From a virus: 37,115 nucleotides of DNA. Positions 1 through 37,115 of this stretch are shown here, in pieces. Location: positions 1 through 37,115 of the IMG/VR virus record IMGVR_UViG_3300028498_000017; one strand, 5' to 3'. Position numbers and translations under genes: made by a program. Positions within the stretch are counted from its first letter, which is position 1. Every line of letters starts with the position of its first letter. The notes beneath the pieces are model-generated. The model saw nothing but the letters and a program-made list of their open reading frames with translations, ran no database searches and was not told the DNA's origin.

Positions 1-20
1 AAGTGATCGGATTTTTAATG

Positions 21-49
21 TTTGGTGGAGATGGCGGGAGTTGAACCCG
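21..49. repeat. attL: attL core repeat (29 bp), detached ssrA 3' remnant
   Basis: These 29 bases are identical to 37062-37090 and match the 3' end of a minus-strand tmRNA (CCA complement at 23-25, then the acceptor and T-arm). After base 49 the two copies diverge: here the sequence becomes phage DNA, while the right copy continues as tmRNA. Bases 1-20 are therefore host DNA that once lay directly downstream of ssrA. Integration at the 3' end of tmRNA is a well-known choice for tyrosine integrases. The exact crossover point inside the repeat cannot be seen. Confidence 0.9.
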
Positions 50-151
50 ATTACAACGAATACTATCACACGCTATCAAATTCACTCTTAATAATATCAA
101 TGACTTACGATTATGCAATGTGATTGTATGTGATAGTGTATGACCATAGGC

Positions 152-168
152 TGTCAAGAATCATGTCA
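152..168 (+). repeat. Putative integrase arm-type site, left end
   Basis: TGTCAAGAATCATGTCA at this place recurs at 37003-37018 near the other end, differing only by loss of one G and in the same orientation. It lies 103 bp inside attL, and the partner lies 44 bp from attR. Short repeated motifs that flank the core on both sides fit arm-binding sites of a lambda-type integrase. This is inferred from position and repetition only. Confidence 0.45.
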
Positions 169-172
169 CAGC

Positions 173-667
173 TTAATTGTCTGCTGCTGCATAACGTAGA
201 TTTTTGACAATTCGACGAGCCCAACCTTTACCGAAAGTCTGCCATATTCTTAAATTAGCAAAGAACTCTAGGCGCTCAGCATTGAATAATAATACCACAT
301 CATTCTTATCCATAGCTGCAACGGCCGCCAATGTGCGTGGACCAATCAAACCATCATCACTGGCGCCGACTGCACGCTGCAAGAATTTAACAGCTTGGCG
401 ATTACCGTGATTATATGCAGCGTCGGTTAGTTGCCATGCAATTAGTCTATCTAGTTGATCGCCTTTAACCGCTTTATAGTATGACTTCTCAGTGATTTGC
501 TTGGCAAGTGACTTGGGTAGCTTTCGCATATCACCCCAATAGCCGTGTGCGTTCGCAACACGCTTGGTCACACCATACATAGTTTCGCCGCCAGGGTCAT
601 TGGGATGGTTGACGTAACCACCCTCATGATCCATTAATCTATCAAAAATCATGTCATAGATGCTCAT
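173..667 (-). CDS. Endolysin, GH108 family muramidase
   Basis: This 164-residue protein cleaves cell-wall glycan strands at the end of infection. Its start (LMDHEGGYVNHPNDPGGETM, residues 11-30) is the signature of glycoside hydrolase family 108, with Glu15 as the expected catalytic acid. The tail (about 90-160, DGLIGPRTLAAV) looks like the PG_binding_3 domain that usually follows GH108. The length is typical. No signal peptide is seen, so release should depend on a holin; two membrane proteins lie just upstream (732-1594). It is the last gene of the late minus-strand transcript, and a terminator-like hairpin (692-714) stands before it. No Rz/Rz1 pair was recognised nearby. Confidence 0.93.
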   Translation of the reverse strand: MSIYDMIFDRLMDHEGGYVNHPNDPGGETMYGVTKRVANAHGYWGDMRKLPKSLAKQITEKSYYKAVKGDQLDRLIAWQLTDAAYNHGNRQAVKFLQRAVGASDDGLIGPRTLAAVAAMDKNDVVLLFNAERLEFFANLRIWQTFGKGWARRIVKNLRYAAADN

Positions 668-691
668 GTTATTTACCTTATTTTGGACATT

Positions 692-714
692 AAAAAAGCC
701 CCCAGATTGAGGCT
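692..714 (-). terminator. Intrinsic terminator-like hairpin between holin and endolysin
   Basis: Read on the minus strand, AGCCTC, a short loop, then GGGGCT form a six-pair stem followed by six T. It lies between the putative holin gene and the endolysin, so it would limit lysin expression unless transcription is antiterminated. Confidence 0.6.
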
Positions 715-731
715 GTGATGAATGTGATTTA

Positions 732-1073
732 TTATTTATCTATATTTTCAACCACCTTCTCACCGATTTTATCCGCAACTTGCGCTGCAAACTTTGGACT
801 TACAATATCTAGTGCAACAAGCAAGTAACCAGAAAACGCACCTGCTGGAATTGATATTAAGCAAAGCGGTAGTAAGTAAGTCAGACCGAATTTCTTTTGC
901 AGCACCTCAGCGATCGCGCTACCCGCTACAATCGCTGTGAAAATTAGAATTATTGATACTTTTACGTCATAGCCCTTTTTGTTGATGCCATAAACACCAC
1001 CAACAAAACCGCCAAACATGCCAAATATTACTTGTGGAGTGAATGAGGTTACGACCTCTGATACCAAGCTCAT
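732..1073 (-). CDS. Putative holin, small three-helix membrane protein
   Basis: This 113-residue protein has about three hydrophobic stretches (around 14-32, 40-60 and 68-92) and a charged C-terminal tail (DKIGEKVVENIDK). That size and layout, together with its place directly upstream of the endolysin, fit a class I-like holin that permeabilises the inner membrane. No specific holin family is recognised with certainty. The start ATG overlaps the stop of the preceding membrane gene (TAATG), which indicates translational coupling. It could instead be an antiholin or a plain membrane moron. Confidence 0.65.
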   Translation of the reverse strand: MSLVSEVVTSFTPQVIFGMFGGFVGGVYGINKKGYDVKVSIILIFTAIVAGSAIAEVLQKKFGLTYLLPLCLISIPAGAFSGYLLVALDIVSPKFAAQVADKIGEKVVENIDK

Positions 1074-1594
1074 TACGCCTCCTTAGTAGTGACTCGCTCT
1101 TTTAAAATCGCTCGCTTGATGATCTTATTACCTGTGAAAAACATGGCTGCTGCCCATATGCCAAAGACGACTGTTGCTGGTGTTATCAAGCCGTGTTGGG
1201 CAGCATAGTAAGCGCCGGTGATAACACCCCACGCCAATGACGATGCTATCTGACAAAGTCCACTCGCTTTGACTGCTCTTAGTGATGGCACTAGCATTGC
1301 TATTACCTGTAGGACACCTAAAACGAAAAATCCTACAAACCACCAAATAGATACTGAGTCAAAAACCCTATAGCTGGGCATTGCTAATCCGCCAGTACCG
1401 AAAGCCTTATTGCAGATAAAAACAAGGCTGAAAGTTAGTATGAATAGAGCGTTAATCACTTCAGCAAATGTAATACTGATTGCTAAATATCGTTTTAATT
1501 TAATAAGTGATTTGCTTGTCTTTCTTGCTGATTCCGATTTACATAGCCATTTATTAAATAAAAACATCCTTAACAGTGTTTGTTTGATGTTCAT
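1073..1594 (-). CDS. Four-helix membrane protein of the lysis region
   Basis: The start chosen is the ATG at 1594 (MNIKQTLL), which has GAGGG about 7 bases upstream; a TTG four codons earlier is possible but less likely. The product is 173 residues. It has a basic N-terminal third followed by four hydrophobic segments (about 37-60, 82-105, 112-132 and 138-158). I do not recognise the family. Position between tail genes and the putative holin, and the TAATG overlap with it, suggest a role in lysis timing or a second pore-forming protein. A phage-encoded membrane exclusion protein is the main alternative. Confidence 0.6.
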   Translation of the reverse strand: MNIKQTLLRMFLFNKWLCKSESARKTSKSLIKLKRYLAISITFAEVINALFILTFSLVFICNKAFGTGGLAMPSYRVFDSVSIWWFVGFFVLGVLQVIAMLVPSLRAVKASGLCQIASSLAWGVITGAYYAAQHGLITPATVVFGIWAAAMFFTGNKIIKRAILKERVTTKEA

Positions 1595-1617
1595 AAGAGC
1601 CCTCAAAATTTAGTCGT

Positions 1618-1640
1618 AAAAAAACCGCCTAATTGGCGGT
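1618..1640 (-). terminator. Intrinsic terminator, end of tail gene block
   Basis: On the minus strand ACCGCC and GGCGGT form a perfect six-pair stem with an AATTA loop, followed by seven T. It sits between the last tail gene (stop at 1647) and the lysis genes. Confidence 0.75.
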
Positions 1641-1646
1641 CGGATA

Positions 1647-2360
1647 TTAATAATTTGTTAGATCAACAATAAAGAAATCTAACCTAACGCTCTCATCGAT
1701 GGGTATGCTAACGCTAGAAAAAGATTGCAGCCATACATCAACCCAGTACATTAATACAAGTGTCCCATCTTTCATTGAAGCTCTAATGTCATAAGCATAG
1801 ACATTTGCGCTATTACTAAATTTAATAATGCCCGTTGGCATATTGGTGAACAGTATGCCGATTTTTTTACCTGACCAAGCACCGCTTACGAACTTGTTTG
1901 TATATTGCCCCGTAAACTGACCACTGCTATTTTTTAACCAACAGTCTGATACTTTAATAGAGTAGCGTTCTAAGATATTGATCGGCAAGTTGTTGCTGTT
2001 GTATGTTTCATCGCCATTGGCATTAAATAGTTGCAAGCCTTGGTTTGCCGATTTGCTTAGTCCGAGTTTAAACTTATACTCCTTAATTGCTATAGTCTCT
2101 CCCGAACTAAGATTATCAGGCAAGATATAATATCTACCGTCCGTACCAGCAGGCGAAAAGAACCCATAGTCATAAAAATTTTCGGGCGGGTTGTCTATAT
2201 AGAAAACAGACAGATACCCATCATCTTCATGTAGAGGTATTGAGCTACTTAGACTGGTTGTCAGTGTGTGATCTATTTGCTCGTGCAAACAAACAGGAGT
2301 GACTTCCGTGCTCAAAATTACACTATTGTCATCATTGAAAAATTCCAATCCGCTTGGCAT
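1647..2360 (-). CDS. Tail tip accessory protein, MPxGLxxF family, long version
   Basis: This 237-residue protein begins MPSGLEFFNDDNSVIL, which closely resembles the start of its upstream neighbour (MPAGLQVFDSNGDAVI). A further copy of the motif (GLQLFNANGDE) lies near residue 112, so the protein looks like two fused or duplicated beta-rich modules. Small proteins starting this way commonly sit just after the J-type receptor-binding protein in siphophages and are thought to be part of the tail tip or fibre; the exact role is not known to me. Its start overlaps the preceding stop (TAATG). A terminator follows. Confidence 0.6.
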   Translation of the reverse strand: MPSGLEFFNDDNSVILSTEVTPVCLHEQIDHTLTTSLSSSIPLHEDDGYLSVFYIDNPPENFYDYGFFSPAGTDGRYYILPDNLSSGETIAIKEYKFKLGLSKSANQGLQLFNANGDETYNSNNLPINILERYSIKVSDCWLKNSSGQFTGQYTNKFVSGAWSGKKIGILFTNMPTGIIKFSNSANVYAYDIRASMKDGTLVLMYWVDVWLQSFSSVSIPIDESVRLDFFIVDLTNY

Positions 2361-2641
2361 TAGTAAACTCCATAGATTATTTTAAACGGCTCGTAAGTAC
2401 CGTATTGCAGCCGTTTAACTATAAAGGTATACGTATTACCAGAAATAGTTGCCACTATATCGACGCCGCTATAAAATTCATTAGCCATATAAAATGGTTT
2501 TCCAAGGACGAACCGACTATCAGTAACTGAGTATGTTCCAGCGTTGTTTATCGTGATATTACCCAGTATTGATGTTGTTTGAGTGCTGGTGTCAATTACT
2601 GCGTCACCATTACTGTCAAAAACTTGTAATCCTGCTGGCAT
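2360..2641 (-). CDS. Tail tip accessory protein, MPxGLxxF family, short version
   Basis: The product has 93 residues with no membrane segment. It starts MPAGLQVFDSNGDAVIDT, a pattern that recurs at the start and middle of the next gene. It follows the J-like gene by 12 bp and is coupled to the next gene by a TAATG overlap, so it probably belongs to the same tail tip assembly. Possible jobs are host-range modulation or capping of the J protein; neither is shown by the sequence. Confidence 0.6.
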   Translation of the reverse strand: MPAGLQVFDSNGDAVIDTSTQTTSILGNITINNAGTYSVTDSRFVLGKPFYMANEFYSGVDIVATISGNTYTFIVKRLQYGTYEPFKIIYGVY

Positions 2642-2653
2642 AAATAATCCTTT

Positions 2654-5600
2654 TTACCATAGTCCTAAACGAACCCTAAGCACGCCTTGGTTGTCATAAA
2701 CACTCAACAGGCTATCTTTTATCTCGAGTCTAGCCCCTGATGTTGCCGACTTAAAATGACCTATTTTTGCTGCAACTACAGATAAATCTTCTATACTTGC
2801 CTTCGCGATGTAGGTGTTACGCATATAAGTGCCAGCAGGTACAGTTACGCCATTAATAACTTGTGGTGTAGTCAATACCATAAATGGACTGTTGCCGTTT
2901 ACATCATTTGGCTTGCCGACTGGTGCTGATATGCTAAATCTATCGGCTCGTATGTCAAACGCACTTGTAGCACCATCGTTCATCATGCCAAAGCCCGATA
3001 TTTTGCCGCCGCTATCTAGCTTAACCGTGTATTGCAAGTTAATGCCGTCAATACTACTTTGCGCAGTCTGTATGCTTGCTGTATTACCTGCTACTGTCGT
3101 TTGCAAAGTGCCAACTGATGTTGCCGTGGCATTGGTTTTTGATGTTGTGGCTGTCAGCTCGGTTTGTATCGTGGCGATATTACTTGTCGCGGTATTGGCT
3201 TTCCCTAATGCCTCGTCAGCAGTCGATTTAGCAGCGACTGTAGATGCTCTAAGCGTAGACACATCGGACACAAGTGCCTCATCTTTAGTCGCTAGCGTGT
3301 TTAGACTTTGAGTGACAGTCGCATTACTTCTCGCAACATCAGATTGCAGCACGGTGATGCGCTCATTGGTCGCATAGCCATCGCGGGCAACTGTTTTCCA
3401 GTATGTCCACTGCACACTACGCGCCGCATCCGCATACTGGCTTGCGTCTGCATACTGCGGCTTGTAATCAGCACGCATGACATTAATCTGCTCAGCTTGT
3501 GAGCCAAGCTGATTGGTTAGTGTGTTATTTACATTGGTTATGGTGGCTGTGTTTGTATCGGTCTTGGACGATACGGTATCTATACGACCACTTAGCGCAC
3601 TATCAGCATTCGTCCTTGCGGTTACCTCACTACTGATTGCTGACTCATTGTTATTTGACTTGCTAACCACGGTATCAATGCGAGTAGATAAGGCGCTGTC
3701 CGCATTTGTACGAGCCGTCACCTCGCTTGCAATAGCTGCCGTATTGCCATCAGTCTTGCTGACAAGAGTATCAACGCGACTATTGATAGCGGTATCTGCC
3801 GCTTTTCGCTGCGTGGTTTCTGTCGTAATACCTTCATTCGCAGCCAATAGCCCTGCAATCCGCGCCTCACGCTCAGCACTGATTTTGCCGTTAGAGTCTA
3901 AAATAGCTGCGATACGGTCTTGTGTTTCCTGACTGATAGCCAGCTCGTTATTTTCGATTTTACCGATTTTATCAGTAAGCGATTGGTTAAGGCTGCTCTC
4001 GTTAATCTGCCCTTGTATCAAGTCCATGATTTTATCGGCGTTGGCGTCAGTCGTGCCCGTAACCCATGCTGACCACGGAGATTTAAAGCCGAGCTTATCG
4101 ACCAATCTTGCACGATAAGACTGTGACAAGTTGCCTTGTAAGCCGTTAATAGTATGGGTGTTAGTTGGGTAGCTGTATTGTCCTAGCGTTGCCACGTTGA
4201 CGTTAGGCGCAGAACCGACTTGGATTTCAGTGTAGGCCGCATCACCTGAGCCTGCTACAAAGCCCCACTTTAATTCCATGCCGAATAGGATACCTGTCGC
4301 AGTCAGTCCGACCACTGTAGGCGGTAAACCTATTTTACCCTTGATTGCAGTGAGCGTTGACGCGGTTGGCCTTGATTGCACATCAAACGCACTGATAGCA
4401 CGTACACGCGCCATGTAATTGCCACTGTAAACGCCCTCAATCTCGACCGATACGTTACCAGTGCGCGGTACTTTAACCCAACTACCATCGTCTTTGCGCC
4501 ATTCTGCATCGTAAGCAACTGCACCTGATACTTGCGTCCAGCCAACGACAAGCGTAGTGATTGTCTGACCTTGTACAACGCGGTGACGACTGGTGATTGT
4601 CACGCTTGCTGGTGCATCAACGACATCAGGATTAACAATAGTTATATTGGTTGGCTGAACGTCTGTACCATAATCAATCGCATCGTATTTTTGTGGCTCA
4701 TGTTGAATAGCTGTGATTGCAAATGTCGTCTCATCGCTTTTAGTAATCGACATGACGCGAAAACGCATCAGCTTTAAATCAGCCGTTTCAATCGCCCATA
4801 CGTTTTCACTTTCTGCATACTCAAAAGGTGCAGACACAACTATGCTGCGACCACTTACTGAGCTGACAACTCTACGCTCAGAGCGACCATTACCACCGTT
4901 TACGATAAGAACATCACCAACATTGGCTGTAATATCTCTATCAATCGTGATAATACTTCTATCATTAGAAACGATAGACACACGACCACCGTTAGCGCGA
5001 CCTGCAAACAACTCATCTGATACGTTAATGATGTTACCGACTTGCGGTATAAAGCCATCTAAGCCGACACCAAACGATACCTGACGTGTTTCTAACTGTT
5101 CAGTCTTTAAAGCCCAAAGTCCTGCACGTTGAGCTTGTGCCTGACTGGTGCAGCCAAATGCAGCCAAATCGAGTACTTTAACGCCAAATTTAGCCATTGC
5201 TTTTTCGTCACGGATATACTCGTACTCGGTCTCAAAACTATTAAGCGGATTATCCCATGCGACTTTAGCTAGTGTATGTCGGTCACGCGCTCTTGTGCCG
5301 GTATATTCAAAATTACCATCGATGACATTAGCGCGGCTAAAGGTATAAACAGGGTCTTGCGGTACGTCTGCATCAAGTACAACTTGCTCACCATTCCAGT
5401 AGCTCATGGCTCGGAATATACCAGCAATGTTAGACAGCACTTGATAAGCATCGGCTTGTTTTTGTAGATAGACATTACAGGTAAAGCGCGGCTCTAAACT
5501 GCCTTGACCGTCCGATACCATCTGATCGCAATATTGACCAAGCGCATACAATGACCACTTATCAATCATCGTTAAATCTAAACGCTCACCTAGACCGTAA

Positions 5601-6553
5601 CGCCACTGAGTGCACAAATCAAAGTAAATCCATGCAGGGTTATTGCTATAGGCGTCCTTAAAAGTTCCGTCCCAGATGCCTGTGTATGCGCGAGCATTAG
5701 CATCATAGTTACTAGGCACACGGATAATCATGCCACGTATGCGAGCTGCCATTTTTGCAATACCACTAAACGTCTCTGCGTTATACTGCAAGCCGAGTAG
5801 AGCAGTGTTTGGGTACCGCAGCTTTACATCAATAACCTCAGCAACGGCATCGATAAACATATCATCTTGCACATATTCGCTTGAATCATTAGCTGTTAAG
5901 CGACGCACACGTATCTGCCAACCTGTTGTAGATTTAGGTAAATCAATACGGTGTGTGCGCTCGTAACCTGCGCTAGTCTTATCTTCAATCTTGGTATTAA
6001 GCACCTCAACGTAAGCACCGCCATTGGTCTGCAAGTCAATCGCGTACTGAATTTTATAACCCTTAACGTCGCCAGTTTCGGAATCAGTTTTGCTCAGGCG
6101 ATTCCACTTAAAACGGATGCGAACGGCTGATAACTGAGTATCTGTAAACGCTTTGATCCATGGGTTATCACTACGCAATTCAATGTTAATAGGCGTCTCG
6201 TTAGACACATCAGGGAATCCCTTGATGTATTCCTGCTCATTAGTTCCCGTGCGAAAATCCCAAGTCACACCATCAAAGTTTGAATTACCTGCGTCATCGA
6301 GCAGCGGCGTACCATCGAGATAGATTGATTTACCGCCATTGACTAGACCTGAAATCTCACCTTCGCCTAGAATGTACAATATTTTAGCGGTACTGGTACT
6401 TGCTACCGAGTCTTTAGCGATAGACGGTTTGCGTGACTCACTTGAACCTGCTTTTGCGCCTTTAACTGGCTCTCGATAAACGCAATCATGAACCACAAGC
6501 CCATTAACGCCATCGCCTAGTCCTGAGCCATCGTTTCGCCACTTTATAGTCAT
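2654..6553 (-). CDS. J: Tail tip attachment / host specificity protein, lambda J-like
   Basis: At 1299 residues this is the central tail-tip protein that contacts the host receptor. The first 600 residues match the J tip-baseplate region (for example WIYFDLCTQWRYGLGERLD and IPQVGNIINVSDELFAGR). Two fibronectin type III-like domains follow (about 640-745 and 745-840), then a long alpha-helical region rich in Thr, Ala and Asn with 32-residue repeats (about 925-1020), and a C-terminal domain of DUF1983 type ending RVRLGLW. The helical repeats probably form a trimeric stalk. The start ATG overlaps the stop of the I-like gene. Receptor specificity should lie in the C-terminal part. Confidence 0.92.
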   Translation of the reverse strand: MTIKWRNDGSGLGDGVNGLVVHDCVYREPVKGAKAGSSESRKPSIAKDSVASTSTAKILYILGEGEISGLVNGGKSIYLDGTPLLDDAGNSNFDGVTWDFRTGTNEQEYIKGFPDVSNETPINIELRSDNPWIKAFTDTQLSAVRIRFKWNRLSKTDSETGDVKGYKIQYAIDLQTNGGAYVEVLNTKIEDKTSAGYERTHRIDLPKSTTGWQIRVRRLTANDSSEYVQDDMFIDAVAEVIDVKLRYPNTALLGLQYNAETFSGIAKMAARIRGMIIRVPSNYDANARAYTGIWDGTFKDAYSNNPAWIYFDLCTQWRYGLGERLDLTMIDKWSLYALGQYCDQMVSDGQGSLEPRFTCNVYLQKQADAYQVLSNIAGIFRAMSYWNGEQVVLDADVPQDPVYTFSRANVIDGNFEYTGTRARDRHTLAKVAWDNPLNSFETEYEYIRDEKAMAKFGVKVLDLAAFGCTSQAQAQRAGLWALKTEQLETRQVSFGVGLDGFIPQVGNIINVSDELFAGRANGGRVSIVSNDRSIITIDRDITANVGDVLIVNGGNGRSERRVVSSVSGRSIVVSAPFEYAESENVWAIETADLKLMRFRVMSITKSDETTFAITAIQHEPQKYDAIDYGTDVQPTNITIVNPDVVDAPASVTITSRHRVVQGQTITTLVVGWTQVSGAVAYDAEWRKDDGSWVKVPRTGNVSVEIEGVYSGNYMARVRAISAFDVQSRPTASTLTAIKGKIGLPPTVVGLTATGILFGMELKWGFVAGSGDAAYTEIQVGSAPNVNVATLGQYSYPTNTHTINGLQGNLSQSYRARLVDKLGFKSPWSAWVTGTTDANADKIMDLIQGQINESSLNQSLTDKIGKIENNELAISQETQDRIAAILDSNGKISAEREARIAGLLAANEGITTETTQRKAADTAINSRVDTLVSKTDGNTAAIASEVTARTNADSALSTRIDTVVSKSNNNESAISSEVTARTNADSALSGRIDTVSSKTDTNTATITNVNNTLTNQLGSQAEQINVMRADYKPQYADASQYADAARSVQWTYWKTVARDGYATNERITVLQSDVARSNATVTQSLNTLATKDEALVSDVSTLRASTVAAKSTADEALGKANTATSNIATIQTELTATTSKTNATATSVGTLQTTVAGNTASIQTAQSSIDGINLQYTVKLDSGGKISGFGMMNDGATSAFDIRADRFSISAPVGKPNDVNGNSPFMVLTTPQVINGVTVPAGTYMRNTYIAKASIEDLSVVAAKIGHFKSATSGARLEIKDSLLSVYDNQGVLRVRLGLW
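3491..3778 (-). repeat. 32-residue (96-bp) tandem repeats in the J stalk
   Basis: Two near-identical units and a decayed third, each opening R(V/I)DTxxSK and, in the first two, containing EVTARTNADSALS, are stacked with a 32-residue period. The pattern fits a repetitive coiled-coil stalk that can lengthen or shorten by recombination. Confidence 0.7.
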
Positions 6554-7143
6554 TATTGATTATCCTCTGTGTAGATGCCTGCACTACCGATTGCCCCGCC
6601 AACTGTGCGCTCACCGTATGGCAAGCCTACTACATTGCCTTGTGCTACCGTTGTTACCGCACCGCCAAAGCCATAGTTTGCCCTATTGCCATCCTCGTCT
6701 TGATTGCCAAGCTCAGGCGTAGGCATAAGTAGTGAAGCAGCACCGCCAACCATTAAGCCGACACCAGCGCCAACCATTGCTAATGACGTACCACCTGTAA
6801 ATGGTGTTAAGCCCAATCCAACAACGACCATCGCTGCGCCGACTACTACTTGCAGCCAACCAAACGCATCACCGCCTGCGCCCATAATCTTTGGCACAAT
6901 ATGAATAATGCTTGCGCCTGTCATGGTGCTTAAATCCTTTTCGCCAATATTGCCTTGCTCATTTACTTCGTCTAAAAAGACAGCAAAGCGCATACCGTTC
7001 TGCTCAGCTTGTAGCATGAACTTTTTAAACGCAGGTAATTGACTAGCGATTGCGTGTGTAGCCTCGGCTGCTGACATAACATCGAGCTTAAAAAACTCAC
7101 CAAATTTGTCAGCAAGTACGCCGTGCAGATGGATAACTTTCAT
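6553..7143 (-). CDS. I: Tail assembly protein, lambda I-like
   Basis: The product has 196 residues. Residues 1-90 form a ubiquitin-like fold region (MKVIHLHGVLADKFG ... IIHIVPKIMGAG). Two glycine- and alanine-rich hydrophobic stretches (about 95-140) follow, then a Gly/Asn-rich tail. This matches the lambda tail assembly protein I family, which acts with K, L and J while the tail tip is built. It lies between the K-like and J-like genes, as in lambda. Its stop overlaps the J start (TAATG). A terminator-like hairpin precedes it. Confidence 0.88.
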   Translation of the reverse strand: MKVIHLHGVLADKFGEFFKLDVMSAAEATHAIASQLPAFKKFMLQAEQNGMRFAVFLDEVNEQGNIGEKDLSTMTGASIIHIVPKIMGAGGDAFGWLQVVVGAAMVVVGLGLTPFTGGTSLAMVGAGVGLMVGGAASLLMPTPELGNQDEDGNRANYGFGGAVTTVAQGNVVGLPYGERTVGGAIGSAGIYTEDNQ

Positions 7144-7156
7144 AAATTGCGCCCAT

Positions 7157-7181
7157 AAAAAAAGCCACCGCTAGGTGACTT
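7157..7181 (-). terminator. Terminator-like hairpin between K-like and I-like genes
   Basis: On the minus strand AGTCACC and GGTGGCT pair over seven bases (one G:T) around TAGC, followed by seven T. It is directly downstream of the K-like stop codon, inside what should be one tail operon. Confidence 0.65.
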
Positions 7182-7184
7182 GTG

Positions 7185-7925
7185 TTATTTGATTAGTGAT
7201 TTATGCCTGATGATAATCGCTGCTCGACGTTGCCAGCTCTCCCCATACATCTCACGTAGAGACTCACGATTGTATGGATGATGCAATACTAGGCTGTCAC
7301 CGATCACATCGTCTGTGCGCTCAGATTTGAGCTTGCCATTACCGATAAATACAAGGGCATGATTGACATGCTCTGTACGTCCAAGACGGCACAGTATCAA
7401 GTCGTGTTTTTGGATGGTATCGACCTCAAAAAAACCCTCAGATTTAAAGTTATCAAGATATAGCGGCTTACTATCTACGGACTCCCACCAAACGTCATCA
7501 CGTTGGTAATCGCCAAGCGTTATGCCCAGTTCACGCTGATAATAGTCTTTAACAAGCGTGTAGCAGTCCATTAGGCCGTGGTGATACTCACGGCCTAATA
7601 ACGGGGCTTGATAGCCGTCAGGCTTATGCAGCTCAACGTCGATGCCATTGGTGATAATCCAAGGCAAGCCATGAAGGTTCATTTGTACACGGTCTGGCAT
7701 TGATGGGGCTGTACTACCGTCGGGGTGACTATGCACATAAGCTCTGATTGTGCCTTCTTTGCTTGCGCCCACTAAATCCATCGGATCAATCTCAAACTGT
7801 GCGTCGCTGGCTGCAATGTTAGTGCAAGGGATATACTCTTTGCCAATAATGACACCGCATGACTCACGCGGATATTCAGCATCAGCATGAGCGATAATCG
7901 CAGCTTTTATAGAATTGGTTAGCAT
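7185..7925 (-). CDS. K: Tail tip assembly peptidase, lambda K-like (JAMM + NlpC/P60)
   Basis: This 246-residue protein holds two peptidase domains. The N-terminal half is a JAMM/MPN metal site with Glu21, His65-Ser66-His67 and Asp78. The C-terminal half is NlpC/P60-like with Cys121 in GLMDCYTLVKDYY and His189 in HVNHALVFIGNG. The family is needed for tail tip assembly and may cut peptidoglycan during DNA entry. Both active sites look intact. It follows the L-like gene by 3 bp. Confidence 0.92.
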   Translation of the reverse strand: MLTNSIKAAIIAHADAEYPRESCGVIIGKEYIPCTNIAASDAQFEIDPMDLVGASKEGTIRAYVHSHPDGSTAPSMPDRVQMNLHGLPWIITNGIDVELHKPDGYQAPLLGREYHHGLMDCYTLVKDYYQRELGITLGDYQRDDVWWESVDSKPLYLDNFKSEGFFEVDTIQKHDLILCRLGRTEHVNHALVFIGNGKLKSERTDDVIGDSLVLHHPYNRESLREMYGESWQRRAAIIIRHKSLIK

Positions 7926-7928
7926 GGG

Positions 7929-8726
7929 TTATCCTGATATGAGTGATGAGCTTGGAAAACCGCCAAATGGTAGCGGGTTATTATCGCCGAAGCGCAGACG
8001 ACAATCGCTTAGTCTGCCACCGCATTTATCTTTTGATGGATCGTCAGTAGGTGTGCCATCTTCGGTAAACATGGCTGTACCTGTATAGCCGCATTCCTCA
8101 CCACGATAACGCCCATGTACTGCCCAATGGCAATACGATGTAATCTCACGGCTTGGTATGCGAGCGCCCTCAAAATCCACTGGATTTGATAGCTCGAAAG
8201 TCACCGCACTAGCGTTCTCACTTGTTTTCTGCTCGACATACCATAGCTGTTTGCGGTACTCATTAGCAGCTTGCGGATTGCCGTCTGTAAAGTTTGCAGC
8301 ATCTAAATATTTCGCTAGCGTATTTATGACCGTTAGTTTCGCCCCTGCAAAATCATCAAACTGCAAACAAAGCGCACTAATAGCACCCTGAATACCGTCG
8401 ATATTGTTAGCTAGTGCAAGGCTTGGTGTTGACGCACGACCATCACCGCGCATCTCTAAACCATCTGACTGTATCGGCATGGGGCTGTAGATATTGCCCT
8501 GCCAAATAATATCGCGACGAATTATATCTTCTGTGCCCGTATTTGTGACTTTGTACGTACTACTTGCAAATTCAGTCTTACTAGCAAACTTAAAGAGATA
8601 TTGCCAATCTTCAAAGCTCACATGACCATGCCAACGCATGATGCCAGCGCCAAGACTGGTAGCGTCTAGCTCATAAAGCGTTACAAGCCCTGTGACTGAC
8701 AGTTTTTGTAAGTCTGATTCGAGCAT
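7929..8726 (-). CDS. L: Minor tail protein, lambda L-like, Fe-S cluster region
   Basis: The product has 265 residues and matches the phage minor tail protein L family. The N-terminal two thirds have the expected pattern (VTLYELDAT, DIIWQGNIYSPMPIQSDG, SNPVDFEGARIPSREI). The C-terminal part carries four conserved cysteines (SYCHWAVHG, EECGYTG, DKCGGRL, SDCRLRFG), where the lambda protein binds an iron-sulfur cluster, and ends PFGGFPSSSLISG. It sits at the tail tip, joining M and J. It lies 2 bp after the S74-type fibre gene. Confidence 0.9.
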   Translation of the reverse strand: MLESDLQKLSVTGLVTLYELDATSLGAGIMRWHGHVSFEDWQYLFKFASKTEFASSTYKVTNTGTEDIIRRDIIWQGNIYSPMPIQSDGLEMRGDGRASTPSLALANNIDGIQGAISALCLQFDDFAGAKLTVINTLAKYLDAANFTDGNPQAANEYRKQLWYVEQKTSENASAVTFELSNPVDFEGARIPSREITSYCHWAVHGRYRGEECGYTGTAMFTEDGTPTDDPSKDKCGGRLSDCRLRFGDNNPLPFGGFPSSSLISG

Positions 8727-8728
8727 GG

Positions 8729-9637
8729 TTACACCTCATTTTCTAGCGCTAAGACTTTAGCCTCTAATTCGCTAATCAACTTGCCTTGCTTGACGTTTGT
8801 CGCGTGCAAAAAAGCGACGATAGCATTTAGGTTGATGCCTTCTGCTTGTCGCTCATCAAGTGGTTGCTCAGATGTATTCCCTTCATCATCTGTCACTATC
8901 TCAGTATCGCGCCAAAGCGTAAACGCAGGGTCATACGCTCCCAATGCTTCGGCACTAAACGAGTAATAATGATATTCAGGATTGTCAGCATCGGCTGTAG
9001 AGCGATATACAATCGGTGCAAGCTGCATCGCGTTATTGTAAGCTGCGTCATCAAGCTCTAAATCTGCAAGTATGTATTTATAGCGCTCAGATGAGGTTGA
9101 GCGCATGAGCTTGCCGTTCGCGTCAACCGCGACATTAGCACCCGATGCTGTTGTACGATTATAAATTGCTGGATTGTCAGCGATTGGTTGCCAATCACCC
9201 CATGTATCACCAAAATTGTTGCGTATATTTACAGCTGCGACAGGGTTGTACGAGTACGCAATCTGTGTGCTATAACTATCACGCGCCCCTGCTGCCGAAT
9301 GCGCTGCTCTTGTTACTATTGTCCATCCCGTGTATTTAAACGTAGTTGAGCTAGGAATGTTTGTAGAGCTACCGCCAACTCGCGACCAAACATCACCTGC
9401 TTTTGCAGTGTTCAAATCAACACCTGAGCTTGATTTGTCTGATGTTACATACTTGTAGTTTGCTGTTGATATGTTTTCTGCGAGTGTTAACTGCCCTGAA
9501 TCATTACCAATTAAGCGACTTGCTGCATTAGTCTGATCTTCAAAGTTGGCCTTAACCTTGCTCCATAGCACAAACTCATTGTCACCAGTAGCACCATTAC
9601 CTGTGCCGGGGTTTGGAACTTGAATAGTCATACTCAC
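8729..9637 (-). CDS. Tail fibre-like protein with S74-type intramolecular chaperone
   Basis: The 302-residue product has a short N-terminal fibre part (1-170) with a fibre-knob-like stretch (VNIRNNFGDTWGDWQPI, about 136-152). The C-terminal domain opens STSSERYKYILADLELDDAA (180-199), the hallmark of the peptidase S74 endosialidase chaperone. In this family a Ser/Lys pair cuts the chaperone off after it has folded the trimer; Ser182/183 and Lys187 are in the right place. The end (SELEAKVLALENEV) is a coiled coil. Its position between M- and L-like genes is unusual, as lambda has no gene there. Confidence 0.8.
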   Translation of the reverse strand: MSMTIQVPNPGTGNGATGDNEFVLWSKVKANFEDQTNAASRLIGNDSGQLTLAENISTANYKYVTSDKSSSGVDLNTAKAGDVWSRVGGSSTNIPSSTTFKYTGWTIVTRAAHSAAGARDSYSTQIAYSYNPVAAVNIRNNFGDTWGDWQPIADNPAIYNRTTASGANVAVDANGKLMRSTSSERYKYILADLELDDAAYNNAMQLAPIVYRSTADADNPEYHYYSFSAEALGAYDPAFTLWRDTEIVTDDEGNTSEQPLDERQAEGINLNAIVAFLHATNVKQGKLISELEAKVLALENEV

Positions 9638-9653
9638 CTCAAAATTGTATGTT

Positions 9654-9675
9654 AAAAAACCCTCAATGGAGGGTT
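9654..9675 (-). terminator. Terminator hairpin after the M-like gene
   Basis: On the minus strand AACCCTC, CATT and GAGGGTT form a perfect seven-pair stem followed by six T. The stem overlaps the stop codon of the M-like gene and lies just before the fibre gene. Confidence 0.72.
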
Positions 9676-10012
9676 AAGGTATAAATACTTGCTTTAGATT
9701 AAATGATACTTGCCAGACTTTACCGCTTACATGAGTTTTGTTGATATTACCCTCGGTTCGATACGTCTTGGTCAACCCGTTGATAGTGAGATAAAAAGGC
9801 GTCACGCCCTTATGCTCAATCAAAAAATCATAAATAGCGTCAATTTCAGTAAGATAAGCAGTCTTTGCAACCTGCCAAGCAGTACGCGCATTGTTGATGC
9901 CAAAACTGGATACTTGCTCGTAACCATCACCAAACTTGACGCTGTTCGTTACGAGCTGAGTGTCTTGTGTAGCACCTGCATTGACGCACCAGATAAAGGT
10001 TTTAAGTGCCAT
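9674..10012 (-). CDS. M: Minor tail protein, lambda M-like
   Basis: The start chosen is the ATG at 10012 (MALKTFIWCVNAGATQDTQ), preceded by a strong AAGGAGG that lies inside the tape measure gene. Upstream in-frame codons would only extend it into that gene. The 112-residue product matches phage minor tail protein M in length and motifs (VKFGDGYEQVSSFGINNARTA). In lambda this protein helps join the tape measure-tube initiator to the tip complex. Its first 11 bases overlap the end of the tape measure gene. A terminator hairpin begins at its stop codon. Confidence 0.9.
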   Translation of the reverse strand: MALKTFIWCVNAGATQDTQLVTNSVKFGDGYEQVSSFGINNARTAWQVAKTAYLTEIDAIYDFLIEHKGVTPFYLTINGLTKTYRTEGNINKTHVSGKVWQVSFNLKQVFIP

Positions 10013-13000
10013 ACAATGAACCTCCTTGGCGTTTAGCTTTGCGCTCCCACGTTGATATTTTAGAGTCCACCATTTGCCCGACCATTTTGCCAATAGTCAC
10101 AATAGTGTCTCCATCAGGCGTGGTCTGTACATCAGCTTTTTCATTGGAGTAATTATTAACGGTAACCTTGTTTTGACTTCGCGAACTACCATTGGCCATA
10201 AAATTAGCAAGGTCTTTGTTTTGTCGTGGTGACAATACCCGCTCACCTTTATCCAATAAATAGGTAGCCTCTTTAGGTACATAATCTAGCCCGCCGTGAG
10301 CGATACCACCCATAGTTATGTTTTTAATATTGCTAACGATTTGTGCACCCTGTCCGACTGTCTCAGCAATAACAGGGATGTTTTGTGGATAACCTAAAGT
10401 CATCGCCTTAGCAATTGATTGTTGAATAGCCATGGCTGCCTGAGCGATAGCAAAGCCTTGCTCTATGCCGAACATGATTCTATATGCTGTTGACTGCTCG
10501 CCAGCAAAAGATTTGGTCAATCCTGCAATGCCACTGAATAGACTTTGGTACATAGCGATTCGCTGCGATGTCTGCTGCTCTGCCAGGGTCTGGTCTTTCA
10601 AAGCGTATTCCTGCTCAAGCGCCCACATCTTATCTAGATGTTCTTGCTTGGCGATCTCCAATAACTCAAACCGTTCAAGTTCAGGAAATGCCGGCTTACC
10701 GCGCTCATCAACTGCATTTATCTCAGCCTCACGATTCTTATAATCGTTATTGATTGAAGTAAAACCTTCAACATAATCTTGATTCAAGCGCCATTGCTGG
10801 TACTCTTCATCGCTTAATGTGCGCTGCATCATGTTATCTTTGCCAGTACTAAGCGCGTTCGCACTACCTGCACGAGCACTATCAGCAATAGATTTATACA
10901 TTTTGTATTGGGCGCGAGCCTTAGCTTCGGCTGTGAATTTGAAGTTAGCTAGATCTTCTTCGTAAGCAGCTTTTTGCGCGTTAATGTAATACTGACGAAC
11001 GCTATCATCTTCAATGTAAGTTTCTTCAATAACCTTCATTGCTTTTCTATGATTTTCATGGATACGCTCTTCTTCACTGAAATATTTATCGGATATAGAG
11101 AGCAATCCTGCATTTTTTTCTATTGCGTAGCGCTCTTCTTCACGTGCTAAGTATTTAGCGCGATCACTAGATCCTTCAGCGTAAAGCCGTTCGATTTCTA
11201 TGACGTTATTAGTGTGCTCGCTTTCTATCATCTCTTTATAGGTTGCATACTTTTGAGTGATGGACAGCTTGGCTCTCTCAAGCTCTTCGAGCGCCCGTTT
11301 TTCTTCAGCAGCTGCCTTTTCTCTTTCGCGTTCGGCATCTGACATAGCTTTTTGCGCAATCGCTTGTGCTTTAGATGTTGCGCTATCTACTGCAGAGTTG
11401 CCAGTTGTTGCACCCTTCTCAACACCCATAACTCCTGGCATTTGATGCAGTAGGTCGATAACCACACCATCTTCAAAAGTGATGGTTGATACATAACCCC
11501 CACCCTTTGAGTCTTTCCAAGTCTTAACACCTTTAACAGCCACATTGGTTGTGATGGGTGTGTTTTTAGGTATAGCAAAGTCGGTACCGCGATGGTTTGT
11601 AGATGCGCCTTTGATTCCTGTGTTACGTGGACCAAAATCGCTCGTTTTTCTATAATCAGTGATCTTCTTGCCACCAGCACGGAATCTGTCCATATCTGAC
11701 TGACTAACTGCACGGCTTTTATCTCGATACTGAATGTGCAAGTGAGCACTTCCAATACCAGTGTCACCACTAATACCTACTAGTCTTGCTTGTGCTTCTG
11801 CTTGTTTCTTAAGAGAAGCTGTATTTTTATCGCGGGCCTTAGCAAGCTTTTCTTGCTCCTTAGCTTCATCCTCAGCAGCTTTAGCCATTGTTCTTGACGC
11901 TACTATCTCTTCAGTTACTGATCCAGCTCCATAAGTAGCGATGCTTGCACCAGGCACAAGAGCAGAGAAGCCAGCTCCTTTATTGGCTAACTCTCTAGGC
12001 GAGCTCCAAATACTGTCTAAAGAACTTACGGCCCTGTCTCTTTCTGCTTTCATATCTTCTACCATATACTGACCTAACTGACCTGTAGATCTTGCATACT
12101 CTTGAAGATAGGTCCCGACCTTAAAAGGGTTGGACAACACATTTGACATAAGACTAAATAAAGAACTAATACTACCCATTAGGCCAGCTACTACAGTTCC
12201 AACTTGCTTGAATACTGACATCAATCCGATAAATGGCGTTGTTATAACTGCTGCAACTAAACCCATAGAAGATAGGCTGTCGCTAAGCCCGTCAGCATCT
12301 GTAGTGCCTGTTTTCATGTATTCGATTAAACCAACCATAGCTGGCAAAGTGTTTGTGACAATCTGATTAGAAACTCCTTCGAGCTTAATCTGCAAGCCTT
12401 CCAATTCATTTGCTAATATCTGAGATTGCTCTATAGACTCTTTGGTTCTGATTACGCCTGCTTCATTAAGGTCCCGTTCATAGTCCCGTAACGCTTCACC
12501 ATTGTTGTCCCAAAGCGGTATGATGTCACCTAAGCCGCTCGCTAACGACTCAGTAACAAACCTTACTTCTTGTGTAGTCGCGCCTGCCCGCTCCATTTCA
12601 TTAACTACAGCTTGAATAGCATCCACACTATCCATAGTAGATAGGCTTCTACCAAATATCTCCAGCTCTGCATCCGTCTTCTCGGTTGCATTTTGCATAA
12701 GCTCTAAAGTATCTACCAAGCCACCGCCGCCGGTCGCACTAAACTCACCTAGCTTCTCTTGAGCATCTGCCAGGATATCACCGACGCCTTCCATCTCTAA
12801 CCCATACGCAGCAGTTGCTGCTGTTAATACCTGTAGGTTCGACGTTGAGGTCTTTGCTCTTGTTGCTAATCTTACTAACTGCTCATCCGCTTCCGCCGTT
12901 TGCAATGCTAGCGTTACTAAACCCGCACCTATTGCAGCTACCGACCCTACAACAGAGACGGCACCTACTGCAGCTGCGCCCGCTAAACCACTCTCACCGA

Positions 13001-13226
13001 AAGCCTCAGTGATAGAAGAAAGCTTTTCGTTAAGAGAACCTACAGCATCGCCAATAGCTGTGCCACTCAGATCATCTATTAGCTTTTCTTTAAACTTGCC
13101 AACAGAGTCGCTCATCTCCTGTGTACGGTCACGAGTCTCACGCTCAGCACGTGTTAGACCATCAGTAAACTCACTTAGGCGTACTGCCAAGTCGAGAGTT
13201 AGCGTACCTAGTGATGTGCTTGCCAT
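10002..13226 (-). CDS. H: Tape measure protein with internal M23-like peptidase
   Basis: At 1074 residues this sets tail length and is ejected with the DNA. Residues 1-300 are coiled coil with glycine- and alanine-rich hydrophobic stretches (80-107), and more membrane-like helices lie near 320-360. Residues 481-600 hold an M23 (LytM-like) peptidase whose HLH motif (495-497) comes before the FGPR (531-534), HRGTD (545-549) and LLHQ (591-595) segments, so the usual order is permuted. Residues 620-830 are charged helix. The C-terminal section (about 930-1010) has hydrophobic helices and the GGIAHGGLDYVPKEATYLL stretch common in tape measures. The peptidase probably opens peptidoglycan locally. 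It overlaps the M-like gene by 11 bases. Confidence 0.92.
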   Translation of the reverse strand: MASTSLGTLTLDLAVRLSEFTDGLTRAERETRDRTQEMSDSVGKFKEKLIDDLSGTAIGDAVGSLNEKLSSITEAFGESGLAGAAAVGAVSVVGSVAAIGAGLVTLALQTAEADEQLVRLATRAKTSTSNLQVLTAATAAYGLEMEGVGDILADAQEKLGEFSATGGGGLVDTLELMQNATEKTDAELEIFGRSLSTMDSVDAIQAVVNEMERAGATTQEVRFVTESLASGLGDIIPLWDNNGEALRDYERDLNEAGVIRTKESIEQSQILANELEGLQIKLEGVSNQIVTNTLPAMVGLIEYMKTGTTDADGLSDSLSSMGLVAAVITTPFIGLMSVFKQVGTVVAGLMGSISSLFSLMSNVLSNPFKVGTYLQEYARSTGQLGQYMVEDMKAERDRAVSSLDSIWSSPRELANKGAGFSALVPGASIATYGAGSVTEEIVASRTMAKAAEDEAKEQEKLAKARDKNTASLKKQAEAQARLVGISGDTGIGSAHLHIQYRDKSRAVSQSDMDRFRAGGKKITDYRKTSDFGPRNTGIKGASTNHRGTDFAIPKNTPITTNVAVKGVKTWKDSKGGGYVSTITFEDGVVIDLLHQMPGVMGVEKGATTGNSAVDSATSKAQAIAQKAMSDAEREREKAAAEEKRALEELERAKLSITQKYATYKEMIESEHTNNVIEIERLYAEGSSDRAKYLAREEERYAIEKNAGLLSISDKYFSEEERIHENHRKAMKVIEETYIEDDSVRQYYINAQKAAYEEDLANFKFTAEAKARAQYKMYKSIADSARAGSANALSTGKDNMMQRTLSDEEYQQWRLNQDYVEGFTSINNDYKNREAEINAVDERGKPAFPELERFELLEIAKQEHLDKMWALEQEYALKDQTLAEQQTSQRIAMYQSLFSGIAGLTKSFAGEQSTAYRIMFGIEQGFAIAQAAMAIQQSIAKAMTLGYPQNIPVIAETVGQGAQIVSNIKNITMGGIAHGGLDYVPKEATYLLDKGERVLSPRQNKDLANFMANGSSRSQNKVTVNNYSNEKADVQTTPDGDTIVTIGKMVGQMVDSKISTWERKAKRQGGSLYGT

Positions 13227-13251
13227 TGTAGAAATCCTTATTTTGGGCAGT

Positions 13252-13284
13252 AAAAAACCCCAATCATTTCTGACTGAGGTTTTT
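13252..13284. terminator. Bidirectional terminator closing the moron-like unit
   Basis: AAAAACCCCA and TGAGGTTTTT pair over nine of ten positions around a short loop, with T-runs in both directions. It lies between the 49-residue gene (stop at 13305) and the tape measure start, so it would end transcripts starting at the promoter near 14270. Confidence 0.65.
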
Positions 13285-13304
13285 CAATATGTTTATCTGT
13301 CTTG

Positions 13305-13454
13305 TTATTCGTCGTCTAAATATAAGTAAACGTAATAACCAATAGGTATTACTTCAACAGATGACCAACACCTATGTTCAATCAGGTTGTTTACCCATAT
13401 CTGGGCCCAGTTGAGTTGCTGGGTGGGTAGTTTGCGGCGCGGAGAGTATTTCAT
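13305..13454 (-). CDS. Small 49-residue hypothetical protein
   Basis: An ATG at 13454 opens a 49-codon frame beginning MKYSPRRKLPTQQLNWA and ending VYLYLDDE. It is basic at the start, has tryptophan in the middle (WAQIWVNNLIEHRCW) and an acidic end. The frame fills the gap between the zinc-ribbon gene and the terminator, and amphipathic composition argues for a real gene. The ribosome site is weak, so translation is uncertain. I do not recognise the family. It would be the second gene of the moron-like unit. Confidence 0.5.
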   Translation of the reverse strand: MKYSPRRKLPTQQLNWAQIWVNNLIEHRCWSSVEVIPIGYYVYLYLDDE

Positions 13455-13492
13455 TGTTTATTTCAAAACACTTTGTAATTGATATAGTTTTA

Positions 13493-14206
13493 TCAATGTT
13501 GCCAATCCAAGTCAGCAGTATCAAAAGTAAATTGTTGATTGCCATTATTGTAAAACCCTATTTCAAGCATTGTTACTTTAGACTCTTTGAGCTTGTTTAT
13601 AAAAGCGTCTTCAGAATTATCCAAGAACATTGCTTCACTTGAACCGCCTGCAGCTCTGGATACAGGGTACTCCTCAATATTTTTATCATCAAACTTTACT
13701 GTCATTATACAATTTCGGTACTCACACCATAACTGGCCATTGTCAGTTAGTATCAAAACTTCGTTGCCAAGATCATTGCTATGTCTCACAACAATACTTA
13801 GGTCAGTACCTCCAGTGTAAGGCGAGCTTAGATGTACATTGTTTCTAGATGTGGTTATAGCAGTATAAGTTGTGGTACCACGCATTTCATCTACTGATTC
13901 ACTATACTTCCAGTTGCTTGTAATCACTTCAGGTTCAGATAACACTTCTGCATCAGTATCATCCGTTGAAGACGGTACAGCTGCTTGATCTATAGATGAA
14001 ACTTGTTCATCGCTAGCAGTGTTGCTGTCAGGCACTTCATCAGACGTTACAGCCCTCACTGCCGAAAGCACTATAAGCCCAATAACTATTACTGCAATCC
14101 ACGTAAGAACTGATGTACGGTTAACTTTAGCACCACAACTAGGGCAGGAATCTGTGTTTTTAGCGATGAAACCGCCGCAATTCTTACACTTAATGAGCTT
14201 CGACAT
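13493..14206 (-). CDS. Zinc-ribbon, single-span membrane protein, probable moron
   Basis: The 237-residue product starts with a zinc ribbon (CKNCGG at 7-12, CPSCGA at 18-23). One membrane helix follows (about 31-50), then an acidic Ser/Asp-rich linker (55-90) and a folded domain (96-237) containing WKYSESVDEMRGTTTYTA and SSPYTGG. The zinc ribbon should face the cytoplasm and the C-terminal domain the periplasm. It lies between the tail chaperone and tape measure genes, which are normally adjacent, and has its own promoter (14244-14272), a GAGG ribosome site and a downstream terminator. This is the structure of a moron expressed from the lysogen. A role in superinfection exclusion is my inference. 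Confidence 0.75.
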   Translation of the reverse strand: MSKLIKCKNCGGFIAKNTDSCPSCGAKVNRTSVLTWIAVIVIGLIVLSAVRAVTSDEVPDSNTASDEQVSSIDQAAVPSSTDDTDAEVLSEPEVITSNWKYSESVDEMRGTTTYTAITTSRNNVHLSSPYTGGTDLSIVVRHSNDLGNEVLILTDNGQLWCEYRNCIMTVKFDDKNIEEYPVSRAAGGSSEAMFLDNSEDAFINKLKESKVTMLEIGFYNNGNQQFTFDTADLDWQH

Positions 14207-14243
14207 ACCTCGTCCTTAACGGTTTTTTCGCAATAAAGACTTC

Positions 14244-14272
14244 ACTATAAATCATCAAAAACAATTCGGCAA
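14244..14272 (-). promoter_or_regulatory. Promoter of the zinc-ribbon moron
   Basis: On the minus strand TTGCCG, a 17-base spacer and TATAGT form a good sigma-70 promoter just after the stop codon of the chaperone extension and about 40 bp before the zinc-ribbon gene start. Confidence 0.55.
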
Positions 14273-14278
14273 CATTTG

Positions 14279-14583
14279 TTAGCTTGTATCCTTAATCTGT
14301 TCTTCAAAAGTTTCGACTACATCATCTTCATGTGGCATTAGCTCAAGAGGATCAATCCAATCCTCAGCTTTAACTTTCACGTTATAACCAAAGCTCATGA
14401 TATTTGCCGCGGCTTGCTCGATACGTCGACCAATGTTTAAGCTACCACGTCTTGAGCGATACTCTGCCCACTGCTTAATCTCAATCATTGTAAGATTACT
14501 TTTAACCTGATGAATTGTATTACCACCGATACCAGCCAGCGCAAGCTCAAATAAAAGCTCATTCTCGCCAGCAATTATTCCTT
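14279..14583 (-). CDS. Tail assembly chaperone C-terminal extension (GT frameshift part)
   Basis: This frame has no stop from the slippery site at 14581-14587 to 14279 and is reached from the upstream chaperone by a -1 shift. It adds 100 residues beginning GIIAGENELLFELALAGIGG. The internal ATG at 14488 (MIEIKQWAEYRSRRGSLNIG) has no clear ribosome site, so the part seen as a separate 69-residue gene is better read as the end of the fusion. In lambda the equivalent T domain lets the GT fusion hold the tail tube protein on the tape measure. The full fusion would be about 217 residues. Confidence 0.8.
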
Positions 14584-14931
14584 TTTCTTCTCGTCCGCCT
14601 GCTCCTTCATCGCCTTTTTTATGCTATCAAGCCCCCATACTTTATTGAATATAGCATTTGCCAATGACTGGATGAAAACCGTTTTAACTTGGTGTTCTGT
14701 AAATTGCTGTTTGCCTTTTCCGTCAACTAACGCTTTACTAATCCACTCTGCTGCAACATCTTCATTGTCATTCATGCGCTTGTGAAGCGCATCGCTTTCT
14801 ACGAATGGGAGTGTCTTATACTTGATATCAACTTCGCACAACTCACCCTTATGGTAGAACTCAACCGTATCTTCATGGATTTCTCCAACCAAGCTACCGG
14901 TTTTGACATCTGATAATTGATACTTTGCCAT
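14575..14931 (-). CDS. G: Tail assembly chaperone, lambda G-like
   Basis: The 118-residue product is acidic and helical at its end (QADEKKKE) and sits between the tail tube protein and the tape measure, the place of lambda G. It coats the tape measure while the tail is built and is absent from the finished virion. The last codons contain G AAA AAG (14587-14581), a plausible -1 slippery site directly before the stop, which gives the longer GT form. The ratio of short to long product normally matters for assembly. Confidence 0.85.
   Translation of the reverse strand: MAKYQLSDVKTGSLVGEIHEDTVEFYHKGELCEVDIKYKTLPFVESDALHKRMNDNEDVAAEWISKALVDGKGKQQFTEHQVKTVFIQSLANAIFNKVWGLDSIKKAMKEQADEKKKE
14581..14587 (-). 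other. Putative -1 ribosomal frameshift site
   Basis: The heptamer G AAA AAG lies in phase with the chaperone frame two codons before its stop. Slipping back one base moves ribosomes into the frame that runs open for 100 codons. The first position (G instead of A) makes the P-site re-pairing imperfect, as in several known phage sites. Confidence 0.7.
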
Positions 14932-14945
14932 TTCACTAATCCTTT

Positions 14946-14975
14946 AAAAATAGTTAGACCCCAATTAAGGGGTCT
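14946..14975 (-). terminator. Hairpin between tail tube and chaperone genes
   Basis: AGACCCC and GGGGTCT form a perfect seven-pair stem (14956-14974). On the minus strand it is followed by AACTATTTTT, so the T-run is slightly displaced and termination may be partial. That would fit the need for far more tube protein than chaperone. Confidence 0.55.
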
Positions 14976-15000
14976 ATTATTCGTTCATATTTTTACTGAT

Positions 15001-15498
15001 TTAAGGCGTGGGTAGCTTATACTCAGTAACCGCTTTAGTCTGGCGTTTCATTCCCACTGAGTGCTTAACCAGCGAGTCAGCGTCAAATGTTGGAGGGCTT
15101 GCTCTTAATCGCGTAGTAAATACTGTCCATGTACGTGTCTCAGGTAGCGTGACTTCTGCCGTCACCATTTCCGGCTCAATGCCTTTGCCGTCTGACCAAC
15201 CTACATACACTTCTACTAATTCTTTATCTTCTGCTAATTGCAGTAGCGTCATATGAGTTGCGTTTTCAGGATCAGTATTAATGGTGATTGAGCCTTCACC
15301 GGGCTTATTGAGACCATATGTTGATGTAGAAGAGTCTGGCTCATCAAGACAGGTGTCATCAATCTCAGTCGGACTGTCATCACCAAGCACAATACCAGTA
15401 ATACAGTCCATTCTAGTAAGGATTGGCGTATCATCCTCACCATGTTTAATCCAAACTTTAGTACCCTGTGCGAGTACACCTTTTTCTTTCTTAGCCAT
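15001..15498 (-). CDS. V: Major tail tube protein
   Basis: The 165-residue product has the small all-beta pattern of siphophage tail tube proteins (KVWIKHGEDDTPILTRMDCITGI at the start; GEGSITINTDPENATH at about 67-82). It lies between the tail terminator and the chaperone, as V does in lambda. It should form the stacked hexamer rings of the tail. It lacks the C-terminal Ig-like domain of lambda V. It has its own ribosome site (GGAG) and a strong hairpin after it. Confidence 0.88.
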   Translation of the reverse strand: MAKKEKGVLAQGTKVWIKHGEDDTPILTRMDCITGIVLGDDSPTEIDDTCLDEPDSSTSTYGLNKPGEGSITINTDPENATHMTLLQLAEDKELVEVYVGWSDGKGIEPEMVTAEVTLPETRTWTVFTTRLRASPPTFDADSLVKHSVGMKRQTKAVTEYKLPTP

Positions 15499-15527
15499 GA
15501 TTGGCTCCTAGTGTGGTTGGTAAATAG

Positions 15528-15890
15528 TTAACGCGCTAATATCCAATTGGCATCAAAGCCACGGCCATAAAGCTTAGCTTTGCTGTCATACAAGTTAATA
15601 GACGGATTGGATATCCAAGATTGCTCTTCTAGCGCCACTCGACAAGCATCGCGTAATTTATAGGCAGTCTTAGCATCTGCTGCGTAGACCATTAGCTGGT
15701 ACTGTGTATCATCAAAATTAGCGGGTTCATCTAAGTGATTATTTGCTTGAGCACTGATTGTTTGCCATACAATGTAAGGCGGTGATGTGCCCTGCGGTGC
15801 AACGTCTTCAAACGCCTTGCTCTCGACATCGATAAGCGCTGCCAAGTCAATATCAGCTTTAAGCGTGCGGTATATCGGTAAAAAGCTCAT
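15528..15890 (-). CDS. Tail completion / terminator protein, DUF3168
   Basis: The 120-residue product matches DUF3168 (MSFLPIYRTLKADIDLAALI at the start; PPYIVWQTIS at 38-47; YQLMVYAADAKTAYKLRDA at 64-82). Members cap the growing tail tube and join it to the head. Its start overlaps the end of the gp10-like gene by 4 bp, so the two are translationally coupled. Confidence 0.88.
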   Translation of the reverse strand: MSFLPIYRTLKADIDLAALIDVESKAFEDVAPQGTSPPYIVWQTISAQANNHLDEPANFDDTQYQLMVYAADAKTAYKLRDACRVALEEQSWISNPSINLYDSKAKLYGRGFDANWILAR

Positions 15891-16390
15891 AGTTTAGCAA
15901 TCTCCTTGTCGAGCTCTTCTTTGTATGCTCTGGAAAATTCAGCTTGTACTGCATCCATATTGTTATTTAGCGCCGGTCGTAAAAAAGGATCTGCGCTATT
16001 AGTTGCACTACCAAATTCTTTAAAGCGCCAGTACCAGGTATCACCACCGGGGTTCTTCTTATCGCCTTGTGTCTGATAAGTGCGACCTATACGGTTTGCA
16101 CGTCTGTTATCTGCATTAGTGCCGTAATTTTTTGCACCGCCTTTTACACCAACTTTCATCACGACATTATCAACACCCTTGGTTTTGCCAGCCTTGGTAA
16201 CAATGTTTTTCCAAATCTTTTCGGGGCTGTCTTTGTCATCAAACGCTTTAGCGTTGACCACAGCCGCTTTTTTAACGATGTTCATTGCTTTGCGTGATGA
16301 TCGAGTAGCAGCGTTCTTGGCTTTACGTTGATTACCAAGCTGACGTAACTTTGCTTGCACTTCGTCAAGACCAGTAATTTCGTTTGCCAT
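15887..16390 (-). CDS. Head-tail completion protein, HK97 gp10-like
   Basis: The 167-residue product is very basic in its first 50 residues and resembles the HK97 gp10 family (ITGLDEVQAKLRQL at the start; WYWRFKEFGSATNSADPFLR at 121-140). These proteins help close the connector and join head to tail. It is placed, as usual, between the head closure protein and the DUF3168 protein, and overlaps the latter by four bases. Confidence 0.87.
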   Translation of the reverse strand: MANEITGLDEVQAKLRQLGNQRKAKNAATRSSRKAMNIVKKAAVVNAKAFDDKDSPEKIWKNIVTKAGKTKGVDNVVMKVGVKGGAKNYGTNADNRRANRIGRTYQTQGDKKNPGGDTWYWRFKEFGSATNSADPFLRPALNNNMDAVQAEFSRAYKEELDKEIAKL

Positions 16391-16393
16391 GGC

Positions 16394-16750
16394 TCAATCC
16401 TTAAATTGCTCAATACCGCCTGACAAAGTGAACGTTGTATATTCCAAGCCACTATCGCTATCATCAAGACCTTGGCTATCTACTGCATATAACCGGCCTT
16501 TCCAAACAACGCGCATAGTGGTATCGATATCAAGGCCAGTGCTATACCGGACTTTCATTCGAGCAGTTATTTCAGAATCTGCAGCTTGTGCGCTAAGCAA
16601 ATCTTTAGTAGATAGCGGTGTAATTTTGGCCCAGGCTTTTTTGTAGAAGATCCACCCTGATGGCAATTCATATCCATCATCATCACGGCCGGCTTTAACA
16701 TAGCGTTGGATAGTGACACGATGTCTTAACTCGCCTGCATTGGCTGCCAT
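16394..16750 (-). CDS. Head closure protein, SPP1 gp16 / phage H-T joining family
   Basis: The ATG at 16750 (MAANAGELRHRVTIQRYVK) is chosen; a GTG three codons earlier overlaps the previous stop and is also possible. The 118-residue product has the family pattern (ELRHRVTIQR, then GWIFYKKAWAKI, then VRYSTGLDIDTTMRVVWKG). It plugs the portal after DNA is packaged. It sits directly after the two overlapping small genes and 3 bp before the gp10-like gene. Confidence 0.85.
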   Translation of the reverse strand: MAANAGELRHRVTIQRYVKAGRDDDGYELPSGWIFYKKAWAKITPLSTKDLLSAQAADSEITARMKVRYSTGLDIDTTMRVVWKGRLYAVDSQGLDDSDSGLEYTTFTLSGGIEQFKD

Positions 16751-16755
16751 ATCAT

Positions 16756-16968
16756 TCACCCATCTAAAAAGATTGAGCCCGTCTGCTCATCATCGTCTTG
16801 CTGTTCAACGAGCTCATTTAATATCTCATCGTGCTGATCAAGCAGTCGCAATATGATTTTTTCTTTCTCACTGGACTGCTGGATTAGTACATTATTTTGT
16901 TCGACCAGTTTGGTCACTAGCTTTATCAAGCTTGGCAATGAGTCGTTTTGCTCGCTGTCTGGCTTCAT
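16756..16968 (-). CDS. Small coiled-coil protein, overlaps CxxC gene
   Basis: The ATG at 16968 starts a 70-residue acidic, leucine-rich protein (LPSLIKLVTKLVEQNNVLIQ, then ILRLLDQHDEILNELVEQQD) that should form a coiled coil. A GTG at 17004 would add 12 residues. Its first 77 bases overlap the small CxxC gene in another frame. The ribosome site is weak, so coupled translation is likely. I do not recognise the family; its position in the head-tail joining cluster is the only hint of function. Confidence 0.55.
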   Translation of the reverse strand: MKPDSEQNDSLPSLIKLVTKLVEQNNVLIQQSSEKEKIILRLLDQHDEILNELVEQQDDDEQTGSIFLDG

Positions 16969-17020
16969 CGGTTCTTCGTTTAATCCACTCACGGCGTGCC
17001 TCACATCCTTTACAAGTCAT
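16892..17020 (-). CDS. Small basic CxxC protein (42 residues)
   Basis: The ATG at 17020 lies 2 bp after the stop of the connector gene. The product begins MTCKGCEARREWIKRRTDE and is strongly basic, with one CxxC pair, so dimers could share a metal ion. Short proteins starting like this are common in this place of HK97-like genomes, but their function is unknown to me. The next gene starts inside it in another frame. Confidence 0.6.
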   Translation of the reverse strand: MTCKGCEARREWIKRRTDEARQRAKRLIAKLDKASDQTGRTK

Positions 17021-17022
17021 TG

Positions 17023-17331
17023 TTAGATTCCCATTCGTCTATATGGCTGTAGCAGATGATAAGCACCTAGCGGTATCTCAGTCATCGATGATTCAGATAC
17101 CGCTTCACGATGGGCGTACCAGTGCCCAACGATAAGCAAAGTCGCTTGGTCAATAGACGGGTTATCAATAACACCATCAGGATCATCATCTGGTACCGCC
17201 ACCTCGTAAATGGTTCGGTCTAGGTACATTTGCACATGGTCGCGAGCAGCTGCCATATATCCAGCCAGCAGCACATCTTCATCATCGTGCTCGATGCGGC
17301 ATTGGTGCTTGACCTGCTCGAGTGTGACCAT
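17023..17331 (-). CDS. Head-tail connector, HK97 gp6-like
   Basis: The 102-residue product starts MVTLEQVKHQCRIEHDDED, followed by LLAGYMAAARDHVQMYLDR, the hallmark of the gp6 adaptor family (Phage_connect_1). Twelve or thirteen copies form a ring under the portal. It follows the 69-residue paralogue gene by 2 bp. The tail of the protein (LGAYHLLQPYRRMGI) is also typical. Confidence 0.9.
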   Translation of the reverse strand: MVTLEQVKHQCRIEHDDEDVLLAGYMAAARDHVQMYLDRTIYEVAVPDDDPDGVIDNPSIDQATLLIVGHWYAHREAVSESSMTEIPLGAYHLLQPYRRMGI

Positions 17332-17333
17332 AA

Positions 17334-17543
17334 TTAATCTGCCTTATCTTTGGTATCGTTTTTTACTGCTGCTTTAGTTTTTGGCGTTTCCGCTTTTACT
17401 GCCTCAACATGAGGTGCATCGACTTCAACAGCATGGCCTTTTTTCACCAGCTTCTTACCTTCGGCATTATCTACTTCGACAATGGTATTGCTCTGTCGAA
17501 AAACTCGATTAACCATCGTGTATCTCAAAGTACGTATCAACAT
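17334..17543 (-). CDS. Small head-region protein, paralogue A
   Basis: The 69-residue product and the next upstream gene align over their first 36 residues from their first methionines (EGKKLVKKGHAVEV here, SGQQLIDRGDAELV there), which supports this start. A beta-rich first half precedes a disordered Lys/Ala/Asp tail (VKNDTKDKAD). Proteins of this form sit after the capsid gene in several siphophages. A role in capsid decoration or DNA packaging (like lambda FI, by position) is possible but not shown. Confidence 0.65.
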   Translation of the reverse strand: MLIRTLRYTMVNRVFRQSNTIVEVDNAEGKKLVKKGHAVEVDAPHVEAVKAETPKTKAAVKNDTKDKAD

Positions 17544-17549
17544 AATTAA

Positions 17550-17741
17550 TTACTCGTCTTTGGTGGTGGATTTCTTGGCAGCTGGTTTTGACTTAGCTGC
17601 AGAATCGTCATCATCTTTGACTAATTCTGCATCACCTCTGTCAATGAGTTGTTGACCACTGATATCACTGACTTCAACATCTTCACCTGCTTTATAGGTT
17701 TTGTTACCCATGCACATAACGTCTTTAAACTTAACTTTCAT
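17550..17741 (-). CDS. Small head-region protein, paralogue B
   Basis: The 63-residue product begins MKVKFKDVMCMGNKTYKAG and has the EVSDISGQQLIDRGDAELV segment shared with paralogue A. Its tail (KSKPAAKKSTTKDE) is lysine-rich and probably disordered. It is the first gene after the capsid terminator and has a strong AGGAG ribosome site. The pair looks like a tandem duplication that has diverged. Confidence 0.65.
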   Translation of the reverse strand: MKVKFKDVMCMGNKTYKAGEDVEVSDISGQQLIDRGDAELVKDDDDSAAKSKPAAKKSTTKDE

Positions 17742-17796
17742 GACCTGCTCCTTTTAGTAAAACAAAATCAGCTTAGTAAACTGGCTTTGGCTTAAT

Positions 17797-17834
17797 AAAA
17801 AAACACGCAACTTAATAGACAGGTTGCGTGTTTT
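17797..17834. terminator. Strong terminator after major capsid gene
   Basis: AACACGCAAC and GTTGCGTGTT form a ten-pair perfect stem, extended by A-T pairs, with T-runs on both strands. It directly follows the capsid stop (17859) in the minus direction. It should protect or stabilise the capsid message. Confidence 0.8.
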
Positions 17835-17858
17835 GTATTTTCAAAGATAAAAGTTTCG

Positions 17859-19079
17859 TTATGGGGCGATTGCCAAAGAGCCTTTGACAAATGCTTGTGG
17901 ACGATAGACGGTCAGAGTTAAGCGCTCTTCAGCACGGACTGATACCATATTTTTCTCAAAGTCATCGGCATTCTCAGTAGAGACGATAACGTTCGCATCT
18001 TCACGGTCAAAGATTTGCGCGGCATCGGCAAATGAGCCAGTCAAGAAGTTGCCAAGCATGCCCGCCTGATTAGTTTGCGCGACTGGCAAACCCCATAAGC
18101 GTGCTTCTAACGTACCAAATGGATTGCTGAATAAGTAACCTTTAGTGTTGGCATCTTTGATCAGCTCAATGTCGGTCCAATCGATATCGTGCATCACATG
18201 GCCAGTTGCTGATAGCTCAGCCAAAGTTACTTGCAGCATTGCCAAGCGCATAATATCCAGGCTGTTTGAAGGCGTAGTTTTAGTGCTAGGATTGGCAAAT
18301 GCTTGTGCTTGCGGATAGATACCATGCAAGTTATTACCTACACCGCTACCAAATAGCAGCTGTGTATCTTCGACACGCTTTAGACCGTTAAGTAAACGAC
18401 CATTGATAATGCTTCGTAGTTGTGGCAAATCATCAAGCGTCTGCTTAGCAATTTTCATTAGGTGAGCCACTGTCTTGACGCCAGACAACACTTCTTCAAA
18501 CTCAATATTCGAATATGGCTTGGTCGTATTTTCAGCAACCGGCGCAGCATTATTGGTGAATAATGTCTCACGCAGATAAGCAACCGCATTTGATTCAGTA
18601 TCACCTGGCGCCAATAAATCACGCACAGTTAAGCGCTGGTTTGGATTGGTAATAATCTGAGTAGTACCATCAACTGGATTTACAGCAAATGAAGTCAATG
18701 CTGCGCGAGGTACATCAATAGCTAAGCGGCGACCAGCAACTACAGAGTTACTAAACTCAATAATGCTATCGTTTGCGATGACAAGATCACCTGCGCGATT
18801 ACGGGCTGGTGCTTGGTTGCCACCATTACCAATGCGTGCGAATAACTGCTCAGCTTCACCCAGTTCAGTTTGTAACTTATTCTGGGTATCACGCATCGTG
18901 TTTAAATCGGTAAGCAACTTATCGACTTCATTCTTGGTTTTCTCTGATAGTTCGCCAGCTTTTTGAGCTTCTTTTAAAGCGTTTTCCGCTGCCGGCAACG
19001 TTTTTTCAGTTAGCTCTTTGACGCTAGCATTGACTTGCTTTAGCTGTTCAGCCGTTTGATCTTTATTTTGATCAGACAT
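17859..19079 (-). CDS. Major capsid protein, HK97 gp5-like
   Basis: The 406-residue product has a charged coiled-coil delta domain at the start (about 1-75, NKDQTAEQLKQVNASVKEL) that serves as the internal scaffold and should be removed by the protease encoded next door. The rest has HK97-fold motifs (FAVNPVDGTTQIITN, VRAEERLTLTVYRPQAFVKG at the end). The lysine and asparagine needed for HK97 cross-links cannot be assigned by eye. Terminator hairpins stand on both sides. Confidence 0.92.
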   Translation of the reverse strand: MSDQNKDQTAEQLKQVNASVKELTEKTLPAAENALKEAQKAGELSEKTKNEVDKLLTDLNTMRDTQNKLQTELGEAEQLFARIGNGGNQAPARNRAGDLVIANDSIIEFSNSVVAGRRLAIDVPRAALTSFAVNPVDGTTQIITNPNQRLTVRDLLAPGDTESNAVAYLRETLFTNNAAPVAENTTKPYSNIEFEEVLSGVKTVAHLMKIAKQTLDDLPQLRSIINGRLLNGLKRVEDTQLLFGSGVGNNLHGIYPQAQAFANPSTKTTPSNSLDIMRLAMLQVTLAELSATGHVMHDIDWTDIELIKDANTKGYLFSNPFGTLEARLWGLPVAQTNQAGMLGNFLTGSFADAAQIFDREDANVIVSTENADDFEKNMVSVRAEERLTLTVYRPQAFVKGSLAIAP

Positions 19080-19092
19080 AATTTTTTCTCAC

Positions 19093-19116
19093 AAAAAAAG
19101 CCGCCATATAGGCAGC
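19093..19116 (-). terminator. Terminator-like hairpin between protease and capsid genes
   Basis: On the minus strand GCTGCC and GGCGGC pair over six bases (one T:G) around TATAT, followed by seven T. It lies just after the protease stop and before the capsid gene. Confidence 0.62.
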
Positions 19117-19137
19117 GAGGTGAATGGTTGAGTTTGT

Positions 19138-19986
19138 TTATTTCAGTTTGATTGAGTTAATCGCATTCTGCAGATCATCAATCAACCCCGATAAGTCAAC
19201 GCCAGCGTTTTGCGTAGCATCTGTTTGAGTAGCGCTAGGCGTACTCTTTAAATCTTTTACAAGACCACGGCGTTCTTTACGAGACATACCCGCTTGCGCC
19301 ATGATTAAATCTAGTTTGTGAGCTGCGATGCGCTCTTTAGCAGTATTGTTGGTTTGCTCTGCAATCACATCAGAGTCCAAAAAGCTATCAGCCATACCTG
19401 TTTCAACAGCTTGCTTGCCATTGATCCAAGTCTCTTTATCCATCTGCAGTGATAGCTCAGTCGCCTCCATACCACTTTTGACATGATAAATATCAGCAAT
19501 AGTTGCATCGATTTGCTCTAAAAAATCAGCCACTTCGCGCATATCGTTACGATTGCCACCAACACCGGTCCATGCATTGTGAATCATAAAGAAGCCAGCA
19601 CGCGCAATCTTAACTTCATCAGCCGCCATTGCGATAAACGAGGCGGCGCTTGCAGCCATACCAAGTACTCGCACGGTTACATGACCAGCATATTCGCGCA
19701 GCATGTTGTAGATTGCCAAGCCTTCGAACACATCACCACCAGGTGAGTTAATATTAACGACGATATCTGCACCGTTAAATCTTTTGAGTTGAGCGCTGAT
19801 AGACTTGCCAGTGATACCACCATCGGTCCACCAGTCATAGCCAATAACCTCTAAGATATTAATAACGTGTTCAGAGTCATCATCTGACGCTTTGATGTCT
19901 GGATTCCATTGATCCAAAGCAAGCGGCATTCTTACATCATGCGTTGCTTCAAAATCAGCTTTTGGCATCATTGTTCGCTTGCTCAT
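19138..19986 (-). CDS. Prohead protease, ClpP-like serine peptidase
   Basis: The ATG at 19986 (MSKRTMMPKADF) is chosen, as GGAG lies nine bases upstream; earlier starts reach 20025. The 282-residue product has the ClpP-fold landmarks NINSPGGDVFEGLAIYNML (78-96), the serine in GMAASAAS (Ser113) and the histidine in FFMIHNAW (His136). It should cut the delta domain from the capsid protein during head maturation. It overlaps the end of the portal gene by 32 bp, which suggests coupled translation. Confidence 0.9.
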   Translation of the reverse strand: MSKRTMMPKADFEATHDVRMPLALDQWNPDIKASDDDSEHVINILEVIGYDWWTDGGITGKSISAQLKRFNGADIVVNINSPGGDVFEGLAIYNMLREYAGHVTVRVLGMAASAASFIAMAADEVKIARAGFFMIHNAWTGVGGNRNDMREVADFLEQIDATIADIYHVKSGMEATELSLQMDKETWINGKQAVETGMADSFLDSDVIAEQTNNTAKERIAAHKLDLIMAQAGMSRKERRGLVKDLKSTPSATQTDATQNAGVDLSGLIDDLQNAINSIKLK

Positions 19987-21235
19987 CTTTGGTAACTCCA
20001 TTGTAGTTTGTGCCCACTTGATCAAGCGGGATTAATGCTGATTGGATAGTATATTTATCACCACCTTCAATCGGCGGCATATTTTCTTTTGAACGGACTT
20101 CATCGCGGTTTATCCAACCGTTATTCAGACCTGATGAATAGTATTCAGAGCGCGTCTTACTGTCTGCTCGTAGCAAGCCTTCGACATTAAACTCAACATA
20201 GTATTTATCACTATCAAGTTTGCCAATAAGACAACGTAGTATCTCTTGCTCAATATTGACTAGCAGCGGTCTAAATGTGTACTTCAAAAAGTGTAAGTCT
20301 TGCGCTTCAGCAGAAGCCGCCCATGAGCTTTGTTTGTCAAAATGGCCAATCATGATGGGCGATACACGGAACCAACGACAGATCTCTTCAATCTCAAAAG
20401 AGCGTGTCTCAAGCATTTGCGCCGCTTCCGGGTTCATGGTCACGCCGTTATATTGCATTCCATGCTCGAGTACCATAGTCTTGCCAGCGTTGCTGCTACC
20501 CATAAATCTTTCTATATGCTTACTTAAGCTAGTACGTTGCTCTTTATTAAGCTTTTCTGAAGTGGTTAAAAACCCAGAGGTTTGCAATCCATTCTCAAAG
20601 AACTTACCAGCTGCTTGCTCAGCGGATGCAGCAGTAGCAAATGTTTCGCGGCCCTTATTAATGGTAAAGATACCCATCACGCCATCAACACCAAAGGCAC
20701 GAATATGCATAACATCTTTATGATTAATTTCTCGGCGCGTACCTTCATCTGTGTAGTGATACTGCAGTAGTTGATTGTTTTTATTGCGCGTCACGCTTAC
20801 GTGCTGAGGCAATAGCGGCTCAAGAGAGATGATTCGCTTGCCTGTGATATTGCGCTTAATCTCAACGTAAGCATTACCCCAAAGCAATAGACTTGCCACA
20901 ATCATTTGCATGAATCGTGCAGGTGTCATCTCATAATTGGGTGATCGGCATAGCAAGTCATATAGAGGATGTTGTTTGGCCACCACACGACTACCGTCAG
21001 CTTTAGTTTCATAAACCTTTAGCGGCAATGTTGATACTGTCTCAGCCACTAAGCGCACGCATGAAAACACAGTACTAAGTTGTAAGGCGCTATCAACAGT
21101 GACGTTTTTGCCGCTGGCTGTTCTGGTAGACACATTATCGCTAGGCGTTAGACTCAGATGTCCATCCAAGCCTAAAAAACTGATTGCGGCTTTTGCAGCT
21201 TTTGCAAAACGCTTGGGCTTGATTAGATTAAGCAC
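19955..21235 (-). CDS. Portal protein, HK97 gp3-like
   Basis: The 426-residue product starts with GTG at 21235, seven bases after AAGGA. It has the portal signatures TASGKNVTVDSALQLSTVFSC near the start, LPLKVYE, LLWGNAYVEI and LLRADSKTRSEYYSSGLNNG near the end. Twelve copies form the ring through which DNA enters. It follows the large terminase by 16 bp and overlaps the protease. Confidence 0.93.
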   Translation of the reverse strand: MLNLIKPKRFAKAAKAAISFLGLDGHLSLTPSDNVSTRTASGKNVTVDSALQLSTVFSCVRLVAETVSTLPLKVYETKADGSRVVAKQHPLYDLLCRSPNYEMTPARFMQMIVASLLLWGNAYVEIKRNITGKRIISLEPLLPQHVSVTRNKNNQLLQYHYTDEGTRREINHKDVMHIRAFGVDGVMGIFTINKGRETFATAASAEQAAGKFFENGLQTSGFLTTSEKLNKEQRTSLSKHIERFMGSSNAGKTMVLEHGMQYNGVTMNPEAAQMLETRSFEIEEICRWFRVSPIMIGHFDKQSSWAASAEAQDLHFLKYTFRPLLVNIEQEILRCLIGKLDSDKYYVEFNVEGLLRADSKTRSEYYSSGLNNGWINRDEVRSKENMPPIEGGDKYTIQSALIPLDQVGTNYNGVTKDEQANNDAKS

Positions 21236-21251
21236 ATTGAATCCTTAAATA

Positions 21252-22991
21252 TTAAACGCCGATCATGATTGGGTCATCGTAGAAGCCGTTGTCACCACTA
21301 CCGCCGTCACCTGCCAGCACCATTGCACGGCTGATACCCATTAACAGAGCAACAGCACCATCAATTTTCTTGTAGTTGGTTTCTTTACGCGGGAATACGT
21401 TGTTATTCGCATCTTCGCGTGATACCACATTGCCAATCATCCAAGATAAGACTGGGTGGCCATCGTGATGGAACCGCCCGCCTTTCATAGCTGCTTCTAA
21501 TTCACGCATAGCAGGAGAAAAAGACTTGACCGTCTTAGGAATCTTTACGGCGTCATATCCCGCGGCTTCGATAGTGGCGGCGACCTGGAAACCACCCCAT
21601 TCATCGTAAGGTACTTCGGTTAATGGAAAGCTACCTGCATCAGAAACCAAATCTTCAGCAATGGCATTCAGGTCATTTTCAGCACCATCATGCACTTCAA
21701 GCAAACCTTGATTCATCCATTTCTGGTACCGCTCAACCGCTTGTTTCTCATCACCCTTATAAACCGTGTCTTCTGGTAAATAAAACCATGGTGCCAAGCA
21801 GTAGTAATGAAGCTTGCCATCGTCCTCATAGCGATAAAACAGATTAATACGTGCTGCAATATCGATTTTTGACGCCAAGTCAATTGGCATCACACAAGGC
21901 GTGGTTGAAAAATCATCAATAATTAGCATGTCATCAGCACACGCGCGCCAATGTTCCATATTAAAGAAGGCAGATTTTGCAGATACCCAAACATTAAGAT
22001 GCTTGGTCTTAAAAGAGTTTTGACGGCTAGCGTTATTGATAGCCTTGGTTTGCTGTGACTCTAAGAAGTCAGCATATACAGATACGTCGTAATTAGGGTT
22101 GGCTTTAATAAGCACCTTTGGGTCGGTCCAATCATCACCTTCATCAATACTCCAAATCCAACCAAACAGCTCATCGTCTGGCACATTGCCCAGCAGCATA
22201 TCTTGCACACGGCTGCGCAGCTCGTAGCAAGGGCCTTCAATGTTGTGACCGGCAGTGGTGATAACAAATATCATCGGCTGGCGGCGTGCGCCCATACCCG
22301 TTTGCATCGTGTCATAAAGCCTGCTATCAGGATGCTCATGATATTCATCGACGATGGCGCAATGTGGTGACTGACCATCTGGCGGGTCACCGATAATAGG
22401 CTCAAACAAAGAACCATCATCAGGACGCTCGAGACTGGCTGCATTAATCTGTATGCCAGTGGCCGCTATTAGATCGGGCGAACGCATTACCATTAAGCGT
22501 GCTGGTTTAAATACTTCCCACGCTTGCTTCTCAGTTGTGGCGCCAGAATAAACCTCGCTACCAAATTCACCATCATTGGCAAACATATTAAGAGCGACAC
22601 CGGCAGCAATTGCAGACTTACCATTCTTGCGTGGTACTTCCCAATAGGACTCACGGAAGCGTCTGAACCCATCTTTTTTACGAACCCAACCGAACGTGAC
22701 CGCGATACCAAATTTTTGCCATGGCTCAAGCTGAATTTTCAAGCGCTTTAGGGCCCACTCACCTTTGGTGTGTGGTAGCAACTCAACGAAAAGTATCTTT
22801 TTTTCGGCTGCTTTTGGGTCAAATTTATATAGATAGTTGCGTTTTTTCGATGCTTTCAAGTCATCTAAGTGACGTTGGCAAGCCAAAACCACCCACTTAC
22901 ACGCTGGAATTTTGCCTTTGACGACTGAGCGAGCCCACTTATTGGCGATATCAACATTAGGATAATCAGCCATAATCTCTCGCTTGAGCAT
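21252..22991 (-). CDS. terL: Terminase large subunit
   Basis: The 579-residue product is the packaging motor and nuclease. The ATPase half shows the Walker A motif PRKNGKS (120-126) and the Walker B motif CAIVDEYHE (211-219). The nuclease half has acidic residues in PIDLASKID and DEWGGFQ. It belongs to the Terminase_1 group typical of HK97-like phages. Its start touches the stop of the small subunit (TAGATG); an ATG six codons on (22973) is an alternative. Confidence 0.95.
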   Translation of the reverse strand: MLKREIMADYPNVDIANKWARSVVKGKIPACKWVVLACQRHLDDLKASKKRNYLYKFDPKAAEKKILFVELLPHTKGEWALKRLKIQLEPWQKFGIAVTFGWVRKKDGFRRFRESYWEVPRKNGKSAIAAGVALNMFANDGEFGSEVYSGATTEKQAWEVFKPARLMVMRSPDLIAATGIQINAASLERPDDGSLFEPIIGDPPDGQSPHCAIVDEYHEHPDSRLYDTMQTGMGARRQPMIFVITTAGHNIEGPCYELRSRVQDMLLGNVPDDELFGWIWSIDEGDDWTDPKVLIKANPNYDVSVYADFLESQQTKAINNASRQNSFKTKHLNVWVSAKSAFFNMEHWRACADDMLIIDDFSTTPCVMPIDLASKIDIAARINLFYRYEDDGKLHYYCLAPWFYLPEDTVYKGDEKQAVERYQKWMNQGLLEVHDGAENDLNAIAEDLVSDAGSFPLTEVPYDEWGGFQVAATIEAAGYDAVKIPKTVKSFSPAMRELEAAMKGGRFHHDGHPVLSWMIGNVVSREDANNNVFPRKETNYKKIDGAVALLMGISRAMVLAGDGGSGDNGFYDDPIMIGV

Positions 22992-23456
22992 CTACATATT
23001 AAGGACACCTGAAAATGGGTTTGTTTGTTCTTTATTGCCAACGCCAGTTAAGCGCTGACGCGAAGATGGGTCAAGGCCAAGCAAACTACCAAAAGTCGCC
23101 ATTTGTCTTACTGCTTCATTGAGTGCTGTTAATGCTGGGTTCTTGATTGTGCTTCCACCTTCAGTGGCTAAAGTTATACCGTTTAAAGCAATCTCTTTTT
23201 GGCACTCACGATAGTTATCATAGGCCATACAGAAAACTTCGACGTTATGCATGTCGGTAATTTTTAGCAGCTCGTTTTCTAAAAGCTCAGGTACTATCGA
23301 GCGCCAAATCATCGGTGCAAATTCTAGGCCGTCCATATAATCGGGCGGGTCAATATCAGTAACATTACTAAATTCTGGAACGTTGATATTTTTGCCTTTA
23401 GATTTTTTCGGGTCCGGCTTGCGACCTCGACCCGGTACCGCCGCCAAACCTCCCAT
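22992..23456 (-). CDS. terS: Terminase small subunit, P27 family
   Basis: The 154-residue product begins with a proline- and lysine-rich stretch (VPGRGRKPDPKKSKGKN) and continues with a helical core (MIWRSIVPELLENELL at 48-63; YDNYRECQKEIALNGITL at 79-96) and the family tail FGSLLGLDPSSRQRL. It recognises the packaging site on phage DNA, which should lie close by. It abuts the large subunit. Confidence 0.9.
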   Translation of the reverse strand: MGGLAAVPGRGRKPDPKKSKGKNINVPEFSNVTDIDPPDYMDGLEFAPMIWRSIVPELLENELLKITDMHNVEVFCMAYDNYRECQKEIALNGITLATEGGSTIKNPALTALNEAVRQMATFGSLLGLDPSSRQRLTGVGNKEQTNPFSGVLNM

Positions 23457-23504
23457 ACCATAAATTCCTTAGCTTAGTCAACGGGCTAAACTTTTAATTA
23501 AACG

Positions 23505-23580
23505 CGCGTAAAAATGTACTTTAGGGGGCGGTCACACGGGGCTTCCGGCTGAAGTGCAATCATACCCCCTACCTTACACT
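23505..23580. other. Candidate cos/packaging region
   Basis: A 142-bp gap between the small terminase and the next gene holds an abrupt GC-rich patch (GGGGGCGGTCACACGGGGC, about 23524-23542) inside AT-rich sequence, and a CCCCC run (23564-23568) that can pair with the G-run. HK97-like phages keep their cohesive-end site next to terS and an HNH gene, as here. No overhang can be read from a prophage. Confidence 0.35.
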
Positions 23581-23598
23581 GCATTAGCTAAGCTAAAT

Positions 23599-23823
23599 CT
23601 AATCAGTCAACCGCTTTAATTCTTCGTATAACTCAGAGTTCAATTGCTCTATTTCATCTAGTGATTCTGCTGTTGCCGCAAGCACTGATGAGCCATTGCT
23701 AAGTGTGATTTGTATGCACCAGTAGTAACTGGAATTGTATTCATTAACTCGCTCAAAAACAGAGGTTGAGACAATGTTATTAACGTTAATCAAAGACTTT
23801 CCAATCTTAATAAACTTAGCCAT
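23599..23823 (-). CDS. Small hypothetical protein near packaging genes
   Basis: The 74-residue product (MAKFIKIGKSLINVNNIVST at the start) alternates beta-like stretches and ends in an acidic helix (EQLNSELYEELKRL). I do not recognise it. It starts 5 bp after the HNH gene stop, so the two are probably translated together. Confidence 0.6.
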   Translation of the reverse strand: MAKFIKIGKSLINVNNIVSTSVFERVNEYNSSYYWCIQITLSNGSSVLAATAESLDEIEQLNSELYEELKRLTD

Positions 23824-23828
23824 ATCAA

Positions 23829-24173
23829 TTACTCATTAGCTGTTTTGGTTCGGTGACACTTCTTACAGAGCGATTGTAGGTTTTCAAGCTCATCTGTACC
23901 TCCGTTTGCTTTATTAATTATGTGATCGACGTCGGTGGCTGGCACGAATCTACCTGCCTGCTTACAAGCCATGCAAAGATAACCATCACGCTCAAGTACT
24001 TGCGCACGAATCTTACGCCAAGCATGTCCATAACCTCGCTTGGTTGTGCTGCCTGTCCTGTCTGGTCGCTTGGTCCAGTTGCTTCGTTGGTCTGCATGCT
24101 CATCACAGTATCCTTTGTCTTTTCGTTTAACTAAGTTCGGGCATCGGTATTGACGGCAAGGTGTGGACGGCAT
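23829..24173 (-). CDS. HNH endonuclease
   Basis: The ATG at 24173 (MPSTPCRQYRCPNLVKRKD) is chosen over one five codons earlier, because GGAAA lies upstream and the family starts this way. The 114-residue product has an N-terminal zinc-binding set (CRQYRCPN, GYCDEH), then the nuclease core: LERDGYLCMACK, VDHIINKANGG and NLQSLCKKCHRTKT. HNH proteins next to terminase help cut at cos in HK97-like phages. It overlaps the preceding small gene. Confidence 0.9.
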   Translation of the reverse strand: MPSTPCRQYRCPNLVKRKDKGYCDEHADQRSNWTKRPDRTGSTTKRGYGHAWRKIRAQVLERDGYLCMACKQAGRFVPATDVDHIINKANGGTDELENLQSLCKKCHRTKTANE

Positions 24174-24349
24174 GGCTTTGGTTTCCATTTATTATTATCA
24201 GGCTCAATCATAGCCATGTACTTCTTAGCATCGCTGTTGCCATTGTTAGCTCTAGCAGTAAGTAGCTTCAGGTTTGAGTCTCTATACTTTAGCGTCTCGC
24301 CTGTTCGGTAGTTGTTATACAGCGTTTCGCTTGTGCACTCGTATCGCAT
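24131..24349 (-). CDS. Small hypothetical protein, overlaps HNH gene
   Basis: The 72-residue product starts MRYECTSETLYNNYRTGET. A middle helix (LKLLTARANNGNSDAKKYMAMI) precedes a basic, proline-rich tail. No family is recognised. Its last 43 bases overlap the start of the HNH gene in another frame. It lies about 35 bp after the terminator that follows the tRNA, and its ribosome site is weak. Confidence 0.5.
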   Translation of the reverse strand: MRYECTSETLYNNYRTGETLKYRDSNLKLLTARANNGNSDAKKYMAMIEPDNNKWKPKPCRPHLAVNTDART

Positions 24350-24380
24350 AACAACAGCCTCGCTACCAAACGTTAGATAT

Positions 24381-24410
24381 AAAAAAGCCCACGCTATTTC
24401 TAACGTGGGT
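24381..24410 (-). terminator. Terminator downstream of the tRNA
   Basis: On the minus strand CCCACG and CGTGGG form a six-pair stem (24387-24409) with a ten-base loop, then six T. It lies 47 bp after the tRNA 3' end and before the packaging genes. Confidence 0.72.
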
Positions 24411-24456
24411 AAGGAAGATTTTTGGTACCGTCATTGATGAGGGTACCACTTTGATT

Positions 24457-24533
24457 TGGCCCGTTGGGCAGGACTCGAACCTACGACCTCATACATCAGT
24501 GTAATGCGCTCTAACCAACTGAGCTACCTACGG
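24457..24533 (-). tRNA. Aberrant tRNA, anticodon position CTG (Gln?)
   Basis: The 77-base cloverleaf has CCGTAGG/CCAACGG as acceptor (one A:A mismatch), G73 and an encoded CCA, a perfect D-arm (GCTC/GAGC), AGGTC as variable loop and a T-arm GTAGG-TTCGAGT-CCTGC. The anticodon arm is odd: stem CATTA/GTATG pairs in only three of five positions, and position 33 of the loop (CACTGAT) is A instead of the near-universal T. By position the anticodon is CTG, and G73, A37 and T38 agree with glutamine tRNAs. An alternative fold gives a six-pair stem with a bulge and a CTGA tetraloop. It may be a decaying gene or one altered to escape anticodon nucleases. Confidence 0.7.
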
Positions 24534-24534
24534 G

Positions 24535-24676
24535 ATAAGATGCGCCATCACATCATGATGACTACACGCCACATGCAACGCGCATCAATCAGTGAGGGCT
24601 TCGATTTGGTTGCAGTGCCACCTGCTAGCGGGTGTCTCTATGGCATGTGCTGACTGTGGCTAAATCAATCAGGCAT
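24535..24676. other. Gap upstream of tRNA, no gene seen
   Basis: Between the tRNA and the terminator after the 274-residue gene I see no open frame with a ribosome site on either strand. The only local structure is a short inverted repeat (CACCTGCTAGCGGGTG, about 24619-24634, one mismatch). It could be tRNA leader sequence. Confidence 0.4.
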
Positions 24677-24712
24677 AAAAAAAAGACGATAGCAATTAAG
24701 CTGTCGTCTTTT
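24677..24712. terminator. Terminator at end of the early operon
   Basis: On the minus strand AAGACGACAGC and GCTATCGTCTT pair with one mismatch around TTAATT, followed by eight T; the plus strand also ends in a T-run. It lies 80 bp after the stop of the 274-residue gene, at the junction of early and late gene blocks. Confidence 0.75.
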
Positions 24713-24792
24713 ATTTCTTTGGCTCTACTTACAACTGAAGCCAGTATAAGAAATAGTACCCCATTCGGCAGTCATGGGTCAAGCACTATAGC

Positions 24793-25617
24793 TCATTGAG
24801 CTGCTGATAATTCTTTTCGGTAAGTACTAACATAATGATCAGCATCGACAACCATGTCGAATAGATCCTGAAGCATTTGACGTTGGTATGTTAACCAAGC
24901 ATGGCTATAAGTATTAACGTTAATCTTTATGCCTGAGAACTGCAACCGACCTTTCACTGTGTATATATCCCACAGCTCGTACAATTCAAAATGCAGCACC
25001 ATACGTGCCATCAGTCGTGCTAATTCTGGGAGACTATGAGTGCATGCCTGCGGTGCAGCACGCTTATCTTTATTGCATCGCTCAATCATATTGGCTGCCA
25101 GATACTGCACGACCTCATCGAAATGACGTGACCAGTTCCAGTTAGTGTCACTACCCCATAGCAATATACTTGCCAGCGCCTTGGCTGGCTTGTCATCAAT
25201 CATAGCGATAGCAGCACAATGGTCTTCCCAGTTTACTTCTGGCGGTAATCCACCGGAACCAATATTAAACTTAACAGTCTTGGCATGCATGCCTTGCTCA
25301 AGCCAGTCTTGATTTGATAGCTGCAGGTTTGGAGACTGGCCAAAGTTATTAGGCAACTCATCAATCCATGCACAGGTAAACTGACCATGCTTAGACTTTT
25401 CCTTTACTGGCTGCGGCTTATCCGATACTTCTTGCGCTCGGACAACTGGCACGGCGTAACGAAGGAATTTATCAATAGATATAACTCTCTCTCTTGTACG
25501 ATTTGGATTGTTCAGCCATTTAAACCTAAGTTCGTCTTTATCATAATCGACATGCAGCACTTCCATTACCTCGCCTGCTTTGTCGAGCCATTCGGTCTTG
25601 ATTTCGATATCAGTCAC
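24793..25617 (-). CDS. Unknown protein at the late-regulator position
   Basis: This 274-residue protein starts with GTG at 25617, overlapping the previous stop (GTGA). Residues 1-60 form a beta-rich region (EWLDKAGEVMEVLHVDYDKD) with a domain-like break near 85. The C-terminal half is helical and rich in aromatic residues and histidine (LARLMARMVLHFELYELWDI). I do not recognise the family with certainty. It is the last gene of the early transcript and stands before a strong terminator, the tRNA and the packaging genes, which is where a Q-like antiterminator or late activator is usually found. That role is inferred from position only. Confidence 0.6.
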   Translation of the reverse strand: MTDIEIKTEWLDKAGEVMEVLHVDYDKDELRFKWLNNPNRTRERVISIDKFLRYAVPVVRAQEVSDKPQPVKEKSKHGQFTCAWIDELPNNFGQSPNLQLSNQDWLEQGMHAKTVKFNIGSGGLPPEVNWEDHCAAIAMIDDKPAKALASILLWGSDTNWNWSRHFDEVVQYLAANMIERCNKDKRAAPQACTHSLPELARLMARMVLHFELYELWDIYTVKGRLQFSGIKINVNTYSHAWLTYQRQMLQDLFDMVVDADHYVSTYRKELSAAQ

Positions 25618-25763
25618 TTTTTACCACCTTTTTTAGTCTTACGATTATTGCGTGGCTTATGTGGTATGTAACCCTGACCTTTGAACTCTGATGGGTTACA
25701 TATACCATGAGTCTGTTGCTTAAGCATTGCGATGATTCTGTGGCTATCCTTTATCTTACTCAT
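25614..25763 (-). CDS. Small basic protein (49 residues)
   Basis: The ATG at 25763 follows a strong GGAGG. The product (MSKIKDSHRIIAMLKQQTHG at its start) ends in a very basic, probably disordered tail (KPRNNRKTKKGGKK). Its stop overlaps the GTG start of the next gene, so the two are coupled. The basic tail suggests nucleic-acid binding. No family is recognised. Confidence 0.7.
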   Translation of the reverse strand: MSKIKDSHRIIAMLKQQTHGICNPSEFKGQGYIPHKPRNNRKTKKGGKK

Positions 25764-25779
25764 AGATTCCTCCTAAAAA

Positions 25780-25968
25780 TTACCATTCGGGTTCGTTTAA
25801 ACCTTTTACAAAAACAACAAAAGCTGCGAAGCCAAGCATAATTAGAGATATCCCCCACTGCCTAGAACTGAACCCAGCGCCCGCAATAAGCTCTACATAA
25901 GCCATCACTATAGAAGGCATGCCAAATGCAATAAAAATAAGTAGACATGCCTTAGTCGAATTTTTCAA
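25780..25968 (-). CDS. Small two-helix membrane protein
   Basis: The 62-residue product has hydrophobic segments at about 8-28 and 38-56 with a short polar loop (GFSSRQWG). Both ends are polar, so a hairpin in the inner membrane is likely. It is read with the early genes, 4 bp after the zinc-ribbon gene. Function unknown; small early membrane proteins in phages often block superinfection. Confidence 0.6.
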   Translation of the reverse strand: MKNSTKACLLIFIAFGMPSIVMAYVELIAGAGFSSRQWGISLIMLGFAAFVVFVKGLNEPEW

Positions 25969-25972
25969 AGCC

Positions 25973-26176
25973 CTACCTCCCTAGCCATTCTTTTTGTATC
26001 AATTCATATTCCAACATGCCTGATGGTGGATTAAGGTATTCACAATATGAGCATCTAATCATCAAAAAACCATTAGGGTAGTCGCTGCTGGCAGGTCGTG
26101 GCCTTAGTACTAAATCGCTAACTACAAAGTGAATGACCTTATAACAATTACCACATGTAACTTGATGATCACTCAT
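25973..26176 (-). CDS. Small zinc-ribbon protein
   Basis: The 67-residue product has two CxxC pairs (TCGNCYK at 7-13 and RCSYCEYL at about 41-48) that should bind one zinc ion. The pattern recalls the phage Com translational regulators, but the likeness is limited to the zinc site. It lies 17 bp after the DUF1064 nuclease gene. Confidence 0.65.
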   Translation of the reverse strand: MSDHQVTCGNCYKVIHFVVSDLVLRPRPASSDYPNGFLMIRCSYCEYLNPPSGMLEYELIQKEWLGR

Positions 26177-26193
26177 AGCTCACCTTTCATGTA

Positions 26194-26538
26194 TTAAAAA
26201 TCTCGAACGTCCCAGCCACCGCCATTTCTCTTTGTTTGCTTCATTATTGCGATGAACTTGAAAGGGAACTTATCAGCAGCAACTTTAATCTTTACTAAAG
26301 CATCATCAGTCCAATGACCTTTAACTTCGTGTATTTCTAACTGCCCGTTTGAGCGCATCACCAAAAAGTCTGGCTTGTAGAATGTGTTATCCGCTAGACG
26401 TAGATTAATGTTGTCAAAAGAGTAGTAAGAGATTTCACCTTCGCGGCGCTGCATTTCTAAATACTGGGCGTACGCTTTTTCAGTGTTGTTCATCTTCCCT
26501 GACTTCATACGGCCTAGCGCTTGTACGTTCTTATTCAT
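26194..26538 (-). CDS. DUF1064 family nuclease-like protein
   Basis: The ATG at 26538 (MNKNVQALGRMKSGKMN) overlaps the previous stop (TGATG). The 114-residue product contains FYKPDFLV and LEIHEVKGHW, an Asp plus Glu-x-Lys arrangement of the PD-(D/E)xK nuclease fold, followed by KIKVAADKFPFKFIAI. DUF1064 proteins occur in phage replication and recombination clusters and are thought to be small endonucleases or resolvases. The DNA substrate is unknown. Confidence 0.82.
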   Translation of the reverse strand: MNKNVQALGRMKSGKMNNTEKAYAQYLEMQRREGEISYYSFDNINLRLADNTFYKPDFLVMRSNGQLEIHEVKGHWTDDALVKIKVAADKFPFKFIAIMKQTKRNGGGWDVRDF

Positions 26539-26735
26539 CACTTACCATCCTTTAAATTAATATCACCATATTCATGATCTCTAGCCTGACCGCTCTCTGA
26601 CCACTTGGCGTAGTCATCATAGAAAGGGTTGCCTTCAACTACTCTCACTCGACCAGACCAGTCTTGATAAGAATAAACCTTTGTATCAAATGACTTTTGC
26701 AGTCCTAAGACGTTGAGGCCCTTTGTGGTTTTCAT
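26538..26735 (-). CDS. Small hypothetical early protein
   Basis: The ATG at 26735 (MKTTKGLNVLGLQKSFDTKV) with AGGTGA upstream is chosen over a GTG two codons earlier. The 65-residue product is polar, with no membrane segment. Its stop overlaps the nuclease start, so it is coupled to it. No family recognised. Confidence 0.6.
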   Translation of the reverse strand: MKTTKGLNVLGLQKSFDTKVYSYQDWSGRVRVVEGNPFYDDYAKWSESGQARDHEYGDINLKDGK

Positions 26736-26757
26736 GCTCACATCACCTTCAAATGGT

Positions 26758-27030
26758 TTACCGCAAAATAGTCATAACGCAGTTTTCAAAAGGTGACTCC
26801 GTGCCTACAGTGTTTGCAGCGCCAAAGACTTTCATAGCTACATGCAACTGCATTACATGCATACCATCAGCGTCTACCTTCGTAGCGCTATAATCGACCA
26901 ACATTTTGCAGGTATCTCTAACCTCTGCATTATGATCATCTAGTATTTTTTGACCGCGTTTGGTTAGATTGAACTTAACCCTTTGATTCGTATTTACAGG
27001 ACCTTGAGCGTACCCGTCGAAATAACTCAT
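26758..27030 (-). CDS. Small early protein, possible winged-helix
   Basis: The 90-residue product contains RVKFNLTKRGQKILDDHNAE (17-36), a pattern that resembles the recognition part of winged-helix proteins, and a beta-like second half. Its start overlaps the stop of the replication gene by four bases (ATGA). A role in replication or regulation is possible; I cannot name the family. Confidence 0.6.
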   Translation of the reverse strand: MSYFDGYAQGPVNTNQRVKFNLTKRGQKILDDHNAEVRDTCKMLVDYSATKVDADGMHVMQLHVAMKVFGAANTVGTESPFENCVMTILR

Positions 27031-28394
27031 ACAGCCTCCTTCATTTCTCTTGATAAACGATCGTATGCTGCTACTCGAGCTTCACCAGACTGAACATATC
27101 TATCTACATACGCCTCAGTCTCCGCAGTTGTCATGCCTGGTAAATGTGACCGCTTGCAGCCATTCAAGAACAGTGGCGCATATTCATCAGTAGGCTGTCC
27201 TGCGCTGTGGCTTGGATGGTAGACAGGCGGTAAGTCGCTATCAAAGTTTGAATCGCCTTTGTTACCCGTAGTTCCCCAATCTTCATTATCAGTAGAGAAG
27301 CGGCCCTTTGCTTTTTCCTGACGTGCTTGATCGGCTTTTTGGTTGTCTGCTTCACGCATCATCCATTTGATTAGTTTTACTTTGCGATAAGATTCTGTGG
27401 CCAGTGGATTGCCTTTGAGCGCTTGCTCAGCGTAATGAGCTTTGAATGCTGAGATTTCAAACTGATACTGATCATCGGTCAGCTGTATCATCTTGCCTGC
27501 TTTGAATAACTCACTGCGCATCTGGTCAATGGTTGGTGCTTCCCAACTCTCAATATCATCAGCACGTTGGTCACGTATCTGGTCAGCTTTGGTTGCTGGC
27601 TGGTTAGCTGATGGTTGATTATTGTCAGTAGAGTTATCCACAGAACCATGGTTAAACTTATCCACAATCACCTCGCCTGTGTTTGTGTGTGCGTCTCTCT
27701 CACTAACTGGTTGTTGGTTACTGGTTACTGGTTCATGGTTACTAGTTATAGCAGCGTTTTTTGCGTTACTAGCGTTACAGTCATCGTTACTAGGCGTTAC
27801 CGTTTGCGTTACATCGCTTGTAACGTTACTAGCGTGACACTGCTTAATAGCGTCAATATGCTTGGCGTGTAATTCTCTTAGATCAGCAGTACCAATGTCC
27901 TTGTTAACAGATACGCCTATATCAGTAAGGTCATTAATCATATTGCGCTTGTCTTGACGAGACTTACGCACACGTTCTGCGGGTGTCATAGGTGCATCAT
28001 TATCGTTACACGTAACGTTACACGTAACGTTACATGATGCGTTACTTGGCGTTACACCTTGCGTTACATCATTCGTTACAGCGTTACGCTTGCCGTTACT
28101 ATCAGCGTTACCGTTTTTGAATTTGTAATTCTTAATCTCTTTATCGATACGATGATGGTGATGACGCTTACCACGTTTGACAAAGTATTCATCAAGTATG
28201 TATTCGAGCATCTTGAGATATTCAGGCGTAGTACATAGCAGACGACGAGCCAGCTTATCTATATCTGACGAATCGATGGCTTGTTCGTTGTGATAGTACA
28301 TGTCTATCAAGTCGCGATAGATAGCACGCTCAGGTAACGATAGGTGGCGTGTTGAGTTGTTAAAATCAGCAATGTTGAAGTTATAGAAATGCAT
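27027..28394 (-). CDS. Replication protein, DUF1376 N-terminal domain (O-like)
   Basis: The 455-residue product opens with a DUF1376/YdaU domain (HFYNFNIADFNNSTRHLSLP, 1-90), a winged-helix-like domain found in phage replication initiators. A long low-complexity linker (about 95-260) repeats Asn-Val-Thr because the DNA underneath is an iteron array. The C-terminal part (about 285-360, TIDQMRSELFKAGKMIQLTD) resembles DnaT-like domains that recruit the host helicase loader. An origin inside the initiator gene is the lambda O arrangement. Its start overlaps the stop of the regulator gene (TAATG). Confidence 0.85.
   Translation of the reverse strand: MHFYNFNIADFNNSTRHLSLPERAIYRDLIDMYYHNEQAIDSSDIDKLARRLLCTTPEYLKMLEYILDEYFVKRGKRHHHHRIDKEIKNYKFKNGNADSNGKRNAVTNDVTQGVTPSNASCNVTCNVTCNDNDAPMTPAERVRKSRQDKRNMINDLTDIGVSVNKDIGTADLRELHAKHIDAIKQCHASNVTSDVTQTVTPSNDDCNASNAKNAAITSNHEPVTSNQQPVSERDAHTNTGEVIVDKFNHGSVDNSTDNNQPSANQPATKADQIRDQRADDIESWEAPTIDQMRSELFKAGKMIQLTDDQYQFEISAFKAHYAEQALKGNPLATESYRKVKLIKWMMREADNQKADQARQEKAKGRFSTDNEDWGTTGNKGDSNFDSDLPPVYHPSHSAGQPTDEYAPLFLNGCKRSHLPGMTTAETEAYVDRYVQSGEARVAAYDRLSREMKEAV
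27764..27829 (+). repeat. Iteron cluster A (CGTTAC), candidate origin part
   Basis: CGTTAC starts at 27764, 27773, 27785, 27795, 27807 and 27824, with GTAACG at 27820. The cluster lies within the replication gene linker and repeats the pattern of cluster B about 175 bp away. Spacings are 9-12 bp except the last. Confidence 0.6.
28004..28111 (+). repeat. Iteron cluster B (CGTTAC, 12-bp period), candidate origin
   Basis: Ten CGTTAC copies start at 28004, 28016, 28028, 28040, 28050, 28062, 28074, 28082, 28094 and 28106; seven of the nine steps are exactly 12 bp. GTAACG at 28012 and 28024 makes the first part an inverted array. Such spaced repeats inside an initiator gene are how lambdoid origins are built. 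Initiator binding is inferred. Confidence 0.68.
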
Positions 28395-29116
28395 TAAGCC
28401 ACCTCATGAACGATGGCAAATATATGGGCAAGACGTGCTAGGCCCTTTGGCGTGAATAGCGGCTGTGTTGTAGCGCGTGTTTCGTAAACAGTGACACCAT
28501 TGCGATTAACTGGCACGGTGTAAGTTACTGGACGTTGTGACATGAACCCTTGTTGTAGGCGATTGCTGCACATCTGTAGCTTGTCTTTGTTGTCACGATA
28601 CATCCAGTTATGAGCAATACACCATGCATTGAACTTCTGTGGTTGAACGCCTAGTGTCTTAGCTGTATCACGCGCATTAAGACTACCTGTAGCGCTATCA
28701 ATAACATCCAATGCAGCCGCTTTAGGTTCGACCAAAGCCAAGCGCTCATTCTGCTTATCGATTAAATCAGCTTGATCAGCAGCTAAACGTAGTGCCTGTG
28801 ATAGCGTTTGTGGAATTACCGGCGCACTTGCTTGCGCTTCTAGTTCTTGCCAGCGGTCAATGACAGCAGCTGTAAATTCAGGCGATAAACGAGCAACAAT
28901 AACCAAGCTGTCACGCTGGTCTGATAAGAAGTGAGTATATTGCTGACCGTTCTGCTCGTGCATGTATTGGTGGGGTGTCGTATTTTTTACGATACCCTTT
29001 TCAATCAACGAGCGAACTAGCTTTAATACATTGTCATGAGGCTTGGCACATAGATCTGCCATTTCGCGGCTAGACATGCGCTTATCGTTATTTACTTGCA
29101 TCAATTGAATATTCAT
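28394..29116 (-). CDS. Rha-type regulatory protein with KilAC domain
   Basis: The 240-residue product starts with a pRha/Rha-like domain (SSREMADLCAKPHDNVLKLV, 16-35; FLSDQRDSLVIVARLSPEFT). After a linker a KilA-C/ANT-like domain follows (about 130-235: DVIDSATGSLNARDTAKTLG, WMYRDNKDKLQ, TPKGLARLAHIF). Such proteins act as phage antirepressors or regulators, with DNA binding through the C-terminal domain. It stands between the CII-like block and the replication gene, with a TAATG overlap to the latter. Confidence 0.87.
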   Translation of the reverse strand: MNIQLMQVNNDKRMSSREMADLCAKPHDNVLKLVRSLIEKGIVKNTTPHQYMHEQNGQQYTHFLSDQRDSLVIVARLSPEFTAAVIDRWQELEAQASAPVIPQTLSQALRLAADQADLIDKQNERLALVEPKAAALDVIDSATGSLNARDTAKTLGVQPQKFNAWCIAHNWMYRDNKDKLQMCSNRLQQGFMSQRPVTYTVPVNRNGVTVYETRATTQPLFTPKGLARLAHIFAIVHEVA

Positions 29117-29157
29117 TGTAGTATTCCTTTATCGAGTTTTAAATATTAAAGAAACGC

Positions 29158-29346
29158 CTAAACCCCATCAGCTCCAACTGATGGGGTTTTTGTTTGGGCG
29201 ACTGCTTTGTGTTTAAGCTCCCACCCTTGTTTGTGCTGGCAAGCACGTTCGATACGTTCAAACTCACGTTTGATGTCTGCATCATTACCTGTCACAACTA
29301 AAGCCGTTCTTAGCTGATTAGCTTTACACTGATCAATCTTATGCAT
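29158..29346 (-). CDS. Small hypothetical protein after CII-like gene
   Basis: The ATG at 29346 (MHKIDQCKANQLRTALVVTG) is chosen; it has GAGGG upstream and overlaps the CII-like stop. The 62-residue product is mostly charged helix. The last codons lie inside a stable hairpin (29161-29191), so the gene end and a terminator-like structure are shared. No family recognised. Confidence 0.6.
   Translation of the reverse strand: MHKIDQCKANQLRTALVVTGNDADIKREFERIERACQHKQGWELKHKAVAQTKTPSVGADGV
29161..29191. terminator. Hairpin at the tR1-like position
   Basis: AACCCCATCAG and CTGATGGGGTT form a perfect eleven-pair stem with a six-base loop. The T-run is good on the plus strand but only TTT on the minus strand, in which the operon runs. 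It stands between the Cro/CII block and the replication genes, where lambda has tR1, so partial termination relieved by an antiterminator is possible. Confidence 0.5.
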
Positions 29347-29788
29347 GATTGCCCTCACAATGATTCGTGATTTGGACGCTAAGTGTGCGTAGCATCTTCA
29401 TCGTGTCTTGAATTTTGGTTTGTAGCGCATCGCGTTCATTGCAATCAATGCGACCGTCTTCTAATGCCTTATGCATCTCAGACATAACATCACCCTGGCA
29501 TGCAGATGTAGATAGCGCTGTCATAAGTATGCTTGCCTGCGTTGCCTCACCTTCAACCGTACAGAACACACCGCCAAGGCGATGGGCCATAGCTTGAATG
29601 ATGCTAGTGTCGCCTGTGTATTCCATGATGGTTAACGCTTCATCTAAGCGTAAATGATGCGTAGGCGTGGTTGGATTGACCTTGTTGTTGAGTACAGTGC
29701 TCGACATACCCATGCGTGCTGCCAATGCGATAGAGCCACCGTGTGATGCGTTATGTACTGTTTTGTGTGCTGCGTCGATTACGTCCAT
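29339..29788 (-). CDS. CII-like regulatory protein (CP76 family)
   Basis: The 149-residue product has the pattern of phage regulatory protein CII of the CP76 family: a helix-turn-helix region near the start (GGSIALAARMGMSSTVLNNK, 18-37; HHLRLDEALTIMEYTGDTSI) followed by a helical domain. It would activate early lysogeny genes. It stands directly after the Cro-like gene, as cII does in lambdoid phages, and overlaps the next small gene by 8 bp. Confidence 0.82.
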   Translation of the reverse strand: MDVIDAAHKTVHNASHGGSIALAARMGMSSTVLNNKVNPTTPTHHLRLDEALTIMEYTGDTSIIQAMAHRLGGVFCTVEGEATQASILMTALSTSACQGDVMSEMHKALEDGRIDCNERDALQTKIQDTMKMLRTLSVQITNHCEGNHA

Positions 29789-29842
29789 CGTGTCCTACCT
29801 ATTTATAAAAACGTGTTATTGATTAAGGGTTGGTTGTAGTAT

Positions 29843-30064
29843 TTAATCAGTGGCTTCAGGCGATGCTAGCGCGGGGCAAAGATCGACGGCCTTGAACTCA
29901 CCATTAGTTACTCGCTCTGCCTTTAGTGCCAAAACAGCTGACATATTAGATTTGCCTCGAACCCATTTCCATACACCAGGCTGGCTACAGCCCAAGGCTT
30001 TAGCTGTTTTATGCTGGTTTCCGAAATAGCTGACGAGAGCCTTATAAGGATTGTTGGGATTCAT
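29843..30064 (-). CDS. cro: Cro-like repressor (YdaS/Cro family)
   Basis: The 73-residue product contains the helix-turn-helix NQHKTAKALGCSQPGVWKWV (16-35), typical of small Cro/YdaS proteins. It is divergent from the cI gene and is the first gene of the main early leftward operon. It should bind the operators between the two genes and favour the lytic path. Its promoter contains one of the operators (30100-30113). Confidence 0.88.
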   Translation of the reverse strand: MNPNNPYKALVSYFGNQHKTAKALGCSQPGVWKWVRGKSNMSAVLALKAERVTNGEFKAVDLCPALASPEATD

Positions 30065-30094
30065 TTTTATTACCCTAGGTATAATTACCCTTTA

Positions 30095-30123
30095 ATAATA
30101 TAACTTTAGTTATTATAAATCAA
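30095..30123 (-). promoter_or_regulatory. cro / early lytic promoter with embedded operator
   Basis: On the minus strand TTGATT (30123-30118), a 17-base spacer and TATTAT (30100-30095) form a sigma-70 promoter. The operator ATAAC-N4-GTTAT (30100-30113) fills most of the spacer and touches the -10 box, so a bound repressor would block RNA polymerase. Confidence 0.75.
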
Positions 30124-30136
30124 TAACTTTAAGCAT

Positions 30137-30165
30137 TTTACATTGATAACCTAGGTTATTAAAAT
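30137..30165 (+). promoter_or_regulatory. cI promoter with embedded operator
   Basis: TTTACA (30137-30142), a 17-base spacer and TAAAAT (30160-30165) form a promoter 25 bp before the cI start. The perfect palindrome ATAACCTAGGTTAT (30146-30159) occupies the spacer. Another half-matched site, ATAAC-N5-GTTAT, covers 30173-30187 around the ribosome site, so autoregulation or Cro repression is likely. Confidence 0.75.
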
Positions 30166-30189
30166 AACTGTAATAACTGGAGGTTATTA

Positions 30190-30915
30190 ATGAGCACATT
30201 AGCAGAGAGGGTTAAGCTGGCTAGAGACAGGTTGAATCTATCTCAACAAGATGTGGCAGATGCCACTGGTATGTCTCAGCCAAGTTATTACAAGATAGAA
30301 AAAGGGCTTACAAAGCGGACTACATATATCAATGAGCTCGCTAAAGTTCTAGAAACTAACGTCGATTGGTTGATGTACGGAGAAGGCGATAACACGCCAA
30401 AGCCAAGCCGTGACGATCTAATGCAGAAGATAAAAGATATAGAGGGTCGCAGTGGAGGTGAAAACCATCCAGTACCAGACGGCACTACAAGTGCAAGAAT
30501 GTCTAGTGGCTCAGGCATGGTTCCTATATTGAGCTGGGTCGCCGCGGGTAGTTGGTCTAATGTAGATCCTGTGACATTTGAAGATGCTATTGGTGAAGCG
30601 CCAAAGCCCCCTAACCTGTCTAAACTTGGTTTTGCATTGCGTGTACAAGGGCAAAGCATGCTGCCAGAGTTTAAGCCTGGTGAGGTTATTTATGTCGAAC
30701 CACAAACAGGATTTCTTGCACTCAAAGATAGCGATCTTGTCATCGTACAATGCAATGATGATAAAGAAGCGACGTTTAAGCAGCTAGTACTAGGCGAAAC
30801 GTCAGATGATATGTACCTGAGACCGCTTAATCCCAACTGGCCTGAGCAAAGAATGGTACCGATGGGTGAATGTAATTTGGTAGGTAAAGTCGTGGGCAAA
30901 TATGTCGAATACTAA
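30190..30915 (+). CDS. cI: CI-type repressor, S24 self-cleaving
   Basis: The 241-residue product has an N-terminal helix-turn-helix (LSQQDVADATGMSQPSYYKI, 17-36) and a C-terminal S24/LexA-like peptidase. The cleavage site is Ala119-Gly120 (VAAGSW), with Ser156 (GQSM) and Lys197 (ATFKQL) as catalytic pair. It should keep the lysogen silent by binding ATAAC-N4-GTTAT sites and be inactivated through RecA during the SOS response. GGAGG lies 7 bases before the start. Confidence 0.95.
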   Translation: MSTLAERVKLARDRLNLSQQDVADATGMSQPSYYKIEKGLTKRTTYINELAKVLETNVDWLMYGEGDNTPKPSRDDLMQKIKDIEGRSGGENHPVPDGTTSARMSSGSGMVPILSWVAAGSWSNVDPVTFEDAIGEAPKPPNLSKLGFALRVQGQSMLPEFKPGEVIYVEPQTGFLALKDSDLVIVQCNDDKEATFKQLVLGETSDDMYLRPLNPNWPEQRMVPMGECNLVGKVVGKYVEY

Positions 30916-30933
30916 TAACAAGGGGCTGATGTG

Positions 30934-31143
30934 ATGGATAATCGTAAATTACCGATAAACCAGTTAATAGCTAAAATTAATGAAGCGGCAGACAATGACG
31001 AAGCGCTAAACTTAACTGTTGATGAAGTGAAATTAGCAGCTAAAGAATTTGGTGGTCTTGTCATGATTCCTGTCTATGATATGGACAACTTCCCAATTAA
31101 ACGCCGCAATCGTGACAAAAATACGGATGTAAATGCAGAATAA
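30934..31143 (+). CDS. Small hypothetical protein downstream of cI
   Basis: The ATG at 30934 (MDNRKLPINQLIAKINEAAD) has AAGGGG 8 bases upstream; a GTG one codon earlier is also possible. The 69-residue product is acidic in the middle and basic near the end (NFPIKRRNRDKN). It follows cI by 18 bp and is probably made in the lysogen. No family recognised. Confidence 0.65.
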   Translation: MDNRKLPINQLIAKINEAADNDEALNLTVDEVKLAAKEFGGLVMIPVYDMDNFPIKRRNRDKNTDVNAE

Positions 31144-31175
31144 TCAAGGATTTTATAGATAAAGGGATTTTACAA

Positions 31176-31673
31176 ATGACAGACTGGCACTTTGGCTATG
31201 AGTTCAATACTCCAATTGTAGGGGAGTCTAACTATCAAGATGCTCTCAGAAAGAGCTTTAACGAACCTAATGCTTTCAAAAAAGGCGAGTCTGCTTTTAT
31301 TGATGTGGATTTAACATACGAACCAAACAACCCTTATGACAAGAATGCAGTAGCTGTCGTTTCTACCTATGGAACGCTGGGCTATTTATCCAAGCAAGAT
31401 GCTATTCGCTATCGACATCTATGTGAAGGCGAGAGAGATACCCTATCTGTAAGATGCAAGATATACGGCGGCAGCAAAGGCTTGTATGGTGCATGGGTTG
31501 ATTTAAATCTAGAAGATTTGGCTGAATCATCACAAAGCTTGAGAAAGTATAAAGATACAACAAGCCAGCCTTCCCCGCCTTCGCTACCAGAAACACCCAA
31601 AAATAAAATATCGATGACAACGATTATCGTAGGCGTACTAATATTGTTTTTCGTTTTCTCGATAGTCTTTTAA
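31176..31673 (+). CDS. HIRAN-domain protein with C-terminal membrane anchor
   Basis: Residues 1-115 of the 165-residue product match a HIRAN domain (VDLTYEPNNPYDKNAVAVVS at 47-66; LGYLSKQDAIRYRHLCEG), a fold that binds DNA ends or single-stranded DNA in helicase-like proteins. A proline/serine linker (116-140) leads to a C-terminal membrane helix (about 146-165) with no tail after it, so it should be tail-anchored with HIRAN in the cytoplasm. It is expressed with cI. A role in exclusion at the membrane is speculative. Confidence 0.82.
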   Translation: MTDWHFGYEFNTPIVGESNYQDALRKSFNEPNAFKKGESAFIDVDLTYEPNNPYDKNAVAVVSTYGTLGYLSKQDAIRYRHLCEGERDTLSVRCKIYGGSKGLYGAWVDLNLEDLAESSQSLRKYKDTTSQPSPPSLPETPKNKISMTTIIVGVLILFFVFSIVF

Positions 31674-31748
31674 GGCTAAGAATTGGCTAATAATAAATAG
31701 GCGTCAGCGTCAGCACGCTTGAGACTGGCGATAGCATGAGGTGAAACA

Positions 31749-32018
31749 ATGGCTTTATACTCTATAACTTACGATCTTGTTAAAAACAGAGACTATGAAC
31801 GTCTGTACAAAGCAATTCGCAGTTTATCTAACAACACATACGCGAAACCTACGGAGTCTCAATGGATAGTGCAATCTGATAAGACTGCCATGCAAATAGT
31901 AGAATTTTTAAGAAATCACGTAGATCACGATGATGTTATATTTGTCATCCAAGTGGATAGAAATTCATGGGCCGCATTACATATGAATAAGAGCGTCGTT
32001 AATTGGTTGAATAATTAG
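31749..32018 (+). CDS. Orphan Cas2-like (SinR/VapD-type fold) protein
   Basis: The 89-residue product starts MALYSITYDLVKNRDYERLY, with the YDL aspartate (Asp9) where Cas2/VapD-fold proteins carry their metal ligand, then a helix (YKAIRSLSN), a WIVQSDKTAMQIVEFLRNHV strand-helix and VIFVIQV. This is the ferredoxin-like pattern of small stand-alone Cas2-like proteins sometimes labelled SinR family. No CRISPR array or cas1 is present. It has GAGGTGAAA upstream and is followed by a strong terminator, so it ends the cI transcript. Nuclease activity cannot be inferred. Confidence 0.72.
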   Translation: MALYSITYDLVKNRDYERLYKAIRSLSNNTYAKPTESQWIVQSDKTAMQIVEFLRNHVDHDDVIFVIQVDRNSWAALHMNKSVVNWLNN

Positions 32019-32050
32019 TCCAAAGCCATACTTCTTGAATCCTACTAAGA

Positions 32051-32075
32051 ACCGCCCTACATGGGCGGTTTTTTT
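32051..32075 (+). terminator. Terminator closing the lysogeny operon
   Basis: ACCGCCC and GGGCGGT form a perfect seven-pair stem around TACAT, followed by a run of T. It separates the cI-HIRAN-Cas2-like transcript from the excision operon. Confidence 0.85.
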
Positions 32076-32201
32076 GTGTCTAAAATTTCATTTTAACAAT
32101 TACTTACAGTTTAATCATCACCGTTAGATTCCTTAAAGTAATGATTATTAGTCTTATAGTAATAAAAAAATAACTATTTCAGCATTTAATTACTTTGGTT
32201 A

Positions 32202-32230
32202 TTGACAGTAATTATAACTATGGTTATTAT
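32202..32230 (+). promoter_or_regulatory. Promoter of the excision/integrase operon with CI-type operator
   Basis: TTGACA (32202-32207), a 17-base spacer and TATTAT (32225-32230) form a near-consensus promoter. The spacer holds ATAAC-TATG-GTTAT (32214-32227), the same operator sequence as at the cI/cro switch. A degenerate site, ATTAC-TTTG-GTTAT (32189-32202), touches the -35 box. This suggests direct repression by CI (or Cro) 2 kb from the switch. Confidence 0.75.
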
Positions 32231-32262
32231 TATATGTATCACATCGACACAGAGTAACCGTT

Positions 32263-32553
32263 ATGAACTCAACCAAAGACTTTCTAGCCAGCATTGGCGT
32301 TATCACCCTATTAGCAATTGGTGCTACTGCAGCAACGGCTGGCGTGCAGTATATCAATCAGGCTTTTGAGCGTCAGGAAGCAGGTCAAGACGCGATGATT
32401 GCCGAACATAAGGCGTATCTAGCCAGCGATGATGACAACTACGTCACCGATCCAATGAACGGCTTTGATGCTGAGGTGTATGAAGCGTCTGAGCAAGCCA
32501 AGACAGCGCGTCACGCTAATCTTTTTATATCTAATGCGTATGGGAGAGATTAA
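32263..32553 (+). CDS. Small protein with N-terminal membrane helix
   Basis: The 96-residue product has a hydrophobic segment at about 9-30 (SIGVITLLAIGATAATAGV) that acts as anchor or signal, followed by an acidic, helical body. No lipobox is seen. It is first in the CI-controlled operon, 32 bp after the -10 box. Function unknown. Confidence 0.65.
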   Translation: MNSTKDFLASIGVITLLAIGATAATAGVQYINQAFERQEAGQDAMIAEHKAYLASDDDNYVTDPMNGFDAEVYEASEQAKTARHANLFISNAYGRD

Positions 32554-32555
32554 CG

Positions 32556-32753
32556 ATGGCTGATGATATCGATTTAGCTAGTGAGCGCATAGACGCTGAG
32601 ATGCAAGCTCGCCTGCGCGTACTACCAACATTTAATACTGCATCGCTGAATGAATGCCAAGACTGCGGTGAAGAAATCCCAAGCAAGAGACGCGCCATTG
32701 GTGGCGTTAAACGTTGCGTTGATTGTCAGAACCATTTTGAAGGACGGAGATAA
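32556..32753 (+). CDS. TraR/DksA-type zinc finger protein
   Basis: The 65-residue product carries the C4 zinc finger CQDCGEEIPSKRRAI, then RCVDCQNHF, of the TraR/DksA family. Small phage and plasmid members bind the secondary channel of RNA polymerase without ppGpp and alter promoter choice. Short length and an N-terminal acidic helix (DDIDLASERIDAEMQ) fit TraR. It lies 2 bp after the preceding gene. Confidence 0.88.
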   Translation: MADDIDLASERIDAEMQARLRVLPTFNTASLNECQDCGEEIPSKRRAIGGVKRCVDCQNHFEGRR

Positions 32754-32755
32754 TT

Positions 32756-33115
32756 ATGGATAACGATATTTTAAAGCTTCTTCATCAAATGGGTATAACA
32801 CCGCTTGATTGGGTAGACGCAAAGCAGTTTGCTGAATTAACTGGCATTGATGAAAAGAAGCTCACTCACCGTAAGCAACACTGGCCAGAAAACGTTGTTT
32901 GGATGAAAGAAACTGGTAACCTGTATTATTCAATAAGAGGATATAACAAGTGGATGACGCAGCAGGCAGACATACGTTACCGCAAGGCGTGCGGCTTAGA
33001 TCGGGGCGCATCCAGATCTACTTTAGCCGAAACGGTAGCTCCCATCACGTCACGCTCCCACACCCAGTCACTGCGGAAGGCATCAAAGCAGCTGCTAAGA
33101 TTAGACGCGACTTAA
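32756..33115 (+). CDS. Excisionase-like protein, overlaps integrase start
   Basis: The first 65 residues (PLDWVDAKQFAELTGIDEKK, then HWPENVVWMKETGNLYYSIR) form a winged-helix excisionase-like domain that should bend DNA at attR and tip the integrase towards excision. After residue 65 the frame runs for 55 codons over the integrase start in another frame, giving a Ser/Thr/Arg-rich tail of doubtful function. Position before int and size of the core support the call. GGAG lies 7 bases upstream. Confidence 0.75.
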   Translation: MDNDILKLLHQMGITPLDWVDAKQFAELTGIDEKKLTHRKQHWPENVVWMKETGNLYYSIRGYNKWMTQQADIRYRKACGLDRGASRSTLAETVAPITSRSHTQSLRKASKQLLRLDAT

Positions 33116-34104
33116 TCACCAAGGCTGAATGGGGCGTGCTCACAGAAGCAGATCTCGCCAGCGCTAAGGGTAAAATAGTTAATGATGATAGTGTCATCGT
33201 TGGTGATGGCGCTTTATTCCAAGAAATCGCCCAAAAGTATCTGAAGCACTGTGAAGCCAATACCGACTCCAAAAAAGACTACGTGAGTGCATTGAACAAG
33301 CATTGGATGCCTGAAATGGCACTGATACCCATTCACGAAATAACGTCTGACCTAATACGTGACATCATCTCTGACATTAACTTCAAGTCTGACAAGACCT
33401 TTAATAATTGCCTAGTACCACTGCGCGGTGTCTTTGAAAAAGCCATTGAGCTTCGATTAATCACACCTGCAGAAAACCCCATGGCCATGATTAAGAATAA
33501 AAAGGTGCAATCAGGACTACCTGATCCATTCACCCGTGATGAAATGAATGCCTTACTAAATTGGTTGGATAAGAACTTGGCAGATAAGGACCATTTTTAT
33601 TATTGGTATTTTGAAGTAGCGTTTTGGACTGGATGTCGTCCTAGTGAGCTGAACGCTCTAAGATGGAAGGATATTGACTGGTTCAACGGCTCAGTGATCA
33701 TTAATAAAAGCCGTGTGCGCGGCGTTGAGAAGCAAGTTACCAAAACTCATACAGCGCGTGAAGTATATTTGAATGACCGCTCGAAGCGTGCATTTGAAGC
33801 ACTGGACGCTATGAAGCTGAGTGAAGACTATGTGATGATATGTCCAGAAACGAATGAGCCTTTCTACAATGAAAAGCCTGCCCGTATGCGCTTGATTGAA
33901 GCAATGAAGTCTACGAGGGTGAGACATCGCCCAGCATATAATGCCAGACACACCTATGCCACAATGCTACTCATGTCAGACGTGAATCCCGTATTTGTCG
34001 CTAACCAGTTGGGCCATAGCTTACAGATGCTAATTAAGCGATATGGTCGTTGGCTGCATGGTGATCAGAATAAGCTTGAGATATCCAAACTGACAACCGA
34101 CTGA
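32950..34104 (+). CDS. int: Tyrosine-family integrase
   Basis: The 384-residue product starts with GTG at 32950, nine bases after AGAGG. Residues 8-60 (LPQGVRLRSGRIQIYFSRNG) form the Min27/DUF3596-type arm-binding domain, followed by a core-binding domain (about 80-165). The catalytic domain shows Arg230 (GCRPSELNAL), Arg333-His334 (YNARHTYATM), LGHS and Tyr365 (IKRYGRW). Box II has Tyr in place of the first His, a known variant. It integrates the phage at the 3' end of ssrA. The gene lies almost 3 kb from attR, as cargo has been placed between them. Confidence 0.94.
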   Translation: MDDAAGRHTLPQGVRLRSGRIQIYFSRNGSSHHVTLPHPVTAEGIKAAAKIRRDLITKAEWGVLTEADLASAKGKIVNDDSVIVGDGALFQEIAQKYLKHCEANTDSKKDYVSALNKHWMPEMALIPIHEITSDLIRDIISDINFKSDKTFNNCLVPLRGVFEKAIELRLITPAENPMAMIKNKKVQSGLPDPFTRDEMNALLNWLDKNLADKDHFYYWYFEVAFWTGCRPSELNALRWKDIDWFNGSVIINKSRVRGVEKQVTKTHTAREVYLNDRSKRAFEALDAMKLSEDYVMICPETNEPFYNEKPARMRLIEAMKSTRVRHRPAYNARHTYATMLLMSDVNPVFVANQLGHSLQMLIKRYGRWLHGDQNKLEISKLTTD

Positions 34105-34394
34105 CATGTTCTTGTTAGCCGTTCACATTAAACAAAAAGCCTTTCACCCTACTATTAATTTGCATTTGTACAACTATATTTAAGAACTTGACGTAAATTA
34201 TAGATGCTTATTAATATTGCTAAAATCTTACTAATCAGTTAAATTTGATGAACATTTTTTTACTGTGTCATCATGAAAGACTAATGATTATCAGTTTTAT
34301 TTTAGATTTCAATGAAGAAGTGAACTTGAAGATACAGCAATTGGATTGGTACATGTATCTTCAAGCTTTGGATTGGAATTAAATAAGGACTTTT
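34105..34394. other. AT-rich gap between integrase and cargo
   Basis: No open frame with a ribosome site is seen on either strand. The gap holds the cargo promoter (34188-34217). No clear terminator after int is visible, so int transcription may continue into the cargo. Confidence 0.5.
34188..34217 (+). promoter_or_regulatory. Putative cargo operon promoter
   Basis: TTGACG (34188-34193), an 18-base spacer and TAATAT (34212-34217) resemble a sigma-70 promoter about 175 bp before the first cargo gene. No ATAAC-N4-GTTAT operator is present, so the cargo should be active in the lysogen. Confidence 0.5.
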
Positions 34395-34700
34395 ATGAAA
34401 AAAATATCTGCTATTTTGTTATGTGGAATGATCTCTCTTAGCGCTTCGGCGTCAGATTTAGAGGACTTAGCTAAGGATGGTTACGGTGTTATAGATGAAA
34501 CATCTGTGACGGATAACAGCTTCAATGGCTGCGACCATGGCAAAGTAATTGCGTTCGACAATGGATTAAAATTCAAGTGTTCAGAATATAATTACCATTA
34601 TAGTTATAATCCAGATGTGTATATATTGAAGCATGTTCAATACAACGACTACAAAGTAGTTATAGATGATGAAGAGTTTGAAGGCTCTTTGGGGAGGTAG
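34395..34700 (+). CDS. Small exported protein, cargo gene 1
   Basis: The 101-residue product has a signal peptide (MKKISAILLCGMISLSASAS, cleavage near 19-20) and a short mature domain with two cysteines (GCDHGK, FKCSEY) that may form a disulfide, followed by a tyrosine-rich strand (YNYHYSYNPDVYILKHVQYN). Proteins like this occur in Moraxellaceae phages, to my memory without known role. AAGGA lies 7 bases before the start. Periplasmic location suggests lysogenic conversion or superinfection exclusion. Confidence 0.7.
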   Translation: MKKISAILLCGMISLSASASDLEDLAKDGYGVIDETSVTDNSFNGCDHGKVIAFDNGLKFKCSEYNYHYSYNPDVYILKHVQYNDYKVVIDDEEFEGSLGR

Positions 34701-34704
34701 CTTT

Positions 34705-34926
34705 ATGAAGATGCTATTCCTCGTCATGTTGGCACTACCTATCTTGGCATGTAGCAATGATCCTAATAGCGAGCCTAAATATGGCGATTCGGGTTTACCT
34801 GCTAATTGTAAGGCATACATCCAAGTTAGCGTGGATGCGTGGCGTGCTGGTCAATATGAAACAGAAGAAACTATGAATGCGATAGAAAGAAATTGTGGAA
34901 CCTATGGCGACTTATGGAATGAATAA
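34705..34926 (+). CDS. Small lipoprotein, cargo gene 2
   Basis: The ATG at 34705 follows GGGGAGG; longer frames from 34666 are unlikely. The 73-residue product has a lipoprotein signal ending LPILAC, so the mature protein is an acylated Cys followed by SNDPNSEPK. The body has two more cysteines (NCKAYI, NCGTYG) and a helix (QVSVDAWRAGQYETEETMNA). It starts 4 bp after gene 1. Function unknown. Confidence 0.75.
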   Translation: MKMLFLVMLALPILACSNDPNSEPKYGDSGLPANCKAYIQVSVDAWRAGQYETEETMNAIERNCGTYGDLWNE

Positions 34927-34947
34927 CTCATGAAAAGAGCTTCAACT

Positions 34948-35241
34948 ATGCATAAACTAATACTGGCCGCATCGCTCTCTATATTTGCGATGTCATCCAA
35001 TGCTGCCGTCACTACAATCGATAACCCCTTCAAAAGCAACACAGTTTTAAAAGAGCCTGTCGAAGTAGATCATCCATTATTTGCAAAAGGCTCTGGTGGT
35101 TCTCAATGTAAGGGCCTACCTAGTACTTGTGGCCAAATGGTTAACTGTGAGCAAGCTAAGCAGGCATTGAAGTGTGGTAATAAGCGACTAGATCGTGACA
35201 AGGATGGTGTGCCATGCGAATCGATATGCCCAGGTGGTTAA
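34948..35241 (+). CDS. Exported Excalibur-domain protein, cargo gene 3
   Basis: The ATG at 34948 (MHKLILAASLSIFAMSSNAA) is preferred because the signal peptide begins there; an ATG at 34930 adds six residues. The C-terminal half is an Excalibur domain: CKGLPSTCGQMVNCEQA, then LDRDKDGVPCESIC, with the DxDxDG calcium-binding loop and paired cysteines. Excalibur domains occur on secreted proteins, often with nucleases. Here it stands almost alone, as a small periplasmic protein. The gene ends inside the next one. Confidence 0.85.
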   Translation: MHKLILAASLSIFAMSSNAAVTTIDNPFKSNTVLKEPVEVDHPLFAKGSGGSQCKGLPSTCGQMVNCEQAKQALKCGNKRLDRDKDGVPCESICPGG

Positions 35242-35615
35242 TTAGCATCTTTGTCTTACCTTTGATTGCATGCTCTCCTGCTCAAGACGATAGCCATAAG
35301 TTTGTTTCTGGCGATGTTGCGGTGCATGAAGTGTTCTGGGCCGTTGATCATGATACACCCTACCCGTTTACGACATCGGGTGAGATCTCTTGTGTCTATT
35401 ATCCAGAGTTTGGCACTGAGGTGTATTTTGAACCTGCAGGCTATAGTGAAGACTCGTCCATTGGTACGCCTCTTAATAAGGCCGCTGCTAAATCTCTGAA
35501 GCGTGACGACATGACTCCAAACGTGCCTTATAGCATTAAGAAAGGTGCCGACTTGAGTGAGGCCGTGCAGGTTGGGTTAAAGGTGTGTGATGAAATGCTT
35601 GAAGATGGTAATTAA
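35214..35615 (+). CDS. Lipoprotein, DUF2511-like, cargo gene 4
   Basis: The ATG at 35214 follows AAGGA by nine bases and lies within the end of the Excalibur gene (28 bp overlap). The 133-residue product has a lipoprotein signal ending LPLIAC. The mature part (YPFTTSGEISCVYY, then a C-terminal LKVCDEML) recalls the DUF2511/YebY family, in which WPF-type and C-terminal Cys segments recur; this match is from memory. Its overlap suggests it works with the Excalibur protein. Confidence 0.7.
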   Translation: MRIDMPRWLISIFVLPLIACSPAQDDSHKFVSGDVAVHEVFWAVDHDTPYPFTTSGEISCVYYPEFGTEVYFEPAGYSEDSSIGTPLNKAAAKSLKRDDMTPNVPYSIKKGADLSEAVQVGLKVCDEMLEDGN

Positions 35616-35639
35616 GGATTGTTTAAGCCAAATAAGGAT

Positions 35640-35666
35640 ATGAATATGAGTCAATACAATGGGTAG
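35640..35666 (+). CDS. 8-codon leader frame before the two-gene cassette
   Basis: ATG at 35640 follows AAGGA closely (35632-35636) and a second ATG at 35646 is better spaced. The frame encodes MNMSQYNG and stops at 35664-35666, overlapping the start of the next gene (ATGGGTAG). It may be a leader that couples translation, or the true N-terminus of the next protein separated by a one-base frameshift. Confidence 0.4.
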   Translation: MNMSQYNG

Positions 35667-36162
35667 TAGTAGAAATTATAATCTAGACGCAGATGCGTTA
35701 AATCATTATGTAGATATAGATAAAACTATAGATAGCGATGTAGTTTTCAAGCACTATCCGCGTGTATCAAAACGTACTCCCACTGGTTATCATCAATGGA
35801 AAAGCACCTATATCTTATCCAGCAACGATACGGTAGATAACTTATACCTTACTCTTAAATCGATGCGCAATATCGATTATGAATATCATTCATTTTTACT
35901 ATCTTATAGGCATAAGGGTGTTGAAAATTTTATATATCATCTAGAAGTATATCCAGATTATGAAATGAGTCACAGAGAGCCTAATGGCGAGAGTATTTTC
36001 GGCTCTCATATTCATCATTTAATGCGGAAAGTAGTTCCAGCTAGACCTGATGGTTACATTAACTTTACATGGTATGAATGGTTAGAATACTTTAACCAAC
36101 AGACAAATATAACCATCAATGCTAAAGTAATATCAGCATTTGATGGGGAGCTAGACTTATGA
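35659..36162 (+). CDS. Two-gene cassette, first protein (unknown, HIH-motif)
   Basis: The 167-residue product from the ATG at 35659 lacks a ribosome site of its own and probably depends on the 8-codon frame that overlaps it. The protein is rich in Tyr and His. Its core is FIYHLEVYPDYEMSHREPNG (about 95-114) followed by FGSHIHHLM, an arrangement reminiscent of DUF6978/TumE-like proteins (HREPNG ... G-x-HIH), which occur in toxin-antitoxin-type pairs. That likeness is from memory and weak. The end overlaps the next gene by four bases (ATGA). AT-rich sequence suggests recent acquisition. No signal peptide, so it is cytoplasmic. Confidence 0.65.
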   Translation: MGSSRNYNLDADALNHYVDIDKTIDSDVVFKHYPRVSKRTPTGYHQWKSTYILSSNDTVDNLYLTLKSMRNIDYEYHSFLLSYRHKGVENFIYHLEVYPDYEMSHREPNGESIFGSHIHHLMRKVVPARPDGYINFTWYEWLEYFNQQTNITINAKVISAFDGELDL

Positions 36163-36863
36163 TGACTCTAAATAAGAGCGGATTTTTGCAGCAAGGATTT
36201 CATATCCGTGAGTCTGAAAACCACTTGGCTGTTACTACCCCGCAGACTTTTATTAGTGGTGATCCTGCTAAGTTTTGGGTAATACAAGACTTTGAAGACC
36301 TATTGTTTAATGACTATGGGTTTTCCCAAAATGCGTTGGGCTTATCTTTACCAAACCCAGATAAAACAGATGAGGTAATTAAATCCACTCTTGAAAAGTT
36401 GGACTCTAAAATATCTTTTGATGGTTTTGCTCTAACTCGAAAAGTCAAACAAGAGCAAGTTGGAGTTGCTATGGGTGAGTTTCTAAACCTATACGCCATG
36501 TTAACTAGCTATCAACCGAAAAATATAGCACAACAGGATGTTATGGCTATTTTAGACAATATTCTTATTTATCTAAATCGCAAATACAGTACTGTAGAAA
36601 GAGATGTAAAGCTGAAAGGGTTTTCTGGTAGTAAACATAAATTTTCTTTTCAGGCAGATGACACGTTAATTGATTTTGCTACGCCTAGCAGTAAAAGCAC
36701 AGGGGCTCTATTGCGTAAAATACAAGACGTCAAGGCCATATATGAAGATTTTGAGTTTAGCGTAATACTTGATGATACCAATAAGGTTAGTTTTGAAAAA
36801 GAGAGTAGTATTCTTTCAACTATTGGAAGTGTTACCCCATACAGTTTAGTTGCAGCCGCCTAA
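36159..36863 (+). CDS. Two-gene cassette, second protein (DUF1828/DUF1829-like)
   Basis: The 234-residue cytoplasmic product starts with a region (GFHIRESENHLAVTTPQTFI, DPAKFWVIQDFEDLLFNDYG) resembling the DUF1828 pattern of a strand pair followed by a 'display' segment with conserved D/E. The second half (DDTLIDFATPSSKSTGALLR, about 166-185) recalls DUF1829. Such proteins often sit beside small partners in toxin-antitoxin or defence-like pairs. It overlaps the first gene by four bases and is followed by a strong terminator, so the pair ends the cargo operon. Function is not known; family call from memory. Confidence 0.65.
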   Translation: MMTLNKSGFLQQGFHIRESENHLAVTTPQTFISGDPAKFWVIQDFEDLLFNDYGFSQNALGLSLPNPDKTDEVIKSTLEKLDSKISFDGFALTRKVKQEQVGVAMGEFLNLYAMLTSYQPKNIAQQDVMAILDNILIYLNRKYSTVERDVKLKGFSGSKHKFSFQADDTLIDFATPSSKSTGALLRKIQDVKAIYEDFEFSVILDDTNKVSFEKESSILSTIGSVTPYSLVAAA

Positions 36864-36878
36864 ACTGTATCAAACACT

Positions 36879-36918
36879 GAACAATAAAAAACCCACTATA
36901 AGGTGGGTTTTTTATTGT
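36879..36918. terminator. Bidirectional terminator ending the cargo operon
   Basis: AACAATAAAAAACCCAC and GTGGGTTTTTTATTGTT pair perfectly over 17 bases around a six-base loop, with long T-runs in both directions. It isolates cargo transcription from ssrA. Confidence 0.9.
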
Positions 36919-37002
36919 TCAGTTAATAAACCACTTACCCTAATAGTAAACTTAGAACCACTGTACAAAAATGGATAGCGACATACTCTTGCCAGCCAAT
37001 CG

Positions 37003-37018
37003 TGTCAAAATCATGTCA
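37003..37018 (+). repeat. Putative integrase arm-type site, right end
   Basis: TGTCAAAATCATGTCA repeats the motif at 152-168 with one base missing, in the same orientation, 44 bp inside attR. It probably serves the integrase or its accessory proteins. Confidence 0.45.
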
Positions 37019-37019
37019 T

Positions 37020-37050
37020 AAAAAAAGCCAGCCACCTAAGTGACTGACTT
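37020..37050 (-). terminator. Phage-supplied terminator for ssrA
   Basis: On the minus strand AGTCAGTCAC and GTGGCTGGCT pair over ten bases (some G:T) around TTAG, followed by seven T. It is 14 bp downstream of the tmRNA 3' end inside phage DNA, so it would replace the host terminator that integration moved to the other side. Confidence 0.75.
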
Positions 37051-37061
37051 TATTTAAAATA

Positions 37062-37090
37062 TTTGGTGGAGATGGCGGGAGTTGAACCCG
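37062..37090. repeat. attR: attR core repeat (29 bp)
   Basis: Identical to 21-49. The tmRNA 3' end with CCA lies at 37064-37090 on the minus strand and continues rightwards, so this junction restores a full ssrA end. Confidence 0.9.
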
Positions 37091-37115
37091 CGTCCGCCAG
37101 CATTACGCTCATGAA
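37064..37115 (-). ncRNA. ssrA: tmRNA 3' end, partial (runs off window)
   Basis: On the minus strand the sequence GGACGCGGGTTCAACTCCCG followed by CCATCTCCACCA is the highly conserved T-arm and acceptor end of tmRNA. The CCA is encoded. tmRNA frees stalled ribosomes. The 5' part lies outside the window. The T-arm (GCGGG/CCCGC) is intact. Confidence 0.88.

Follow-up and report, generated by a model that had tools for sequence, protein, structure and literature searches.

The DNA analysed here (37,115 nucleotides, positions 1 to 37,115 of the IMG/VR virus record IMGVR_UViG_3300028498_000017, hereafter the window) is an almost complete Psychrobacter prophage of the Psymv2 kind; compared with window positions 17859-25800, Psymv2 shows a DNA identity of 82.7% over 94%. 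Two copies of a 29-bp core, TTTGGTGGAGATGGCGGGAGTTGAACCCG, lie at 21-49 (attL) and 37062-37090 (attR), the latter within the 3'-terminal part of the tmRNA gene (Rfam RF00023, 37064-37115), and the prophage is integrated in this gene, ssrA. The minus strand carries the lytic genes, and the plus strand a CI-type repressor (30190-30915), a tyrosine integrase (32950-34104; Phage_integrase match), small exported proteins and, last before the attR site within ssrA, the pair examined here, which we call A and B. A minus-strand tRNA-Gln gene (CTG) is found at 24457-24533, within the lytic gene region. The interval from the integrase to the pair holds four small genes, and the plus-strand cargo upstream of the pair at 34395-35615 is exported or lipoprotein-like, with an Excalibur domain in one of the products.

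Gene A (35659-36162, plus strand; 167 aa) and gene B (36159-36863, plus strand; 234 aa) overlap by the four bases ATGA and have a G+C content of 34.1% and 36.5%, respectively, against 43.2% for the window. The transcript is closed by an intrinsic terminator at 36876-36923, a perfect 21-bp inverted repeat of -32 kcal/mol (z = -9.15; equalled by 0 of 200 shuffles). In protein A, HREPNG occupies residues 105-110 and GSHIHH residues 115-120. A first-pass annotation, made from the letters of the window, had described just such a cassette, AT-rich, overlapping at ATGA, placed between integrase and attR, encoding a HREPNG ... GSHIHH core and ending at a strong terminator, and all of these points hold, with the reading frames at exactly the coordinates above. 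Both are real genes, as homologues in other phages keep their length, order and overlap and evolve with dN/dS of 0.03-0.2. A tiny open reading frame (MNMSQYNG, 35640-35666), preceded by an AGGAT-like sequence, overlaps the start of A; it is possibly a leader for translational coupling, or a product of chance. A promoter search at the pair found none above chance level. Expression of A and B in the lysogen is likely, though the repressor, on the same strand, lies 4.7 kb upstream.

The pair is part of a plus-strand cargo block (34110-36985) between integrase and attR, whose edges are marked by imperfect 18-bp repeats, GACATGTTCTTGTTAGCC and GACATACTCTTGCCAGCC. In two relatives with integrases 96% (L119) and 87% (L115) identical to that of the window, the att core follows directly on the integrase stop, the 2.9-kb block being absent, and Psymv2, whose integrase begins 97 bp from the record's attP end, also lacks it. 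Another relative, L107, matches the window at 95.7% identity up to position 35583 and then carries different cargo, a TPR protein plus one of 167 aa that weakly matches HEPN_IX (L107:7810-9162); in L110 the alternative cargo consists of three genes, for a product of 168 aa, an HTH protein matching PDC-M64/M69 and a product of 93 aa (L110:7154-8482). The exported or lipoprotein-like cluster at 34395-35615 is kept in L107 at 95.7% DNA identity. Because the block is absent or swapped in relatives, A and B are dispensable cargo, in keeping with the earlier suggestion that they are accessory genes and not needed for phage growth, and the presence of other cargo in L107 and L110 indicates that the site exchanges defence-like or toxin-antitoxin-like genes; the two alternative cargos are themselves possible unrecognised modules of either sort.

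Profile searches place B in a family (PHROG 1960, E-value 8.7e-26), and the candidate PDC-M24B of PADLOC matches its residues 9-211 at E = 2.5e-7. Its match to DUF1829 (PF08862) lies below the gathering score (17.6 bits versus 22.2), and neither DUF1828 (PF08861) nor DUF1829 matches above that score; the B protein of L061 and L073, 39% identical to it, passes DUF1828 (27.1 against a cut-off of 22), so that B is related to DUF1828/DUF1829 by transitive homology, a likeness that the first-pass annotation had already pointed out. Protein A matches PHROG 2017 (2.6e-10) and nothing credible in Pfam, NCBIfam or PADLOC: it has no Pfam match, to DUF6978 (PF22398) or otherwise, and no PDC-M24A match at E <= 1. 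Profile comparison with three DUF6978 proteins aligns A over the HxH region (E = 7e-4, at a low probability of 26), and the two have in common a signature of K, H and HxH. Within the A family, K22 and H117 are present in 24 of 24 sequences (L095 and L096 included), and G115, H119 and H105 are kept at 94%, 90% and 88% by weight.

In the canonical pairs L066, L095 and L096, a DUF6978 gene is followed by a DUF1828-DUF1829-type B gene with an identical 4-base overlap, and L066, the only one of them scanned against PADLOC, matches both PDC-M24A and PDC-M24B. The window pair is thus like PDC-M24 in having A then B, adjacent, on the same strand and overlapping by four bases, in being found by PDC-M24B, and in the K...H...HxH residues of A; it differs in that PDC-M24A and PF22398 miss its A, that its B stays below the Pfam cut-offs, and that it belongs to a repressor-linked phage branch. 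Judged by sequence, A-B is a divergent phage branch of the candidate PDC-M24 (DUF6978 plus DUF1828/DUF1829), and because A fails PDC-M24A we file it as a variant of PDC-M24 and not as a member. PDC-M24 is a predicted candidate, and a literature search did not find it by name. The first-pass description of the system as undescribed was nevertheless too strong, given that the combination is already listed by PADLOC.

The surroundings of distant chromosomal relatives are of defence type. In L065, a B-type gene with a small H...HxH protein upstream stands directly before an MmeI restriction enzyme, and PDC-M24-like pairs may be part of some MmeI operons. The enzyme, of the MmeI restriction-methylation type (L065:2348-5233), overlaps the B-type gene by 4 bases. 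In L067, where no A was recognised, the B-type gene is flanked by a DUF6079 protein on one side and a DNA-methylase-like protein on the other, an arrangement reminiscent of BREX, and ImmA/IrrE-type peptidases (Peptidase_M78) directly follow the DUF6978 pairs of L095 (3548-3973) and L096 (3740-4129). A DUF1829 protein is also found in DS-6/HipAD, a validated E. coli defence system in which that protein partners a HipA-like kinase; there, defence is shown, and predictions give a complex and contact with DNA (PMC13092281). The likeness to A-B lies in two genes with a DUF1829 protein partnering a putative effector; the systems differ in that the HipAD effector is a HipA-like kinase and its partner combines DUF3037 with DUF1829, whereas the window B has a DUF1828-type N-terminal domain. 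Protein A has no kinase family match.

Scanning IMG/VR with B gave 39 loci, and further scans added L072, L073 and phages of Pseudomonas type, Helicobacter type and other kinds; E-values from HMMs built in this analysis are internal to it. The closest relatives are 44-46% (L072) and 35-39% (L073) identical. Although B alone was the query, an A homologue stands immediately upstream of each phage-branch B recovered, and the proposal that proteins of these two kinds pair up is thereby upheld. The gap between the genes ranges from -20 to +3 bases and is mostly an overlap of 4 or 1 or a gap of 3; it is 131 in two copies with a frameshifted A. Within clades, dN/dS is 0.03-0.20 for A and 0.03-0.11 for B (with many dS values near saturation), and both genes are under purifying selection. 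Beyond these phages, profile scans of genome contigs returned only one relative, of the 398 genomes sampled in one phylum 9 had B-type matches, and E. coli K-12 matched both PHROGs in a genome scan; a K-12 copy was sought in e14, Rac, CPS-53 and DLP12, with none found there.

In most relatives, and in nearly all loci with enough flank, a CI-type repressor (HTH plus Peptidase_S24) precedes A on the same strand, usually at 2-500 bp and at most about 1.1 kb; in L072, 2 bp separate the CI stop from the A start. The annotated order in Acinetobacter phage Acba_11 is CI, a small gene, A and B, and the pair likewise stands behind a CI-type repressor in an A. nosocomialis phage-plasmid, Pseudomonas phage P7869 and a Helicobacter pametensis prophage. 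Two records, either of which stands by itself and may contain an assembly error, have an intact A beside a broken B: Aclw_9 (L003), where B is truncated to 42 residues, and plasmid pANC7933.2 (L005), where it is frameshifted near residue 138. Frameshifts of A in L004 and L026 were rejected as evidence, because the strain of L004 when re-sequenced (L006) has an intact A. Phage defence or prophage stabilisation, the functions originally proposed for the pair, are plausible, and the repressor-linked and restriction-linked contexts favour them.

The AlphaFold2 model of A (pLDDT 87, pTM 0.85) predicts a sheet of mainly antiparallel strands flanked by an N-terminal and a C-terminal helix. Structure searches gave A no credible match among solved structures: Foldseek against the PDB returned nothing below E 0.001, and its one match in BFVD is an unnamed phage protein (A0A8S5NGZ0; E 1.4e-5, TM 0.61). 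C1QBP was considered as a relative and dismissed, the best VIA-align Z of 4.9 being not credible. A PDB sequence search found no credible match for the family of A or of B. The predicted fold bears on the reading of the pair as a classical type II toxin-antitoxin system that stabilises the prophage, with A as a translation-blocking toxin like TumE and B as its antitoxin. TumE has a seven-strand antiparallel sheet that carries two helices, and it usually comes after its antitoxin (PMC10584680); it resembles A in being small and alpha/beta, in its H-x-H motif and in belonging to a two-gene unit, and the modelled sheet and terminal helices of A are compatible with such a relation, as are the conserved HxH of A, the GDHRH motif of TumE (DUF6516), the ATGA coupling of the genes and, in HipAD, the DUF1829 partner of a HipA-like toxin. 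However, TumE has about 95 aa, its partners are unrelated to B, A precedes B, and sequence lends the relation no clear support: comparison of A with the TumE profile (PF20126) gives probability 2 and E = 0.023, and A has no Pfam match. The intact A beside a broken B in L003 and L005 argues, if weakly, in the same direction, as it is a poor fit with unrestrained A being lethal. We consider a toxin-antitoxin pair of this kind rather unlikely.

Protein B is in two parts in its predicted model, as the first-pass annotation had supposed; the pTM of 0.54, beside a pLDDT of 88.8, fits two domains whose relative placement is uncertain (the alignments behind the models hold 22-24 rows). Foldseek of the whole protein against the PDB gave nothing below E 0.001. 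Modelled residues 1-120 match YbjN-like proteins and type III secretion chaperones of class I (8q8o, Z 9.5, 110 aligned at 3.2 A; SycN-YscB 8.9; Spa15 8.6; YbjN 7.6), although numerous members of a single fold group score Z 7-9.5, which may reflect a common arrangement. Residues 121-234 match the PD-(D/E)XK core fold, best with AF1548 (Z 10.9, 103 aligned, 2.4 A), followed by BstEII (8.7), EndoMS (8.6), XisH (2okf, 8.4), Card1 (8.3) and PspGI (8.2). These matches, together with the good conservation of R186, K187, D206 and E215, could point to an effector role for B, as an active PD-(D/E)XK nuclease cleaving the DNA of incoming phages, while A serves as sensor or regulator. But those four residues lie outside the canonical site, whose positions we assigned from secondary structure: the first catalytic acid would fall at position 163, which holds S in the window (D 61% and N 25% by family weight), D172 is kept in 79% and lost in some sequences, and none of 22 sequences has a lysine at +2 from it. 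Given this loss of canonical catalytic residues, B is probably a nuclease-fold protein for binding and not for canonical cutting, and we judge an active B nuclease to be improbable.

The resemblance of the modelled C-terminal domain to XisH, an excision-controlling factor, also brings up lysogeny itself: the pair might modulate excision, repressor activity or the choice between lysis and lysogeny and have no bearing on other phages, which would suit its habitual place right behind CI and the ImmA/IrrE peptidases following the pairs of L095 and L096. Yet in the window the pair is part of variable cargo at a distance from CI, it is missing from close relatives, and related pairs or B-type genes stand beside MmeI or DUF6079 and methylase genes, where no lysogeny is evident. 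This makes a role in lysogeny control, to our minds, very improbable.

We hypothesize that A-B is a two-protein anti-phage (superinfection-blocking) module expressed in lysogeny, a phage-borne variant of PDC-M24 in which infection releases the effector A from B, and we give this reading a probability of roughly 0.45. A would be the effector, with K22, H117 and the near-invariant H105 and H119 forming an active site or a metal- or nucleic-acid-binding site; as its predicted fold has no solved relative, it is conservation that argues for this role. The chaperone-like half of B would hold A inactive, and the nuclease-like half would bind nucleic acid or sense infection. Infection by another phage would then free A to act on that phage or on the infected cell and stop phage growth, possibly through arrest or death of the cell. 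In favour of such a module we count the constant pairing, order and overlap of the genes, their purifying selection, their position behind CI, their dispensability and their cargo site; the MmeI (L065), DUF6079/methylase (L067) and ImmA/IrrE (L095/L096) neighbours of distant relatives; the PDC-M24B match of B, its predicted folds and its degenerate catalytic positions; the invariant polar residues of A; and the precedent of a DUF1829 protein partnering a HipA-like kinase in HipAD. Against it we count the 4.7 kb between the pair and CI in the window, and the broken B beside intact A in L003 and L005. The rexAB-type genes of lambda form a pair co-transcribed with CI in the lysogen, and co-transcription with this repressor is similarly inferred for most A-B relatives; the window pair differs in not standing beside CI, and no homology is expected.

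A bolder proposal, which we hold to be doubtful, is that such pairs would form a new class of immunity, in which a new-fold HxH effector is held and set free by a chaperone-like domain joined to a nuclease-fold domain with degenerate catalytic positions; temperate phages from several bacterial groups would carry it as a repressor-operon cassette, and it would occur at restriction loci too. To our knowledge, this would be the first use of a secretion-chaperone-like fold to hold an effector in immunity encoded by phages. PDC-M24 relatives are already listed as a defence candidate, and the novelty would accordingly lie in mechanism and not in pairing. An anonymous PADLOC candidate thus becomes testable, as a compact, conserved and repressor-linked system of Acinetobacter, Pseudomonas and Helicobacter phages, with a domain model and named residues (K22, H105, H117 and H119 in A; D172, R186, K187, D206 and E215 in B). 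The cargo block between integrase and attR is a hotspot worth mining in Psychrobacter prophages, and if the pair does protect lysogens, this would explain a conserved slot in many temperate phages.
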